A DNA stretch of 64,000 nt from Rhodospirillaceae bacterium (GCA_011523655.1 WTGH01000010.1:62001-126000); one strand, 5' to 3'; shown: positions 1-64,000, counted from the stretch's first letter. The notes: generated by a model not told the origin, from the sequence alone. Program-made: numbers and translations.

Positions 1-1076
1 TCACCGAACTGCGCAACAAGTTCCGCTCCGGCTACATCCTGCGCGATGTGCTGGAGATCGTCGACGGCCTGTCCTTCAACACGCAGGACCAGCGCCACGA
101 ACTCTCGGAACTTTACGAAAGCCGCATCCGCCGCATGGGCAATGCAGGCCGCAACGGCGGCGAATATTACACGCCGCGCCCGCTGATCCGCGCCATGATC
201 CGGGTGATCGATCCGAAGATCGGCGAGACCGTCTACGACGGCGCCGTCGGCTTCCTGTGCGAGGCGTGGGAGCATATGCGCCGGCCCGGCCTCAGCGCCT
301 CGCAACTCGAAATGCTCCAGAACGAGACCTTCTTCGGTCAGGAGAAGAAGTCCCTCGCCTACATCATCGGCATCATGAACATGGTGCTGCACGGCATCGA
401 GGCGCCGAACATCGTCCACACCAACTCGCTCAACGAGAATGTGATGGACTTCCAGGAGCGCGACCGCCACGACATCGTGCTCGCCAATCCCCCCTTCGGC
501 GGCGGCGAGCGGCGCGAGGTCCAGCACAATTTCCCGATCCGCTCGGGCGAGACCGCCTATCTCTTCCTCCAGCATTTCATCCGCAAGCTGCGCGCCGGCG
601 GCCGGGCGGCGGTCGTCATCAAGAACACCTTTCTCAGCAATCCGGACAGCGCGGCGGTCTCCCTTCGCCGGGAACTGCTGGAGTCCTGCACCCTCCATAC
701 GATCCTCGATTGTCCACAGGGCACCTTCCAGGGCGCCGGCGTCAAGACGGTGGTGCTGTTCTTCAAAAAGGGCGCGCCGACGCGGGACATCTGGGTCTAC
801 CAACTCGATCCCGGCCGCTCCCTCGGCAAGACCAGCCCGTTGAACGACGGCGACTTGGCAGAGTTCGTAGACTTGCAAGAGACCTTCGCAGAAGGTCCGC
901 AAAGTTGGCGCGTCGCCCGCGCCGACCTCGACCCGGACACGCTGGACCTCTCGGTCAGGAATCCCAACGCGCCCAAAGAGGCGCCTCTGCGCAGCCCGGA
1001 AGAGATCATCGCCGACATGCTCGCCCGCGACGCCGAGACAGCGAAGATTCTGGAGAATATCCGGGGGATGCTTTGA
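1..1076 (+). CDS. hsdM: Type I restriction-modification DNA methyltransferase subunit M (5' truncated by window edge)
   Basis: N6-adenine DNA methylase subunit of a type I restriction-modification enzyme; with HsdS it methylates the recognition site and with HsdR it forms the restriction complex. The frame is open to base 1, so the N-terminus lies outside the window; about 357 residues are visible. The catalytic motif IV NPPF is at bases 486-497. The SAM-binding motif I at bases 237-257 reads DGAVGFL, where relatives carry a longer glycine-rich loop of the DxACGSxGFL kind, so two or three residues seem to be missing. The stop overlaps the hsdS start (TGATG), which indicates translational coupling. 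The family call is secure; whether the enzyme is active is doubtful because of motif I. Confidence 0.92.
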   Translation, partial: TELRNKFRSGYILRDVLEIVDGLSFNTQDQRHELSELYESRIRRMGNAGRNGGEYYTPRPLIRAMIRVIDPKIGETVYDGAVGFLCEAWEHMRRPGLSASQLEMLQNETFFGQEKKSLAYIIGIMNMVLHGIEAPNIVHTNSLNENVMDFQERDRHDIVLANPPFGGGERREVQHNFPIRSGETAYLFLQHFIRKLRAGGRAAVVIKNTFLSNPDSAAVSLRRELLESCTLHTILDCPQGTFQGAGVKTVVLFFKKGAPTRDIWVYQLDPGRSLGKTSPLNDGDLAEFVDLQETFAEGPQSWRVARADLDPDTLDLSVRNPNAPKEAPLRSPEEIIADMLARDAETAKILENIRGML

Positions 1077-2302
1077 TGGACGCCATGCCTTCTCCGTGGC
1101 CCCTCGCGTCCCTTGGCGAATTGTGCCGGATCGAGCTAGGAAGCACGCCGCCCAGAAAAAGCGGCGCGATGTGGGATTCTGAAAAGTCCACCAACAACGT
1201 ATGGCTTACAATCGCAGACCTGCCGAAAAGTCTTAATGCGTCAGCATTTGACAGCAAAGAATATGTGTCCGACCTCGCAGCGGCAAACATGCGGAAAATT
1301 CCTGCCGGCACGTTACTTGTCAGCTTTAAGTTAACGCTCGGTCGCCTTGGTTACGCAGGGATTGATCTTTTCTCCAACGAAGCAATAGCTTCGTTGCTTG
1401 ATATCGACGAGAGTAAAGTTCAAAAACGCTTTCTCTATTGGGCCCTGTCAGCATTCGATTGGGACAAGGCGGCAGAAGGCGATCAGAAAATCAAAGGGAA
1501 GACATTAAACAAGGCAAAGTTGAAGCGAATACCGATTTCACTCCCGCCGTTGGAGGAACAACGGCGGATCGTTGCGGTTCTGGACGAGGCCTTCGAGGGT
1601 CTGGACCGTGCCCACGCCCATATCGAAGCCAATCTCCGACAGAGCAAAGAGGTATTCGACGAAGCGATCAGCAAATGCTTTCAAAATATACCGGAGAATT
1701 CCAATCTTAGCACACTTGGGAAAATCGCAACGTTTCGTAATGGACTAAATTTTACTCGAACTAGCCAAGGGGAACAAGTCAGAGTAGTTGGGGTCGGTGA
1801 TTTCAAAGATAATTTTGATGTGCCGATTTATGAGATAGGGACCGCTCGGATAAACGGCAGTTTGGATGAAAATGATCGACTGAAACGTGGAGATGTCTTG
1901 GTAGTGAGGTCTAACGGAAATCGGCAATTGATTGGCCGTACTATGTTAGTTCCGGAGATCGATGAGCCAACTTCATTTTCCGGATTCACAATACGCATTC
2001 GTCTAGAATCGGGTTGCGTTCTTCCCGAATACCTATGTTCGTATATGCGAACCAAGGAAGCACGAAAACGTCTGACGGCTGGAGGCGGTGGCACAAACAT
2101 AAGCAACCTAAACCAACGTCTGCTATCCTCATTTCCGATTATGTTTCCTAATACTGATGGGCAGTTAGAAGTATTATCACAAGTCGAACACTTTCAGTCC
2201 AAAAAGGTGGAGATTGATCAACGTTATAGCAGTACATTAACGGACCTTGGCGACCTCCGCCAATCCCTCCTGCAACGCGCCTTCGCCGGCGAACTGACCT
2301 GA
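1076..2302 (+). CDS. hsdS: Type I restriction-modification specificity subunit S
   Basis: DNA-recognition subunit of the type I system, 408 residues, which is normal for a protein with two target recognition domains (TRDs). It starts at the ATG overlapping the hsdM stop. TRD1 covers about residues 5-165. A central helical spacer with the typical LPPLEEQRRIVAVL and DEAFEGLDRAH segments follows. TRD2 runs to about residue 375, and the protein ends with the usual RQSLLQRAFAGEL helix. The two TRD stretches (about 1180-1540 and 1680-2240) are clearly richer in A+T than the flanking hsdM, hsdR and even the central spacer. That is expected for recognition domains exchanged by recombination. The sequence recognised cannot be read from the protein. 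Confidence 0.93.
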   Translation: MDAMPSPWPLASLGELCRIELGSTPPRKSGAMWDSEKSTNNVWLTIADLPKSLNASAFDSKEYVSDLAAANMRKIPAGTLLVSFKLTLGRLGYAGIDLFSNEAIASLLDIDESKVQKRFLYWALSAFDWDKAAEGDQKIKGKTLNKAKLKRIPISLPPLEEQRRIVAVLDEAFEGLDRAHAHIEANLRQSKEVFDEAISKCFQNIPENSNLSTLGKIATFRNGLNFTRTSQGEQVRVVGVGDFKDNFDVPIYEIGTARINGSLDENDRLKRGDVLVVRSNGNRQLIGRTMLVPEIDEPTSFSGFTIRIRLESGCVLPEYLCSYMRTKEARKRLTAGGGGTNISNLNQRLLSSFPIMFPNTDGQLEVLSQVEHFQSKKVEIDQRYSSTLTDLGDLRQSLLQRAFAGELT

Positions 2303-2316
2303 CGCGGCGTCGCGCC

Positions 2317-4638
2317 ATGAGCCTGCACGACGAGACCGAGGCCGAGACCCGCGCGGACCGGATCGATCCGGTGCTGCGGGATGCCGGCTGGGGCATCGTC
2401 GAAGGCTCGCGCATCCGGCGCGAGATGATCTGCCCCGGCCGCATCCAGGCCGGCGGCAAGCGCGGCAAGGGGCTCTCCTGCGACTACGTCCTGTTCCACA
2501 AAGGCCAGAAGATCGCCGTGCTGGAGGCCAAGCGGGCCGGCCTTGGCCATACCGAAGGCGTCGGGCAGGCCAAGGACTACGCCGGCCGGCTCGGCGCCCG
2601 CTTCGCCTACGCCTCGAACGGGCTGAAATGGTACGGCATCGACATGACGACCGGCGCCGAGGGCGACATGATCCTGCCCTTCCCGACGCCGCAGGACCTG
2701 TGGGACCGGACCTTCGCCGAGCCGAACGAATGGCGCAACGCCTTCGGCGACGTTCCGTTCGAGGCCGACGGCGGCAAGTGGGAGCCGCGCTACTACCAGC
2801 ACAAGGCCATCGCCGCGGCCCTCGAAGCCGTCGCGCGGGGCGAGCGGCGCATCCTGCTCACGCTGGCGACCGGGACGGGCAAGACCTCCATCGCCTTCCA
2901 GATCGCCTGGAAGCTGTTTCAGGCGAAATGGAGCCTCGCCCGCGAGCCGGTACGCCGCCCGCGCATCCTGTTCCTCGCCGACCGCAACATCCTCGCCGAC
3001 CAGGCCTACACCGCCTTCTCCGCCTTCCCGCCGGACGCCGTGGCGCGCATCGATCCCGGCTCCCTGCGCAAGCGGGGTGGCCGGCCGCCGAGGAACGCCA
3101 GCGTTTTCTTCACCATCTTCCAGACGTTTATGACGGGCGAGGGCGAACCCGTTTTCACCGGCTATCCGCCCGACTTTTTCGATTTCGTCGTGATCGATGA
3201 GTGCCACCGCGGCGGCGCGCAAGACGAAAGCAAGTGGCGCGGGATTCTCGAACACTTCGCACCTGCGGTGCAGCTCGGCCTGACGGCGACGCCCAAACGC
3301 AAACACAACGCCGACACCTACGCGTATTTCGGCGAGCCGGTCTACACCTACGCCCTGCGCGACGGCATCGAGGACGGCTTCCTGACGCCCTTCAAGGTGC
3401 GCCAGATGGCCAGCACCATCGACGAATATGTCTACGTCCCGGAAGACGATGTCATCAGGGGCGAGGTCGAGGTCGGCGAGCGCTTTACCGAGGAGGATTT
3501 CAACACCAGGATCGTCATCCCGGAGCGCGAACTGAGCCGCGTGCGCGAATTCATGGGCCAGACCGACCAGGGCCAGAAAACGCTGGTTTTCTGCGCCACC
3601 CAGGTCCACGCCGCGCTGGTGCGCGACCTGATCAACCAGGTCAAGGACAGCACGGACCCGAACTATTGCCACCGGGTGACGGCCGATGAAGGCAAGGTCG
3701 GCGACCAGCATCTCCGGGATTTTCAGGATAACGAAAAGACGGTTCCGACGGTGCTCACGACGTCGCAGAAGCTCTCGACCGGTGTGGACGCGCTCAACAT
3801 CCGCCACATCGTCCTGATGCGGCCGATCCGCTCGATGATTGAGTTCAAGCAGATCATCGGCCGGGGCACCCGGACCTACGAAGGCAAGGACTTCTTCACC
3901 ATCTGGGATTTCGTGAAGGCGCACCTGAACTTCAGCGACCCGGAATGGGACGGCGAACCGGAAGAGCCGGTTCCGCCCGGCCCGCCGGGCGACCCACCGG
4001 ACCCGCCGGACGACGATCAGCCGGACAATGGCGGGGAAGACGGCGGTTTAGACGATTCCCAGAAAATCGAAATCCGGCTGGCAGACGGCAAGGCGCGGTC
4101 CATCCAGTTCATATCCGCCACGACCTACTGGAGCGCGGACGGCAAACCGGTTTCGGCCACCCAGTTCCTCGAACTTCTGTTCGGCGATCTGGCCGGCATG
4201 ATTGCCGACGAGGACCAGCTTCGCGCGATCTGGGCCGATCCCGACAACCGGGAGCGGTTCCTGGCGCAACTCGACGAGCGCGGATACGACGGCGGCCGGC
4301 TGGACGATATCCGGCAACTGGTCGATGCGCCGGACAGCGACCTGTTCGACGTGCTGGCCTATGTGCTGTTCGCCAATCCGCCGAAGACCCGCGGGGAACG
4401 CGCCGACGATGTGCGGCAAGGCGGGCTGGACCCGGCCGGCGGCGAATTGCGCCAGTTGCTTCTCGACATTCTCCGCGCCTACGAGACTCACGGCGAAGAC
4501 GAACTGGCGTCCGCCAAGCTCGCCACCTTCATGATCGGGCGCTACGGCAGCGTCGGCGAAGGCAAGGCGCATCTCGGAGACCTGCCGGCGGTCCAGGCAG
4601 CCTTCCGCCAGATGCAGGCGCGGCTTTACGCGAATTGA
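2317..4638 (+). CDS. hsdR: Type I restriction endonuclease subunit R (EcoEI-like short form)
   Basis: Motor and nuclease subunit, 773 residues, in the size range of the EcoEI-type R proteins rather than the >1000-residue EcoKI type. The N-terminal PD-(D/E)XK nuclease shows D56 and the E70-x-K72 pair (VLEAKRAG). The SF2 translocase follows: a Q-like RYYQ near 160, motif I TGTGKT at 185-190, motif II DECH near 294, motif III TATP, and motif VI QIIGRGTR near 512. A proline-rich linker near residues 550-575 leads into a C-terminal domain of EcoEI_R_C type. It lies 14 nt after hsdS in one operon. All motor and nuclease residues I looked for are intact, unlike motif I of hsdM. Confidence 0.94.
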   Translation: MSLHDETEAETRADRIDPVLRDAGWGIVEGSRIRREMICPGRIQAGGKRGKGLSCDYVLFHKGQKIAVLEAKRAGLGHTEGVGQAKDYAGRLGARFAYASNGLKWYGIDMTTGAEGDMILPFPTPQDLWDRTFAEPNEWRNAFGDVPFEADGGKWEPRYYQHKAIAAALEAVARGERRILLTLATGTGKTSIAFQIAWKLFQAKWSLAREPVRRPRILFLADRNILADQAYTAFSAFPPDAVARIDPGSLRKRGGRPPRNASVFFTIFQTFMTGEGEPVFTGYPPDFFDFVVIDECHRGGAQDESKWRGILEHFAPAVQLGLTATPKRKHNADTYAYFGEPVYTYALRDGIEDGFLTPFKVRQMASTIDEYVYVPEDDVIRGEVEVGERFTEEDFNTRIVIPERELSRVREFMGQTDQGQKTLVFCATQVHAALVRDLINQVKDSTDPNYCHRVTADEGKVGDQHLRDFQDNEKTVPTVLTTSQKLSTGVDALNIRHIVLMRPIRSMIEFKQIIGRGTRTYEGKDFFTIWDFVKAHLNFSDPEWDGEPEEPVPPGPPGDPPDPPDDDQPDNGGEDGGLDDSQKIEIRLADGKARSIQFISATTYWSADGKPVSATQFLELLFGDLAGMIADEDQLRAIWADPDNRERFLAQLDERGYDGGRLDDIRQLVDAPDSDLFDVLAYVLFANPPKTRGERADDVRQGGLDPAGGELRQLLLDILRAYETHGEDELASAKLATFMIGRYGSVGEGKAHLGDLPAVQAAFRQMQARLYAN

Positions 4639-4651
4639 GGCGTACCGCCGC

Positions 4652-6052
4652 CTACTGCCGCGACCGCCAGCTGTCGGCGTAGTCTTCGCGCACCGCGGCC
4701 GAGTAGGGCACCTTGGCGACGCGGACGCGGATTTCGGTCTGTTCGTGCCGTTCGACGGTGGTCTTGGCCGTGCCGCCGTCCTCCTCGCCCCACACCAGCG
4801 TCAGGATCTCGTTCTCCGCGATGTCCGGCTCGACGAAGCCGAGGGAGAGCTGGGCGCGCTCGTTGTAGGAGTAGCCGGCGAACATCGACATGCCGACGAT
4901 CCGGCCGTCCTTCAGCACCTTGTCGGCGCTGGTCGAGGCATAGTTGGAAATCGGGATGTCGATCGTCTTGCAGTTCGGCTTGCCCGGATCGAGGTGGGAA
5001 GCGTGGACCCGCGCCACGTCCTCGGGGTTCCATTCGAAGGTTACCTTGCGCCGGTGCGGGCCGCCGCGGATTTTTTCCAGCGCCGCCCGGCCCATGAAAT
5101 CCCGGTCGAACCTGACGTAGAAGCCGTAGCCCAGGTCGTAGGGCGTGCAGTAATAGTCCTCGATATCGCCCGAGACGAAGGAGCCGCCGATCGAGCCCGT
5201 CGCCTCGTAGCAATTCGCCGGCATCCACTGCCGGTACGCCGCCTCGGTCTCGCCGCCGGTGTAGATCGCTGGGAGCGGCGAGGGTATCCAGCCCGATTCG
5301 AGCGTGTTCGAGGCATAAGCGCGGCTGCCGACCTGGGTGAGGCCGAGGCCTTCGCCCGCCTCGATCAGCGCGGCCCGGACTTCCTCGCCCTCCTCGTAGG
5401 GCCCCCAGAGTTCGAGCCCCGGCGTGCCCGCCATGCCGTGGCGCAGCGCCTTGACCCGCCGCCCGCCGACATTGATCCGGTCCATGTGGAAGAACTTGAT
5501 CTCCGGCACCGGGCCGCCGTTCGCGCGGTTCAGCACTTCCGGCGCGTTCGGCCCCTGGACCTGGAAGCGGTAATGCCGCCGCGTCACCGGCCTGCCCATC
5601 GGCCGCGCCGGCGAGCGGTCGTCCCGGCCGATGACGACGTCGTAGCCGCCGGTCTCGGCGTGGAACTGGAGCCAGGTGACGCTCGGCGCCCGGCCGACCA
5701 GATTGAAGCGCATCGCGTCGTCGCGGAAGCCGATCACGTCGCCGACGACATGGCCGCTGCTCGACACCGGCACGACATGCCTGGCCCGGCCGACCGGCCA
5801 GTTGGCGACCGCGTTGATAATGGTGTCGCTCAGCAGCCGTTCGGCGTCCGGGCCTTCGATCGACAGCTCGGCCATGTGGTGCGACTGGTCGAACAGCACC
5901 GCCGCCTCGCGCCAGGCCCGCTGCTCGTCGCGCCAGTTTGTGAATTCCGGCGCGACGACCGGATAGACATAGGCCCCGATCCGGCTGTTGCGCAGGTGAT
6001 CGACGATATTGCCGGCATTGTCGAGCACGTCCTGGAGCGATGTGGCGGTCAT
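4652..6052 (-). CDS. Tetrahydrofolate-dependent aromatic O-demethylase, LigM/DesA-like (GcvT family)
   Basis: Aminomethyltransferase-fold protein of 466 residues, the length of Sphingobium LigM, which moves the methoxy methyl of vanillate to tetrahydrofolate. Residues recalled as important in LigM (Q57, H60, R122, Y247) align at a constant offset of one with Q56, H59, R121 and Y246 here (segments DQSHHM, NLVGRAP, SRAYASNT). This supports O-demethylase function over glycine cleavage T protein; there is no gcvH or gcvP nearby. The start is the ATG with a GGGGA ribosome site about 8 nt upstream; an upstream in-frame start would add a basic, unconserved tail. It converges on hsdR with a 13-nt gap. 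The substrate (vanillate, syringate or another methoxyaromatic) is unknown. No folate-recycling or ring-cleavage genes are adjacent. Confidence 0.75.
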   Translation of the reverse strand: MTATSLQDVLDNAGNIVDHLRNSRIGAYVYPVVAPEFTNWRDEQRAWREAAVLFDQSHHMAELSIEGPDAERLLSDTIINAVANWPVGRARHVVPVSSSGHVVGDVIGFRDDAMRFNLVGRAPSVTWLQFHAETGGYDVVIGRDDRSPARPMGRPVTRRHYRFQVQGPNAPEVLNRANGGPVPEIKFFHMDRINVGGRRVKALRHGMAGTPGLELWGPYEEGEEVRAALIEAGEGLGLTQVGSRAYASNTLESGWIPSPLPAIYTGGETEAAYRQWMPANCYEATGSIGGSFVSGDIEDYYCTPYDLGYGFYVRFDRDFMGRAALEKIRGGPHRRKVTFEWNPEDVARVHASHLDPGKPNCKTIDIPISNYASTSADKVLKDGRIVGMSMFAGYSYNERAQLSLGFVEPDIAENEILTLVWGEEDGGTAKTTVERHEQTEIRVRVAKVPYSAAVREDYADSWRSRQ

Positions 6053-6206
6053 GGATATTCCCCGTCCGGGTCTTGTTCGGTTCGATCCATATTGCGCAGC
6101 CGGAATCCTACGGACAACCTTGCGCACGGCGCATTGCGATTTTGTCGCCGCGTTTGCTGGGCCGGGCGCTGCTTGACAAGGGAAACGTCCCTGCTAACGA
6201 AAGGAA

Positions 6207-7499
6207 ATGGCCAGGACTACAAACAAATTGCAGGTACCAGTGCCGAACCCCGCGGCGGAGCGCGGCTGGACCCGGGATGAGCTTTACGATCGAGGCCGCC
6301 CGAGGACTCTGCCGCGCATCGAAGACATGGACGTCGCCGGCAAGCGCCTGCTGGTGCGGGCGGATCTCAACGTGCCGGTCGAGGACGGGCGGGTGACCGA
6401 CGCCACCCGGATCGACCGCTTCGCCGCCGGGATGCGGCCGCTGCTGGCGCGCGGCGCGCGGCTGGTGATCCTGACCCACTACGGCCGGCCGGACCCGGCG
6501 GTGCGCGAGCCCGGGCTGTCGGTCGAACGGCTGTGCCCGGCGCTCTCGGAGGCCCTGGGCGTCCCGGTCCGGTTTGCCGCGTCCTGCACCGGCCGGGATA
6601 CGGCCGCGCTTTCGGCGCAACTGGCCGACGGCGAGGCCATGCTGTGCGAAAACCTGCGCTACGACGCCGGCGAGACCGCGAACGATCCGGCCTTCGCAGC
6701 GGAACTGGCCAAACTGGGCGATATCTACGTCAACGACGCCTTCTCCTGCGCCCACCGGGCCCATGCCTCGATCGTGGCGGTCGCGTCGCTGTTGCCCGCA
6801 GCGGCCGGCCCGCTGCTGGCGGAGGAATTGCAGGCGCTGAACGACGCCCTGGAGGCGCCGCGCCGCCCGTCGGTCGCCATCGTCGGCGGCGCCAAGGTCT
6901 CGACCAAGATCGCGGTGCTGAAGAATCTCGTCGGCAAGCTCGACGCCGTCATCGTCGGCGGCGGCATGGCGAACACCTTTCTGCTGGCCGACGGCATCCC
7001 GGTCGGCCGCTCGCTGTGCGAGCCGGACCATGTTGGCACCGTGCGGGACATCCGCCGTCTGGCCGAGGCGGCGGGCTGCCGGATCGTCCTGCCCGTCGAC
7101 ATCGTAACGGCGCGCGAACTGAGCCGCGAGGCCGTGGCAACCGTCCGGGCGCTCGGGGACTGCCCGACGGACGAGCTGATCCTGGATGCCGGGCCGCGCT
7201 CGCGGGACGTGTTCGCCGGGGTTCTGGACGGCGCCCGCACGCTGCTCTGGAACGGCCCGCCCGGCGCGTTCGAATATCCCGCATTCGCGGACACGACGGT
7301 TGCGGTCGCGCGGCACGCCGCAGCGCTGACCCGCGCCGGGGCCCTCACCAGCGTCGCCGGCGGCGGGGATACCGTCGCAGCGCTCAACGCCGCCGGCGTA
7401 GCGGACGATTTCACCTACGTCTCGACCGCCGGCGGCGCGTTCCTCGAATGGCTGGAGGGCCGTACGCTGCCCGGCATCGCGGCCCTGGAAGCGGCTTAG
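6207..7499 (+). CDS. pgk: Phosphoglycerate kinase
   Basis: Cytosolic glycolytic and gluconeogenic enzyme converting 1,3-bisphosphoglycerate and ADP to 3-phosphoglycerate and ATP. All family landmarks are present: LLVRADLNVP near 48, LTHYGRP near 92, YVNDAF near 173, KVSTKIAVL and the VIVGGGMANTFL segment, WNGPPGAFE, and the C-terminal SVAGGGDTVAAL nucleotide loop. The protein is 430 residues, with about 35 residues before the usual start of homology; the second in-frame ATG at 6327 sits just inside the conserved region, so the longer form is preferred although its AGGA motif is unusually close to the start. It stands alone; gap, fba and tkt, its common alphaproteobacterial neighbours, are absent. 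Confidence 0.95.
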   Translation: MARTTNKLQVPVPNPAAERGWTRDELYDRGRPRTLPRIEDMDVAGKRLLVRADLNVPVEDGRVTDATRIDRFAAGMRPLLARGARLVILTHYGRPDPAVREPGLSVERLCPALSEALGVPVRFAASCTGRDTAALSAQLADGEAMLCENLRYDAGETANDPAFAAELAKLGDIYVNDAFSCAHRAHASIVAVASLLPAAAGPLLAEELQALNDALEAPRRPSVAIVGGAKVSTKIAVLKNLVGKLDAVIVGGGMANTFLLADGIPVGRSLCEPDHVGTVRDIRRLAEAAGCRIVLPVDIVTARELSREAVATVRALGDCPTDELILDAGPRSRDVFAGVLDGARTLLWNGPPGAFEYPAFADTTVAVARHAAALTRAGALTSVAGGGDTVAALNAAGVADDFTYVSTAGGAFLEWLEGRTLPGIAALEAA

Positions 7500-7559
7500 G
7501 CCGCACAGGCCGCGCATCAAACGCCGGGCCTGCGGCAGCGCCGGTAGGCCGCTCCGGCG

Positions 7560-9143
7560 TCAGGCCTTCCGGACCGGCTTGCGGTTGCCGCGGCTGAAGA
7601 ACACCACGACGAGCGCGGCGATAGCCATGAAGGCGATGGATATCGGGCTCGAAAACAGGAACCACGGATCGGAGCCCGTCGCGGAGAAGGCCTGCCGCAC
7701 CGCCTCTTCGAGATTGTTGGCGAGGATGAAGCCGATCACGAAGGGCAGAACGGAGAAATTGAGCTTGCGCAGCAGGTAGCCGACGAAGCCGAAGAACAGC
7801 GCGATGTAGATCGCCAGCATTTCCGGGCGCTGGACATAGATCGCCGTCAGCGTGAGCAGCAGCACGATCGGCAGCAGGCGCTGTTTCGGAATCCGCACCA
7901 TGATGCCCATCGAGCGCATGAACGCGCCGCCTATCGTCCAGTTCAGCAGGTTGGCCAGCACCATGGTGGTGAACAGGCCGAAGGCGATCACCATCTCGCT
8001 GTTGATCTGGTCCGGCACCAGGCGGAACACCGCCGGACCGGGATTGAAGCCGCTGATCGTCTCGGTCGCCAGGATGATGAAGACGGCGGCGACGTTGCCC
8101 GGGATGCCGAGCGACAGCACCGGGATGAGGTTGGCGCCCGAGACCGCGCTGTTGGCCGCCTCCGTCGCGGCGACGCCTTCGGGCGTGCCTTCGCCGAACG
8201 GCACGTCGCCCTTGTGCAGCTTGCGGCCGGTCGCGTAGCCGAGCGTCGCCGCCAGGGTCGATCCGATGCCGGGCAGGGCGCCGATCATCGTGCCGATAGC
8301 GGCGGAAATGCCGACGAAGGGCGCGATGCGCCGGATGTCCCGGAAGCGCAGCCGGTTGTCGCCGCCCGCCGGCGGTACCGAGATCGCGTCGGTCGCGCGC
8401 TTCTCGCGCCACATGTCCTCCAGCGCCTTGAACACCTCGCCGAGGATCAGCACGCCGAGGACCACGCCGATGAGCGGCAGGCCGCCGGCCAGCGCGTCGC
8501 TGCCGAAGGACAGGCGCGGGTGCGTGTCTTCCCCGGTGCCGATATAGGCGACGAACATGCCGAACAGCGCCGAGAGCAGGCCCTTCCAGACGGAATCGCC
8601 GACCACCGCCGAAATGAAGGCCAGCGACAGGACGATCAGCGCCGCCTTTTCCGGAAAGTCGAGATAGGCCTCGACGGCGATCGCCAGGAACGGCGCGCAG
8701 GTGAACAGGACGAGATCGGAGAAGGTGTCGCCCGACGCGGACGAAAAATGCGCGACCCGGAGCGCCTTGCCGGCCTCGCCCTTTTTCGTCATCGGGAAGC
8801 CGTCCAGCGTCGTCATCAGGGAATCCGGCGTTCCCGGCGTGTTGAACAGGATCGCCGGCACCGCGCCGCCCACCGTCGCGCCCTTCATGATCCCGATCAT
8901 GAAGCCCAGAACCGGGAGAAGGGCGTCCGGATTGAAGCCGAAGATGGTGATCAGGATCGGCAGCGAGATCGCCATGGCGAACGGCCCGCCGAGGCCCGGC
9001 GCTGCGCCCACCACGATGCCGCCGAGGAAGCCGAGCACGACCATGACCACGGTGATCGAGATCGGCAGCCCGAAGATGCTCGCGACCGGCGCCTCGGTGA
9101 ACACCGCGACGACGCCGAGCCAGACGTGGTCGAGGATGCCCAT
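7560..9143 (-). CDS. tctA: Tripartite tricarboxylate transporter large permease TctA
   Basis: Large membrane subunit of a TctABC secondary transporter, 527 residues with about a dozen hydrophobic segments. The family signature appears near the N-terminus (GGIVVGAAPGLGGPFAMAIS) and again in the internal repeat (IGALPGIGSTLAATLGYATG), followed by EAANSAVSGANLIPVLSLGIPG. It carries the substrate across the inner membrane with TctB after delivery by TctC. The start overlaps the tctB stop (TAATG), so the pair is translationally coupled. The substrate is probably a carboxylate (citrate, tricarballylate, terephthalate or similar); sequence alone does not fix it. Convergent with pgk across a 60-bp spacer in which I see no clear terminator. 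Confidence 0.95.
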   Translation of the reverse strand: MGILDHVWLGVVAVFTEAPVASIFGLPISITVVMVVLGFLGGIVVGAAPGLGGPFAMAISLPILITIFGFNPDALLPVLGFMIGIMKGATVGGAVPAILFNTPGTPDSLMTTLDGFPMTKKGEAGKALRVAHFSSASGDTFSDLVLFTCAPFLAIAVEAYLDFPEKAALIVLSLAFISAVVGDSVWKGLLSALFGMFVAYIGTGEDTHPRLSFGSDALAGGLPLIGVVLGVLILGEVFKALEDMWREKRATDAISVPPAGGDNRLRFRDIRRIAPFVGISAAIGTMIGALPGIGSTLAATLGYATGRKLHKGDVPFGEGTPEGVAATEAANSAVSGANLIPVLSLGIPGNVAAVFIILATETISGFNPGPAVFRLVPDQINSEMVIAFGLFTTMVLANLLNWTIGGAFMRSMGIMVRIPKQRLLPIVLLLTLTAIYVQRPEMLAIYIALFFGFVGYLLRKLNFSVLPFVIGFILANNLEEAVRQAFSATGSDPWFLFSSPISIAFMAIAALVVVFFSRGNRKPVRKA

Positions 9144-9712
9144 TACTGGTCGCCGTTGGGCGGCAGGAGGACGTCGTCGAACGGCAGGTCGTACAGCACG
9201 ATATGGACGAGCACCGCCAATACGGCCGCGGCGGCCGCGCTGCGGGCCAGCCGCTGTTCGACCACGGCAACGATGCCGCCGACCATGACCGTGCCGCCGG
9301 CCAGGTAGCCGAGATACTTGTAGGGAACCGTGTCGCGCAGTTGGCGATAGCTGCCGATCTCGCCGCCGGCGGCATTGATGGCGTCGACCGTGAGCGGCCC
9401 GGTGTAGACCATCAGCGCCAGTCCGGCCCCGATCGCCGCGGCGACGCGGACGATGAACACGGCGCTCTGCCTGTCGAACGGCGCGTTCGCCTGCCGCGGG
9501 CGCAGCAACTCCGTGGCGGCAAACAGCCCGGCCACCACAAGCATGGCGATGGCGACGACCGTCGGGGCGAGGGCGTCGCCGATGATGACCCGCCGCCGGA
9601 ACGTCTCGACGACGCCGCTTTCGATGTCGGCCGGAATCCAGAAAATCAGGGTCGCCAGGGCGAAGGCGGCGACGACCGCCGCCACGCCCAGCGACCAGGG
9701 ATCGGCGCGCAT
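9143..9712 (-). CDS. tctB: Tripartite tricarboxylate transporter small permease TctB
   Basis: Small membrane subunit, 189 residues with four predicted transmembrane segments (about residues 8-26, 48-68, 84-103 and the C-terminal pair at about 135-175). This is the normal shape of TctB, a fast-evolving family recognised mainly by topology and by position between tctC and tctA. A charged loop around residues 68-80 separates segments 2 and 3. It follows tctC after 66 nt containing a stable hairpin and overlaps tctA by 1 nt. Confidence in the family is high because the whole tctCBA order is preserved. Confidence 0.9.
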   Translation of the reverse strand: MRADPWSLGVAAVVAAFALATLIFWIPADIESGVVETFRRRVIIGDALAPTVVAIAMLVVAGLFAATELLRPRQANAPFDRQSAVFIVRVAAAIGAGLALMVYTGPLTVDAINAAGGEIGSYRQLRDTVPYKYLGYLAGGTVMVGGIVAVVEQRLARSAAAAAVLAVLVHIVLYDLPFDDVLLPPNGDQ

Positions 9713-9730
9713 GAGTATGCCGGGGACCGG

Positions 9731-9755
9731 GGCGCGCCGGGAAGCGAGGCGCGCC
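9731..9755 (-). terminator. Intercistronic hairpin between tctC and tctB
   Basis: Two copies of the self-complementary octamer GGCGCGCC (9731-9738 and 9748-9755) can pair around a 9-nt loop, and flanking G/C runs allow a few more pairs. No T-run follows on the minus strand, so this is not a classical full terminator. Hairpins here are common in binding-protein transporters, where they lower expression of the permease genes relative to the binding protein. That role is inferred. Confidence 0.45.
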
Positions 9756-9778
9756 GGCCCCGACCCGGACGGTTTACT

Positions 9779-10747
9779 CTACTGGGTCGCTTCCATCAGT
9801 TGCTTGGAGCTGGCGATGCCGTCGGCGACCAGCTTGTCGAGCGCGGCGCCGGAAATCAGCAGCGGCCCGCCGAAGGCGCGGGTCACGAACTGCGCGGCCT
9901 TGGTGGACTTGTCCTTCAGGATCCCGGCGATGGCGTCGGCCAGCCCCTTGCGGGCGTCGGCCGGGATGCCTTTCGGCGCAACGATCAGGAACTTGGCGCC
10001 GGCGTCGTAGGGAATGCCCAGCTCGATCATTGTGGGTGCGTCGGGCGAGACCTTGAGCCGGGCGGACTCGCCGGACATCAGGTTGACGAGGTCGCCCGCC
10101 CTGACGCCCTTGCCCTGGATGCCCGCGACCCAGCCGGCGTCGACGTCGCCCGCGGTGATCGCGTTCAGGACACCGCGGCCGCCCTTGAACATGACGGTGT
10201 TGAGCTCGATGCCGAACTTCTGCTGGACGACGTAGGCCAGATCCGCGAGTCGCGCGCTCATGGCGCCGAACTTGACCTTGGCGCCGCCCTTCGCGGCCTT
10301 GACCAGGTCGTGGATCGATTTCCAGCCGCGGCCCTTCTTCGCGACGACGCCCATCTGCGAGCCTGCCGTGGTCGTGATGTAGGTGAAGTCGCTCACCGCA
10401 TAGCCGGGCTTTTTCGCGGCCAGAATGTTGTAGCCGAAGGTCTCCGTGACGGCGATGCCGATGGTGAGCCCGTCATTGGGCTGGGTCTTCAGCTTGCGCG
10501 CCATCACCGCGCCGCCCTTGCCGGTGACGTTCTGCGGGATGATCTTCCAGCCCTTGGTTTTCTCGAGCGAGGTGGCCATCAGGCGCGCCTGGGTGTCGGC
10601 GCCGCCGCCGGCCCGGAACGCGATCATCAGGTTGATCGGGCCGCTCGGTTTCCACTCGGCGGCCGAGGGCGTGGCCGCGATCGCCAAGGCCACGGTCGCG
10701 ACGGCTGCGGCGGCCGATACGCGCAAAGGCGTGAACGTCATCTTCAT
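9779..10747 (-). CDS. tctC: Tripartite tricarboxylate transporter periplasmic binding protein TctC
   Basis: Extracytoplasmic solute receptor (Bug family), 322 residues. Residues 1-29 form a Sec signal peptide ending in an Ala-rich ATPSAA, followed by mature EWKPSGPI. Bug hallmarks follow: the AFRAGGGADTQARLM loop near 40, IPQNVTGKGGAVMARKL near 70, and a second-domain segment INAITAGDVDAGW-like near 190. The start at 10747 is chosen because AAGGAGGA lies 5 nt upstream; a longer reading from 10798 would put extra residues before the signal peptide and cover the operator-like repeat at 10777. It is the first gene of tctCBA. No TctDE sensor pair is present. Confidence 0.93.
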   Translation of the reverse strand: MKMTFTPLRVSAAAAVATVALAIAATPSAAEWKPSGPINLMIAFRAGGGADTQARLMATSLEKTKGWKIIPQNVTGKGGAVMARKLKTQPNDGLTIGIAVTETFGYNILAAKKPGYAVSDFTYITTTAGSQMGVVAKKGRGWKSIHDLVKAAKGGAKVKFGAMSARLADLAYVVQQKFGIELNTVMFKGGRGVLNAITAGDVDAGWVAGIQGKGVRAGDLVNLMSGESARLKVSPDAPTMIELGIPYDAGAKFLIVAPKGIPADARKGLADAIAGILKDKSTKAAQFVTRAFGGPLLISGAALDKLVADGIASSKQLMEATQ

Positions 10748-10776
10748 TTCCTCCTTCTTGAGCATTCGCTCATTCC

Positions 10777-10790
10777 GTTGACTAATCAAC
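10777..10790 (-). promoter_or_regulatory. Operator-like inverted repeat upstream of tctC
   Basis: On the minus strand the sequence GTTGATTAGTCAAC has perfect 5-bp arms (GTTGA/TCAAC) around 4 nt, 30-43 nt before the tctC start. The form (TTGA-N4-TCAA) resembles operators of GntR/FCD or MarR-type repressors. No such regulator is encoded in the neighbouring genes. A second short palindrome, CCATATATGG, lies at 10830-10839. Binding is inferred from symmetry and position only. Confidence 0.4.
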
Positions 10791-10885
10791 CATATCATGT
10801 CCGCTCCGTGCCGAGCTGCGCATCCTGTCCCATATATGGTGAGCCGTGTCCCGGGCGTGCCGTTCGTTCCGTGCCGGCCTGCTGT

Positions 10886-12244
10886 CTATCCGATTTCGTC
10901 CAGCACTGCCTTGAAGCGGTGCAGCGGAGCCCGGTTGCGCAGCATGGCGACCGGCACGCTGAAATGGCCGCGCCGCCAGACGAAGCGGTTCTCCGGCGGC
11001 ACGCGCCACTCCTCGATCAGCAGACGCGCGCTGGCAAAGGGCGTCACATGGTCCCGGCTGCCCAGCACGGTGACGATGTTCTCCGGCGGAATCACGGGTT
11101 CGCCGACCGGATCGAGCAGGGGCATGAAGCGCCCGATCAGCTCGCCGGTCCAGCCTTGTGCCATCGTGTTTTCGGCGATGCCCCAGGCCTGCGCCATCGA
11201 GCCGTGCACGGCGGCGTCGGCGATCCGGCCGGTATGGGTGATCAGCAGCATGGCGTCGGGCCGCAGCCTTTCGGGCCAGAAGCGCGCCTTGTCGACGATC
11301 ACCTGGGAGGTCATGGCGCCCAGGCTGCTGCCGCCGATTGCGACCGGCGCGTCGCTGGTGCGGCGGCACCAGTCGATCAGCACCGCCCATTCGCGCGCCG
11401 CGGCGGTGAAATGGTCGAGCGCGCCGCGCGGCGCCGAGGCGATGAACATCTCGCCGCCGTAGCGCCCGTCGGGCACCCGCCGGCCGTGCCACGGCGCTTC
11501 TGGCCGGACGACCCGGATACCCATGGCGACCAGCGCCTCGATCTCGTCGACCAGGCCGCGCCAGTGATCGAACTCGACGCAGATGCCGTGGCCGAAGATC
11601 AGGGTCGGCGGGTCGGCGATACTGTCCGGCTCGTAGACCCGGGCGACCACCTCGTCGTTCATGCGCGAAGAGGGCGACGCAAAGCGGATCCAGCGGTCCC
11701 GGCGGCCGGGCGCGGCGGGAAACCGGCGCGATTCCGCAACCGGCGGCAGCGGGGCCGGAACGGCAAACGCCTGCGCCGGATCGGCGACCAGGCTCGCAAA
11801 GTCCGCCGCGACCTCTTCGGGCGACGGAATGGCCCAGCGGATCGGCGCCGCCCGGACGGCGCTCCGCCAGGGCGCGAACAGCCGCCGCTGAGCGTTGTAG
11901 CCGTTGCGCCGGAACAGGCGCTGCCGCTCGATCCCGGCGAGGTCGTCCGGCGCAACGTCGCCGTCGCTGAAGAAGGCCGCTTCCCATTCCCGTTCGCTGT
12001 CCAGCACCCGGCCGCGGACGCCTTCGAAGCGGCGCAGCCGGCCTTCGAGCAGGGACCGGCCGTGCACCGCCGATGCGTCGGGCATTTCCGCCACGAAACG
12101 CTCGAGCGAGCCTTCCGCGGCCCGCGCCGCCGCCCAGAGCCGCGACAGCGGGAAGAACCAGTTGCACAGCAGATGCATGGCCGCGCGGTCGAACCAGGGC
12201 CGCCCGACCAGGCTGCCGATCGGCGAGCGCAGGCAGGCCCGCAT
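10886..12244 (-). CDS. Alpha/beta hydrolase
   Basis: Serine hydrolase of about 452 residues. The first 170 residues are helical and arginine-rich without a recognised motif; the catalytic domain begins near residue 195. Landmarks are an oxyanion-type FGHGICVEFDHW near 240, the nucleophile elbow GGSSLGAM near 310, a likely acid in the GSRDHVTPF segment near 408, and the catalytic His in the RRGHFS segment near 435. No signal peptide or membrane anchor is evident, so it is probably cytosolic. The start is uncertain: the ATG at 12244 leaves a 34-nt gap after the upstream acyltransferase, while an ATG at 12340 would overlap it by 62 nt; neither has a clear ribosome site. Co-direction with the PlsB-like gene suggests a lipid or ester role, not shown. 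Confidence 0.75.
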   Translation of the reverse strand: MRACLRSPIGSLVGRPWFDRAAMHLLCNWFFPLSRLWAAARAAEGSLERFVAEMPDASAVHGRSLLEGRLRRFEGVRGRVLDSEREWEAAFFSDGDVAPDDLAGIERQRLFRRNGYNAQRRLFAPWRSAVRAAPIRWAIPSPEEVAADFASLVADPAQAFAVPAPLPPVAESRRFPAAPGRRDRWIRFASPSSRMNDEVVARVYEPDSIADPPTLIFGHGICVEFDHWRGLVDEIEALVAMGIRVVRPEAPWHGRRVPDGRYGGEMFIASAPRGALDHFTAAAREWAVLIDWCRRTSDAPVAIGGSSLGAMTSQVIVDKARFWPERLRPDAMLLITHTGRIADAAVHGSMAQAWGIAENTMAQGWTGELIGRFMPLLDPVGEPVIPPENIVTVLGSRDHVTPFASARLLIEEWRVPPENRFVWRRGHFSVPVAMLRNRAPLHRFKAVLDEIG

Positions 12245-12278
12245 GAACTCCGGCGCGGGCAGTCGCCGCGGGGCGGTG

Positions 12279-13718
12279 CTACTCAGGGCCGGACAGCTTC
12301 CGCTGGAGTTGCGCGCGCACCTGCACGATGGAGGCGGCATAGTAGGTCAGCAGCGCGCGTTCGGCCGCGGCCGGGGCCAGCCCGCCGCCGCTCTGCTCCG
12401 CAATCAGTCTGCGCTTGCGCATGCGATTCACCGCTGCCTCGATTTCGGCGGCTTCGCTGCCTTCCCTGAGGCCGATATGGGCGCCCAGTTCACGGACGTC
12501 ATTGAGCCAGCGCAATGCGCGACTTTTTATCTCCTCCGCTTCCAGCGGCCCGTCCGCCTCGGTCAGGATCAGCGAGACCAGAGGCACCGCAAGCACCGGC
12601 ACGACATCGGTAATCCGTTCGGTCAGTTCCGCACCGAGCTGTTCGATGGCGGAAAAGAACGGCTCCCGTTCCAGCCGGGAAAGATCGACGCCGCGCTCGT
12701 CCGACCAGGTCCGGAGCGAGAGCGGTTCGCCGAAGTTGGCGCAGGCGACGCCGAATCCGGCGGACCGCCCCTGCATTTTCCGCCAGGCCAGCTTGAGCAC
12801 GAATTTGGCCGTGCCGCCCATCAGGAATCGCCCGCCCCGGCCGCGAAAATCCGTGTCCGGATTGGCCACGAGGGTCCGTTCCTCGGCCACCCGGTCGAAG
12901 TTGGTGGCGACGGGAATGAACATGATGTCGTAGGGCCCCGCGGGGTCGAAGGTCTTGGTGATATAACCGAGCATGCCGAGCTTCGGCGGATTGATCGTGC
13001 CGTCGCGCGAGAGCTTGCCCTCGGCGAAGATGGCGTGGGGCACGCAGGCCTCCGTCGCCATCTGGACATACCGCTCGAGCACCTTGCGGTAGAGCGGATC
13101 GTCGGTCTTGCGGCGCAGGATATAGGCGCCGGCCAGGCGCAGCAGGCTGCGGAACGGCCACACCCGCGCCCACTCGCCGGCGCCGTAGGACAGGGCGACG
13201 CTGCCCGAGGCGAGATAGGTCACCAGCAGGTAATCGGCGTTGCTGCGGTGGTTGATGAAGAAAACGACTGCGGTGTCGGGCGGGATGTCGGCCATCGTCT
13301 GCTCGTGGGCATAGGCCAGGCGGACCCGGTAGAAGGCGCGCAGCAGCCAGCGCGCGCAGCGGTAACCCAGCCGGAAATAGAAATAGGCGTTGAAGGCCGG
13401 CACCATCTCCCGCGCGATCCTGGAAACCTCGGTCGTCAGGCTGTCGCGCGACACGCCGCGTTCGGCGGCGACTTCGCCGACCGTTTTCATCACCTCCGGA
13501 TCGTAGATCAGCCGGTCGATCAGCACCCGGCGCTTGGTGATCTGGAAGGTCGGCAGCTCCAGCCTCAGCCGGGCGTTGACGTCGTCGATCACCTTGTTGA
13601 CATGGCGGCGCAGATACCAGCGCGCGGTGGGCAGCAGGACATCGTCGAGCGCTGCCAGCACTGCCAGCGCCACGACGATCAGCAGCAGCCAGACCGGTAT
13701 CTCGACCGTCTCCGTCAT
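12279..13718 (-). CDS. Glycerol-3-phosphate acyltransferase-like protein (PlsB family)
   Basis: Membrane-associated acyltransferase of 479 residues that probably acylates glycerol-3-phosphate or lysophosphatidate. Residues 8-24 form an N-terminal membrane helix. The PlsB/LPLAT motifs are in order: NHRSNADYL (the H-x4-D catalytic pair, near 165), an RRKTDDPLYR block near 210 that resembles the substrate-binding region, FAEGKLSRDG near 242, and IPVATNFDRVAE near 278. It is much shorter than E. coli PlsB (807 residues), as usual for this alphaproteobacterial group. The start at 13718 follows directly on a duplicated 14-bp leader element. It is likely first in an operon with the alpha/beta hydrolase. 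Confidence 0.8.
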   Translation of the reverse strand: MTETVEIPVWLLLIVVALAVLAALDDVLLPTARWYLRRHVNKVIDDVNARLRLELPTFQITKRRVLIDRLIYDPEVMKTVGEVAAERGVSRDSLTTEVSRIAREMVPAFNAYFYFRLGYRCARWLLRAFYRVRLAYAHEQTMADIPPDTAVVFFINHRSNADYLLVTYLASGSVALSYGAGEWARVWPFRSLLRLAGAYILRRKTDDPLYRKVLERYVQMATEACVPHAIFAEGKLSRDGTINPPKLGMLGYITKTFDPAGPYDIMFIPVATNFDRVAEERTLVANPDTDFRGRGGRFLMGGTAKFVLKLAWRKMQGRSAGFGVACANFGEPLSLRTWSDERGVDLSRLEREPFFSAIEQLGAELTERITDVVPVLAVPLVSLILTEADGPLEAEEIKSRALRWLNDVRELGAHIGLREGSEAAEIEAAVNRMRKRRLIAEQSGGGLAPAAAERALLTYYAASIVQVRAQLQRKLSGPE

Positions 13719-13722
13719 GGCT

Positions 13723-13750
13723 TTTCGTTCCGGGCCTTTCGTTCCGGGCC
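13723..13750. repeat. 14-bp perfect tandem duplication in the leader of the PlsB-like gene
   Basis: TTTCGTTCCGGGCC occurs twice head to tail (13723-13736 and 13737-13750), ending 4 nt before the start codon of the minus-strand acyltransferase. Read in the gene's direction, each copy carries GGAACGAAA, so the only plausible ribosome-binding segment is duplicated. Confidence 0.9.
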
Positions 13751-13845
13751 TTCCGCACGGGTCCGAAGTTAACACGGAAGACCGCCGGTGAGACAGGCCG
13801 GGAAGGGAGAGCGCAATCCGGCTCGGCGCCAAGCCCGCCGTCCGG

Positions 13846-13888
13846 TTGACATGCCGAATACGGGCTCGTACTTACATTGTCGCTACAA
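13846..13888 (+). promoter_or_regulatory. Possible promoter and operator of the DUF1778/GNAT module
   Basis: A consensus TTGACA (13846-13851) lies about 75 nt upstream of the antitoxin start. After 17 nt there is a weak TACTTA in the -10 position. The short inverted repeat TTGT-CGCT-ACAA (13877-13888) sits just downstream, where an autoregulatory antitoxin would be expected to bind. The arms are only 4 bp, so the operator call is weak. Confidence 0.3.
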
Positions 13889-13924
13889 ACGCGAGCGAAC
13901 GGCGAGACTTCGGAGGAACCGAAA

Positions 13925-14188
13925 ATGCGGACGCAAACGATCAATCTGCGCGCCTCCGAAGAGCAGAAGGCGCTGATCGACCGGGCGGCCGCATGCCTCG
14001 GCAAGTCGAGGACGGAGTTCATCCTCGATACGATGCGCGAAGCGTCGGAGAATGTGTTGCTCGACCAGCGCGTATTTTGGCTCGACGACGAAGCCTTTGC
14101 CGCCTTTCAGGCGATCCTCGACGCACCGCCGGAACCGAGCGAGGAATTGCGTCGTACCCTGAACAGGACGCCTCTCTGGGAAAGGTAA
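13925..14188 (+). CDS. DUF1778 antitoxin (TacA-like)
   Basis: Antitoxin of 87 residues with the N-terminal ribbon-helix-helix DNA-binding element typical of TacA (TINLRASEEQKALIDRAA, then LGKSRTEFILDTM) and an acidic, less ordered C-terminal tail around VLLDQRVFWLDDEAFAAF that in relatives wraps the toxin. It should neutralise the acetyltransferase encoded 9 nt downstream and repress the operon. The start at 13925 has a clear GGAGGA about 9 nt upstream; an earlier ATG at 13877 lacks one and adds 16 non-conserved residues. Confidence 0.9.
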   Translation: MRTQTINLRASEEQKALIDRAAACLGKSRTEFILDTMREASENVLLDQRVFWLDDEAFAAFQAILDAPPEPSEELRRTLNRTPLWER

Positions 14189-14197
14189 AGTCCGGCA

Positions 14198-14695
14198 ATG
14201 CCGCTGACCGGACCGGAGCCGCTTTCCGAGCGTCATATCCTGACCGGTTTCGACAGCGGCCAACCGGCTCTCGATTCCTGGCTTGTTTCGCGAGCGTTCA
14301 GAAACGAGCGGTCTGGAGCTTCGCGCACCTACGTCGCGTGCGAAGACGGCAGGGCGATTGCCTATTATTGTCTTTCTGCGGCCTCGGCGGCGCACCGGGC
14401 TGTTCCCGGACGAATCAGACGGAACATGCCCGATCCGGTTCCTGTTGTCCTGCTGGGGCGGCTGGCGGTCGCAAGGTCCCATCAAGGCAGAGGACTCGCC
14501 CGGGACCTCGTCCGGGACGCGACGCTGCGGACCCTGCGCGCCGCGGAAATTGCCGGCGTCAGGGCCCTGCTCGTACACGCAGCCGATGCCGGTGCGGCCG
14601 GATTTTACAGGAAGGTGGGATTTATCGAATCGCCGACCGATCCGCTTGTCCTGTTATTGCCGTTGGAGACGATGCGCAACGGATTCGATACATGA
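14198..14695 (+). CDS. GNAT-family acetyltransferase toxin (TacT-like)
   Basis: Acetyltransferase of 165 residues, the typical partner of DUF1778 antitoxins. In characterised TacT/AtaT enzymes the target is the amino group of aminoacyl-tRNA, which stops translation. The acetyl-CoA-binding motif A is visible as LLGRLAVARSHQGRGLARDLVRDA (about residues 85-108; the core is QGRGLA). The FYRKVGF segment near 138 supplies the usual Tyr of the GNAT active site. The N-terminal LTGFDSGQPALDSWL segment is also characteristic of the toxin branch. No loss of key residues is seen, so the module may be active. Confidence 0.88.
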   Translation: MPLTGPEPLSERHILTGFDSGQPALDSWLVSRAFRNERSGASRTYVACEDGRAIAYYCLSAASAAHRAVPGRIRRNMPDPVPVVLLGRLAVARSHQGRGLARDLVRDATLRTLRAAEIAGVRALLVHAADAGAAGFYRKVGFIESPTDPLVLLLPLETMRNGFDT

Positions 14696-14731
14696 ATCAT
14701 TCGCGTTGGCTTTCCACAAGCCCGGCTAGTG

Positions 14732-14749
14732 CCCGGCAGTATTGCCGGG
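14732..14749 (+). terminator. Hairpin after the toxin gene
   Basis: CCCGGCA (14732-14738) and TGCCGGG (14743-14749) pair perfectly around GTAT, 36 nt after the toxin stop. No U-tract follows, so termination would be inefficient or Rho-assisted. The rest of the 155-nt gap up to the AtuA-like gene shows no gene. Confidence 0.35.
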
Positions 14750-14850
14750 TCGATTGTCGCCAGTGCCATTGCCGCTGAATAACATCTTTTCAAAACCGCC
14801 CGCTTCGGGGATTTTGCCGGCGGAGCGAACCTTGGGGGACTGGCGGAAGG

Positions 14851-16698
14851 ATGACATCGGCGCCCGACATCGTCCGCATCGGCGGGGCGAGCGGCTATTG
14901 GGGTGAGTCGGCCATGGCGACGCCGCAATTGCTTGCCGACCGCTCGGTCGATTTTCTGGTCTACGACTATCTGGCCGAGATCACCATGTCGATCCTGGCC
15001 CGCGCCCGCGGCAAGAATCCGGCCATGGGCTACGCGACCGATTTCGTCTCGGCGGTTCTCAAACCCAATATCCGGGAGATTGCCGCCCAGGGGGTCAAGG
15101 TGGTCAGCAATGCCGGCGGCGTGAATCCGGAGGCCTGCGCCGAGGCCGCCCGCGCCGTCATCGCCGAGGCCGGACTGGACCTCAAGGTCGGCGTCGTGCG
15201 CGGCGACGACCTGATGGCGGACCGGGAGAGGCTCGCCGAGGCCGCGCCCTGCGAAATGTTCAGCGGCGCGCCGTTTCCCCCCGTGAAAAATCTCGCCAGC
15301 ATCAACGCCTATATCGGCGCCTTCCCGATCGCCGCGGCGCTCGACGCCGGCGCCGACATCGTCATCACCGGCCGCTGCGTCGACAGCGCGGTCACGCTGG
15401 GCGCCTGCATCCACGCCTTCGGCTGGCGGCCCGGCGAGTGGGACTGGCTGGCCGCCGGCAGCCTGGCCGGCCATATCCTGGAGTGCGGGCCCCAGGCGAC
15501 CGGCGGCAACCATACCGACTGGGAGGGTATCGCCGGGTCGATCGACGACATCGGCTATCCGATCGGCGATATCACATCCGACGGCAGCTTCACCCTGCGC
15601 AAGCCGGCGGGCAGCGGCGGCATGGTGACGGTCGGCACGGTGGCGGAGCAGATGGTCTACGAAATCGGCGATCCCCAGGCCTATCTGTTGCCCGACGTCT
15701 GCTGCGACTTTTCCGGGGTGGCGATCGAACAACTCGGCGAGGACAGGGTGGGCGTGACCGGCGCGCGCGGCCGGCCGGCTCCGCCGGACTATAAGGTCAG
15801 CGCGACCTGGGCCGACGGTTTCCGTGCCGGCGGCTATTTCACCTTCACCGGCCGCAACGCCGCCGGTAAGGCGCAGGTCTTCGCCAAAGCGGCAATCGCC
15901 CGGGCTCAGGCTGCATTGCGCGGGCGCAACCTGGGCGATTTCACCGAAACCAGCATCGAGGTGATCGGCGCCGGGAGCCAGTACGGCGCGGCGGCCGGGT
16001 CGGCGGACGCGCGGGAAGTCGTGCTCAAGCTGGCGGCTCGGCATCCGGAGGCGGCCGGCGTCGGCCTCCTGCTGCGCGAGGCCTCGGGCCTCGGCCTGGC
16101 GACCCCGGCGGCGCTTTCCGGCTTTTCCGGCACGAGGCCGCGGCCGTCGCCGGTCGTCCGCCTGTTCTCTTTCCTGGCGCCGAAGACGGAGATCGCCCTG
16201 AGCGTCGAGGTCGATGGCGTGCCGATCCCGTATGCCGAGCCCGTCACAGAAGGCGGGCCGGGAGAACCGGTCCGTCCGCCGCCGCCCGGCGATCCCGGCG
16301 CCGATGCGGAGCCTGCCGGGCTGGTCGCGGTCCGTCTCGAAGACCTCGCCTGGGGGCGCAGCGGCGACAAGGGCGACAAGGCGAATATCGGCGTCATCGC
16401 CCGGCGCGCCGATTACCTGCCCTGGATCTGGCGCAGCCTGACGGAAGAGCGCGTCGCGGAGACTTTTGCGCATTTCCTTGACGGCGCCGCCGCGAAACCG
16501 GTCGAGCGCTTCCTGATGCCTGGGACGAACGCCGTCAATTTCCTGCTCCACGACGTTCTGGGCGGCGGCGGCGTCGCCAGCCTGCGCAACGATGCCCAGG
16601 GCAAGGGCTACGCACAGATCCTGCTGGATACGCCGATTGCGGTGCCGGCGGCGCTGGCTGCGCAGGCCGCGGCCGATGCGGAGGCGCGCGCCGCATGA
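14851..16698 (+). CDS. atuA: AtuA-family protein (acyclic terpene utilisation, DUF1446)
   Basis: Full-length AtuA-type protein, 615 residues. The large DUF1446 domain occupies residues 5 to about 455 (RIGGASGYWGESAMATPQLL start, VVSNAGGVNPEAC near 88, ITGRCVDSAVTLG near 172). The small C-terminal AtuA-like domain begins near 490 with DLAWGRSGDKGDKANIGV. In Pseudomonas, atuA belongs to the citronellol/geraniol operon and is required for growth, but its reaction is not known. Start supported by GGAAGG just upstream. The stop overlaps the next start (ATGA). It is the first gene of a five-gene run with two carboxylase subunits and a hydratase, which supports a role in branched or isoprenoid acyl-CoA breakdown. 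Confidence 0.88.
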   Translation: MTSAPDIVRIGGASGYWGESAMATPQLLADRSVDFLVYDYLAEITMSILARARGKNPAMGYATDFVSAVLKPNIREIAAQGVKVVSNAGGVNPEACAEAARAVIAEAGLDLKVGVVRGDDLMADRERLAEAAPCEMFSGAPFPPVKNLASINAYIGAFPIAAALDAGADIVITGRCVDSAVTLGACIHAFGWRPGEWDWLAAGSLAGHILECGPQATGGNHTDWEGIAGSIDDIGYPIGDITSDGSFTLRKPAGSGGMVTVGTVAEQMVYEIGDPQAYLLPDVCCDFSGVAIEQLGEDRVGVTGARGRPAPPDYKVSATWADGFRAGGYFTFTGRNAAGKAQVFAKAAIARAQAALRGRNLGDFTETSIEVIGAGSQYGAAAGSADAREVVLKLAARHPEAAGVGLLLREASGLGLATPAALSGFSGTRPRPSPVVRLFSFLAPKTEIALSVEVDGVPIPYAEPVTEGGPGEPVRPPPPGDPGADAEPAGLVAVRLEDLAWGRSGDKGDKANIGVIARRADYLPWIWRSLTEERVAETFAHFLDGAAAKPVERFLMPGTNAVNFLLHDVLGGGGVASLRNDAQGKGYAQILLDTPIAVPAALAAQAAADAEARAA

Positions 16699-18314
16699 CC
16701 GTGTTCCGCAGCCAGATCGACCCGGCCAGCGAAGGCTTCAAGGCCAACCGCGCCGACATGCTGGCGCTGATCGGCCGGATGGAGGAGCTCAACCGGCGCG
16801 GCGCGGTCCGCTCGGAGGCACGCAAGCCGCGCTTCGTCGAGCGCAACCAGCTCACCCCGCGCGAGCGCCTCGCCTGCCTGCTCGATCCGGGCATGCCCTT
16901 CCTCGTCATGGGCAACATGGCCGGCTTCCTGCTCGATACGGCGGATGAGGAGAAATCGCTGCCCGGCGGCAACGCGATCGCCGGCATCGGTTTCATCCGC
17001 GGCGTGCGCTGCGCCATTGCGGTCGACGACAGCGGCATCCAGGCCGGCGCGCTGACCCAGGCGACCGCCTTCCGCATCCGCCGCATGCAGGAAATAGCGC
17101 TCGCCCAGAAGCTGCCCTTCATCCATCTGGTCGAAAGCGCCGGCGCCAACCTGATGGAATACACGGTCGAGGGCTTTCTGATCGGTGGCCGGTTGTTCGC
17201 CAACCAGGCGCGGCTCTCCGGGGCCGGCGTGCCCGTCATCACCGTCCTGCACGGCTCGTCGACCGCCGGCGGCGCCTACATGCCGGGCATGAGCGACTAT
17301 GTCATCGGCGTAAAGGGCAGGGGGCGGGCCTTCCTGGCAGGGCCGCCATTGCTCAAGGCCGCGACCGGCGAGATCGCGACGGAGGAGGAACTGGGCGGCG
17401 CCGAGATGCACGCCAGCGTGTCCGGCCTGGTCGAATATCTGGCGGAGGACGACGGCGAAGGCGTCGACATGTGCCGCGAGGTCGTGCAGCGGCTGAACTG
17501 GAACGCCGGCGAGACGCCGGCCGCCGCCGAAGGGCCGCCGCCGCTCTACGATCCCGACGAGATCGCCGGCATCGTGCCGGTCGATTACCGCAAGCCCTAC
17601 GAGGTCCGGGAGGTCGTCGCGCGCATCGTCGACGGCTCGGAGTTCCTCGATTTCAAGCCGCGCTTCGGCGTCACGACCGTTTGCCTCCAGGCCGAGGTGA
17701 TGGGCCGGGGCTGCGGCATCATCGGCAACAACGGCCCGATCGATCCGGACGGCGCAGCCAAGGCGACCCAGTTCCTCCAGCTCTGCGATCAGGCCGGCCT
17801 CCCGATGGTCTTCCTCCAGAACACCACGGGTTACATCGTCGGCAAGGAATATGAGCGCGCGGGCATGATCAAGCACGGCTCGAAGATGATCCAGTCGGTC
17901 ACCAATATCGACGTGCCGCGGCTGACCTTCATGACCGGGGCCAGTTTCGGCGCCGGCAACTACGGCATGTGCGGCCGCGGCTACGATCCGGATTTCCTCT
18001 ATACCTGGCCCAACGCGACCACCGGCGTGATGGGCGGCGACCAGGCCGCCAAGACCATGACGATGGTCGCCGAGGGGGTCGCCCGCTCGAAGGGGCAGGA
18101 CGTGGACGAGCAACAGCTGAGGAAGCAGGAAGAGATGCTGGTCCGGCATTTCGACGGCCAGTCGAGCGCCTTCTACACCTCCGGCCATCTCCAGGACGAC
18201 GGCATGATCGACCCGCGCGAGACGCGCCGGACCCTGGGCTTCCTGCTGGCGACGGTGGACGAGGCGCGCCGCCGCACCGTGCGGCCGAACAGCTTCGGCG
18301 TCGCCCGGATCTGA
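16695..18314 (+). CDS. atuC: Acyl-CoA carboxylase, carboxyltransferase (beta) subunit, AtuC/LiuB type
   Basis: Transfers carboxyl from carboxybiotin to a branched acyl-CoA (geranyl-CoA or 3-methylcrotonyl-CoA in the relatives). It has 539 residues with the two crotonase-fold halves expected. The N-terminal half contains LTPRERLACLLDPG, DDSGIQAGALT and the acyl-CoA oxyanion loop HGSSTAGGAYMPGMSDY near residue 190. The C-terminal half contains the biotin-side FLQNTTGYIVGKEYERAGMIKHG near 375 and TGASFGAGNYGMCGRGY near 415. The geranyl/methylcrotonyl branch fits better than propionyl or acetyl carboxylases, given length and the AtuA neighbour. It overlaps atuA by 4 nt. Which acyl-CoA is used is undecided. 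Confidence 0.85.
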   Translation: MTVFRSQIDPASEGFKANRADMLALIGRMEELNRRGAVRSEARKPRFVERNQLTPRERLACLLDPGMPFLVMGNMAGFLLDTADEEKSLPGGNAIAGIGFIRGVRCAIAVDDSGIQAGALTQATAFRIRRMQEIALAQKLPFIHLVESAGANLMEYTVEGFLIGGRLFANQARLSGAGVPVITVLHGSSTAGGAYMPGMSDYVIGVKGRGRAFLAGPPLLKAATGEIATEEELGGAEMHASVSGLVEYLAEDDGEGVDMCREVVQRLNWNAGETPAAAEGPPPLYDPDEIAGIVPVDYRKPYEVREVVARIVDGSEFLDFKPRFGVTTVCLQAEVMGRGCGIIGNNGPIDPDGAAKATQFLQLCDQAGLPMVFLQNTTGYIVGKEYERAGMIKHGSKMIQSVTNIDVPRLTFMTGASFGAGNYGMCGRGYDPDFLYTWPNATTGVMGGDQAAKTMTMVAEGVARSKGQDVDEQQLRKQEEMLVRHFDGQSSAFYTSGHLQDDGMIDPRETRRTLGFLLATVDEARRRTVRPNSFGVARI

Positions 18315-18357
18315 CCGCAGCGCCGCTGCCTCCGCGCCGGGGACGGAAGGGGAAAGC

Positions 18358-19161
18358 ATGTCCGACGAACTGATTGTCGAGCGCGACGACGGCTGGCTGA
18401 CCCTGTGGATGAACCGGCCGGAGGTGCGCAACGCCTTGGGCGCGGAAATGCTGGAAGCGATGCGCGGCGCGCTGGAGGCGGCGCGCGACGACCGCACGGT
18501 GCGCGGCATCACCCTGCGCGGCAAGGGCGGCGTGTTCTGCGCCGGCGGCGACCTCAAGAGCTTTCGCAGCCATTTCCAGGGCGGCGCTTCCCGTGCCGAG
18601 ATTGCCGCGTCGAACGCGAGCGCCGGAAAATTTTTTAGCTATCTCAATACGATGCCGCAGGTCGTTGTCATGCTGATCGAAGGCGCGGCGATCGCGGGCG
18701 GCCTCGGCCTGGCATGCACGGGCGATGTCGTCGCCGTCACCGCCGATGCAAAATTCGCCATCACCGAAACCTCGCTCGGCCTGCCGCCGGCCCAGATCGC
18801 GCCCTTCGTGGTCCAACGCATCGGTCTCACGGCGGCGCGCCGGCTGATGCTGACCGGCGCGCGCTTCGACGGGCGCGAAGCCGGCCGCCTCGGCCTGGCC
18901 GATTTCGTCGCCGAAGACGCCGCCGGGCTGGACGCCATCGAAGCGGATATCCGCAGGAGCGTCCGACGCTGTGCGCCGGAGGCCAACGCCGTCACCAAGG
19001 ATCTCGTCCTGAAGGCGCCGCTGCTGCCGCGGGACGAGATGATCGCCTTCGCCGGCGAGCGGTTTGCCGATTGCATGCTCGACGAGGAGGCCCGCGAAGG
19101 CATCGCCGCCTTCCTCGACAAGCGTCGGCCGTCCTGGGCCGAGAGCCCGGGCGCCGGTTAG
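18358..19161 (+). CDS. Enoyl-CoA hydratase/isomerase family protein (AtuE/LiuC-like)
   Basis: Crotonase-fold protein, 267 residues, expected to hydrate the glutaconyl-type acyl-CoA made by the carboxylase. The first oxyanion loop is GGVFCAGGDLKSF (about residues 58-70) and the second is EGAAIAGGLGLACTGD (about 103-118). One of the two classical crotonase glutamates is kept (ITETSLGLPPAQI near 137). The other is replaced by Gly in GGLGLA, a pattern I associate with the methylglutaconyl/isohexenylglutaconyl hydratases rather than ordinary beta-oxidation hydratases. It lies between the two carboxylase subunit genes. The stop (TAG) is 5 nt before the next start. Confidence 0.82.
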   Translation: MSDELIVERDDGWLTLWMNRPEVRNALGAEMLEAMRGALEAARDDRTVRGITLRGKGGVFCAGGDLKSFRSHFQGGASRAEIAASNASAGKFFSYLNTMPQVVVMLIEGAAIAGGLGLACTGDVVAVTADAKFAITETSLGLPPAQIAPFVVQRIGLTAARRLMLTGARFDGREAGRLGLADFVAEDAAGLDAIEADIRRSVRRCAPEANAVTKDLVLKAPLLPRDEMIAFAGERFADCMLDEEAREGIAAFLDKRRPSWAESPGAG

Positions 19162-19166
19162 GAACG

Positions 19167-21158
19167 ATGCACCGCTTCGGCACCATCCTCGTCGCCAATC
19201 GGGGCGAGATCGCCGTCAGGGTCATGCGTACGGCGCGCGCCCTGGGTTACCGGACTGCCGCCGTCTATTCCGATGCCGACTCCGAAGCGCCCCATGTCCG
19301 CATGGCGGACGCCGCCGCGCACATCGGTCCGCCGCCAGCCGCCGAAAGCTATCTGAACATCGACAATATCCTCCGCGCGGCGGCGGAGACCGGGGCCGAC
19401 GCCGTTCATCCCGGCTACGGGTTCCTGTCGGAGAATGCCGCCTTCGCCCGCGCCTGCGCGGACGCTGGGCTCACTTTCATCGGACCGGATGCCGACGCCA
19501 TCGCGCTCATGGGCGACAAGGCCGAAGCCCGCCGCCGCATGGCGGATGCCGGCGTCCCATGCGTGCCGGGCTACGACGGCGCGGACCAGAGCAACGCGGT
19601 CCTGGCCGCGGCGGCAGCGAAGATCGGATTTCCGGTCATGGTCAAGGCAGCGGCCGGCGGGGGCGGTCGCGGCATGCGTCTCGTCGCGCAGGCCGGTGCG
19701 TTGCCGGATGCGCTTGCTGCGGCGCGCTCGGAAGCCGAGAACGCCTTCGGCTCCGGCAGTCTGATCCTGGAGAAGGCCATCGCCCGGCCGCGCCATGTCG
19801 AAATCCAGATCGTCGCCGACAGCCACGGCAACACGATCCATCTTGGCGAGCGCGACTGCTCCGTGCAGCGCCGGCACCAGAAGGTGATCGAGGAAGCGCC
19901 GTGCCCGGTCATAACCGGGGAACTGCGGGAAGCGATGGGCGCGGCGGCGGTCGAAGCGGCGCGCAGCATCGGCTATTGCGGCGCCGGCACCGTCGAGTTC
20001 CTGCTCGATGCGGACGGCAGCTTCTATTTCCTGGAGATGAACACGCGGCTGCAGGTCGAACATCCGGTGACCGAGGCGATTACCGGGCTCGACCTGGTCG
20101 CGCTTCAAATCCGGGTCGCCGAAGGCCGGCCGCTCGGCTTCGCGCAGGAGGACTTCCGGCCGTCCGGCCATGCCATCGAGGCGCGCCTCTACGCCGAGGA
20201 TGCGGCGCTGGACTTCCTGCCGGCAGCCGGCGACATCGCCCTGTGGCGGCCGCCGGCCGGGCCCGGCGTGCGCATCGACAGCGGCGTCGAGAGCGGCCAG
20301 GCCGTCTCGCCCTTCTACGACCCGATGATCGCCAAGGTCATCGCCCACGGCGAGACGCGGGATATCGCGCGCCGCCGGCTGATCCGGGCGCTGACGGAGA
20401 CCGCTGTTTTCGGTCTCACGACCAACAAGCGCTTCCTGATCGACTGTCTGGAAAAGGATTCCTTCGCCAAGGGAGATGCGACGACGGCCTTTATCGAGGA
20501 GCACTTCCCGGCCGCGGATCTGGCGCCGTCCGGGCCGGAATTCGCCATCGCAGCGATGGCGGCGGTCTTGAAATTCCTCATCGACCGGGACGAGGCCTTC
20601 GGACACAGCCTGAATGTGTCGCCGGAGCTGCTCGACTGGACCAGCGCCGGGGCGCTGGAGAGCCGGTACAGCCTCACGGCTGGCGAAACGGTTTTCGACC
20701 TGTCGGTTTCGCCCGCCGGCGCGCGCGCATACACCGTCCGCGGCGACAGCGAAACAGTCCACGTCAAGGTCGTCTCCGTCGAGGAAGGCCGGTCGGTCGT
20801 CGGAATCGACGGCGCGCAGCGGCATCTCCTGTTCCACGCCGACGGCGACTCACTGTATCTGAGCGAGTCCGGCCGGGATTATCGCTTCGATTGGGGCCGC
20901 TCAGGCGCAGCCTCGCAGGAGGACGGCGGCGGCGGCCGGGTCGTCGCGCCGATGCACGGCAAAGTCCTTGAGATCACGGTCGAACCGGGCGATAGGGTGA
21001 ACCGGGGCGACCGGCTGCTCGTCATCGAGGCGATGAAGATGCAGCACGATATCGTTGCGCCGGCGGCCGGCGCCGTTGCGGACATCCTGCAACAGGTCGG
21101 CGTCCAGGTTGCGGCCGGCGATCCGCTCGTCGATTTTGCAGTTGCGGACCGGAGTTAG
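19167..21158 (+). CDS. atuF: Acyl-CoA carboxylase alpha subunit (biotin carboxylase plus BCCP), AtuF type
   Basis: ATP- and bicarbonate-dependent biotin carboxylase fused to its biotin carrier, 663 residues. The biotin carboxylase occupies residues 3 to about 450: ILVANRGEIAVRV, HPGYGFLSEN, the ATP-grasp glycine loop KAAAGGGGRGMR near 165, and the active-site FLEMNTRLQVEHPVTE near 290. A BT-like linker follows. The C-terminal biotinyl domain carries EAMKMQ with the biotin-accepting Lys624. It pairs with the carboxyltransferase two genes upstream. Methylcrotonyl-CoA carboxylase alpha (LiuD) is the main alternative; the AtuA neighbour tips the call. Confidence 0.86.
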   Translation: MHRFGTILVANRGEIAVRVMRTARALGYRTAAVYSDADSEAPHVRMADAAAHIGPPPAAESYLNIDNILRAAAETGADAVHPGYGFLSENAAFARACADAGLTFIGPDADAIALMGDKAEARRRMADAGVPCVPGYDGADQSNAVLAAAAAKIGFPVMVKAAAGGGGRGMRLVAQAGALPDALAAARSEAENAFGSGSLILEKAIARPRHVEIQIVADSHGNTIHLGERDCSVQRRHQKVIEEAPCPVITGELREAMGAAAVEAARSIGYCGAGTVEFLLDADGSFYFLEMNTRLQVEHPVTEAITGLDLVALQIRVAEGRPLGFAQEDFRPSGHAIEARLYAEDAALDFLPAAGDIALWRPPAGPGVRIDSGVESGQAVSPFYDPMIAKVIAHGETRDIARRRLIRALTETAVFGLTTNKRFLIDCLEKDSFAKGDATTAFIEEHFPAADLAPSGPEFAIAAMAAVLKFLIDRDEAFGHSLNVSPELLDWTSAGALESRYSLTAGETVFDLSVSPAGARAYTVRGDSETVHVKVVSVEEGRSVVGIDGAQRHLLFHADGDSLYLSESGRDYRFDWGRSGAASQEDGGGGRVVAPMHGKVLEITVEPGDRVNRGDRLLVIEAMKMQHDIVAPAAGAVADILQQVGVQVAAGDPLVDFAVADRS

Positions 21159-21179
21159 GGCAGGGGAGGGGGAGAGCCG

Positions 21180-21971
21180 ATGCTGAGCGAAGCCGCCGAT
21201 TTCAGGGCCGAGTGCGACGCGCTGTACGCCCTGCTGCAAGACCGGGACGATGCCGATTTCGAGCGCGCGACCCAGTTCAAGGACTGGACGGTCAACGACG
21301 TGATCGCCCATCTCCACATGTGGAACCACGCCGTGAACCTGTCGGTGACCGACGAGGCGGCCTTCGACGCCTTCGTGCAGGCGTTCCAGGACGCCGGCCG
21401 CCAACACTTCCCCTATACCCACGAATGGTCCGGCGGCCTGAAGGGGCAGGCGCTGCTCGCCGCGTGGTACGGCCTGTGCAGCGACATGGAGCCGCTGTGG
21501 CGCGACCTCGACCCGGAACGGCGGGTCAAATGGGTCGGACCGCCGATGACCGTGCGCATGAGCATGATCGCGCGGCAGATGGAAACCTGGTCGCACGGCC
21601 AGGAGGTCTTCGACGTGTTCGGCGTCGCGCGGCAGGACGACGACCGCATCCGCAACATTGCAGAACTCGGCGTGCGCACGTTCGGCTATACCTTCGCCAA
21701 CCGCGGGATCGAGCGGCCGGCGGTCAAGCCTTTCGTCCGGCTGACCGCGCCGTCGGGCGCCGTCTGGGCCTGGAACGAGGCGAGCGACACCGACTGTGTC
21801 GCCGGGCCGGCGACCGATTTCTGCCAGGTCGTGACCCAGACGCGCAATGTCGCCGATGTCGGTCTGGAGGTGCGCGGCGACGCGGCAGCCCGATGGATGG
21901 CGATCGCGCAATGCTTCGCCGGCGGCCCCAACGATCCGCCGCCGCCCGGCGCGCGCCACGCCGCGTCGTAG
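21180..21971 (+). CDS. TIGR03084-family DinB/maleylpyruvate-isomerase-like protein
   Basis: Protein of 263 residues with an N-terminal four-helix DinB-like fold. The DWTVNDVIAHLHMWNHAV segment (about residues 38-55) and the ARQMETWSHGQEVFDVFG segment (about 125-142) supply the spaced histidines that bind metal in the mycothiol-dependent maleylpyruvate isomerase superfamily. The C-terminal half matches the second domain of the TIGR03084 group. Function is unknown. It starts 21 nt after atuF with a purine-rich GGGGAGAG site, so it is probably co-transcribed with the carboxylase set; family members often accompany such carboxylase operons, which hints at a thiol- or acyl-CoA-linked step. Confidence 0.75.
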   Translation: MLSEAADFRAECDALYALLQDRDDADFERATQFKDWTVNDVIAHLHMWNHAVNLSVTDEAAFDAFVQAFQDAGRQHFPYTHEWSGGLKGQALLAAWYGLCSDMEPLWRDLDPERRVKWVGPPMTVRMSMIARQMETWSHGQEVFDVFGVARQDDDRIRNIAELGVRTFGYTFANRGIERPAVKPFVRLTAPSGAVWAWNEASDTDCVAGPATDFCQVVTQTRNVADVGLEVRGDAAARWMAIAQCFAGGPNDPPPPGARHAAS

Positions 21972-22032
21972 GAAACCAGCCGTTCGGCGTTGACCGGCCG
22001 GACGCTGCGGCGCGCCCGCCCGGTCCGGCGGG

Positions 22033-22800
22033 CTACTCGGCCGCTTCGGCCAACCCGGTGCCGCCGGAATCGTCGCCGAACCGGGCGAACTCACCGGTAA
22101 ACGCCTTGCGCTCCGGGAAGCGGTAGGTCTTGCTCTTGCTGGTCGTCTTGCCCAGTTCGACCACCGCTTCGGCCAGCTTGACCGCGCACACGACTCCGTC
22201 GAGCACCGGAATGCTGAGCTCCTCCTCCAGCTCGTCGGCAAACTCGGCGAATCCGGCGCAGCCGAGCAGAATGGCCTCGGCATCGTCCTCCGCCACCGCG
22301 CGGCGCGCCTCTTCGCGCAACGTCTCCAAGGCGCCCTCAGGGTCCTTCTCGACATCGAGCACATAGAGCGGCGTGGTCCGCACATTGACCACCTTGCGGC
22401 CGAACCCGTAATTCTCGACCATCTCCTCAAGCATCGTCTTGATGCGCGGGATGACGGTCACGATCGAGAAGCGCGCCGCCAGGATCGACGCGGTGTAGAG
22501 CGAAGCCTCGGCGATCCCGATCACCGGTTTGAGCGTGACTTCGCGCGCGGCGTGCAGGCCGGGATCGCCGTAGCAGGCGACGATGTAGGCGTCGCAACCC
22601 TCCCGGTCGCCCTTGCGCACCTCGTCGATCACGCCCGGCGCACACAGGAACTCGTCATAGTAGGATTCGATCGAAGCCGGGCCGAAAGTCGGGCTGACCG
22701 CAACGATTTCGGTTCCCTGCCGCGCGACCGACCGGCCCGCAGCGCCGATCGATTCGGTCATTTCCAGGGTCGTGTTGGGATTGATGATCTTGATTTTCAT
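22033..22800 (-). CDS. Aspartate/glutamate/hydantoin racemase family protein
   Basis: Racemase-fold protein, 255 residues. It has the hydantoin-racemase N-terminus IINPNTTLEMT and the two catalytic-type cysteines: one in VACYGDPG near residue 77, the other in LLGCAGFAEFAD near 185. It would interconvert D and L forms of a 5-substituted hydantoin or an amino-acid derivative. It is the last gene of the hyuA-hyuB-racemase operon and its ATG overlaps the hyuB stop (ATGA), so it is translationally coupled. The C-terminal 25 residues (KAFTGEFARFG onward) extend past the usual family end. Confidence 0.85.
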   Translation of the reverse strand: MKIKIINPNTTLEMTESIGAAGRSVARQGTEIVAVSPTFGPASIESYYDEFLCAPGVIDEVRKGDREGCDAYIVACYGDPGLHAAREVTLKPVIGIAEASLYTASILAARFSIVTVIPRIKTMLEEMVENYGFGRKVVNVRTTPLYVLDVEKDPEGALETLREEARRAVAEDDAEAILLGCAGFAEFADELEEELSIPVLDGVVCAVKLAEAVVELGKTTSKSKTYRFPERKAFTGEFARFGDDSGGTGLAEAAE

Positions 22801-24635
22801 GCCGGTGTTCCTCCCTGTCCCGCCTGCCGCCCGGCTTCGGTCACCGCCGCGTCGACGGTCATGGATTCGGTGATCGCGACACCATAGTCCCGCAGCGCGG
22901 TTTCGGCCGAGATCAGACCGTCGCGCACGTCTTCCAGGACCTGCGCCGGATCGCGCGCCATCGGATCGCCATAGCCGCCGCCGCACGGCCCGATCATGAC
23001 GATGCGGTCGCCCGCCCGGGCGGTCATGTTGGGCAGTTTCGACGGCAGGTCGAGATCGGCGCCGTCCTTGCGCCTGAAGGTCAGACCGGCGGTCCTGCCG
23101 TCGCCGCCGCCGTCAAATCCCCACGGCGCGTATTTGTGGCCCTCGCCCTCGACCGACACGCCGCCGTCCTCGAGATATTCGACCTCGCGGATCGACCCGA
23201 TGCCGCCGCGCCATTGCCCCGGCGGGCAGGCGTCGTCGCGCAGTTCGTAACGGTGGACCCTGAGCGGCAGGTGCGATTCGACGTCCTCGATCGGGTTGTT
23301 GCGGGTATTGGCATAAAGGGTGTCGACCGCGTCCATGCCGTCCTTGCCGTAGCGCCCGCCATAGCAGCCTTCGTGGATCTCCATGTGGACCCAGTGGGTC
23401 TCGTCCCGGATCCCGCTGAACGCGACGACGTGCAGATTGCCCACGCCGGCGCTCACCTGGTGCGGCACCGCCTGGGACAGCGCCTTCATCAGCGTGTCCG
23501 CGGCCTGGTTGCCTGTGCAGAAGCGGGCGATGGTCGGCGCCGGGAAGACCGGATTGACCAGCGTGCCGGCCGGCGCGACGATTTCGATGGGGCGGGTCAG
23601 GCCGCTGTTCTGCGGAATATGGCCGTGGACCGCCGAATCCAGCAGGATCGAACGGATCGTCAGCCAGACGGCGCAGTCGGTGGTGCCCTTGAGCGGCATG
23701 TTGATGGGCCGGTCCGGCACCTGCGCCGCGGTGCCGGTAAAGTCGACCGTGATGTCGCTGTCCTCGACCGTTACCGCAACCTCGATCGGCAGGTCGCCGC
23801 GGCTCGGGTCGTCGCCGTCGAGAAAGCCGTCGATGAAAGTCCTGGCCCGATAGACACCGTCGGGCAGGGCTTCGATCGCCAGGCGCATGACCCGCTCGGA
23901 ATGGTCCATCAGCTCGTCGCAGGCCGCTTCGACCGTGTCCAGCCCGTAGCGGCCGATCAGTTCCACGAAGCGCTCCGCGCCGATGCGCGCGGCGGCGATC
24001 TGGGCCTCCATGTCGCCGACCACCAGGTCCGGCGCGCGGATATTGTCGCGCAGCATCTGCCACAGCGGCTTGTTCAGTGTGCCCCGGTCATAGACCTTGA
24101 GCGCCTTGAACTGCAGTCCCTCGGCGTAGGCGTCGATGGCGTCGACGATGCCGCAACTGCCCGGACTGAGCGCGCCGATGTCGAGATGATGCGCGGTCGT
24201 GACGGAAAACCCGACGAGGCCGCCGTCATGGAACACGGGCACGCAAAAGGCGACGTCCGGGCCGTGCGAGGCGCCGTGATAGGCCGAATTGTGAATGATC
24301 ACGTCGCCGGGCTCGAAGCCGTCGCCGCGTTCCGCAAAGATTTGCTGGATGCCCTGGACGTAGCCCGGGATCGGACCCGATTGCAAAGGCGTGCTCTGCG
24401 GGGTCTCGCACAGCTGGCGCCCCTCGGGGTCGATCAGCGCCGCGCCGAAGTCTTCGGATTCGCGGATGATGCTGGAATAGGACATGCGCATCAGCTTATG
24501 TCCCATCTCGACAGCGATGTTCTCCAGCCCGCCCTGGATGACGCTGGCGGTGACCGGATCGATCCGTCTGACGTTATGAAGGCCGGCGGGGCGAAGGCCG
24601 GGGGGGTGAAGGCCGGCGGGGGCGGTATCGGCCAT
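22797..24635 (-). CDS. hyuB: Hydantoinase B / oxoprolinase beta-type subunit
   Basis: Subunit of an ATP-dependent N-methylhydantoinase/5-oxoprolinase-like enzyme, 612 residues. Family features are PVTASVIQGGLENIAVEMGHKLMR near 27, SSIIRESEDFGAALID near 53, the GDVIIHNSAYHGASHGPDV segment near 110, and a glycine-rich end (GPCGGGYGDP). The first 24 residues hold a Pro/Gly/Leu/His-rich tract encoded by an imperfect 15-bp repeat that other members lack; the conserved domain starts at about residue 25. It begins 3 nt after the hyuA stop. Substrate (hydantoin, oxoproline, acetophenone-like ketone) is not decided by sequence. Confidence 0.9.
   Translation of the reverse strand: MADTAPAGLHPPGLRPAGLHNVRRIDPVTASVIQGGLENIAVEMGHKLMRMSYSSIIRESEDFGAALIDPEGRQLCETPQSTPLQSGPIPGYVQGIQQIFAERGDGFEPGDVIIHNSAYHGASHGPDVAFCVPVFHDGGLVGFSVTTAHHLDIGALSPGSCGIVDAIDAYAEGLQFKALKVYDRGTLNKPLWQMLRDNIRAPDLVVGDMEAQIAAARIGAERFVELIGRYGLDTVEAACDELMDHSERVMRLAIEALPDGVYRARTFIDGFLDGDDPSRGDLPIEVAVTVEDSDITVDFTGTAAQVPDRPINMPLKGTTDCAVWLTIRSILLDSAVHGHIPQNSGLTRPIEIVAPAGTLVNPVFPAPTIARFCTGNQAADTLMKALSQAVPHQVSAGVGNLHVVAFSGIRDETHWVHMEIHEGCYGGRYGKDGMDAVDTLYANTRNNPIEDVESHLPLRVHRYELRDDACPPGQWRGGIGSIREVEYLEDGGVSVEGEGHKYAPWGFDGGGDGRTAGLTFRRKDGADLDLPSKLPNMTARAGDRIVMIGPCGGGYGDPMARDPAQVLEDVRDGLISAETALRDYGVAITESMTVDAAVTEAGRQAGQGGTPA
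24576..24624. repeat. Imperfect 15-bp tandem repeat in the hyuB 5' coding region
   Basis: Three imperfect head-to-tail copies of a GAAGGCCGGCGGGG-like unit, in frame in hyuB, encoding three Gly-Leu-(His/Arg)-Pro units at residues 8-20. The unit is a multiple of three, so copy-number change would keep the frame. Confidence 0.75.
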
Positions 24636-24638
24636 CGC

Positions 24639-26711
24639 TCACGCTCCATGTTTCAGGATCAGGTTGCGGTTGCTCCCGGCGACCGCGGTCCAGCCCGGCG
24701 GCACCACCGTGGTCGTATCGCGCTGCACCACGACCGCCGGCCCGTCGACCGGGCGGTCGGCCGGGAGCGCGTCGCGTCGGTAATAGGGCGTTTCGAATGG
24801 CGTCAGCCCGCCATCGACGCGGAAGCTGCACGAACCGACGCGCAGCCTGGCTGCGTCGAGGGTGCCGGTTCCGGTCGGCGCCGGCCGCCCGATCTTGGGC
24901 ATGAGCGCGGTGCCGGTCAGGCGGATGTTGACGATCTCGACCGGACTGTCGGCAAAGACGTGGCCGTATTCTGTCCGATGCTGGCGCTCGAACGCCTGCC
25001 ACACGCCGGCCAGCGCGGCCTCGTCGACCGGTCCATCGGCGAACGCGACGCGGAGTTCGTAACCCTGGCCGACATAGCGCAGGTCGCCGGCGCGGATCAG
25101 GCCGATCCGGCCGCGCTCGAAGCCGTCGGCGGCGAACTGCGCGACAAGGGTATCCTCAAGCCAGGCGAAGTCGGCGTTCAGCTTCGCGGCGTCGACCGAG
25201 TCGCTGGTCTGGAAGGCGGTCTTCACCGCGTCGTATTTGAGATCCGTGGTCAGTAGCCCGGCGGCCGAGGTAATGCCGGGATGCGGCGGCACGATGACCT
25301 TGGGAATGTCGAGCATCGCCGCGACCTCGGCCGCGTGGAGCGGGCCGGCGCCGCCCAGGGCGACCAGCGAGAAACCCCGCGGATCGAGGCCCCTCTGGAT
25401 GGTCTGGGCGCGGATGGCGTTGGCCATGTTGCTGTTGAGGATGGTCACCACGCCCTCCGCCGCCTCCAGTTCGCCGAGGCCGACCTGTTCGGCAAGGCGG
25501 CCGATAACGCGCCGGGATGCGTCTGTGTCGAGCGTCATCTCGCCGCCCAGGAAATTGGCCGGGTCGAGCCGGCCCAGCACCAGGTTGGCGTCGGTCACGG
25601 TCGGCTGCTCGCCGCCCAGGCCGTAGGCCGCCGGACCGGGGCGGGAGCCGGCGCTTTGCGGCCCGACCCGATAGGCGCCGCCGCGGTCGACATGGGCGAT
25701 GCTGCCGCCACCGGCGCCGATGGTGGCGATGTCCAGCATCGGCACCAGCACCGGGTAGCCGCCGATCCAGGTGTCCCGCGCGGTGGCTTCGCTGACCCTG
25801 CCGTCGACCACGGTGCCGATATCGGCGCTGGTGCCGCCGACGTCGAACGTGATCAGCCGCTCATCCCCCTCCGGCGCGGCCGCCCACCGGCCGCCGAGGA
25901 CTCCCGCCGCCGGTCCCGACAGCAGCGTCAGGACCGGCCGCTCGGCGATCGTGGCGGCGGTGGCGATGCCGCCGTTCGAGCCCATTATGTGGAGGTCGGC
26001 CCGGCACTTCGCCTCCCCGAGCCCGGCGGCGAAGTTCCGGACATAGCCCCGCACCTTGGGGCCGACAAAGGCGTTCATCGCCGCCGTGGTGAAGCGCTCG
26101 AACTCGCGGAACTGGGGCGCCACGGCTGCCGAGTTGGTGACGAACGCTTCGGGATATTCTTCGAGCACGATCTCGCGGGCGCGCTCTTCGTGGCGCGGAT
26201 CGATGTAGGAAAACAGGAAACACACGCAGATCGCCTCGATCCCCCGGGCCTTGAAGCCGCGCGCGGCCTCCCGCACGGCCTCCTCGTCCAGCGGCTCCAG
26301 CACCGCGCCGCGCGGCGGCGCCAGGCGTTCGCGCACCGTGGCGCGGTCGCGCCGGCGCACCAGCGGCCGGTCCTGCCAGGGAATGTCCTGCATGATCGAG
26401 TAGTTTTCCGGCCGTTGGTGGCGGCCGATATGCAGGATGTCGCGATAGCCGCGGTTGGTGATCATGCCGGTCCGGGCGCCGTCATGCTCGAGCACGGCGT
26501 TGGTCGCGATGGTGGTGCCGTGGAAGACGTGGTCGATGGCGGCCGGGTCGAGATCGTGGCGCGCGCACAATTCGCGCAGGCCCGCGATCGCGCCGATCGA
26601 GGGATCGTCGGGCGTGGTCGGCACCTTGTGAATGAGGGTGACGTCCCGGTCGGTGTCGGTGAAGATCAGATCGGTAAAGGTGCCGCCGACATCGACCCCG
26701 ATCAGCTGCAT
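24639..26711 (-). CDS. hyuA: Hydantoinase A / oxoprolinase alpha-type subunit
   Basis: ATP-binding subunit, 690 residues, acting with HyuB to hydrolyse a cyclic amide with ATP. The N-terminal actin/HSP70-like phosphate loop is GVDVGGTFTDLIFTD at residues 5-19; a second nucleotide segment, ITFDVGGTSADIG, lies near 283, and HVFHGTTIATNAVLE near 64. The C-terminal part carries the usual ALGGAGPLHAAEVA block near 460. The start is the ATG at 26711 because conserved sequence begins at once; longer readings are basic and unconserved. It is first in a three-gene operon with hyuB and the racemase. Adjacent smpB is divergent. Confidence 0.9.
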   Translation of the reverse strand: MQLIGVDVGGTFTDLIFTDTDRDVTLIHKVPTTPDDPSIGAIAGLRELCARHDLDPAAIDHVFHGTTIATNAVLEHDGARTGMITNRGYRDILHIGRHQRPENYSIMQDIPWQDRPLVRRRDRATVRERLAPPRGAVLEPLDEEAVREAARGFKARGIEAICVCFLFSYIDPRHEERAREIVLEEYPEAFVTNSAAVAPQFREFERFTTAAMNAFVGPKVRGYVRNFAAGLGEAKCRADLHIMGSNGGIATAATIAERPVLTLLSGPAAGVLGGRWAAAPEGDERLITFDVGGTSADIGTVVDGRVSEATARDTWIGGYPVLVPMLDIATIGAGGGSIAHVDRGGAYRVGPQSAGSRPGPAAYGLGGEQPTVTDANLVLGRLDPANFLGGEMTLDTDASRRVIGRLAEQVGLGELEAAEGVVTILNSNMANAIRAQTIQRGLDPRGFSLVALGGAGPLHAAEVAAMLDIPKVIVPPHPGITSAAGLLTTDLKYDAVKTAFQTSDSVDAAKLNADFAWLEDTLVAQFAADGFERGRIGLIRAGDLRYVGQGYELRVAFADGPVDEAALAGVWQAFERQHRTEYGHVFADSPVEIVNIRLTGTALMPKIGRPAPTGTGTLDAARLRVGSCSFRVDGGLTPFETPYYRRDALPADRPVDGPAVVVQRDTTTVVPPGWTAVAGSNRNLILKHGA

Positions 26712-26904
26712 ATCGCCCGTACCCCCGGTCCCGTTCGCTCGATGCCGGCCAACCGCGCCGGCCGGCCGCGCCCGGCGAAGGTAGCAGCCGCTTCCCGTGG
26801 CCGCCATCCGAATTTGCCCGGACCCGTCCGGCTTTGCGGCCACGCCCCGGTCCGGCTGCATTTGCCCCATGACAAAGCGGTCGCGAGACGCCACCTTTCC
26901 GGCC

Positions 26905-27378
26905 ATGGCGCGGAACGACCGGCATGCCCACCGCCTCGTGGCCCAGAACCGCAAGGCGCGGCGCAACTATTTCATCGACGATTCCCTGGAGGCCGGGATC
27001 GTCCTGACCGGGACGGAGGTGAAATCGCTCCGCGCGGGGAAGGGCAATATTGCCGAAGCCTACGCCCGGGACGACCAGGGCGAACTGTTCCTGTTCAACA
27101 GCTACATCCCGGAATACCACGCCGGCAGCTACAACAACCACGAGCCGCGCCGGCCGCGGAAACTGCTGCTGCGGCGGCGGGAGATGGCGCGCCTGATCGC
27201 GGCGATCCAGGAAAAGGGGCTCACCCTCGTGCCGCTGTCGGTCTATTTCAACGAACGCGGCGTCGCCAAGCTCGACCTCGGCCTCGCGCGCGGCAAGAAG
27301 CAGCACGACAAGCGCGAGACCGACAAGCGGCGCGACTGGCAGCGCGAGAAGGCGCGGCTGATGCGGGAAAAGGGGTAG
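26905..27378 (+). CDS. smpB: SsrA-binding protein SmpB
   Basis: tmRNA-binding protein needed for trans-translation rescue of stalled ribosomes; cytosolic, 157 residues with this start. The family motifs are [13 protein letters not shown] near residue 11, [16 protein letters not shown] near 36, and the C-terminal basic tail with [16 protein letters not shown] near 130, which reaches the decoding centre. The ATG at 26905 is chosen because it gives the usual MARND-like N-terminus; an ATG at 26869 would add 12 residues. No ssrA gene was seen nearby. Confidence 0.95.
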
Positions 27379-27411
27379 AGCGAATCGAGGGCCGAAGCGG
27401 GCCGCCCGGTC

Positions 27412-27816
27412 TCAGTCGAACATCGCGATACAGTCGATTTCGACATTCACGCCCTTGCGGTGGGGCGTGCCGCCGATACAGGTGCGGGTGACCCGCTCGC
27501 CGGCCATGAATTCGGTGAAGGCCTCGTTGAACTTCGGGAAGTCCGCGGTGTCGCGCAGGCAGACGCGCATGTTGACGACGTTGGCGAAGGTCGCGCCGGC
27601 CGCCGCCAGCACGCCCTGAAGATTGGTCAGCGTCTGGCGGGTCTGGACCTGGATGTCGTCGGACACGACCTCGCGCGTCGCCGGGTCGAGCGGACCTTGG
27701 CCGGAGACGAACAGCATGTCGCCCCAGCGGATGCCCTGGGCCAGCGGCGAGGCGGTCTTGCGGTCGGTGAAACCGGTGGTCGGCGCGGTGGCGGAAGTGA
27801 CGAATTCCTTCGGCAT
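27412..27816 (-). CDS. RidA-family deaminase-like protein
   Basis: Rid/YjgF protein, 134 residues. RidA hydrolyses reactive enamine/imine intermediates; a branch of the family (NbaF/AmnE-like) deaminates 2-aminomuconate in aminophenol pathways. The fold markers GDMLFVSGQGPLDP near residue 32 and NMRVCLRDTADFPKFNEAF near 82 are present, as is the key arginine R111 in TRTCIGG. It is 18 nt downstream of the HAAO-like ring-cleaving dioxygenase in the same direction, which favours a pathway-specific deaminase over general RidA. The final IDCIAMFD is typical of the family. Confidence 0.82.
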   Translation of the reverse strand: MPKEFVTSATAPTTGFTDRKTASPLAQGIRWGDMLFVSGQGPLDPATREVVSDDIQVQTRQTLTNLQGVLAAAGATFANVVNMRVCLRDTADFPKFNEAFTEFMAGERVTRTCIGGTPHRKGVNVEIDCIAMFD

Positions 27817-27834
27817 GACGGTTCTCCGGGGCGC

Positions 27835-28383
27835 CTACTCGGCAGGCGCGGGCATGACGTGGCCGCAGGCGGTGCAGGTGCGGTGTGCCTCGATGTCGAA
27901 GAAATTGGCGTAGGCCTTTGAGACCGGATCGAGGGCGTAGTCGGCGACGACGAATTCTTCCTCGTGCAGGAAGGCGTCGCATTCCGGGCAGAACCACTGG
28001 AAGCGGTCGATCTCGCCGGGCCGGCGCTTTCGTTCCTGGACCAGCAGGAAGGCGTCGGGGGGGAAGCGCGGCGAATGCGGGATCAGCGGCGCGGTGTAGA
28101 CCGCTTCGCCCGCCTTGAGGACCTGGATGTCCTCCTTCCCGTCCGGGTCGCGATAATGCAGGTTCATCTCGCCCGAGATCATGTACATGACCTCGGAACT
28201 CGGATTGATGTGGAACTCGCTGCGGTATTCGCGGCCGCGGGCGACGAAGAGCAGGGTTTCCGGCTCCTGCCACAGCACATGCACCCGCCTGCCGGTTTCG
28301 GCAAGATTCCGGGAAATGGCGTGCAGATCGCCGACAGGCATGGGCAACATGGCGAACCCCTGTCCCGGTTGTCCCGGTCTCAT
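27835..28383 (-). CDS. 3-hydroxyanthranilate 3,4-dioxygenase-like cupin (HAAO family)
   Basis: Extradiol-type non-haem iron dioxygenase of the cupin fold that opens o-aminophenol rings; 182 residues. By alignment to Cupriavidus HAAO from memory, the iron ligands H51, E57 and H95 correspond to H58, E64 and H103, and R47 to R54. The C-terminal rubredoxin-like iron site is complete (C132-x2-C135 and C170-x2-C173). The substrate loop differs: HAAO has HSPQRP, this protein HSPRFP plus a one-residue shortening, so the second substrate arginine (R99) is not in place. An alternative start at 28350 would drop 11 residues. The operon context (hydroxylase, OYE, RidA) suggests an aminoaromatic substrate that may not be 3-hydroxyanthranilate itself. 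Confidence 0.8.
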   Translation of the reverse strand: MRPGQPGQGFAMLPMPVGDLHAISRNLAETGRRVHVLWQEPETLLFVARGREYRSEFHINPSSEVMYMISGEMNLHYRDPDGKEDIQVLKAGEAVYTAPLIPHSPRFPPDAFLLVQERKRRPGEIDRFQWFCPECDAFLHEEEFVVADYALDPVSKAYANFFDIEAHRTCTACGHVMPAPAE

Positions 28384-28469
28384 GGTAGGCAGCGGACCGC
28401 CGTGCAGGCAAAGACTTTCTCGCCCCGGATTTTCCAACTCCAGCCGGTCCGCGACAGATCGGCGGCGAT

Positions 28470-31134
<2,665 letters not shown>

Positions 31135-31219
31135 CGCGTCGTCACTCCGGGTGTCGCCACTCCGGCCACTGCCCGGCTTCCCATGCCGTTCTTGCCGCAC
31201 GGAAGCCGGCCACAATTAG

Positions 31220-31250
31220 TTTAGGTCTAAATATTTTATATATAAAATAT
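31220..31250 (-). promoter_or_regulatory. Palindromic AT-rich control region upstream of the OYE-pobA operon
   Basis: Two adjacent symmetrical elements lie 86-116 nt before the OYE start: TTTAG-GT-CTAAA (31220-31231, perfect 5-bp arms) and a perfect 20-bp palindrome ATATTTTATATATAAAATAT (31231-31250), sharing one base. The region stands out sharply as A+T-rich in GC-rich surroundings. Such spaced palindromes are typical of MarR- or GntR-type operators overlapping a promoter. No regulator gene is adjacent. The remaining bases up to 31328 hold no gene. Confidence 0.5.
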
Positions 31251-31328
31251 ATTTCCGCAAGCCGAAACCGAGGACGGAACCACGGCGTGGCGCGGTGGCG
31301 CGCGCGAGCAAGCGTTTCCGAGTTCCCG

Positions 31329-32621
31329 CTACAGGGTCGAAATCAATTGCACCGCCCGCTCGCCGGTCCAGATCGCAGCTACGAGTATGCATGGCAGGGC
31401 GATCGCCCAGCGCACCACGACCGCGCCACGAGGCAGTCTCTTCGCGACGAGGAAAAGGAGAGGCCACAGGACCAGCACGATCAGGAGTTGGCCGGCTTCG
31501 ATACCCAGGTTGAAGGCCAGCAGGCTCTGCCAGAGATTCGGCGAATCGAGTTTCAATATCTCCCGCAGGACGAAGGAAAAGCCGAGCCCGTGGAGTAGGC
31601 CGAGAAGCGCGGTGACGCCCGTCGTCAAACGGTGTCCGACAGAAGTCAGGGCGGCGACGGCGGCGTAAACGATCGACAGGGCGATGCCTGTCTCGACCAG
31701 CGGAACGAACCACGCGCCGCTGGGGTAGTAGCCGAAGAATCCGAGGGTCAGCGTAACGCTGTGTCCGAGGGTGAATCCGGTCACCCGCCAGGCCAGGGAT
31801 CCGAGCGCGGTCGCGCCGAGCACGAGGCAGACGACGAACAGCACATGGTCCAGACCTTCCAGGATGTGACGGACGCCTTCGACGATAAAGGTCCAGGCAG
31901 CCTCCAGGACTGATCTCGATACTGTCACCGGCTTCGCGATCAGGCCGCGGATGCGGAATATCAGGGGCGGATCGGTTGCGTGATCCAGAATGAGGTTTGC
32001 GGTCTCGTCCTGCCCGGGAAGACCGGGATCGAGCGTGCTTCGGAGCGTATACTCGGTGTGCCTGCGGCGCGTCGGAAAGATAAGTTCGGCATCGACGACC
32101 GTATCGCCGACATAGGTGACCTCGAACCCTTCCGCATAGACCGGCCCGGCCAACGCGGCTTCGGCTTCCTCGAGACTCGCAAACGGCGGCTGGATCCGGG
32201 CGGGATAGGCGCGAATTCTTCCTGTCCTCGCCCGGAGCGTGCTGCCCGCTGCCTCCAGGACCAGGCTGTCGGCGAGAATGCGAGCCAGTCCGCCGGGCGC
32301 GCGCCGGAGCGCTTCGGCGTCTAGATAGTGAACGGGCTCGCCGTCCTCGATCCGGTTGGTCGTGTAGGGGGCCGGCGCGCGGACACCTTCGGCGTTTTCC
32401 GGGCCGAGCTTGTCGGCGACGAGATAGGGCATGGGCAGCCGGACCAGGAGCCGCATCCGGCCCTGTTCGTGCACGACGTGAACGACCCGGATATTGACAT
32501 TGAGAAGAAAGTGGGCCGCGGCAGGGGCGCTAATCCAGGCCAGGGCCGCCAATATCAGTACGACGACAAGAAGGGAAAGGGCGGCGGGGCGCTGTGCACC
32601 CCGCCTCGCGGTCCGCGACAC
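31329..32621 (-). CDS. HupE/UreJ-family membrane protein with large extracytoplasmic domain
   Basis: Protein of 430 residues. A signal/anchor segment (about residues 14-36) is followed by an extracytoplasmic domain of about 190 residues (starting HFLLNVNIRVVHVV) and then six or seven membrane helices. The membrane part holds the HupE_UreJ signature: EGVRHILEGLDHVLFVVCLVLGA (His and Asp are the conserved polar residues), GFTLGHSVTLTLG, and LLGLLHGLGFSFVLRE. Classical HupE and UreJ are nickel or cobalt permeases, but members with the large exported domain are uncharacterised. It lies 23 nt after the exported MBL-fold gene and is probably co-transcribed with it. Confidence 0.8.
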   Translation of the reverse strand: MSRTARRGAQRPAALSLLVVVLILAALAWISAPAAAHFLLNVNIRVVHVVHEQGRMRLLVRLPMPYLVADKLGPENAEGVRAPAPYTTNRIEDGEPVHYLDAEALRRAPGGLARILADSLVLEAAGSTLRARTGRIRAYPARIQPPFASLEEAEAALAGPVYAEGFEVTYVGDTVVDAELIFPTRRRHTEYTLRSTLDPGLPGQDETANLILDHATDPPLIFRIRGLIAKPVTVSRSVLEAAWTFIVEGVRHILEGLDHVLFVVCLVLGATALGSLAWRVTGFTLGHSVTLTLGFFGYYPSGAWFVPLVETGIALSIVYAAVAALTSVGHRLTTGVTALLGLLHGLGFSFVLREILKLDSPNLWQSLLAFNLGIEAGQLLIVLVLWPLLFLVAKRLPRGAVVVRWAIALPCILVAAIWTGERAVQLISTL

Positions 32622-32644
32622 GCGAATGCCCTTGGACGGTCAGA

Positions 32645-33592
32645 CTATTTCTTCTTCTTGGCCATCTCGGTGGCCATGTTGTTGGAGCCGAAATAGTAGA
32701 CGTGGCCGGACTTGCCCTTGAGGTCCGCCTGCGAAATCTCGACGGACGCCGATTTGAGCATCGTATGCTCGTGGGTCTTCGCCCATTCCGTCGCCGGCGT
32801 GAGGGTCGAGGTCACGAAGGTGGTTTCCGGCACCAGATAGTGGTGCGGAATGGCAATCTTGGCACCGCTTTTCGCAACCACGGAATCCGCCTGCTTGTAG
32901 TCCAGAATGTGCCGGGAGCCGTCCACCGGCACGAAAACCACATCGACCTTGCCGATCCGGTCCCAGACCTCCTTCGGCGGATTCGGGCGGTTATCGCCCC
33001 ACATCAGGAATTTCATTCCACCGGTTTCGATGACGTACAGCGTGTTGTCCATGTGCCGGAAGTTCGTGGGCGGACAGATGTTGTCGCGGCCTTCGAACTG
33101 CTTCACCGCGTCCGTCCACGCGACGGTGCCCGGCGCGACGCACTGGTGCTTGTCGGCAATGCCGGTGATCTTCACGTCACCGAGCTGGAACGTGCCGGCC
33201 ATGCGGTCGAGCAGCATGTTGGCTTCCAGGCGGCCGAGCGCGTCGTGGTCGAAATGCGCGTGGGTCGACATGCCGATGTCGACTTCGGCCTTGGGAAATT
33301 CCATGCGGTACCACAGCCCCCAGGCGCCCGAAGGATCGTTGCGCCAGGGGTCGACCATGATCCGGATCCCCTTCGGCGAGGTGATCTGGAACGCGGAATT
33401 GGAAAAGAAGGCGACTCCGACTTTGCCGCTGTCGGGCTGGACGCCGCCGGTGTTCTGCACCTTGATGATACGGTTGTGGTTCTTGCCGGATTTCCAGGTG
33501 TCGAGCCCGGTCGTATTCGCTCCGACGGCGCCGATGCCGATGCCGGCGACCACGACCGCCGCGACGCCGCCGTATAACAATTTCCTACGCAT
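32645..33592 (-). CDS. Exported metallo-beta-lactamase-fold hydrolase
   Basis: MBL-fold protein, 315 residues, with an N-terminal signal segment (MRRKLLYGGVAAVVVAG onward, to about 26). The metal motif is THAHFDHDAL with H111, H113, D115 and H116; further ligands are likely in FLMWGDNRPN near 205 (Asp) and IAIPHHYLVPE near 245 (His). It resembles the UlaG/NAPE-PLD-like group with a VDPWRNDPSG loop near 81, not beta-lactamases or ETHE1 persulfide dioxygenases. The C-terminus is a run of lysines. The start has GGGGAG upstream. Substrate unknown; pairing with a HupE-like membrane protein is the main clue. Confidence 0.8.
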   Translation of the reverse strand: MRRKLLYGGVAAVVVAGIGIGAVGANTTGLDTWKSGKNHNRIIKVQNTGGVQPDSGKVGVAFFSNSAFQITSPKGIRIMVDPWRNDPSGAWGLWYRMEFPKAEVDIGMSTHAHFDHDALGRLEANMLLDRMAGTFQLGDVKITGIADKHQCVAPGTVAWTDAVKQFEGRDNICPPTNFRHMDNTLYVIETGGMKFLMWGDNRPNPPKEVWDRIGKVDVVFVPVDGSRHILDYKQADSVVAKSGAKIAIPHHYLVPETTFVTSTLTPATEWAKTHEHTMLKSASVEISQADLKGKSGHVYYFGSNNMATEMAKKKK

Positions 33593-33845
33593 GATGGCGC
33601 TCCCCTTGGTTGTTGTCGTTCCTGCAGGCAGCGCCGGAACGCCGCCCGCACCCTGTCGCAATACCAAGGAACAGGAAATGCCGGTAGGTGGGCTGACCAT
33701 GGGGGGTATATGGGGAGAAACCTCACACCTAATTTTGGTTAGCTGCCGCCGTTTCGGGGCGGCCGGGGCGATGCCGGAATGACGGCGCGCCAGGGCGATT
33801 GCGGGCGCCGGAACGGTCCGGTCCAGGCAGCCGGCGCAAACGTCC

Positions 33846-34910
33846 CTAGTCCCGGCGGGCAGACGCCTCTTCGAAGTACGACGCGAGATAGGTGCGCAGG
33901 TTGATCGGGGCGCCGCGTATGCCGATTTTTTTTCGGATATTGTTCCGGTGAAAGTCGACGGTGCTGGTCGCGATGCTGAGCATGTCGGCGATCATCTTGG
34001 TCGTCTTGCCCTGGATGACGAGCTTTGCCACTTCCAGTTCCGTCTGGGTCAATCTCGAATACCGCGCCGACAGATGCTTGCTCAGGGGGGACGTCAGTTC
34101 GCTGACATTCGCCTCGAGTATTTCGACATAGGCCCGCGCCCGGGCGTCGTTCACGCGGCGTTTCAATCTGTCGAGATAGGGAAAGACCAGGTCGTTGACG
34201 TTGGTGAGTATCTTCTCTTCCAGATCCGCCTTCGAATCCTCGATACGCTTGAGCAGCACCTTCAGCGCCGCATTCGCCTCTTCCAGTTCCGCCTCTCTCC
34301 TGCGAAGGGAGGCTTCTACCTTGCGCCGGGTTTCGACCTCGTTTTTCAGTTCTTCGTTGACCGTTGCCAGATCCTTGGTTCGAATTTCGACGCGCGACTC
34401 CAGTTCGTCGCGCGCCCGCTGCAGTTTCTGCTGGGCGGCCTTGCGCTCGCTCACCTCGATCAGATACTTGAGGTCGCTCTCGACGACGTCCCGGAATTCC
34501 GCGAGCAGGTTCGTATAGGTGATCGCCTGCTCGTTGGTCTGTATGTCGAGCACGCAAATCGTGCCGAAAATGGATCGGTCCGGCCACGCGATCGGCAGGC
34601 CCAGGTAAAACACCATTCCGTGCTTGAGGTCCGGATTCCGGTCCCATACCGGGTCCTGTATCGCGTCGCGCACCAGCAGCAGGCGACGGTCGCGCATCAC
34701 GGCGTCGCAATACAAACCGGTATCAAGCGTGAAAGAATCGTCGACTTCGTAAGGATTCCCCGGATTTCCGCTCGTAACGAACACCCGGTGGTCCGGTGGA
34801 TCCCGTTGCATGATAAGCCCGGCAGGGACATCGAGCAGACGAGCGAGAATGTCGACGATTCGCTGCCACTTGAGCAGCATGTCATCCGGTATCGGAGGCT
34901 TTTCCTGCAC
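33846..34910 (-). CDS. GAF-domain LuxR-type transcriptional regulator
   Basis: Regulator of 354 residues. A GAF sensor spans about 12-150 (MVFYLGLPIAWPDRSIFGTICVLD is the core strand pair). A long coiled coil (about 152-235) follows, rich in Glu/Lys/Arg. A LuxR helix-turn-helix lies at the C-terminus (LTQTELEVAKLVIQGKTTKMIADML, then TVDFHRNNIRKKIGI, about 287-331). No receiver domain, no kinase. The GAF ligand is unknown; Cys68 in the GAF domain is a possible cofactor contact. It is divergent from the CoxE-like gene (199-nt gap), which could be a target. The GAF-coil-LuxR order suggests signal transfer by dimer rearrangement. Confidence 0.82.
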   Translation of the reverse strand: MQEKPPIPDDMLLKWQRIVDILARLLDVPAGLIMQRDPPDHRVFVTSGNPGNPYEVDDSFTLDTGLYCDAVMRDRRLLLVRDAIQDPVWDRNPDLKHGMVFYLGLPIAWPDRSIFGTICVLDIQTNEQAITYTNLLAEFRDVVESDLKYLIEVSERKAAQQKLQRARDELESRVEIRTKDLATVNEELKNEVETRRKVEASLRRREAELEEANAALKVLLKRIEDSKADLEEKILTNVNDLVFPYLDRLKRRVNDARARAYVEILEANVSELTSPLSKHLSARYSRLTQTELEVAKLVIQGKTTKMIADMLSIATSTVDFHRNNIRKKIGIRGAPINLRTYLASYFEEASARRD

Positions 34911-35109
34911 CCTGAGATTTCCGGAGCCCGACCGGTGTCATGGCGTCTGGCAGGACCGTGTCCCATTGCCGGTGAATCGATACACGGCGCTGCTGACCTT
35001 GCCCGACGCCGGAAAAGGTGTCAACTACGGCCGGCCTCAATTGCGGCTGCCGAAAGCACGCCTGACGTTGCGGCAGGCGGGATATTCCCGACGGGTCTCG
35101 ACAAGCGCC

Positions 35110-36288
35110 ATGTTCACCAGCTTCTTCCTCGAACTCCGCAAGGCCCACCTGCCGGTCAGCATGAAGGAGTACCTGCTGCTGCTCGAGGCGGTGAAGCAGG
35201 GGCTGGCCGACTACAGGGTCGACGACTTCTACTATCTGTCGCGCTCGGCTCTGGTGAAGGACGAGCGCAACCTGGACAAGTTCGACCGGGTGTTCGGCCA
35301 TGTCTTCAAGGGCCTGGAGATGCTGTCCGAGCTGTTCGAGCCGGCCAACATCCCGGAAGACTGGCTGCGCAAGATGGCCGAGCTTCACTTGACCGAGGAG
35401 GAGAAGGCCGAGATCGAGGCCATGGGCGGCTGGGAAAAGCTCATGGAGGAACTGAAAAAACGCCTCGAAGAGCAGAAGGGCCGGCACCAGGGCGGTAACA
35501 AGTGGATCGGCACGGCCGGCAAGAGCCCCTACGGCGCCTACGGCTACAATCCGGAAGGCGTGCGCATCGGCCAGGACGGCAACCGCAACTTTTCGGCCGT
35601 CAAGGTCTGGGACAAGCGCGAATTCCGCAATCTGGACGATTCGGTCGAACTCGGCACGCGCAACATCAAGATCGCCCTGCGCAAGCTGCGCCGCTTCGCC
35701 CGCGAAGGCGCAGCCGACGAGCTCGACCTGCCGGACACCATCCACTCCACCGCCAGGCAGGGCTGGCTCGACATCAAGATGGTGCCGGAGCGGCACAACG
35801 CCGTGAAAGTGCTGATCTTCTTCGACGTCGGCGGCTCGATGAGCCCGCACGTCAAGGTGTGCGAGGAGCTGTTCTCGGCCTGCAAGACCGAGTTCAAGCA
35901 CCTGCAATACTATTACTTCCACAACTGCCTGTACGACTATGTCTGGGAGGACAACCGCCGGCGCAACAGCGACCCGATGCAGACCTGGGACGTGCTCCAC
36001 ACCTACGGCAGCGACTACAAGGTGATCTTCGTCGGCGACGCCTCCATGAGCCCCTACGAGATCGCCATGCCGGGCGGCTCGGTCGAATACTGGAACGAGG
36101 AAGCCGGCGAGGTCTGGCTCAACCGGATTACCCAGACCTTCACCCACTGCGTCTGGCTGAACCCGGTGCCCCGGCGGCACTGGCAGTATACGCCCTCGAT
36201 CGGCATGATCGGCGACATCTTCGAGCGCCGCATGTTCGAACTGACCCTCCAGGGCCTGGACGACGCGATCAAGGAATTGAGCCACTAG
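35110..36288 (+). CDS. VWA-domain protein, CoxE-like
   Basis: Protein of 392 residues with the CoxE/VWA architecture: an N-terminal helical region (MFTSFFLELRKAHLPVSMKEYL) and a C-terminal von Willebrand A domain whose MIDAS motif is FFDVGGSMSPHVKVCEELF near residue 238 (DxGxS). In other bacteria these proteins work with a MoxR-type AAA+ ATPase to insert metals or mature enzymes; no MoxR gene is in the window, so the partner must be elsewhere. A charged helix near residues 95-130 (EEEKAEIEAMGGWEKLMEELKK region) separates the parts. The start at 35110 begins the conserved sequence. The last 150 residues are rich in aromatic residues, as in the family. Confidence 0.85.
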   Translation: MFTSFFLELRKAHLPVSMKEYLLLLEAVKQGLADYRVDDFYYLSRSALVKDERNLDKFDRVFGHVFKGLEMLSELFEPANIPEDWLRKMAELHLTEEEKAEIEAMGGWEKLMEELKKRLEEQKGRHQGGNKWIGTAGKSPYGAYGYNPEGVRIGQDGNRNFSAVKVWDKREFRNLDDSVELGTRNIKIALRKLRRFAREGAADELDLPDTIHSTARQGWLDIKMVPERHNAVKVLIFFDVGGSMSPHVKVCEELFSACKTEFKHLQYYYFHNCLYDYVWEDNRRRNSDPMQTWDVLHTYGSDYKVIFVGDASMSPYEIAMPGGSVEYWNEEAGEVWLNRITQTFTHCVWLNPVPRRHWQYTPSIGMIGDIFERRMFELTLQGLDDAIKELSH

Positions 36289-36312
36289 GCTCGGCCGTCG
36301 TCGGCGCGTCCC

Positions 36313-37059
36313 GTGTCTGAAGACGCCGCAATTTACATGGTGTTCGGGCCGCTGCCGCAGGGCGCGCCGGGCAACGACGCGTCGACGCTGCGCGCGCTGG
36401 ACGCGGTTCCGGACCGCGATGCCGTCAGGCAGGTGCTCGACCTTGGAGCGGGGCGCGGCCGCACGACCTTCGCCCTGGCGCAGGCGCTCCCGCACGCGCA
36501 GGTCACGGCTGTCGAGATCCACGCGCCCTTCGCCGGGCGGATCGCCGAACGCGCCCGCGAGGCGGGCCTGGCGGACCGCGTCGATGCGCTGTGCGGGGAC
36601 ATGGCGAAGATCGAGGTCGCCGCGGGGAGCATCGACCTGATCTGGGCCGAGGGCTCCATCTATGTCGTGGGCATGGAATGGGCGCTCGCCCTGTGGCGCC
36701 CCTGGCTTCGTCCGGGCGGCTGCATCGCCTTCAGCGACGTCGTCCGGTGGACCGGCGATCTCTCGAAAGAGGCCCGCGCATTCTGGGCGGCGGAATACCC
36801 GGACATGGCGTCCGAAGCCGCAATCCGGTCTCGTGCGGAGGCTGCCGGCTATCGGGTCGTCGCCGGTTTTCGCATGCCGAAGGCGGCGCATGATGCTTAC
36901 TACGTCCCGCTGGCGGCACGCGCAGCCGAACTTGCGGGATGCGCCGATACCGACGTCGCGCAGGTCCTTGCGGGTCTTCGAAGGGAAATTGACGTCGTCC
37001 GGCGCTTTTCCGATGAGGCAGGCTACACCTTCTTCGTCCTTCAGCGCAGCGACGGCTGA
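36313..37059 (+). CDS. SAM-dependent methyltransferase (class I)
   Basis: Rossmann-fold methyltransferase of 248 residues read from a GTG. Motif I is VLDLGAGRGRTTFALAQ near residue 41, the acidic ribose-binding residue is in VTAVEIHAPF near 66, motif post-I/II is VDALCGDMAKIEV near 90, and IDLIWAEGSIYVVG near 107 marks the substrate side. It resembles the general ubiE/Methyltransf_25-like enzymes; the substrate cannot be inferred. An ATG at 36337 (residue 9) is an alternative start. It follows the CoxE-like gene by 24 nt, so the two may be co-transcribed, although no functional link is known. Confidence 0.75.
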   Translation: MSEDAAIYMVFGPLPQGAPGNDASTLRALDAVPDRDAVRQVLDLGAGRGRTTFALAQALPHAQVTAVEIHAPFAGRIAERAREAGLADRVDALCGDMAKIEVAAGSIDLIWAEGSIYVVGMEWALALWRPWLRPGGCIAFSDVVRWTGDLSKEARAFWAAEYPDMASEAAIRSRAEAAGYRVVAGFRMPKAAHDAYYVPLAARAAELAGCADTDVAQVLAGLRREIDVVRRFSDEAGYTFFVLQRSDG

Positions 37060-37152
37060 GCCCTGGTCGCCGGCGGCAAGGGATCCGCGACCGCAAGAAG
37101 CAGGACAAGGGGAGCGGCAACCCGAGGACCGGCGAGACGTCGGCGGCGGGCG

Positions 37153-37301
37153 TGCGGCGGGCCGCTCGACAACCGCGTGCCGAGTGCCTTCCTCGCGGCC
37201 GTTGCCGCCATGCGCGGGCCCGCCGTTGCGACCCGGAACACGAGCGAGTTCCGCAACACCGGGGTGGGGCCGTCGATCCCTGGGCTGCGGAAGCGCGTTG
37301 G
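37153..37301 (+). pseudogene. Relic of a PIN-domain (VapC/FitB-like) toxin, C-terminal end with frameshift
   Basis: In the otherwise empty 313-nt stretch 37060-37372, one frame reads GGPLDNRVPSAFLAAVAAMRGPAVATRNTSEFRNTGV in short blocks (GGPLDN; AFLAAVAA; ATRNTSEFRNTGV). This follows the C-terminal PIN pattern of VapC/FitB toxins (gxPlxvxDalIAAtAxxxGlxlvTRNxxdFxxtGV). The natural end of such proteins, VDPWAAEA, continues in the -1 frame from about 37269, so one frameshift separates the two parts. The catalytic Asp expected in the LIAA helix is not seen. No antitoxin gene or N-terminal toxin part remains. Confidence 0.5.
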
Positions 37302-37336
37302 GCCTCCTTCCCGACACGGTACATCGCCGCAGCGCA

Positions 37337-37364
37337 TTTACATTCGGACAGTTGAATATATAGA
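37337..37364 (+). promoter_or_regulatory. Promoter with a perfect SqrR/BigR-type operator, upstream of the DUF442 gene
   Basis: TTTACA (37337-37342) and TATAGA (37359-37364) are separated by 16 nt and give a good sigma-70 promoter ending 8 nt before the ATG, so the transcript would have almost no leader. Between them lies ATTCGGACAGTTGAAT (37342-37357), a perfect match to the ATTC-N8-GAAT operator recalled for SqrR-type persulfide sensors. A repressor there would block polymerase. The site is 13/16 identical to the one at 51978-51993. Confidence 0.6.
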
Positions 37365-37372
37365 ACGCTGCC

Positions 37373-37822
37373 ATGAACATCCGTTTCCTCACCGGCCGGT
37401 TTGCCGTCGCCGACGGCGCGCCGGATATCGCTCAAATCGCCGAATTCAAGGCGCAGGGCGTCCACGCCGTCGTCAGCCTGCGCATGGCCGGGGAACGCGG
37501 CGAAATTCTGCCGCCGGACGGCGAAAGGGCGGCGGTCGAAGCCGCCGGCATGGCGTGGCTGCACTTTCCGCTGGCGCCGCCCCAGGTCGGCGATGTCGAG
37601 AAGACCGACGACCTCAGCCGCAAGATGCAGGAACTGCCGGCGCCGATCCTGATCCATTGCGCGTCCGGCGCCCGGGCCGCCGCCATGGCGCTGGCGGTCT
37701 GCACGATCGGCGAGCGATGGGAGCCGGATACGGGGGCGCGAAAGGCGGACGAAGCCGGAATCGCGTTAGCGCCGGAACTCGCGCCGAAAGTGGCGGCTTA
37801 CGTCGAGGCGAAACGGGCCTGA
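37373..37822 (+). CDS. DUF442/TIGR01244 protein (Blh phosphatase-like domain, possible sulfurtransferase)
   Basis: Stand-alone DUF442 protein, 149 residues, with a dual-specificity-phosphatase/rhodanese-like fold. The active-site loop is IHCASGARAA with nucleophile Cys96 and Arg101 (C-x5-R). In Xylella and Agrobacterium the same domain is fused to an ETHE1-type persulfide dioxygenase in Blh, which is controlled by BigR and used for sulfide detoxification. The SqrR/BigR-type site in its promoter and the regulator plus sulfide dehydrogenase 15 kb downstream make a sulfur-handling role likely. No dioxygenase domain is fused or adjacent. A plain protein phosphatase is the alternative. Confidence 0.8.
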   Translation: MNIRFLTGRFAVADGAPDIAQIAEFKAQGVHAVVSLRMAGERGEILPPDGERAAVEAAGMAWLHFPLAPPQVGDVEKTDDLSRKMQELPAPILIHCASGARAAAMALAVCTIGERWEPDTGARKADEAGIALAPELAPKVAAYVEAKRA

Positions 37823-37906
37823 ATTCGTACCGGAGCCGTGCGCTTGCCGAATGGCGAATATGCGGCGCCTGTTGCGCAAACCGGGCCGTCACACCACATC
37901 ATGTTG

Positions 37907-37935
37907 TTGTAACCGGCCCCGCCGTATGCTAAATT
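37907..37935 (+). promoter_or_regulatory. Possible gyrA promoter
   Basis: TTGTAA (37907-37912), 17-nt spacer and TAAATT (37930-37935) give a moderate sigma-70-like match in a locally A+T-richer patch, about 135 nt before the gyrA start. The remaining 248-nt gap between 37822 and gyrA holds no gene that I can support. Confidence 0.25.
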
Positions 37936-38069
37936 TTGTGGTGCTTTTCGCTCCCGACCCAATTCACCGCCGCATAGTCCCGATCCGGAGACCGGCATTG
38001 CCGGTTTTCCGCGGTTTCCGCCGCCGGAAACTGCCGCAGCACCCTTCGATCTAGCGAGTTCGCACCGCC

Positions 38070-40805
38070 TTGGCCGAGCCGACGACGCCCGAACGCGACA
38101 TCGCGCCCATCTCCATCGAGGAGGAGATGAAGCGCTCCTATCTCGATTACGCCATGAGCGTGATCGTGGCCCGGGCGATTCCGGACGTGCGCGACGGCCT
38201 CAAGCCGGTGCACCGGCGCATCCTCTACGCCATGCGCGAGGGCGGCTACACCAGCGACAAGCCGTACCGCAAGTCGGCCCTGATCGTCGGCGACGTGATG
38301 GGCAAATACCATCCCCACGGCGACCAGGCGATCTACGACGCGCTGGTGCGCATGGCGCAGCCCTTCTCCATGCGCCTGCCGCTGATCGACGGCCAGGGCA
38401 ATTTCGGCTCGATGGACAGCGATCCGCCGGCAGCCATGCGCTACACCGAGGCGCGGCTCGCCAAGGCCGCGGAATCGCTGCTCGACGACATCGACCGCAA
38501 CACGGTCGATTTCCAGGACAATTACGACGAATCGCGCCAGGAACCCGTCGTTCTTCCGGCCCGGTATCCGAACCTGCTGGTCAACGGCGCCGGCGGCATC
38601 GCGGTCGGCATGGCGACCAACATACCGCCGCACAATCTGGGCGAGGTGATCGCCGCCTGCCTGGCGCTGATCGCCGACCCCGACGCCGCGCTCGAAGACA
38701 TCATGGAGCTGCTGCCGGGGCCGGATTTCCCGACCGGCGCCCTGGTCATGGGCCGGGCCGGCATCCACGAGGCCTACCGGACCGGCCGGGGCGCCGTCGT
38801 CATGCGCGCGCGCCACAAGATCGAGCCCGGCCGCAACGGGCGCGAGAACCTGGTTTTCACCGAAGTTCCCTACCAGGTGAACAAGGAGAGGGTGCTGGAG
38901 AAAATCGGCGAACTCGCCCGCTCCAAGCAGATCGAAGGCATCGCCGGCGCCAACGACGAATCCGACCGGGAAGGCGTGCGCCTGGTGGTCGAGGTCAAGC
39001 GCGACGCCGATGCGGAGGTTGTGCTGAACCAGCTATTCCGCTTCACCCAGCTCCAGACCAGCTTCGGCGTCAACATGCTGGCCCTGAACGGCGGCCGGCC
39101 GGAGCAGATGGGGCTCCTGGACGTGCTCAGGGCCTTCCTGGCCTTCCGCGAGCAGATCATCGTCCGGCGTACCGCATTCCTGCTCGAGGAAGCGCGCGGC
39201 AAGGCGCATACGCTGGCCGGACTCGCCGTCGCGGTCGCCAATATCGACGAGGTCGTGGCGCTGATCCGCCACGCGCCTGACGCCGCCGCCGCGCGGGAAC
39301 AACTGATGGAACGGGCCTGGCCGGCGGCCGACGTCGCGCCGCTGATCGCGCTGATCGCGGAACCCGGCCGGCTGGTCGGCGAAGACGGCGGCTACCGGCT
39401 CTCCGAAGCGCAGGCGCGCGCCATCCTCGATCTGCGGCTGCACCGCCTGACCGGCCTCGAACGCGAAAAGATCGGCGATGACCTCCGGCAGATCGTCGAG
39501 GAAATTCGCGATTATCTCGACATCCTCGGTTCGCGCATCCGGGTGCTCGAAATCCTGCGCGAGGAACTCGGGGAGATGCGGGAAACCTATGCCGATCCGC
39601 GCCGCACCGCGATCGAAGACGGGGATTTCGACCAGGATATCGAAGACCTGATCCAGCGCGAGGACATGGTCCTCACCTTCACCCACGGCGGCTATATCAA
39701 GCGCGTGCCGCTCGCCACCTACCGGGCGCAGAGGCGCGGCGGCAAGGGCCGCGCCGGCATGAAGACCAAGGAAGAGGATTTCGTCGACCAGGTCTATGTC
39801 GTCAACACCCACACGCCGGTCCTGTTCTTCTCCTCGACCGGCATGGTTTACAAGCTCAAGGTCTACCGGCTGCCCCTCGGCACGCCCCAGGCGCGCGGCA
39901 AGGCTATGGTCAACATGCTGCCGCTCCAGCAGGGCGAAAACATCTCGATTATCCTGCCGTTGCCCGACGAATCGGAGTGGCCGGACCTCGACGTGATGTT
40001 CGCGACCAGCAGCGGCACGGTGCGGCGCAACTCGCTCGCCGATTTCGTCAATGTCCGGGCGAACGGCAAGATCGCCATGAAGCTGGATGAGGGCGAGACG
40101 CTGGTCGGGGTCGAAACCTGCGACGCCGGGCAGGACGTGCTGCTGGCCACCGCCGCCGGCCGGGCGATCCGTTTTCCGGTGGCCGACGTGCGACGCTTCC
40201 GGGGGCGGGATTCGCGCGGCGTGCGCGGAATCAGGCTGGCGGCGGGAGATCGGATCATCTCCCTATCCATCCTGAATCATATCGATGCCGATACCGAAAC
40301 CCGGGACGAGTATGTCCGCATCGCCAACGCGCATAAGCGGGCCGGCTCGCGGATCGAGCAGGGTGAAACTCCCAACCGGGAGGATGTCGAACTCGCGGCG
40401 CGGATCGTCGAATCGCCATGGTCCGGAATGCATGCCGTTGAGGAATTCGCGCTCACCGTTTCGGACGACGGCCTCGGCAAGCGCACCTCGGCCTATGAGT
40501 ATCGCATCACCGGCCGCGGCGGCATCGGTATCGTCAACATGGATCTCGATCGCGACGGCAGCGAAGCCCGGGTTGTAGGCGCTTTCCCGGTGGAGAAAGA
40601 GGACGAACTGATCCTCGTGACCAATGGCGGGCAGATCATCCGCGTCCCCGTGGACGGCATCGGTGTCGTCGGCCGCAAGACCCGTGGCGTCTACCTGTTC
40701 CGGTTGGACGACGACGAGCGGGTCGTCTCGGTCTCGCGCCTGCGCGATGCGAACGGCGCGGCGGAATCCCACCCGGAAGCCGGTCCGGAAGCTGGCTCCG
40801 CCTGA
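38070..40805 (+). CDS. gyrA: DNA gyrase subunit A
   Basis: Breakage-reunion subunit of DNA gyrase, 911 residues, TTG start. The winged-helix/tower region carries the catalytic Tyr125 ([10 protein letters not shown]; Tyr122 in E. coli). The C-terminal beta-pinwheel carries the GyrA box QRRGGKG near residue 553, which distinguishes it from ParC. The quinolone-determining region reads [18 protein letters not shown]: the position of E. coli Ser83 is Gln86, while Asp87 is kept as Asp90. There is no strong ribosome site before the TTG, but homology begins immediately after it and the next Met is too far in. coaD follows after 99 nt, a usual alphaproteobacterial arrangement. Confidence 0.97.
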
Positions 40806-40904
40806 GACGAAGCGGCCTTCCCGCCGCGCCGGATTGGCCGTTGCATTCCCGGCCGCGTCCGCCTAGGCGTTTCGCCAGCCGCATCGCGAAGGGGGAGCGC
40901 ATCC

Positions 40905-41405
40905 ATGGCCGAGCGTATCGCAGTTTATCCGGGCACCTTCGACCCGATCACGAACGGGCATGTCGATATCATCCGGCGCGCCCTGCGGATCTGCGATCGC
41001 CTGATCGTCGCCGTGGCGGAAAATATCGGCAAGACTCCGCTGTTCACGCTCGACGAACGGCTGGCCCTGGTCGAACACGAACTCCGGATCGTCAACGGGG
41101 CGAACGACGGCGGTCAGGCGCAGGTCAAGGTTTTCGGCAATCTGCTGATGCATTTCGCGGAGCAAAACGACGCCGTGATGATTATCCGCGGCCTGCGGGC
41201 GGTCTCGGATTTCGACTACGAGTTCCAGATGGCGGGGATGAACGCCCGGCTCAATCCGGATGTCGAGATGGTCTACCTGATGGCGTCCGAGCAGCAGCAG
41301 TTCATCGCGTCCCGGCTGGTCAAGGAAATCGCGTCCCTCGGCGGCGACATCGAGAGCTTCGTGCCACCGAACACCGCAACGGCCCTGCGGGCTAAATTCT
41401 CCTGA
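40905..41405 (+). CDS. coaD: Phosphopantetheine adenylyltransferase
   Basis: Penultimate enzyme of coenzyme A synthesis: ATP plus 4'-phosphopantetheine gives dephospho-CoA and pyrophosphate. It has 166 residues, the normal length. The nucleotidyltransferase motif YPGTFDPITNGHVDIIRRA (residues 8-26, with the T/HxGH-type His21) and the RGLRAVSDFDYEFQMAGMN segment near 90 are intact; FIASRLVKEIASLGGDIESFVPP near 127 corresponds to the second ATP-binding region. GGGGGAG about 9 nt upstream supports the start. It is downstream of gyrA and probably partly co-transcribed. Confidence 0.96.
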   Translation: MAERIAVYPGTFDPITNGHVDIIRRALRICDRLIVAVAENIGKTPLFTLDERLALVEHELRIVNGANDGGQAQVKVFGNLLMHFAEQNDAVMIIRGLRAVSDFDYEFQMAGMNARLNPDVEMVYLMASEQQQFIASRLVKEIASLGGDIESFVPPNTATALRAKFS

Positions 41406-41514
41406 ATTCGGGATTGCAGATCCGGGCCGGCGCCGGCTCCAGCGGGGTTGACGCCGCGGGGCGGCCGCGGCAGTCTTGGGCGAACCAAACAGGTACAAAT
41501 CGGAAAGAGCCGGA

Positions 41515-42603
41515 ATGAAACACCTGCCCCTGTTCGTTCTTCTGGCTCTCGCCCTCGCTGCCTGCGCGCCGCAGTCGCGGGTTCCGGAGATTTCGCGCAA
41601 GGCCGCGGAGGAAGAGGCCCGCAAGCAGCGCGAAATCGTCGTCCTCGAACGCATGAAGGTGCAGGATCGCCTCCGCCGGGTCGATTTCGCCGTTCGCGCG
41701 GCCAACGTCGACCTTTGCAAGGAAAAGGCGCCGGCCGTCGGCTTCCTGACCATGGACCGGGACAGCGCGCCGCCGGAATACCGGGATGCCTATGCCAGCC
41801 TCTACGGCGTTACGCGGCAGATGACCGTGATCTCGGTCTTCGGGGGCGGCCCCGCCGCGCGGGCTGAACTGGCGGTCGGCGACCGGATCGTCTCGGTGAA
41901 CGGAAAGATCATAGGAGGCGGCAGTTCGGGGCGGTCCCGGGTCGCGAAGCTGATTGCAGAAGGCAAGGGCCGGCCGCTCAGCCTGATGGTGCGGCGCGGC
42001 GTTGCGCTGGTCCCTGTCGAACTGACGCCGGCGATGGTCTGCAACTATCCGACCTTCCTGCGCAACGACGACAGCGTGAACGCGTTTGCCGACGGCAGCC
42101 GGATCATCGTGACATCGGGCCTGATGCGCTTTGCCGAAGCGGATGACGAACTTGCCTTCGTGATCGGGCACGAACTGGCCCACAACACGATGGGCCACAT
42201 CGAAGCCAAGACCGGCAACATGATCCTGGGTGGCATCGTCGGGGCGATCCTCACTGGACTGAGCGGCGTCAACGTCATCGATCCGATGATGCAGGTCGGC
42301 GTGCTCGCCTTCAGCCAGGAATTCGAGGCTGAGGCCGATTATGTCGGCGTCTACTATGCGGCAAAGGCGGGCTACGACACGAAGAAGGCCGCCTATTTCT
42401 GGCGCCGGATGGCGGCGGCGCATCCCCGCGCGATCGGCCTCCAGGGCACGACCCACCCGTCGAGCGCCAAACGGTTCCTCGCCGTGGAAGCGGCGACCAG
42501 GGAAGTCGCCGGGAAACGGGCAAGAGGCGAACCCCTCGTCCCTTACATGAAATCCAGCAGAAAGCGGGCCTCGAAACCGGCGGGGTCGGGTCCCACCCAG
42601 TAG
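41515..42603 (+). CDS. PDZ-containing M48-family metalloprotease, lipoprotein
   Basis: Membrane-anchored zinc protease of 362 residues. The signal peptide ends in a lipobox (LALAAC, Cys17). A PDZ domain lies at about 100-170 (ISVFGGGPAARAELAVGDRIVSVNG), and the M48 catalytic domain follows with HELAH (H219, E220, H223) and the third-ligand segment EFEAEAD near 271. It probably acts in the periplasm in quality control of envelope proteins, as in other M48 lipoproteins such as LoiP/BepA. No TPR domain is present, unlike BepA. The start at 41515 places the signal peptide at the N-terminus; an earlier start at 41476 would add 13 polar residues. Convergent with the SDR gene. Confidence 0.87.
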   Translation: MKHLPLFVLLALALAACAPQSRVPEISRKAAEEEARKQREIVVLERMKVQDRLRRVDFAVRAANVDLCKEKAPAVGFLTMDRDSAPPEYRDAYASLYGVTRQMTVISVFGGGPAARAELAVGDRIVSVNGKIIGGGSSGRSRVAKLIAEGKGRPLSLMVRRGVALVPVELTPAMVCNYPTFLRNDDSVNAFADGSRIIVTSGLMRFAEADDELAFVIGHELAHNTMGHIEAKTGNMILGGIVGAILTGLSGVNVIDPMMQVGVLAFSQEFEAEADYVGVYYAAKAGYDTKKAAYFWRRMAAAHPRAIGLQGTTHPSSAKRFLAVEAATREVAGKRARGEPLVPYMKSSRKRASKPAGSGPTQ

Positions 42604-42624
42604 CCGTCCGGTGCGGATCCGGTA

Positions 42625-43392
42625 TTACCCGGCCATCGTCAGCCCGCCGGATACGCTGATCGTCTGGCCCGTGATGAAGTCGGCGTCGCTGCTGGCGAGG
42701 AAAGCGACCAGGCCGGGATAGTCGTCCGGCTGGCCGAGACGGCGCATGGGTATGGCGCGCTCCAGCGCCGCTACCAGCTTTTGGCCGGCTTCGTCGTCGC
42801 CGGCGAAAGTGCGGAACAGGTTGGTGTCGGTCGGCCCCGGGCAGACGCAGTTCACCTGGACGTTGCGCCGGGCCAGTTCCCGCGCCAGCGTCTTGGAAAA
42901 CGAGATGATGCCGCCCTTGCAGGCGGCGTAGACCGACTCGCCCGAAGAGCCGACCCGCGCGGCATCGGAGGAAATGTTGATCACCTTGCCGGACCGGCGC
43001 TCGGCCATGCCGCGCACCGCGATATGGTGCAGGTTCAGCGGTCCGAAGAGGTTGATCTCGACGATCCGGCGCCACAGCCCGGCGTCGGTGTCCAGAAACG
43101 GCATTGCGATGTCGATACCGGCATTGTTGACGAGGATGTCGAGCGGGCCTGCCGCCGCCTCGAAGGCCGACACCGCGTCGGCGACTGAGTCATAGTCCGT
43201 GATGTCGGCCTCGAATGCCGTCGCCCGGCCGCCATTTCCGGCGATCAGGTCCGCCGTCTCGCGCGCCGCCGGGCCGTCACGGTCGAGGACGCCGACGGTT
43301 ACGCCTTCCTCGCCGAGCCGCTGGCAGATCGCGCGGCCGATGCCGGCGCCGCCGCCGGTTACCAGGGCAGTCTTTCCCGCAAGTCCGCGCAT
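42625..43392 (-). CDS. Short-chain dehydrogenase/reductase, BadH-like
   Basis: Classical SDR of 255 residues. The NAD-binding TGGGAGIG is at residues 12-19 and an acidic Asp39-type residue (GVLDRDG) favours NAD. NNAG is at 89-92 and the catalytic triad is Ser142, Tyr155, Lys159. The SSDAARVGSSGESVYAACKGG and FITGQTISVSGGLTMAG segments are close to those I recall from 2-hydroxycyclohexanecarboxyl-CoA dehydrogenase (BadH) of anaerobic benzoate degradation. No other bad genes are nearby, so the substrate is a guess. It is divergent from the DMGDH-like gene across a 409-nt gap. Confidence 0.8.
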   Translation of the reverse strand: MRGLAGKTALVTGGGAGIGRAICQRLGEEGVTVGVLDRDGPAARETADLIAGNGGRATAFEADITDYDSVADAVSAFEAAAGPLDILVNNAGIDIAMPFLDTDAGLWRRIVEINLFGPLNLHHIAVRGMAERRSGKVINISSDAARVGSSGESVYAACKGGIISFSKTLARELARRNVQVNCVCPGPTDTNLFRTFAGDDEAGQKLVAALERAIPMRRLGQPDDYPGLVAFLASSDADFITGQTISVSGGLTMAG

Positions 43393-43801
43393 TTCATGCT
43401 CCCGTATCGCCGTGTTCCCGGCGGGCGACACTACCCCGGCCCGGCCCCGGAACGCCGCGCAAATGCCGCCGGCTTCCGGGCCATTTCGCCGCGCGCCGGC
43501 CTTGCGCCGCGTCTCAAGCGTCGGACAGGACGCAAAACCCTCGCCGACCCACCTTCCTTGCCGCCCCGGCCGACCGGAGGGAGAGCCGGGGGCCAGAGTC
43601 GACCCGACGGGCCTGCACTTGTGGCCCCTGGGCCCCGGATCGTCGCTGCGCTCCGTCCGGCGCGGCATTGTGGGGGGATCGGGTTACACCACCTCGACAA
43701 TTCGTTTCTGGATCGCCCGGGCAATTCGCTTTAGTGAGCCCGGTTCGGCAACGCCGGCCGGAAACCGGAAGCGGTATCCGGCGCGTGTAAGGAGCGAAAC
43801 G
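43393..43801. other. Gene-free 409-nt divergent intergenic region
   Basis: Separates the SDR (minus) from the DMGDH-like operon (plus). Open frames here lack family resemblance and ribosome sites. No riboswitch pattern (in particular no tandem glycine aptamer) was recognised. A purine-rich AAGGAG lies just before the start at 43802. Control elements for the downstream six-gene set presumably lie here, but none can be named. Confidence 0.5.
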
Positions 43802-46225
43802 ATGGACCAGTATCGGGTCGTGGTGATCGGCGGCGGGGTGGTCGGCGCCTCGGTCCTCTATCATCTGGCCAAGTATGGCTGGACCGACATTGCACTGGTC
43901 GAGCGCTCGGTGCTGACCGCCGGATCGTCCTGGCACGCGGCCGGCGGCATCCATGCGCTCAACGCCGACCCGAACATGGCGGCGCTCCAGGCCTACACCA
44001 TCGACCTGCTGCGCGAGATCGGGCCGGAATCGGGCCAGGATATCGGCCTGCACATGACGGGGGGGATCACCGTCGCCTCGGCGCCGGCGCGCTGGGAATG
44101 GCTCCAGAGCGCCTACCGCATCTTCCAGACCATCGGCATCGAGGACTGCCACCTGATGACGCCGGCGGAGATCGAGGAGCGCTGCCCGATCATGGATGTC
44201 GACGGTGTGATCGGCGGCCTGTGGGCCGACCGCGAAGGCTATGTCGATACCACCGGCACGGTTCACGCCTATGCCGGCGCGGCGCGCAAGCGGGGCGCGA
44301 CGGTGATCGAGCACAACCGGGTGCTCGAACTGAAACAGCGGCCGGACGGTTTCTGGGAGGTCGTGACCGAAAAGGGCACAATCCTCGCCGAGCATGTCGT
44401 CAACTCCGCCGGCCTGTGGGCCAAGCAGGTCGGCCGCATGGTCGGCCTCGAACTGCCGCTTTCGCCGCTGGCCCATCACTACCTGGTGACGGAGTCCATT
44501 CCGGAGATCGAGGCGCTGGACTTCGAAGTGCCGATGACGGTCGACCTGGAAGGCTTCACCTATCTGCGCCAGGACCAGAACGGCGTTCTGGTCGGCATAT
44601 ACGAGATCGACCACCAGCACTGGAATATCGACGGCGCGCCCTGGGACTACGGGTTCGACCTGATCCAGGAGGATACCGACCGGATCGCCAATGAGCTCGA
44701 ACTCGCGTTCACGCGCTATCCCGTACTCCAGCGGGTCGGCGTCAAGAACTGGGTCAACGGCGCTTTCACCTTTTCGCCCGACGGCAATCCGCTGGTCGGT
44801 CCGGTCCGCGGACTGCCGAACTACTGGCTTGCCTGCGGGGTGATGGCGGGCTTCCTGCAGGGCGGCGGCGTCGGCAAGACGCTCGCCGAATGGATGATCC
44901 ACGGCGAGCCCGAGGCCGACGCCTGGTCGATGGACATCGCGCGCTACGGGCCGTTCGCCTCGAACCGGGAATATATCCGCCAGACGACCGGCCAGTTCTA
45001 TTCGCGCCGCTTCGTGATGACCTATCCGAACGAGCAGTTGCCGGCGGGCCGGCCGCTCAACAAGGCGCCGGCCCACGACGCGATGAAAGCCGCTGGCGCG
45101 CAGTGGGGCGTGAGCTGGGGCCTGGAGGTGCCCCTCGTGTTCGCGCATTCGGGTTTCGAGGAGACGCCGACGCTCAAGCGGTCCAACGCCTTCGGCCTCG
45201 TCGGCGAGGAATGCCGTGCCGTGCGCGAGGGTGTCGGGCTGCTCGATATCACCGGCTTCTCCCGCTACGAGGTCACGGGCCGGGACGCCGAGGCCTGGCT
45301 CGACCGGACGATGGCGGGACGTTTGCCGAAACCGGGCCGGGTGCGCCTGTCGCCGATGCTGGCGCCGGACGGCCGGCTGAAGGGCGACCTGACGATCCTG
45401 AACTGGGGCGACGGTTCCTGGTGGATCATGGGTTCCTACTATCTGCGCGAATGGCACATGCGCTGGTTCCACGACCGGTTGGACCCGGTGCGCGACGGCG
45501 ACGTTCAGGTGCGGGACATTTCGGACGCGACCGTCGGCTTCTCGCTGTCCGGCCCGAAATCCCGCGACGTGCTGGCGGTGCTGACCCATGAGGATGTCAG
45601 CCACGAGGCCCTGCCGTTCATGAGCTGCCGCCTCATGGATATTGGCCTGATCCGCGCCCGGGTCGGCCGGCTCTCGGTCGCCGGCGAGCTGGGCTACGAG
45701 ATCAACTGCCCGGCCTCGGCGCATGTCACCCTGCGCGAAATGCTGCTGGAGGCAGGTGCCGCGGCCGGCATCCGCGAATACGGCTACTACGCCCTCAATT
45801 CGTTGCGGCTCGAAAAGAGCTTCGGCATATGGTCCGCCGAATTCACCCAGGGCTATACGCCGGGCATGACCGGCCTCGACCGCTGGATCTCCTTCGGCAA
45901 GGGCGGCTTCGTCGGCCGGGAAGCCGCCCTGGCGGAGCGCGAGAAGAACACCGCACCCCAGCGGCTCGTGACGCTGGAGGTCGACTCGCCCGACGCCGAT
46001 GCGTCCGGGTTCGAGCCGGTCTGGCGCGACGGCCTCCGGGTCGGATTCATCACCTCCGGCGGCTACGGCCATGTCGTCGGCAAGAGCCTGGCGATGGCGC
46101 TGGTCGAACCGGAGTTCGCCGAAGCCGGCACGGTGCTCCGGACCCATATCGTCGGCGTGGAACGCGAAGCGGCCGTGATTCCGGCCTCGCCGTACGATCC
46201 CCCGGGCGAAAAGATGCGGATGTAG
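43802..46225 (+). CDS. Dimethylglycine/sarcosine dehydrogenase-like FAD protein with GcvT domain
   Basis: FAD-dependent oxidoreductase fused to a folate-binding aminomethyltransferase domain, 807 residues. The N-terminal DAO domain has VVVIGGGVVGASVLYHLAKYG (residues 6-26) and LTAGSSWHAAGG; His45 in SSWHAAG is the position that binds FAD covalently in dimethylglycine dehydrogenase. The GcvT domain starts near 440 (FGLVGEECRAVREGVGLLDITGFSRYEV region) and runs to the end. Family members oxidise N-methyl groups and pass the one-carbon unit to tetrahydrofolate. Substrate is uncertain; there is no sarcosine oxidase gamma/delta or glycine cleavage gene. It heads a co-directional set that includes a SABATH methyltransferase. 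Confidence 0.87.
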   Translation: MDQYRVVVIGGGVVGASVLYHLAKYGWTDIALVERSVLTAGSSWHAAGGIHALNADPNMAALQAYTIDLLREIGPESGQDIGLHMTGGITVASAPARWEWLQSAYRIFQTIGIEDCHLMTPAEIEERCPIMDVDGVIGGLWADREGYVDTTGTVHAYAGAARKRGATVIEHNRVLELKQRPDGFWEVVTEKGTILAEHVVNSAGLWAKQVGRMVGLELPLSPLAHHYLVTESIPEIEALDFEVPMTVDLEGFTYLRQDQNGVLVGIYEIDHQHWNIDGAPWDYGFDLIQEDTDRIANELELAFTRYPVLQRVGVKNWVNGAFTFSPDGNPLVGPVRGLPNYWLACGVMAGFLQGGGVGKTLAEWMIHGEPEADAWSMDIARYGPFASNREYIRQTTGQFYSRRFVMTYPNEQLPAGRPLNKAPAHDAMKAAGAQWGVSWGLEVPLVFAHSGFEETPTLKRSNAFGLVGEECRAVREGVGLLDITGFSRYEVTGRDAEAWLDRTMAGRLPKPGRVRLSPMLAPDGRLKGDLTILNWGDGSWWIMGSYYLREWHMRWFHDRLDPVRDGDVQVRDISDATVGFSLSGPKSRDVLAVLTHEDVSHEALPFMSCRLMDIGLIRARVGRLSVAGELGYEINCPASAHVTLREMLLEAGAAAGIREYGYYALNSLRLEKSFGIWSAEFTQGYTPGMTGLDRWISFGKGGFVGREAALAEREKNTAPQRLVTLEVDSPDADASGFEPVWRDGLRVGFITSGGYGHVVGKSLAMALVEPEFAEAGTVLRTHIVGVEREAAVIPASPYDPPGEKMRM

Positions 46226-46356
46226 CGAGCGGTTCGGCCTGCCCGTGCAGCGGTTTTCCGCTGTTTGCCGAATCGGTTTTGCTGTTATTGAACGCGAAGC
46301 GGCCCGCCGCGGCTTCCGGGAGAATCGAGATCGTTTCGGACCGTAAACCCGACACA

Positions 46357-47334
46357 GTGATCGACGGCCTGCAATATTGCCGGTGGTCGGAAAAGATATT
46401 CCGCCAGTTGCGGTCCGGTGGCGTAGACGCGGTCCACACGACCGTCGTCTATCACGAGGACTATCGCGGCGCGCTCGGCCGGCTCGACGAATGGTCGGCC
46501 TTGTTCGACCGTTTCAGCGACCATGTCCTGCCGGGGCGAACGGCGGCCGACATCCGGCAGGCGCAGGCGGCGGGCAAGACGGCCGTTTTCTTCGGCATGC
46601 AGAATTGCACGCCCGTCGAGGACGATCTGGCCCGGATCGAAGACCTCCACGGCCGCGGCGTCCGGTTCATGCAGCTCTCCTACAATGCGAAATGCTCGCT
46701 GGCGACGGGATGGGTCGAAGAAGCGGCGGACGAGGGCGTGACGGCGAAAGGGCGGGAGGCGATTGCGGAAATGAACCGGGTCGGCATGGTCGTCGACATG
46801 TCCCACTCGGCCGAACGGTCCACGCTGGAAGCCATCGAACGGTCGGCCCGGCCGATCGTCGTGTCCCATGCCAACCCGCGGACGTGGCGGGACACCGGGC
46901 GCAACAAGTCGGAGACCGTCCTGAAGGCGCTGGCCGGGAGCGGCGGGCTGCTGGGCTTCAGCCTATACCCCCATCACATGAAGGATGGACCGGCCACGAC
47001 CCTGCGGAGTTTTTGCGACATGGCCGCCCGCACCGCCGACCTGATGGGCGCGGACCGCATCGGCATCGGGTCGGACCTCTGTCAGGATCAGCCGGATTCG
47101 GTCGTTCGCTGGATGCGCAGCGGCGTATGGGAGGACGCGAATACGCCTCCGCCGGAGAGCGTGAAACACGTCCGGTTTCCCGACATGCCGTCCTGGTTCC
47201 GCTCGAACGAGGATTTTCCCGCCATCGCCCGGGCACTGCGCGCAACGGGTTTCTCGGCGGAGGAGACCGCCGGGATCATGGGCAACAACTGGTTCCGCTT
47301 CATGGAAGCAGCCTTCGAACCGCGGGCAGCCTGA
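46357..47334 (+). CDS. M19 (renal dipeptidase) family homologue with incomplete metal site
   Basis: TIM-barrel protein of the membrane dipeptidase family, about 325 residues, probably GTG start (46357); no ATG or good ribosome site is present, so the start is uncertain. The family's first zinc motif (DGHND) is replaced by DGLQYC, and the bridging Glu (GIEGG in relatives) by Gln in FGMQNC. The two later histidines (VVDMSHS and VVSHANPR) and the Asp of IGIGSD are kept. The two-metal site of renal dipeptidase therefore cannot form as known; the protein may use one metal, another chemistry, or be non-catalytic. It is 131 nt after the DMGDH-like gene and 1 nt before the next gene. No signal peptide is evident. 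Confidence 0.8.
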   Translation: MIDGLQYCRWSEKIFRQLRSGGVDAVHTTVVYHEDYRGALGRLDEWSALFDRFSDHVLPGRTAADIRQAQAAGKTAVFFGMQNCTPVEDDLARIEDLHGRGVRFMQLSYNAKCSLATGWVEEAADEGVTAKGREAIAEMNRVGMVVDMSHSAERSTLEAIERSARPIVVSHANPRTWRDTGRNKSETVLKALAGSGGLLGFSLYPHHMKDGPATTLRSFCDMAARTADLMGADRIGIGSDLCQDQPDSVVRWMRSGVWEDANTPPPESVKHVRFPDMPSWFRSNEDFPAIARALRATGFSAEETAGIMGNNWFRFMEAAFEPRAA

Positions 47335-47335
47335 A

Positions 47336-49075
47336 TTGGTCGCCCCAGGCGACTTCCTTGCGGTTCCGGACGGCCGAACGGGGTGCACCCTGCGCTTGCG
47401 GCCGCCGGAGCAGGTCATGCGCCTCGCCCGCCTCGGCGCCTTTCACCAGACCAGGCTGAGTTTCCTCAGGGCGACGCTGCGGCATGTATGGTCCGCCGGC
47501 TTCCGCTTCGCCTACGACCGCTGGGAAATCGGCGACGACGGCGTCGGCGTCGCCGTCTATGCGGCTGCGGGACCGGAACACACCTACTCGCTGGTCTGTT
47601 TCGCCCACGACCTCGATCCTGCGATGCGCACCGACCGCGTGATCGCCGAGGCCTGGGACGCCACCTACGTCCTCTACGACGGCATTCCCGACGACAGCGA
47701 AATCGAACGGCTGCGCGCCAATACGCCAAAGCAGGAGGCGGGGCGCTATCGCCACACCGATCTGATCCTGTCCCGCACCAACAAGAGTGCGCGTCTTTTC
47801 GACAATGTCGTCGGTTGCCTGGCCGAAGGCCGGCAGCCCGAAGCGGCACGGCTTGAGGATGTCGGCTATGTCATGCGGACGACGGCGGTGTACGGCAACG
47901 GCAAATTCGGCATTGCCGACCGGCATCGCTATGCCGGCCGGGCCGGGTTCGGCGCCCCGTTCCGCATGGAAATGCTGACGGTCTGGATGATCCGCCAATT
48001 TGTCGCCGATCTCGTCGATCACATGGCGCGGGTCAGGGGCGGCTCCGGCGCCGCACCGCTCGACAGGGCGCTCCGGCGCCGGCTGGGAATCGGCAATTCG
48101 ACCGGCCTCGGCCTCGGGCCGTTCATCGTCAACCATCCCGCCCTGTTCGCGCGCTGGATCGAATGCCGTGAAACGGCGCTCGCGCGGGTTTGCGCACAGG
48201 AAAGGGCGCCTTCGGAAATCTGGACCGTGTTCCGGCAGTGGATCGGGCGCGCCAGGGCCGATGTCGCGGCGTGGATCGTGCCGGACGCATTGCAGGCGGA
48301 AAAGATCGCCCGGCTGGCGGGCGACATTGATCGGCTGGAGACGTTTTCCGCCGGTTTCGGGCCGGAAATCGCCAGGCCCTGGGCCCGGATCCGGGATTGG
48401 GCGGCGGACCGGCTGTCGCTCGAAGGCCAGGAACTCACCGTTTCGCTGCTCATCGAGCCGTATGGCGAGTTGGTCGACGACCTGGCCGACCGGATGGCGA
48501 TCGACGAACGGGAAATGGCGCCGGCCGGCCTGCCCGGAAGCGTCGGCGAAATTCTCGCGGCTGTCGAAGACCGGTACGGCTGGGCACTGGAGCCCGACTA
48601 TGCGACGCCGGATGCGCAGGCGCGCTTCTGGTACGTCTCGGCGAACAAGCTGGAGCCGCGGCTCGGCGAGCGGTGGGAGGAGGCGGGCGCTGATCTGGAG
48701 CTTCCGCTCGCGACCGGCCGCGATATCGCGGCGTGCCGCGCCGATCTGCGCAAGGCGGCGTGGGAGGAATGTCTTGCGGATTTCCTGCTGCGCCACCCGG
48801 AGCATCGCCATGTCGTCCGCCGGCTCTGCGATCCGGACCTCGGACCGTACGGCCAGATTCGCGACAATCTGGTCGGCGCCGATCTGCTGCCGCTCAACCT
48901 GCTGCGCTGCAAGCTGGCGTTTTTCGGCGCCACGCATTTCGATCCGAAATCGGATCGCTGGCTGCGCATCAACATGTTCTGCCATGCGCCCTATCCGGAC
49001 GAAACGGAAAGCCAGCCGCCGGACGACTGGATTTTTCCCCGGAGCGACGCCCAGGCCGATGCTCTGCTCCCTTAA
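47336..49075 (+). CDS. Conserved protein of unknown function (579 residues)
   Basis: I do not recognise a characterised family. The protein is soluble, with no signal peptide or membrane segment, rich in Arg, Asp, Glu and Trp. Striking blocks are RLARLGAFHQTRLSFLRA near 30, YSLVCFAHDLDP near 85, RVIAEAWDATYVLYDG near 101, KQEAGRYRHTDLILSRTNKSARLF near 127, and a C-terminal GPYGQIRDNLVGADLLPLNLLRCKLAFFGATHFDPKSDRW region (Gly-, Asn- and His-containing). The proposed start is TTG, 1 nt after the dipeptidase stop; an ATG at 47417 behind a GGAG is an alternative that keeps most conserved sequence. It overlaps the DUF3726 gene by 17 nt, so the two are likely made together. Confidence 0.75.
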   Translation: MVAPGDFLAVPDGRTGCTLRLRPPEQVMRLARLGAFHQTRLSFLRATLRHVWSAGFRFAYDRWEIGDDGVGVAVYAAAGPEHTYSLVCFAHDLDPAMRTDRVIAEAWDATYVLYDGIPDDSEIERLRANTPKQEAGRYRHTDLILSRTNKSARLFDNVVGCLAEGRQPEAARLEDVGYVMRTTAVYGNGKFGIADRHRYAGRAGFGAPFRMEMLTVWMIRQFVADLVDHMARVRGGSGAAPLDRALRRRLGIGNSTGLGLGPFIVNHPALFARWIECRETALARVCAQERAPSEIWTVFRQWIGRARADVAAWIVPDALQAEKIARLAGDIDRLETFSAGFGPEIARPWARIRDWAADRLSLEGQELTVSLLIEPYGELVDDLADRMAIDEREMAPAGLPGSVGEILAAVEDRYGWALEPDYATPDAQARFWYVSANKLEPRLGERWEEAGADLELPLATGRDIAACRADLRKAAWEECLADFLLRHPEHRHVVRRLCDPDLGPYGQIRDNLVGADLLPLNLLRCKLAFFGATHFDPKSDRWLRINMFCHAPYPDETESQPPDDWIFPRSDAQADALLP

Positions 49076-49730
49076 CGAAATTCAGGCGCTGGCGACGAAG
49101 GCGGCCCGCGGCGCCGGACTGCCCTGGGGCGTGGCCGACGAGGCCGGCCGCGCGGCGCGCTGGCTGGAAGCGCGGGGTTTCGCCGGCTTGTCGGCCCTGG
49201 AGGGGGCGCTTGATCGCCTGTCCGGGCCGGATTGGCGGCGCTGCGCCCCGATCCCCGACGGCGCCGAGTGGTGCGCGGAAGGCGGCGAGATCGACGGGCT
49301 GTGTGCCGGGATCGCGCTGGCGGACCGGGCCGGCGAGCCGATTCCGCATGCCGGCGCCGGAGCCCTGGTTCTCTCCAGGGTCCGCTGGCCGCTGCTGACG
49401 ATGCCCTTTCTTGCAACCGTCGCCGGGGCTCTCGGCGAGCGGCTGGCGGTTTCGCTCGGGCCGGACACGCCCGTGATCGGGGTCGGGCCCCACGCCGTCT
49501 CCGAAACCTGCCGCAACATTGAGGGATTGCCGTTGGCGGCATCCGTCCGGGTCGAAAGGGTGGAAGGCAGCACCGCGCTGCAAGGCGCCGCGCGGCTTGA
49601 CGGCAGCATCCCGATCGACAAAGAGGTCTATGCCCGCCTCGATCGCCGCGCTGCGCGGACGTATGTGGCCGAAAGCGCCGAATCGCAAACGCGCGGCGCG
49701 GGCGGCGGCGATCTGATCGAAACCGACTGA
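49059..49730 (+). CDS. DUF3726-family protein
   Basis: Protein of 223 residues with the DUF3726 start SLNEIQALATKAARGAGLPWGVADEAGRAARWLEARGF (residues 4-41). The first half is helical; the middle is rich in Gly and small hydrophobic residues (ALVLSRVRWPLLTMPFLATVAGALG). Function unknown. The start ATG lies inside the end of the 579-residue gene, a 17-nt overlap that indicates coupling, and the Ldh-family dehydrogenase follows after 19 nt. The repeated association of these gene types suggests DUF3726 serves the dehydrogenase or the unknown protein, but there is no direct evidence. Confidence 0.8.
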   Translation: MLCSLNEIQALATKAARGAGLPWGVADEAGRAARWLEARGFAGLSALEGALDRLSGPDWRRCAPIPDGAEWCAEGGEIDGLCAGIALADRAGEPIPHAGAGALVLSRVRWPLLTMPFLATVAGALGERLAVSLGPDTPVIGVGPHAVSETCRNIEGLPLAASVRVERVEGSTALQGAARLDGSIPIDKEVYARLDRRAARTYVAESAESQTRGAGGGDLIETD

Positions 49731-49749
49731 GCATTTGACGGGAGAGACG

Positions 49750-50766
49750 ATGGCTACCGCCGAAACCGTTGCCATGACCCTCGGCGAGATCGAAGACCTG
49801 GCCTTTCGCGCACTTCTGAAGGCCGGAACCGGGACGGCGAATGCCCGCGCTGTCGCCCGGTCCTCGGCGGCGGCCCACGCCGACGGCGTCGCCTCGCACG
49901 GACTGCCTTATGTGCCGATCTATTGCGAGCACGTCCGGTGCGGCAGGGTGAAGGGCGCTGCGGCGCCGGTCGTCAGCCAGCCCAGGCCGGCAGCGCTGGT
50001 GGTGGACGCCGGCAACGGTTTCGCCCATCCCGCGATCGATGCCGGATTCGAACGGCTGGTTCCGCTGGCAAGGGAACAGGGGATCGCCTGCCTTGCGATC
50101 CGCAATTCCTACAATTGCGGTGTCCTGGGCTGGCATTCCTTCAGGCTCGCGCAGCAGGGGCTTCTGGCGATCGGTTTTACGAAATCGCCGGCGGCCATTG
50201 CTCCGGCGGGTGGGGCCCGCAAGGTGGTCGGCACCAACCCCTTCACGGTCGCGGCGCCGGACGGCGAGGGCGAGGCGCATGTCCTGATCGACCAGAGCGC
50301 CAGCGTCATCGCGCGCAGCGAGGTCATGCAATGTGCGCGCCGGGGCGAGGCCATTCCCGAAGGCTGGGGCCTGGACGTCGAAGGCAATCCGACGACCGAC
50401 CCCGAGGCCGCCCTCGCCGGATCGATGCTGCCGAGCGGCGGCTACAAGGGCTTCGGCGTCGGGCTCATGGTCGAATTGTTTGCCGCCGCGGCAGCCGGCG
50501 CAACCCTGGGCATCCACGCCAGCCCGTTTTCCGGGACGGTCGGCGGACCGCCGGCCACCGGCCAGTTTTTCATTGCGGTCGATGCCGAGGCGACGTCCGG
50601 CGGCGCGTTTGCCGAGCGGGTGGCGGACCTGGTCGCCGCCATCGCGGAGCAGCCGGGCGCCCGAGTCCACGGCGCCGGCCGCAAGGCGGCGCGGGCCAGG
50701 GCGGCGGCCGGACCGATCGACGTCGACGCGGCCATCGTCGAAAAGGCGCGGGCGCTGGCGGCCTGA
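49750..50766 (+). CDS. Ldh-family (type 2 malate/L-lactate dehydrogenase) oxidoreductase
   Basis: NAD(P)-dependent 2-hydroxyacid or imino-acid dehydrogenase of the Ldh_2 fold, 338 residues. The family signature SSAAAHADGVASHGLPYVPIY (about residues 34-54) contains the catalytic-type His (SHG). VVGTNPFTVAAP near 159 and the LPSGGYKGFGVGLMVELFAA block near 225 line the cofactor and active site. The family includes delta1-piperideine/pyrroline-2-carboxylate reductases, ureidoglycolate and sulfolactate dehydrogenases. The neighbouring amine dehydrogenase makes a cyclic-imino or keto-acid substrate reasonable. GGGAGAG before the ATG at 49750 decides the start over a TTG at 49735. Confidence 0.88.
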   Translation: MATAETVAMTLGEIEDLAFRALLKAGTGTANARAVARSSAAAHADGVASHGLPYVPIYCEHVRCGRVKGAAAPVVSQPRPAALVVDAGNGFAHPAIDAGFERLVPLAREQGIACLAIRNSYNCGVLGWHSFRLAQQGLLAIGFTKSPAAIAPAGGARKVVGTNPFTVAAPDGEGEAHVLIDQSASVIARSEVMQCARRGEAIPEGWGLDVEGNPTTDPEAALAGSMLPSGGYKGFGVGLMVELFAAAAAGATLGIHASPFSGTVGGPPATGQFFIAVDAEATSGGAFAERVADLVAAIAEQPGARVHGAGRKAARARAAAGPIDVDAAIVEKARALAA

Positions 50767-50796
50767 AATCGTCATCCGTCAACGGAAGGACCGGAC

Positions 50797-51900
50797 ATGA
50801 CAGGCGGGTCCAGCATCCGCGACGTCGCCATGAAAGGCGCCGGCTATTATTCGAGTTCGACCGCCGGCGCGAAAGACGTCATCGACGGTGCGACCCCGCT
50901 GGTTCTGGACGCCGCAGATGCGCTGCCGATCCCGGAGGACGGCCGCCCGATCACGGTGGCGGACATGGGCTGCGCCGACGGCGGCACCTCCATGGAAATG
51001 ATCGGCAAGGTGCTGGCGGCCCTGCGCCGGCGGGCGCCGGGACATCCGATCCAGATGGTCTACACCGATTTGCCGCGCAACGATTTCAGCCAGTTGTTTC
51101 AGAACGTTCACGGGCTGAGCGATCTGGCGAGCCCGTTTCCGGACATGCCGGACGTCTACTGCTTCGCGAGCGGCACGTCGTTTCACAAGGGCATATTCCC
51201 GCCCGGCAGCCTGCATCTCGGCTTTTCGGCCACGGCGTCGCACTATGTCAGCGAGAAGCCCTGCGCGATCCCCGATCACGTCCACATGGTCGGCGCCACC
51301 GGCCCGGTGCGCGCGGCCTACGAAGCGCAGGGCGCGCGCGACTGGGAGGCCATGCTGCTCCAGCGCGCCCGGGAACTCGTGAGCGGCGGTCGTCTGGCCC
51401 TGTTCAATTTCGGCATCGACGAGGCAGGCCGTTACCTCGGCCATACCGGTGGAGTCAGCATGTTCGATACGTTCAACGAACTGTGGCGCGATCTGGCCGA
51501 GCGCGGCGCGATCGCGCCTGAAGAGTATCGCGACACGAATTTCGCCCAGTGCTATCGCACCGTCGATCAGTTCTGCGCCCCGTTGACCGACCGTGAAAAT
51601 GCGGTGTACCGGGCCGGTCTGCGCTTGGAGCATGTCGAGACTCGGGTCGTCCGCTGCCCCTATGAACGCGATTTCTCCGATCACGGCGACGCCGACCGCT
51701 TTGCCGCAGAGTATATCCCGACCCTGCGGTCGTGGAGCGAGCACACGTTCGTTGCCGGCCTGTCGCCGGCCCGCCCCGCTGCAGAGCGACAGGCTATCGT
51801 CGACCGGTTTTACGACAACTACGAGAACCGGGTCCGCGAAAACCCGGACGGCCACGCCATGGACTATGTCCACATCTATCTGGTGTGCGAAAAAGTATGA
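50797..51900 (+). CDS. SABATH-family carboxyl/N-methyltransferase
   Basis: SAM-dependent methyltransferase of the SABATH family, 367 residues. The family is known from plant enzymes that methylate salicylate, jasmonate, indole acetate (carboxyl O-methylation) or xanthines (N-methylation). Diagnostic blocks match the plant enzymes: MKGAGYYSSSTAGAK near residue 12, the SAM loop VADMGCADGGTSMEMI near 54, YTDLPRNDFSQLF near 88 (plant NDLPGNDFN), and SFHKGIFPPGSLHLGFSATASHYVS near 128 (plant GSFY-RLFP--SLH--SS-SLHWLS). The Trp of the plant substrate pocket is Tyr here. It is 30 nt after the dehydrogenase gene, last in the set. Confidence 0.87.
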   Translation: MTGGSSIRDVAMKGAGYYSSSTAGAKDVIDGATPLVLDAADALPIPEDGRPITVADMGCADGGTSMEMIGKVLAALRRRAPGHPIQMVYTDLPRNDFSQLFQNVHGLSDLASPFPDMPDVYCFASGTSFHKGIFPPGSLHLGFSATASHYVSEKPCAIPDHVHMVGATGPVRAAYEAQGARDWEAMLLQRARELVSGGRLALFNFGIDEAGRYLGHTGGVSMFDTFNELWRDLAERGAIAPEEYRDTNFAQCYRTVDQFCAPLTDRENAVYRAGLRLEHVETRVVRCPYERDFSDHGDADRFAAEYIPTLRSWSEHTFVAGLSPARPAAERQAIVDRFYDNYENRVRENPDGHAMDYVHIYLVCEKV

Positions 51901-51977
51901 CGGTTCGGGCGCGGCCGGCGCGCTGAATACCGGCCTGAATTTCTCACCGGACCGGGGGCGCCGGCGGGCGGCGGCAT

Positions 51978-52015
51978 ATTCGGAAATTTGAACATTTCGC
52001 GCGGCGGGTTATGTT
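51978..52015 (+). promoter_or_regulatory. Promoter and SqrR/BigR-type operator upstream of the sulfide sensor gene
   Basis: ATTCGGAAATTTGAAC (51978-51993) matches the ATTC-N8-GAAT operator form at 7 of 8 fixed positions. Its right half is part of a TTGAAC -35 element (51988-51993), with TATGTT (52010-52015) 16 nt further on as -10. A bound repressor would cover the -35, the arrangement expected for autorepression. The only other site of this kind in the window is at 37342-37357. Confidence 0.55.
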
Positions 52016-52109
52016 GTGCAGCGGTCCCGGCTGGGCTGCGTGTCCCGGTGCGCGGCCGAGCGGTGTGCCTGAATCCGTCCGAAATCGAGAATTGCCGGGG
52101 AGCCGTTGG

Positions 52110-52421
52110 GTGGCCATCGACACGATCGATACCGAGGCGATGGCGCGCAGTGCCGAAGAGGCGGCGCGGTTCCTGAAGACGATCGGCAATCCGAAACGGA
52201 TGCTGATCCTCTGCTATCTGGTGAATTGCGAACGCAACGTCATGGAACTGGAGCAGCTGCTCGACGTGCGGCAGTCCAGCATTTCGCAGGAACTGGCCCA
52301 GCTGCGCCGCAGCGGCATGGTCGCGACGCGGCGCCGGCGCAGGAATGTCTACTACCGGATCAGCGATCCGAAGGTCGAGGCGATCATCGGCGCGGTCCAC
52401 AAGGCCTTTTGCTCAACCTAG
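52110..52421 (+). CDS. ArsR-family sulfide/persulfide-responsive regulator, BigR/SqrR type
   Basis: Winged-helix repressor of 103 residues, GTG start with GGGGAG 7 nt upstream. The recognition part is MELEQLLDVRQSSISQELAQLRRSGMV (about residues 45-71). Two cysteines, C35 (MLILCYL) and C101 (KAFC), sit exactly 66 residues apart, like C42 and C108 of BigR, which form the sulfide-sensing di- or tetrasulfide bridge. Metal-binding motifs of ArsR or SmtB are absent. It precedes an unknown gene and fccA-fccB and has a matching operator in its own promoter, so it most likely derepresses sulfide oxidation when persulfides rise. Confidence 0.85.
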   Translation: MAIDTIDTEAMARSAEEAARFLKTIGNPKRMLILCYLVNCERNVMELEQLLDVRQSSISQELAQLRRSGMVATRRRRRNVYYRISDPKVEAIIGAVHKAFCST

Positions 52422-52498
52422 AATATCTCCCGACCGGATATGATCGCACGGGAGGTCTTCTCCGGCCGCAAGGCGCAGCCTGACGTCGCGGGCGGATT

Positions 52499-53005
52499 GT
52501 GACGCCCGCCCTGGCCGAAACGATGGCCGCCTGGGACGGCAAGTCCGCCGCCGCATTGCAGTCGGCCTACGAGCGCCACCATGCCGAAGAGGGTTTCGTC
52601 GCGACGATCCTCGAGCATCTCGCAGAGGTCAAATTGCAACGGGCGGCGACCTGGCTGCTCAAGAAACACCTTGAATCCGACAATACCCTGAGCGCTGCCG
52701 AGTGCCGTGCGCTTGTCGGCGGGCTTTCCCTCCAGGAGCACTGGGAGAGCAAACTGCATATGCTCCAGTGCATCCCTTATTTGAGTATCGCTGAGGAGGA
52801 TTGCGCCGCTCTGGAGAGGTTTCTGGAGGCCGGTGTCAGGAGCGACAGGAAATTCGTCAGGGCCTGGGCCTACAACGGTTTCAACGAACTGTCGCTTCGC
52901 TTCCCGCGATATCGGAAAATGACGGACCGCATGCTCGCCCGGGCGAGCGAATCGGAAGCGGCATCGGTCCGGGCAAGAATTCGCAACATCCTGAAGACTC
53001 GCTGA
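52499..53005 (+). CDS. Uncharacterised helical protein in the sulfide module
   Basis: Protein of 168 residues read from GTG (an ATG at 52523 is an alternative). I do not recognise a family. It appears all alpha-helical, with an alternating pattern suggesting two or three HEAT-like repeats (RFLEAGVRSDRKFVRAWAYNGFNELSLRF is the clearest). Three cysteines (C69, C90 and C102, approximate) are present. There is no signal peptide, so it should be cytosolic, unlike the exported products of fccA and fccB. It lies 77 nt after the regulator and 225 nt before fccA; the latter gap shows no second operator. Confidence 0.65.
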   Translation: MTPALAETMAAWDGKSAAALQSAYERHHAEEGFVATILEHLAEVKLQRAATWLLKKHLESDNTLSAAECRALVGGLSLQEHWESKLHMLQCIPYLSIAEEDCAALERFLEAGVRSDRKFVRAWAYNGFNELSLRFPRYRKMTDRMLARASESEAASVRARIRNILKTR

Positions 53006-53230
53006 ATTTTTCGCCGAATCGACTTCTGGCGGCGCCGGCGCTGAAGCCGGGTCGAGGGCAGCGCCCCGTCGGACGAAGCGTGACGGAGGAAGGTGCCGCC
53101 CGGAAATTCGGCTTTTTTCCGCTGCCGCCATGACGAAATCGCTTCCAACATCGGCGCACGCGGCATAGCATAGAGGTACCGCGCCGGGACGCCGGCTGTT
53201 CCGGTTCGACGAAAACGATGGAGGAAGCGC

Positions 53231-53542
53231 ATGAAACTGGGATATGGCCCGGCTGCCGCCGGGCTCATCGCTGCGGCCCTGATCGCCGTCGCACCGGTTG
53301 GCGCTCTGGCGGAATCGTCCGGGCGCAATCTCGCCCTGTCCTGCTTCAGCTGCCACGGCCCGGCGGGCAAGAGCCCGGATACGATTCCGGGGATCGCGGG
53401 CAAGAGCAAGGCGTTTATCGTCCAGGAAATGATCGGTTTCCGCGACGGCAAGCGGAAATCCACGGTGATGCAGCGGATCGGCAAAGGCTATAGCGATGCG
53501 GAAATCCGCGCGCTCGCCGGTTACATTGCCGGCCTGAAATAG
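53231..53542 (+). CDS. fccA: Monohaem cytochrome c, FccA-like subunit
   Basis: Periplasmic electron-accepting subunit for the sulfide dehydrogenase flavoprotein, 103 residues. A Sec signal peptide ends at about residue 27 (ALA-E). The single haem site is C38-FS-C41-H42, and Met in [10 protein letters not shown] near 79 is the likely sixth ligand. It is much shorter than the dihaem FccA of Allochromatium, matching the monohaem SoxE/FccA-like forms. A GGAGG-like site (GAGGAAGCGC) precedes the ATG. fccB follows after 11 nt. Confidence 0.88.
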
Positions 53543-53553
53543 GAGTTCGCGAC

Positions 53554-54828
53554 ATGAGCAGACTGACACGACGCGAATTTACTGCGGCGGCCGGCGCCTC
53601 GGCAGCTGCGTTCGCCGCCCCTGCGGTAGCCCAGGGAAAGGGCGGCCGGATCGTTGTGGTCGGCGGCGGCTTCGGCGGCGCGAGCGCGGCGAAATACGCC
53701 AAGATGTTCGGCGGCAACGCCGTCGAGGTGACGCTGATCGAGCCGAACAAGACCTTCTACACCTGCCCGTTCAGCAACCTCGTTCTGGGCGGCCTGCGCG
53801 ACATCGGGTCGATCGGGCACGGCTTCGACGCCATGGCGAAGCGTGGCGTCAAGGTGGTCCACGATTCGGTGACCGGGGTCGATCACGCCAAGAAAACGGT
53901 GACGACCGCCGGCGGCGCTACGATCGGCTGGGACAAGCTGATCCTGTCGCCGGGCATCGATTTCCAGTGGGGCAAGATCAAGGGCTACGACGCGGCGGCG
54001 GCGGAGAAGATGCCGCACGCCTGGAAGGCCGGTCCGCAGACCGTCGTGCTGCGCAAGCAGCTCGAGGCGATGGATGACGGCGGCGTCGTCGTCCTGGCAC
54101 CGCCGGGCAACCCGTTCCGCTGCCCGCCCGGGCCGTACGAGCGGGCCAGCATGATCGCCCATTACCTCAAGACCAAGAAGCCGAAGTCCAAGGTCCTGAT
54201 CGTCGATTCCAAGGACAAGTTCTCCAAGATGCCCCTGTTCATGGAGGGCTGGAAGAAGGTCTACGGGCCGATGATCGAATGGATCCCGCAGAAGAAGGAC
54301 GGCCCGGTTACCGAGGTGGATGTCGCCAACAACACGGTCATCACCGAGTTCGGCGCCAAGCACAAGGGCGCGGTGGTCAACCTGATTCCGCCCCAGAAAG
54401 CGGGCGACGTGGCCGATATCGCCGGCGTGACCAACAAGTCCGGCTGGGCGCCGGTCGACCGGCGGACCTTCGCATCGACCATGCAGAAGGATGTCCATGT
54501 GATCGGCGACGCCTCGATCGCCTCGCCGATGCCGAAGTCCGGCTTCTCGGCGAGCAGCCAGGGCAAGGTGGTGGCCGCTGCGGCTGTCGATGCGCTGGCC
54601 GGCAAGAACCCGGCCGATCCGTCTTTCGCCAACACCTGCTACAGCCTCGTGGCGCCGGAGTACGGCATCTCGGTCGCCAAGGTCTATGCGTGGCAGGGCG
54701 GCAAGCTGGTCGGCGTCAAGGGCTCCGGCGGCGTCAGCCCGAAGGGCGCGGCCGCCAGCTTCCGCGCCGAGGAAGCCCGGTACGCCAGCGGCTGGTACGC
54801 CAGCATCGCGGCGGACATCTGGGGATAG
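53554..54828 (+). CDS. fccB: Flavocytochrome c sulfide dehydrogenase, flavoprotein subunit (FccB/SoxF)
   Basis: Periplasmic FAD enzyme that oxidises sulfide and passes electrons to cytochrome c; 424 residues. The twin-arginine signal is visible ([23 protein letters not shown]). The FAD motif is [15 protein letters not shown] near 34. Cys71 (FYTCPFSN) matches the cysteine that binds FAD covalently, and Cys190 (FRCPPGPYE) and Cys362 (ANTCYSL) match the redox-active disulfide pair of Allochromatium FccB (Cys42, Cys161, Cys337 in mature numbering). It shares an operon with fccA and is closed by a strong terminator. The complete cysteine set argues for a working enzyme. Confidence 0.92.
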
Positions 54829-54867
54829 TCCGGCACGTCGATCCGGTATCGGCGAACGCAGAAAAAG

Positions 54868-54900
54868 GGGCCGCCCGGTTCGGGCGGCCCTTCTCTTTTC
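54868..54900 (+). terminator. Rho-independent terminator of the fcc operon
   Basis: Perfect 10-bp G+C stem GGGCCGCCCG/CGGGCGGCCC (54868-54877 and 54881-54890) around GTT, followed by TTCTCTTTTC. An A-run before the stem could make it work in both directions. It lies 40 nt after the fccB stop. Confidence 0.88.
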
Positions 54901-55145
54901 GGGAGCCCGGTAGGCGGACGTGTGACAAGGCCGATGCGCCGGCAGCAGGAGATTTGCCGCATGGCGCGGTCGGCCGTTGCTCTCCGGGTGCCGCTGGCCT
55001 AGGTCTTGCTGCGTCAACTCCTCACGCGGATTTGCGGCAGCCGGGATCTCCGGTCCTGTCGATCCGGTGTCCGGACCGAAGCGGCCGACAGGCGCCGGGG
55101 TCCGGATGAACGTCCGCGGCGGTCGAACCGGTAAAGGAAATTGCC
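54901..55145. other. Leader region of rpsB
   Basis: About 245 nt between the fcc terminator and rpsB, without a supported gene. It must contain the promoter and leader of the rpsB-tsf operon. In other bacteria S2 represses its own mRNA through such a leader, but I could not identify the structure or a confident promoter by eye. Confidence 0.4.
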
Positions 55146-56132
55146 ATGGCGATGCCAAGCTTCACCATGCGCCAGCTGCTCGAGGCCGGCGTCCATTTCG
55201 GACACAATACGCGCCGCTGGAACCCGAAGATGGAGCCCTACATCTTCGGCGCGCGCAACAATGTCCACATCATCGATCTTCAGCAGACCGTGCCGATGCT
55301 CCAGCGCGCGATGAACGCGCTGAGGGATGTCGCAACGGCCGGGGGGCGCGTGCTGTTCGTCGGCACGAAGCGCCAGGCCTCGCGCATGATCGCCCAGTCT
55401 GCCGAGCGGTGCGGCCAGTTCTACGTCGACCACCGCTGGCTCGGCGGCATGCTGACCAACTGGGCGACGATCCAGCGCTCGATCGCGCGCCTGAAGGCTC
55501 TCGACGCCCAGCTTGGCAACGAGGAAGAGACCCAGGGCCTGACCAAGAAGGAACTGCTCCAGCTGACACGGGAGCGCGACAAGCTGGAGAAGGCGCTGGG
55601 CGGCATCAAGGAAATGTCTGCGGTGCCGGATATCATCGTCGTCATCGATACCAACAAGGAGGCTATCGCGGTCGCCGAGGCGAACAAGCTGAAGATCCCG
55701 GTGATCGCGGTGATCGACAGCAACAGCGATCCCAAGGGCATCGACTATCCGGTGCCCGGCAACGACGATTCGCTGCGCGCCATCGAAATTTACCTGGAAC
55801 TGTTCTGGGGCGCGGTGCTGGACGGTCTCGCGCAGGAAGTGGCGCTGTCCGGCGGCGATCTGGGCGAGGCGGAAACGCCGGTGCCCGAGGAGCTGCCCGA
55901 GGCGGCGGCGGAGGGCGACGCCGAAGCCACCGAAGCGGCTGCCAACCCGGTTGCGGACCCGGCCGACGCCGCCGTTGCCCCAGCCGAAACGCCAGCCGAA
56001 ACGCCGGCCGAAACGCCAGCCGAAACGCCGCCCGCAGCCGATGGCCCGGAAGCGGAACCGGGCACGGATGCGGCTCCTGAAGCGGAATCGGAAGCCGCCC
56101 CGGAATCAGGTCAGGAACAGACCGCCGGCTGA
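55146..56132 (+). CDS. rpsB: 30S ribosomal protein S2 with extended acidic C-terminus
   Basis: Small-subunit protein, 328 residues. Residues 1-225 are ordinary S2 ([81 protein letters not shown]). About 90 further residues form an Ala/Pro/Glu-rich tail containing four AETP units. Acidic S2 tails occur in alphaproteobacteria but this one is long and repetitive. The tail has no cysteine or aromatic residues and is presumably disordered. It is first of the rpsB-tsf-pyrH-frr order. Confidence 0.97.
55982..56029. repeat. Four 12-bp tandem repeats in the rpsB tail
   Basis: AGCCGAAACGCC is repeated four times in frame (third copy begins with G), encoding AETP each time. The repeat keeps the frame on expansion or contraction. 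Confidence 0.92.
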
Positions 56133-56237
56133 CCGGCCCGCCATTGGCGTTTGAGACACAGATCGCGCGCTGCCGCGGCCGGCGCAGCGAATGCCCCGGG
56201 GAATGCCTCGGGGAATACCAGACAAGACGAGGAAGAA

Positions 56238-57161
56238 ATGGCTCAGATCAGTGCGTCCATGGTGAAGGAACTGCGCGGGCGCACCGGCGCCGGCATGCTG
56301 GACTGCAAGAAGGCTTTGGTCGAATCCGAAGGCGATATCGAGGCGGCCGGCGAGTGGCTGCGCAAGAAGGGTCTGGCGGCGGCGGCGAAGAAATCCGGCC
56401 GGGTGACCGCGGAAGGCCTTGTCGGGCTGCGGACGGACGGTGCGCGCGGGGCGTTGGTCGAAGTCAATGCCGAAACGGATTTTGTGGCGCGCAACGAACA
56501 TTTTCAGGCTTTCGTCGGCGCCGCTGCCGATGTCGCGCTCCGCGTCGGCGGCGACATGGCCGCGCTGAAGGCGGCCGAGTATCCGGACGGCGCCCGTACG
56601 GTCGATGGCGAACTCACCAATCTGATCGCGACTGTCGGCGAGAACATGACCCTGCGCCGTTCGGTCGGCCTGAGCGTCGAGGAAGGCGTCGTTGCCTCCT
56701 ATATGCACAATTCGGCGGCGCCCGGTCTCGGCAAGATCGGCGTTCTGGTCGGCATGAAGTCCGCCGCGGAGCCCGAAGCGCTGCAGCAACTCGGCAAGCA
56801 GGTCGCCATGCATGTGGCGGCGAGCAGCCCCCGGGCGGTGACCGCCGAAGACCTCGACGCCGAGACGGTCGAGAAGGAGCGCGAAATCCTTCGGGAACAG
56901 GCCGCCGGCAGTGGCAAGCCGCCGGAGATCGTCGAGAAGATGATCGAAGGCCGGCTGCGCAAGTTCTACGAAGACGTAGTCCTCATGAACCAGACATGGG
57001 TGATCGACGGCGAATCGAAGGTCTCGAAAGTCATCGATGCCGCCGCAAAGGAGCTCGGAGCTCCGATTGAGATTGCCGGTTTCGTGCGTTATCAGCTTGG
57101 CGAAGGGATCGAACGCAGGGAAGGCGATTTTGCCGCCGAAGTTGCGCAACTCGCCGGCTGA
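56238..57161 (+). CDS. tsf: Translation elongation factor Ts
   Basis: Guanine-nucleotide exchange factor for EF-Tu, 307 residues. The N-terminal UBA-like domain ([37 protein letters not shown]) and the signature [19 protein letters not shown] near 75 are intact, as is the C-terminal core. Start at 56238 with AGGA 5 nt upstream; an earlier in-frame ATG gives an unconserved extension. It follows rpsB by 105 nt, the universal order. Confidence 0.97.
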
Positions 57162-57218
57162 TCCCGCCGTTTCGGCACAGGCATCGGCGCCGGTATCGAT
57201 GCAGGGAGGCGACCGCTC

Positions 57219-57938
57219 TTGAAGGACGAACCCAAATACAGGCGCGTCCTTCTGAAACTGTCGGGCGAGGCGCTGATGGGCGGGCGGAGTTTCGGGCTTG
57301 ACCCCGAGACACTGGAGCGCATCGCGACGGAGGTGAAATCGATCCACGACATCGGGATCGAAGTTTGCCTGGTTGTCGGCGGCGGCAACATATTCCGGGG
57401 AATTCAGTCGGCCGCGCATGCCATAGACCGGGCGACCGGCGACTATATGGGCATGCTGGCGACGGTGATGAACTCGCTGGCGATCCAGGGCGCGCTAGAG
57501 CAGGTCGGCGTCGATACCCGGGTTCAATCCGCGATTCCGATGTCGACCGTCTCGGAACCCTATATCCGCCGCCGTGCCGTCAGGCATCTCGAGAAGGGGA
57601 GGGTGGTGATCTTCGCCGCCGGAACCGGCAATCCCTTCTTCACGACGGATACCGCGGCCGCCCTGCGCGCTTCGGAAATGAATTGCGACGCCCTTTTCAA
57701 GGGGACCAAGGTGGACGGAGTCTACAGCGACGATCCGGTCGCCAATCCGGCGGCGGAGCGCTACGAAACCCTCACCTTCACAGAGGCGTTAAACCAAAAT
57801 CTGAAAATCATGGACGCGACCGCTATCGCGCTGGCGCGGGAGAACGGCATCCCGATCCTCGTTTTCTCGATTCAGTCGCCCGGCTCGATCGCCGAAGTCG
57901 CCCATGGCCGGGGCGCCTTTACCCTGATTACCGAATAA
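57219..57938 (+). CDS. pyrH: UMP kinase
   Basis: Bacterial UMP kinase making UDP from UMP and ATP, 239 residues, amino-acid-kinase fold. Motifs: [11 protein letters not shown] at 11, [10 protein letters not shown] near 52, [16 protein letters not shown] near 75, [17 protein letters not shown] near 137. The start is TTG at 57219 behind GGGAGG; homology begins directly after it. It lies 57 nt after tsf. Confidence 0.96.
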
Positions 57939-58055
57939 GGCATTTCCCGCTTCGAACATTCTGTTAAAAAAGTAGGAACAAGTGGCGCGCGAGGAGAAGC
58001 GCCAGCCGCGTGCAGCATTGCCGCCACTCGACGAAACGGAGCGAGAGGCCGAACC

Positions 58056-58613
58056 ATGAAGGATCCCGTTCTGAAAGACATCAAACGCCGGATGGACGGG
58101 GCGATGGATTCCCTGCGCGGCGATCTTTCGGGGTTGCGAACCGGGCGGGCGTCGACCGGCCTGCTCGAGCCGATAACCGTGGAGGCCTACGGCACGCAAA
58201 TGCCGTTGAACCAGGTCGGCAACATTTCGGCGCCGGAGCCGCGCCTGCTGACGGTCCAGGTGTGGGACACCAACCTCGTCGGCGCCGTCGAAAAGGCGAT
58301 CCGTGCGTCCGATCTTGGCCTCAATCCGCAAACCGAGGGGCAGGTGTTGCGGGTGCCGCTGCCCGACCTCACCGAAGAGCGCCGCAAGGAACTCGTCAAG
58401 GTGGCGGGCAACTATGCCGAACAGGCCCGGGTCGCGGTGCGCAACGTCCGCCGCGACGGAATGGACCGCCTTAAAAAATCCGAGAAGGCCGGCGAGATTT
58501 CGCAGGACGAACATCGCGCCCGGGCCGACGATATCCAGAAGGCCACCGACGCGCATATCGAGGATATCGACATGTTGCTCGCCCAGAAGCGTGGCGAGAT
58601 CATGCAGGTCTAG
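58056..58613 (+). CDS. frr: Ribosome recycling factor
   Basis: Splits post-termination ribosomes with EF-G; 185 residues. The N-terminal [26 protein letters not shown] and C-terminal [21 protein letters not shown] helices of the three-helix bundle are conserved. The 117-nt gap after pyrH includes a short A+T-rich patch (TTCTGTTAAAAAAG) that could hold an internal promoter. Confidence 0.96.
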
Positions 58614-58625
58614 AGTCATCCGGAA

Positions 58626-59357
58626 ATGGATGCCGTTTCACCCTGCGCGATCGTACAGACCCCGCCGCGCCACATTGCGATCATCATGGATGGCAACGGC
58701 CGGTGGGCGAAGGCGCGCGGCTTGCCGCGCACTGCCGGCCACCGACGCGGCGTGGAGGCCGTGCGCCGGACCGTCAAGGCCGCGATTGCGGACGGCATAC
58801 GCTATCTGACGCTCTACGGTTTTTCTTCCGAGAACTGGAACCGCCCGGCCTCGGAAGTCCGGGAGCTAATGGAACTGCTGCGGTATTACCTGCATAGCGA
58901 AATCGCCGAGTTGCACGAACAGGGCGTACGACTCCGCTTCATCGGCGATAGGCCGAGGCTGCCGGCCGATATCATCGCACAGATCGACCATGCCGAGCGG
59001 CGCACGGCCGGCAATACGGTCTTCACGCTGGTCATCGCTCTCAGCTACGGCGGCCGGGACGAAATTCTGGCCGCGGCACGGCGGATGGCCGCAAGGGCGG
59101 CGCAGGGCGATCTCGATCCCGACGCGATCGGGCAGGAGGAATTTTCCCGCCACCTGCTGACCGGCGATATCCCGGATCCCGACCTGGTCATACGAACCAG
59201 CGGCGAGCAAAGGCTGAGCAACTTCCTGCTGTGGCAGTCGGCCTATGCTGAACTGGTCTTCACGAAATGTCTGTGGCCGGATTTCGACGCCGAGACCCTG
59301 CGCGCCGCGGTCTCGGAATATTGTCAGCGGGAGCGCCGTTTTGGCGCGGTCGGCTGA
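58626..59357 (+). CDS. uppS: Undecaprenyl diphosphate synthase (cis-prenyltransferase)
   Basis: Makes C55 undecaprenyl diphosphate, the carrier lipid for peptidoglycan, from FPP and IPP; 243 residues. The signature MDGNGRWAKARGLPRTAGHRRG carries the catalytic Asp22, and TLYGFSSENWNRP near 57, LVIRTSGEQRLSNFLLWQSAYAEL near 184 are present. The last 17 nt overlap cdsA. It is 12 nt after frr. Confidence 0.96.
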   Translation: MDAVSPCAIVQTPPRHIAIIMDGNGRWAKARGLPRTAGHRRGVEAVRRTVKAAIADGIRYLTLYGFSSENWNRPASEVRELMELLRYYLHSEIAELHEQGVRLRFIGDRPRLPADIIAQIDHAERRTAGNTVFTLVIALSYGGRDEILAAARRMAARAAQGDLDPDAIGQEEFSRHLLTGDIPDPDLVIRTSGEQRLSNFLLWQSAYAELVFTKCLWPDFDAETLRAAVSEYCQRERRFGAVG

Positions 59358-60222
59358 CCGGACAATCGCGCCGGAGCCGGCCATCGCTTCCCCGGCAACG
59401 GCGGGCGCGGCGGATGGATCGGGCAAAATTCTGATCAGGTTGCTGTCCGCGACAGTCCTGACGGCTCTTGTGGCCGGCAGCCTGTATTTCGGCTGGCCGT
59501 TTTTCCACCTGCTGATTTTCGGCGCCGCGGGGCTGATGGCCTGGGAGTGGGCGGCGCTGTGCAGCCGGGGCAGGGTCGCGGGCGGCGGCTATGCGCTGAT
59601 TGCCGTTTGCCTCGCTATCGTCGGGCTGGCTTCGTTCGCCATGTCCGGCGAGGCATCGCTGGTTCTGATCCTCGGAGCGCCTGCGATAGCAGTTTTGGCC
59701 CGTACCGACCGCATGTCGGATGCGGTGTGGCTCGGCGCCGGCGTGCTCTATGTCGGCGGCGCAGCCTGGGGTGCAATCGCCCTGTTCGACATGTACCGGG
59801 ACGGCGCATGGGCCGTCGCCTGGATCTTCTGGGTGGTTGCGCTGACCGATATCGGCGCATTCCTGACCGGCCGGGCCGTCGGCGGCAGCAGGCTTGCGCC
59901 CCGGTTGAGTCCGAACAAGACCTGGTCGGGCTTCTTCGGCGGACTGGCGTTTGCCGCCGTAGCCGGGCTGCTGTTTGCCCTCGCCGCCGACCGTCCGGCG
60001 GCCGGATTCCATATCGCCGCCGCCCTGGTCGTGAGCTTGGTGGCGCAGGGCGGCGACCTGTTCGAGTCGGTGTTGAAGCGCCGCTACGGCGCAAAGGATT
60101 CCGGAAAATCGGTGCCGGGGCACGGCGGGTTGCTCGACAGGGTCGACGGCGTCGTTCCCGTCATGATCCTGGTCGCGGTGCTGGCGTCGCTGCGTGGCGG
60201 CGTGGAAACGCCATGGCTCTAG
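59341..60222 (+). CDS. cdsA: Phosphatidate cytidylyltransferase
   Basis: Inner-membrane enzyme forming CDP-diacylglycerol from phosphatidate and CTP; 293 residues with about seven hydrophobic segments. The CDS signature near the C-terminus reads ESVLKRRYGAKDSGKSVPGHGGLLDRVDG. The start is inferred as TTG at 59341, with CGGGAG 7 nt upstream and a 17-nt overlap with uppS; the first 28 residues are polar and not conserved. It overlaps dxr by 10 nt. Confidence 0.93.
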   Translation: MARSADRTIAPEPAIASPATAGAADGSGKILIRLLSATVLTALVAGSLYFGWPFFHLLIFGAAGLMAWEWAALCSRGRVAGGGYALIAVCLAIVGLASFAMSGEASLVLILGAPAIAVLARTDRMSDAVWLGAGVLYVGGAAWGAIALFDMYRDGAWAVAWIFWVVALTDIGAFLTGRAVGGSRLAPRLSPNKTWSGFFGGLAFAAVAGLLFALAADRPAAGFHIAAALVVSLVAQGGDLFESVLKRRYGAKDSGKSVPGHGGLLDRVDGVVPVMILVAVLASLRGGVETPWL

Positions 60223-61436
60223 GCGGACCCGATCCGGCGGCGCGGCGATCCGGCCGGATCCGTACGGAATCCGCCGCCAGTGCCCCGCCCCGGCGCCTCA
60301 CGATCCTTGGCGCGACCGGCTCGATCGGCCGAAGCACGCTAGATCTGGTTGCCCGCGAGCCCGACCGGTTTGCGGTCGAGGCGCTGACCGCCCATCGCAA
60401 CGTCGCGCTCCTGATCGAGCAGGCGCGGGAAACCGGCGCGCGTCTGGCCGCAATCGGGGACCCGGCGCTCTACGGCGAGTTGAAGGAAGGGCTTGCCGGA
60501 ACCGGCGTCGAGGCGGCTGCCGGGCCGGAGGCAGTTGCAGACGCCGCCAGCCGCCCGGCCGACTGGGTGATGGCCGGCATTGTCGGCGCCGCCGGCCTCG
60601 AGCCGACGCTGCGTGCGGTGCGGCAAGGGACGGTCGTTGCGCTGGCCAACAAGGAGAGCCTGGTCTGTGCCGGGGATTTCGTCCAGGCGGAAGTGGAGCG
60701 CTGCGGCGCGACGCTGCTGCCGGTCGATTCCGAGCATAACGCAATCTTCCAGGTGTTCGATTTCGACCAGCCGGAGCGGGTGGCGCGCATCGTCCTGACG
60801 GCGTCGGGCGGCCCGTTCCTGAACTGGTCGCTCGAACGAATGGCCGCGGCGACGCCGGCCGAGGCCGTCGCCCATCCGAACTGGGACATGGGCGCCAAGA
60901 TTTCCGTCGATTCGGCCACCTTGATGAACAAGGGACTGGAAATTATCGAGGCGTGGTACCTGTTTCCCGTCGAAAAGGACCGGATCGCCGTTGTGGTGCA
61001 CCCCGAATCGGTCGTCCATTCCATGGTCGATTATGTCGATGGGTCGACGCTCGCCCAGATGGGGACGCCGGACATGCGCACCCCGATCGCCTACACCCTG
61101 GCCTGGCCGGAACGGATGGTGGCGCCGTCCGCCCGGCTGGACCTGACGGAGACCGGGACGCTCACGTTCGAAGGACCGGATTTCATGCGCTTTCCGGCTC
61201 TCAGGCTGGCGTTTGGCGCGCTCGATGCCGGCGGCGCCGCGCCCGCCGTGCTTAACGCCGCCAACGAGGTTGCGGTCGCAGCGTTTCTCGAGGGAAGGAT
61301 TCCTTTCCTCGACATTGCCGCGGTTGTCGAGGAGACCCTGGCGCGCGGGCCCCAGCACCCGATCGGGTCGATCGAGGATGTTCTTGAGCTCGACGGGGCC
61401 GCCCGGCGGGTCGCACGCGCGTTGACGATCCAGTGA
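60213..61436 (+). CDS. dxr: 1-deoxy-D-xylulose 5-phosphate reductoisomerase
   Basis: Second step of the MEP isoprenoid pathway: DXP to MEP with NADPH and a divalent metal; 407 residues. Motifs: TILGATGSIGRSTLDL near 28 (NADPH), ALANKESLVCAG near 145, PVDSEHNAIFQ near 170 (metal Asp/Glu), GAKISVDSATLMNKGLE near 228, VVVHPESVVHSMV near 260. The first 25 residues precede the conserved domain. The stop codon lies in an 11-bp tandem duplication. Confidence 0.96.
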   Translation: MALGGPDPAARRSGRIRTESAASAPPRRLTILGATGSIGRSTLDLVAREPDRFAVEALTAHRNVALLIEQARETGARLAAIGDPALYGELKEGLAGTGVEAAAGPEAVADAASRPADWVMAGIVGAAGLEPTLRAVRQGTVVALANKESLVCAGDFVQAEVERCGATLLPVDSEHNAIFQVFDFDQPERVARIVLTASGGPFLNWSLERMAAATPAEAVAHPNWDMGAKISVDSATLMNKGLEIIEAWYLFPVEKDRIAVVVHPESVVHSMVDYVDGSTLAQMGTPDMRTPIAYTLAWPERMVAPSARLDLTETGTLTFEGPDFMRFPALRLAFGALDAGGAAPAVLNAANEVAVAAFLEGRIPFLDIAAVVEETLARGPQHPIGSIEDVLELDGAARRVARALTIQ

Positions 61437-61452
61437 GCGGGCAGTGAGCGGG
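61431..61452. repeat. 11-bp tandem duplication at the dxr stop
   Basis: CAGTGAGCGGG occurs twice in direct succession (61431-61441 and 61442-61452); the first copy contains the dxr TGA. The remainder of the 193-nt gap before rseP shows no gene. Confidence 0.9.
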
Positions 61453-61629
61453 CTCGAATTCCGCTATTGCGAGGACCAGATTCCGAGAGGGCCGGGCGTA
61501 TCGGCAAGGCGCTCCCGGCTATTGGGCGGCGCGACATGCCGATCGGAGAATTCGGCACGGTCGCACCTATATCCGATCCGGACCATGAGCGGCGCCACCG
61601 CTCGGCTTGCTGCACCGGACTGAAGACAG

Positions 61630-63021
61630 ATGGAATTCATCTCCGTCCTCTGGAACTACATTCTTCCGTTCCTGGTTCTCTTCACGCTGCTCGTCTTCGT
61701 GCACGAAATGGGGCACTATTCCGTAGCGCGCCGCAACGGCGTGCGTGTCGAGATTTTCTCGATCGGCTTCGGCCCCGAACTGTTCGGCCGGGACGACCGG
61801 TGGGGCACGCGCTGGAAATTCTGCGCGATTCCGCTCGGCGGCTACGTCAAGATGTTCGGCGACGCCGATGCGGCCAGCCGGCCGGGCGAGGCGGTGCAGC
61901 GGCTCACGCCCGAACAGCGCAAGGTGAGCTTCTACCACAAGAGCGTGAGGCAGCGCGCAGCCATCGTGTTCGCCGGCCCTGCCGTCAACTATCTGTTTGC
62001 AGTCCTGATCCTCGCGCTGCTGTTCATGACCGCCGGCCAGCGCCATACACCCGCCGTCGTGGGAGCGGTGATCCCCGGCGGGGCAGCCGAAAGCGCCGGC
62101 CTGCACACCGGCGACACGATCGTGCAATTCGCCGGCCGGAACATCGATCGTTTCGAAGAGGTCGAACAGGTCGCCCTGTTGCACCCCGGACAGGCGCTTC
62201 GGATTGTCGTCAGGCGCGACAACGCCGAGCGTGCGTTCCGGCTGACGCCGGAACCGCGCACCGTGCGCGACAAGCACGGCAATACCGAGGTCTACGGCGT
62301 GCTCGGCGCCGTGCGGATGGTCGCGCCGGTCGTCGGGCGGGTTCTGGAGAATTCGGCCGCCGCCGAGGCCGGGCTTATGAACGGTGACCGGATCGTCGCA
62401 ATCGACGGGCGGCCGGTATCGACCTTCCAGGAAGTCCGCACAGTCGTGATGGCCGGGCCGGAAAAGCGGCTGAGATTGCGGATCCTGCGCGACGGCCGTT
62501 CCCTCGGTCTGACGGTCGTTCCGAAAGTTTATTCGTACAGGGACGGTGCCGGCGTCGCGCGGACGGTCGGGCGGATCGGAATCGGGGTCGCGCCGCCGCC
62601 GATGAAACGTCACGGTCCGCTTGCCGCGCTCTGGGCGGCCGTGGGCGAGACCTGGTCGCTGACTGTCATATCCGCCACGGCCATCGGGCAGATGTTCGCC
62701 GGCAAGCGGGAGCTCAGGGATATCGGCGGTCCGCTGCGCATCGCAGAAATGTCCGGCGACATGGCGCAGATCGGAATTTATGCATTCGTCTGGTTCATGG
62801 CGGCGATTTCGCTTTCCCTGTGCCTGATCAATCTTCTGCCGGTGCCGATGCTCGACGGCGGCCATCTTCTGTATTACGGGATCGAAGCAATTCGCGGTAA
62901 ACCATTGGGCGAGAAGGCTCAGGAATTTGGTTTCCGAATAGGCATGGCTTTGGTATTAGGGCTCATGGTCGTCGTTACGTGGAACGATCTGCTCCGACTG
63001 TTCGGAGCGCACGGTTCGTAA
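61630..63021 (+). CDS. rseP: Site-2 protease RseP family (M50 zinc metalloprotease)
   Basis: Intramembrane protease that cleaves anti-sigma factors and signal-peptide remnants; 463 residues. The zinc motif HEMGH is at 25-29 in the first membrane helix, with the third-ligand LDGGH motif in the PVPMLDGGHLLYYGIEA segment near 404. Two PDZ domains lie between (about 135-205 and 225-295: GAVIPGGAAESAGLHTGDTIVQF and GRVLENSAAAEAGLMNGDRIVAI). The usual partner bamA follows after 71 nt. Confidence 0.95.
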   Translation: MEFISVLWNYILPFLVLFTLLVFVHEMGHYSVARRNGVRVEIFSIGFGPELFGRDDRWGTRWKFCAIPLGGYVKMFGDADAASRPGEAVQRLTPEQRKVSFYHKSVRQRAAIVFAGPAVNYLFAVLILALLFMTAGQRHTPAVVGAVIPGGAAESAGLHTGDTIVQFAGRNIDRFEEVEQVALLHPGQALRIVVRRDNAERAFRLTPEPRTVRDKHGNTEVYGVLGAVRMVAPVVGRVLENSAAAEAGLMNGDRIVAIDGRPVSTFQEVRTVVMAGPEKRLRLRILRDGRSLGLTVVPKVYSYRDGAGVARTVGRIGIGVAPPPMKRHGPLAALWAAVGETWSLTVISATAIGQMFAGKRELRDIGGPLRIAEMSGDMAQIGIYAFVWFMAAISLSLCLINLLPVPMLDGGHLLYYGIEAIRGKPLGEKAQEFGFRIGMALVLGLMVVVTWNDLLRLFGAHGS

Positions 63022-63092
63022 TCCTGTCGAGTAGTGCGATCGCCGGCGATGGAATCGGCGGTCGCGTTGACTTGTGGCTGAAAGGGTCTGGC

Positions 63093-64000
63093 GTGCGAAT
63101 ATTGACGGTGTTGCTGCTGGGCGTAGCGCTGCTTGCCGGAATCGCACAAGCGATCGCCGTCAGCCCTGCAACCGCCCAGGCGCGCGGCGGAACGATCCGG
63201 AACATAATTGTCGAGGGGACGCGGCGCATCGATCCCCAGTCGGTCGCCGGCTATCTGACGATCAAGCGCGGCGAACCGTTCGATAGTGCAAAGATCGATG
63301 CCTCGCTGAAATCGTTATTCGCGAGCGGCCTGTTCCGCGATGTGTCGATCCGCCGCCGCGGCCGGGATCTCGTCGTCCGCGTTGTCGAAAGCCCGATTGT
63401 CAACCGGGTGGCCTTCGAGGGCAACTCCAAGCTCGACAATGAGGATCTGAACGCTGCCGCCAACATCAGTCCGCGCAGCGTCTATTCCCGCGCCAGGGTC
63501 GAAGAAGCGATCCGGAATATGCTGGTCGCCTATCGGGCCGCGGGCCGGTATGCGGCAGCCATAACGCCGAAGGTCATTGCGCGCTCGCAGAACCGCGTCG
63601 ACGTCGTATTCGAGATCGAGGAAGGGGCCAAGACCCTGGTCCGTCGGATCACCTTTATCGGTAACAGAAACTATTCCGACGGGTCGCTACGCGATGCGAT
63701 TGTCACCAAGGAAACGGCTTTCTGGCGTTTTCTCGGCCGCTCGGACATTTACGACCCCGGAAAGCTTGAGGCGGACAAGGAACTTCTGCGTCGATACTAT
63801 TTGGAGCGCGGTTTCGCCGAATTTCAGGTTTTATCTGCGGTCGCCGAACTGGCTCCTGACCGGGAAGGTTTCTTTATAACCATAACTGTCAGCGAAGGTC
63901 CTCGCTACCGGTTCGGCAAGCTGGTGGTGGATTCCCGGCTCCCGCGGATCGAATCGAAAGAGCTGACTGCCGCCGTCAAGGCGCAAACCGGCGATCGGTA
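63093..64000 (+). CDS. bamA: Outer membrane protein assembly factor BamA (3' truncated by window edge)
   Basis: Only the first 302 residues are in the window. The GTG at 63093 lies behind AAAGGGT and starts a signal peptide (RILTVLLLGVALLAGIAQA, then a cleavage region ending ATAQA). POTRA domains follow: POTRA1 from IRNIIVEGTRRIDPQSVAGYL, POTRA2 from VNRVAFEGNSKLDNEDL, POTRA3 from RRITFIGNRNYSDGSLRDAI, and the beginning of POTRA4 at RYRFGKLVVDSRLP. The beta-barrel lies beyond base 64000. BamA folds outer-membrane proteins into the membrane. The frame is open to the edge. Confidence 0.95.
   Translation, partial: MRILTVLLLGVALLAGIAQAIAVSPATAQARGGTIRNIIVEGTRRIDPQSVAGYLTIKRGEPFDSAKIDASLKSLFASGLFRDVSIRRRGRDLVVRVVESPIVNRVAFEGNSKLDNEDLNAAANISPRSVYSRARVEEAIRNMLVAYRAAGRYAAAITPKVIARSQNRVDVVFEIEEGAKTLVRRITFIGNRNYSDGSLRDAIVTKETAFWRFLGRSDIYDPGKLEADKELLRRYYLERGFAEFQVLSAVAELAPDREGFFITITVSEGPRYRFGKLVVDSRLPRIESKELTAAVKAQTGDR

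Follow-up and report, generated by a model that had tools for sequence, protein, structure and literature searches.

A conserved marine P579–DUF3726 gene module in a SABATH methyltransferase variant, with a candidate role in the catabolism of homarine or a close relative

The window analysed here is a 64,000-nucleotide stretch of DNA from a Rhodospirillaceae bacterium (GCA_011523655.1 WTGH01000010.1:62001-126000), and it contains a set of six genes on one strand (Table 1). All six were present as a sequence-only reading of the window had proposed, with families that matched Pfam, and the spacings it gave for the last five genes (1, −17, 19 and 30 nt) were reproduced exactly by ORF calling. The gap between the GcvT-fused gene and the M19-like gene was 131 nt with the preferred GTG start of the latter. 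Upstream of the set we found gyrA-like and coaD-like ORFs, and downstream an ArsR-type regulator, sulfide-dehydrogenase-like ORFs and an rpsB-like ORF; these flanking genes, judged partly from their translations, look like housekeeping or unrelated genes. No Rfam RNA family reached the gathering threshold in the stretch, so that no riboswitch or structured RNA was found, and a search of the stretch for a sigma-70-like promoter was also negative. In the congeners examined, the P579, DUF3726 and SABATH genes were linked in four out of four, and the GcvT-fused gene was linked to the set in three. The complete set was found in two of the four; another lacked the Ldh gene, and another lacked the DAO gene in the stretch read. 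The genes were also frequent neighbours in other genomes, contrary to the rarity that would have refuted the sequence-only reading. The six-gene set is a real, conserved operon that recurs as a module and did not come together by chance, and its spacing and conservation suggest that it is co-transcribed.

Table 1. The six genes of the set, with positions counted from the first letter of the window
Gene product	Position	Strand	Family assignment and remarks
GcvT-fused FAD/folate N-demethylase, 807 aa, dimethylglycine-dehydrogenase type	43802..46225	+	Pfam DAO+FAO_M+GCV_T+GCV_T_C
M19-like amidohydrolase subfamily protein, 325 aa	46357(GTG)..47334	+	Pfam Peptidase_M19, PF01244, E 7e-71
P579, 579-aa protein	47336(TTG)..49075	+	no Pfam family; core of module
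DUF3726 protein, 223 aa	49059..49730	+	PF12525, 5e-19; obligate neighbour of P579
Ldh_2-family oxidoreductase, DpkA-like	49750..50766	+	Ldh_2, 4e-88
SABATH SAM-dependent methyltransferase	50797..51900	+	Methyltransf_7 (PF03492), 3e-32

When a sample of 385 alphaproteobacterial genomes was surveyed, P579 was found in 53 and DUF3726 in 43. The adjacency of DUF3726 to the 579-residue family, which the sequence-only reading had singled out for a neighbourhood survey, held in every case: in 43 of 43 DUF3726-bearing genomes the DUF3726 gene lay directly 3′ of P579 in the same orientation, with profile-match gaps of at most 119 nt. Furthermore, the two were fused as a single ORF in three loci, two from Mesorhizobium (L032 and L101) and one from Rhodoferax (L070); a Mesorhizobium fusion protein is WP_199201047. 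Adjacency and fusion together support a single physical complex of the two proteins. At least 582 relatives of P579 turned up when genome contigs were scanned with a pattern, and the best 80 of these were labelled mainly as marine bacteria, namely Rhodobacterales, SAR116 and gammaproteobacteria with some Acidimicrobiales. Among the matches listed, the closest P579 relative was sponge-derived (Spongia_Bin9), and the closest relatives of the host bacterium were sponge-associated MAGs, as labelled. P579 had no match by sequence in Pfam, NCBIfam or the PDB. Its AlphaFold2 model (mean pLDDT 82, pTM 0.86) matched no solved fold in the PDB (best E 0.45, prob 0.02), and an alignment of 38 diverse sequences revealed many invariant charged residues.

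A search of the accessible literature for DUF3726 returned no paper. With its model (pLDDT 90) as the query, the top 27 PDB fold matches by Foldseek were all Ldh_2 enzymes; the best match had an E of 6.6e-4 and a prob of 1.00, and the query TM values of this predicted model were 0.35–0.52. Profile–profile comparison with the operon Ldh proteins gave a prob of 70% across 57 N-terminal columns only. DUF3726 is thus predicted to share part of the Ldh_2 fold, but it is shorter than members of that family, has no PF02615 match and lacks the SHG motif, which carries the catalytic His in DpkA. The fold prediction suggests that DUF3726 is a diverged, shortened and probably non-catalytic relative of Ldh_2.

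We then compared gene neighbourhoods across 87 P579 loci: the window, six plasmid loci and the best 80 of the at least 582 scan matches. This sample is biased toward close relatives and contains cut contigs. The neighbours were DUF3726 (79 loci), the M19-like gene (72), aldehyde dehydrogenase (44, with 42 clear orthologues), LysR (36), Ldh_2 (28), a BCCT carrier (22) and an ABC ATPase (17). The common form, represented by annotated loci of Phaeobacter inhibens DSM 17395 (PGA1_RS19000-19015, with P579 and DUF3726 at PGA1_RS19010/19015), Ruegeria TM1040 (TM1040_RS02315-02345), Sulfitobacter, Pararhizobium and Mesorhizobium, has the module accompanied by LysR, aldehyde dehydrogenase and betaine transporters of the BCCT or ProU type. 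The core of this form (M19-like, P579 and DUF3726) is present in the window, and SAR116 P579 loci gave no Ldh match. The orthologous aldehyde dehydrogenases were 60–91% identical to each other, and the window genome had no close orthologue (best match 34%). The best scores of the common-form enzyme, all below the cut-off, were to 2,5-dioxovalerate and alpha-ketoglutaric semialdehyde dehydrogenases, which act on C5 semialdehydes, in agreement with a five-carbon semialdehyde in this form. A trigonelline-type oxygenase route was rejected because no TgnA/B-like gene was present among the recurrent neighbours identified. In HTCC2255-type genomes nadABC adjoins the module; this was seen in one clade only and was not counted as evidence.

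The M19-like protein had been read from the sequence as a broken dipeptidase, which was half right. It fits the PF01244 profile, has the 2i5g amidohydrolase as its nearest solved structure and retains two metal-ligand His and one Asp, as in M19 renal dipeptidase and 2i5g, but it does not have the binuclear metal site of M19 dipeptidases: HxD is replaced by IDxLQYxNWS and the bridging Glu by GxQN. These replacements are kept in nearly all of 72 relatives, indicating a conserved subfamily and not a decayed gene. Its residue pattern suggests a mononuclear or metal-free amidohydrolase. The operon Ldh is a full-length Ldh_2 family member with delta1-piperideine-2-carboxylate reductase (DpkA, 1wtj) as its nearest solved relative. 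For the GcvT-fused protein the best solved relative was dimethylglycine dehydrogenase (4pab, E 3e-159), with which it shares the domain layout and the flavin-linking WHAAG motif; its P579 neighbourhood, however, suggests another N-methyl amino acid as the substrate. This enzyme was rejected as a core member, since its gene occurs in 8 of the 87 loci, about the copy-number expectation outside the window's clade. GcvT-fused enzymes are common in carrier genomes, and their proximity to the module in other lineages therefore says little.

Some loci also lie near a tetrameric N-methyl-amino-acid dehydrogenase. In TM1040, Pseudophaeobacter, Marivivens and an uncultured alphaproteobacterium, a SoxBDAG-type alpha subunit was encoded no more than about 10 kb from P579. 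These P579-proximal subunits shared 65–74% identity with the copy in Pseudophaeobacter, and a GlxA/AraC regulator often lay alongside. The gene order at one locus (L163) was SoxB-D-A-G, GlxA, LysR, aldehyde dehydrogenase, M19-like, BCCT, P579, DUF3726 and Ldh, with SoxD and SoxB assigned by size and reading. In a 1.2 Mb genome (L162) the tetrameric operon lay a few kb upstream of the M19-like, P579 and DUF3726 genes without a GlxA/AraC regulator, and in a congener of the window (L161) GlxA and the tetrameric operon lay downstream of the SABATH form. The dehydrogenase together with the GlxA/AraC regulator thus adjoins the module in Roseobacters and in the window congener. The alpha subunit was present in 40 of 40 genomes with P579 (at least two copies in 39) versus 12 of 40 without it (at least two copies in 2). 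This enrichment could reflect shared ecology, but proximity is harder to explain in that way: the subunit lay within 10 kb of P579 in 5 of 40 genomes, against 0.8 expected (p ~0.001). An alpha subunit sharing 68% identity with the Pseudophaeobacter-locus copy is encoded in the window genome (C19); this kind of subunit also occurs as sarcosine oxidase.

These neighbourhoods resemble a homarine catabolism operon, reportedly named homABCDER, that Ferrer-Gonzalez and colleagues described in 2026 (Nat Microbiol 11:1531). It is reportedly a conserved five-gene operon with a regulator in Rhodobacterales, SAR11 and SAR116, and the route reportedly ends in N-methylglutamate and, via N-methylglutamate dehydrogenase, in glutamate. 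The common P579 loci of Rhodobacterales have LysR together with aldehyde dehydrogenase, M19-like, P579, DUF3726 and Ldh genes, in keeping with the operon content as reported, and the enrichment of N-methylglutamate-dehydrogenase-type genes near P579 loci would fit its reported step. A role for Mgd in homarine catabolism is reported in one article (PMC13390433), which cites Ferrer-Gonzalez et al. 2026 and also describes an AraC-type regulator adjoining mgdABCD in Ruegeria pomeroyi. From the reported gene content and the Mgd link, we judge that the common form is probably the published homarine-catabolism operon. The sequence-only reading knew of no described pathway with this gene content, a statement that is probably outdated by the 2026 homarine (N-methylpicolinate) pathway, the reported N-methylglutamate dehydrogenase step of which fits the kind of genes beside the module. 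The additions of the present work are the SABATH clade, the Ldh_2-fold prediction for DUF3726, a P579 without a solved fold and the M19-like subfamily. In contrast to the homarine operon, the window form has no aldehyde dehydrogenase, LysR or BCCT gene and carries the SABATH gene and the GcvT-fused demethylase. Without an adjoining aldehyde dehydrogenase, LysR and betaine carriers, its substrate may differ.

SABATH enzymes form a mainly plant methyltransferase family, and their usual products are methyl esters or N-methylated natural products. PF03492 was found in 13 of 385 alphaproteobacterial genomes; among the 8 carriers from other genera than the window's, 6 had P579 as well (p 7e-5), unlinked, and TRAP transporter genes lay beside two of those unlinked SABATH genes. 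The six SABATH loci all grouped within one clade of eight in the P579 tree, with an SH-aLRT of 85 only, and their hosts came from different orders. The two non-SABATH rows of this clade were close relatives of the window, and the contig of one stops short of where SABATH would lie. Both the orthologous aldehyde dehydrogenase and BCCT genes were missing from all six SABATH loci; for the exclusion between SABATH and aldehyde dehydrogenase the Fisher p was 0.027, a nominal value for loci that are not independent. The window form is a distinct clade in which SABATH was gained and the aldehyde dehydrogenase and betaine carriers are absent. The order was Ldh-SABATH-P579 in L048, L060 and L066 and differed between lineages, suggesting that the association of SABATH with the module survived rearrangement. 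A SABATH gene on a Rhizobium plasmid had no P579 next to it and was rejected as a module link.

The window's SABATH protein matches the Methyltransf_7 profile and the SAM motif, with a conserved D56-G63 region, and belongs to a bacterial subfamily with 45–63% identity to members outside the window's genus. The nearest solved structure is a fatty-acid O-methyltransferase. An invariant His precedes the substrate-binding Trp/Tyr of the subfamily, as in purine N-methyltransferases; the nearest solved carboxyl methyltransferase has Gln-Trp, whereas the bacterial subfamily has His-Tyr (or His-Trp). TRAP transporter genes were found near SABATH in L066, L138 and L140, and just upstream of the module in L066. 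This location weakly suggests that a pyridine carboxylate is imported and then N-methylated by SABATH, and the His residue may hint at a nitrogen acceptor.

Neither the GcvT-fused enzyme nor the SABATH gene belongs to the core; both are variable additions. The sequence-only reading had proposed from these two genes the turnover of a methylated carboxylate or N-methyl compound, and the turnover of an N-methylated carboxylate is supported by the betaine transporters, the N-demethylase genes and the piperideine-carboxylate-reductase-like Ldh. On balance we favour, with modest confidence, the reading that the set is a SABATH variant of the marine module and converts homarine or a closely related N-methylated pyridine-2-carboxylate to N-methylglutamate and then to glutamate, with a substrate and reactions that we infer from the genes. 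In the first step, a complex of P579 and DUF3726 would attack or open the N-methylpyridinium ring, with DUF3726, descended from the Ldh_2 fold, as its non-catalytic scaffold. The DpkA-like Ldh would then handle a cyclic C=N intermediate, and the M19-like amidohydrolase would hydrolyse a C–N bond (amide or N-formyl). In the commoner form a semialdehyde dehydrogenase would make the second carboxylate as the fourth step; as the window genome has no close orthologue, another enzyme would be needed here or the route differs. By chemical reasoning, going from homarine to N-methylglutamate would need the loss of ring carbon C6, and C5–C6 cleavage would leave an N-formyl-like C–N bond for the M19-like protein and a semialdehyde for the dehydrogenase. 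In the fifth step a folate-dependent N-demethylase, either the GcvT-fused protein of the set or the tetrameric dehydrogenase encoded elsewhere in the genome, or both, would recover the N-methyl group as a folate C1 unit. A sixth step, the least certain, would be N-methylation by SABATH of a non-methylated pyridine carboxylate such as picolinate, feeding the pathway.

Alternatively, the SABATH clade may act on a different N-methylated or N-heterocyclic acid and not on homarine, keeping the ring-attacking core while SABATH esterifies the carboxylate of the substrate or an intermediate. This would suit a clade that has lost sight of neither core gene but lacks two common-form features, the aldehyde dehydrogenase and the BCCT carrier, a nearest solved SABATH that is a carboxyl methyltransferase, and the long P579 branch leading to the window's own clade (1.13 changes per column). 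On the other hand, the core genes are unchanged, the window P579 retains the invariant motifs and the tetrameric dehydrogenase adjoins the module in a congener, and we regard this explanation as possible but fairly unlikely. The common operon and the window form might instead both degrade another betaine or N-methyl heterocycle, for example an N-methylated proline or piperidine acid, since the betaine carriers, DpkA-like Ldh, semialdehyde dehydrogenase and N-demethylase fit several N-methyl cyclic amino acids. However, a wholly new and highly conserved P579 would be more expected for an aromatic than for a saturated ring, and PMC13390433 reports Mgd for homarine. We therefore consider this second alternative decidedly unlikely. 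Production or modification of a secondary metabolite for the sponge host, with no feed into central metabolism, is very improbable: the sponge-associated MAGs closest among the matches listed and the usual methyl ester or N-methyl natural products of SABATH enzymes would agree with it, but the core is common to free-living marine bacteria of many orders, where it lies beside uptake systems and catabolic dehydrogenases.

The homarine reading can be taken further, to a proposal that we think unlikely as a whole: P579 and the Ldh_2-derived DUF3726 would be a new enzyme class, built on a new fold, for dearomatising N-methylpyridinium carboxylates, and bacteria of the SABATH clade would methylate in order to degrade, importing a pyridine carboxylate, N-methylating it, opening the ring with P579 and recovering the methyl group in a folate-dependent manner. 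Should the SABATH reading be true, the variant would degrade its substrate only after methylating it. Homarine has been reported as one of the most abundant small metabolites in particles of the surface ocean (PMC8269262); its concentrations were later revised downward (PMC10134881). The chemistry of P579 is a question worth testing, and P579 with DUF3726, found in about 1 in 7 of the sampled alphaproteobacteria, offers a single testable candidate for the attack on the stable homarine ring.

At the HTCC2255-type loci L077, L078, L105 and L109, we found that nadA, nadB and nadC are divergent from the module and adjoin its upstream side; quinolinate synthesis genes here neighbour the presumed pyridine-carboxylate pathway. 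The divergent group also contains a gene for a Fer4/Fer2 protein of 1070 aa, which may be a self-sufficient reductive dehalogenase.

Downstream of the SABATH-type module, L048 carries a TPP-dependent enzyme gene followed by an ORF assigned by eye as pyruvate-dehydrogenase-E2-like, and an ORF resembling this TPP-dependent enzyme lies downstream of the module in L060 (Hyphomicrobiales). A SABATH methyltransferase gene was also found away from the module in two related genomes (loci L138 and L140), where it adjoins TRAP transporter, gamma-glutamyltransferase-like and 3-hydroxyisobutyrate-dehydrogenase-like genes; both genomes have the P579 module elsewhere.

Window flank and interrupted copy of P579, the 579-aa module protein
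Position	Feature	Reading
window 52011-54828, just downstream of module	ArsR/BigR-like regulator, small cytochrome c, flavocytochrome-c-sulfide-dehydrogenase-like ORF	looks like a sulfide-oxidation set
G077 (small alphaproteobacterial genome), contig C43:750-2302	P579 copy with several stop codons interrupting it	probably a pseudogene (one genome)

The window's own genome has about ten places with a GcvT-domain oxidoreductase or sarcosine-oxidase-alpha-like gene, amounting to a large N-methyl catabolic repertoire.
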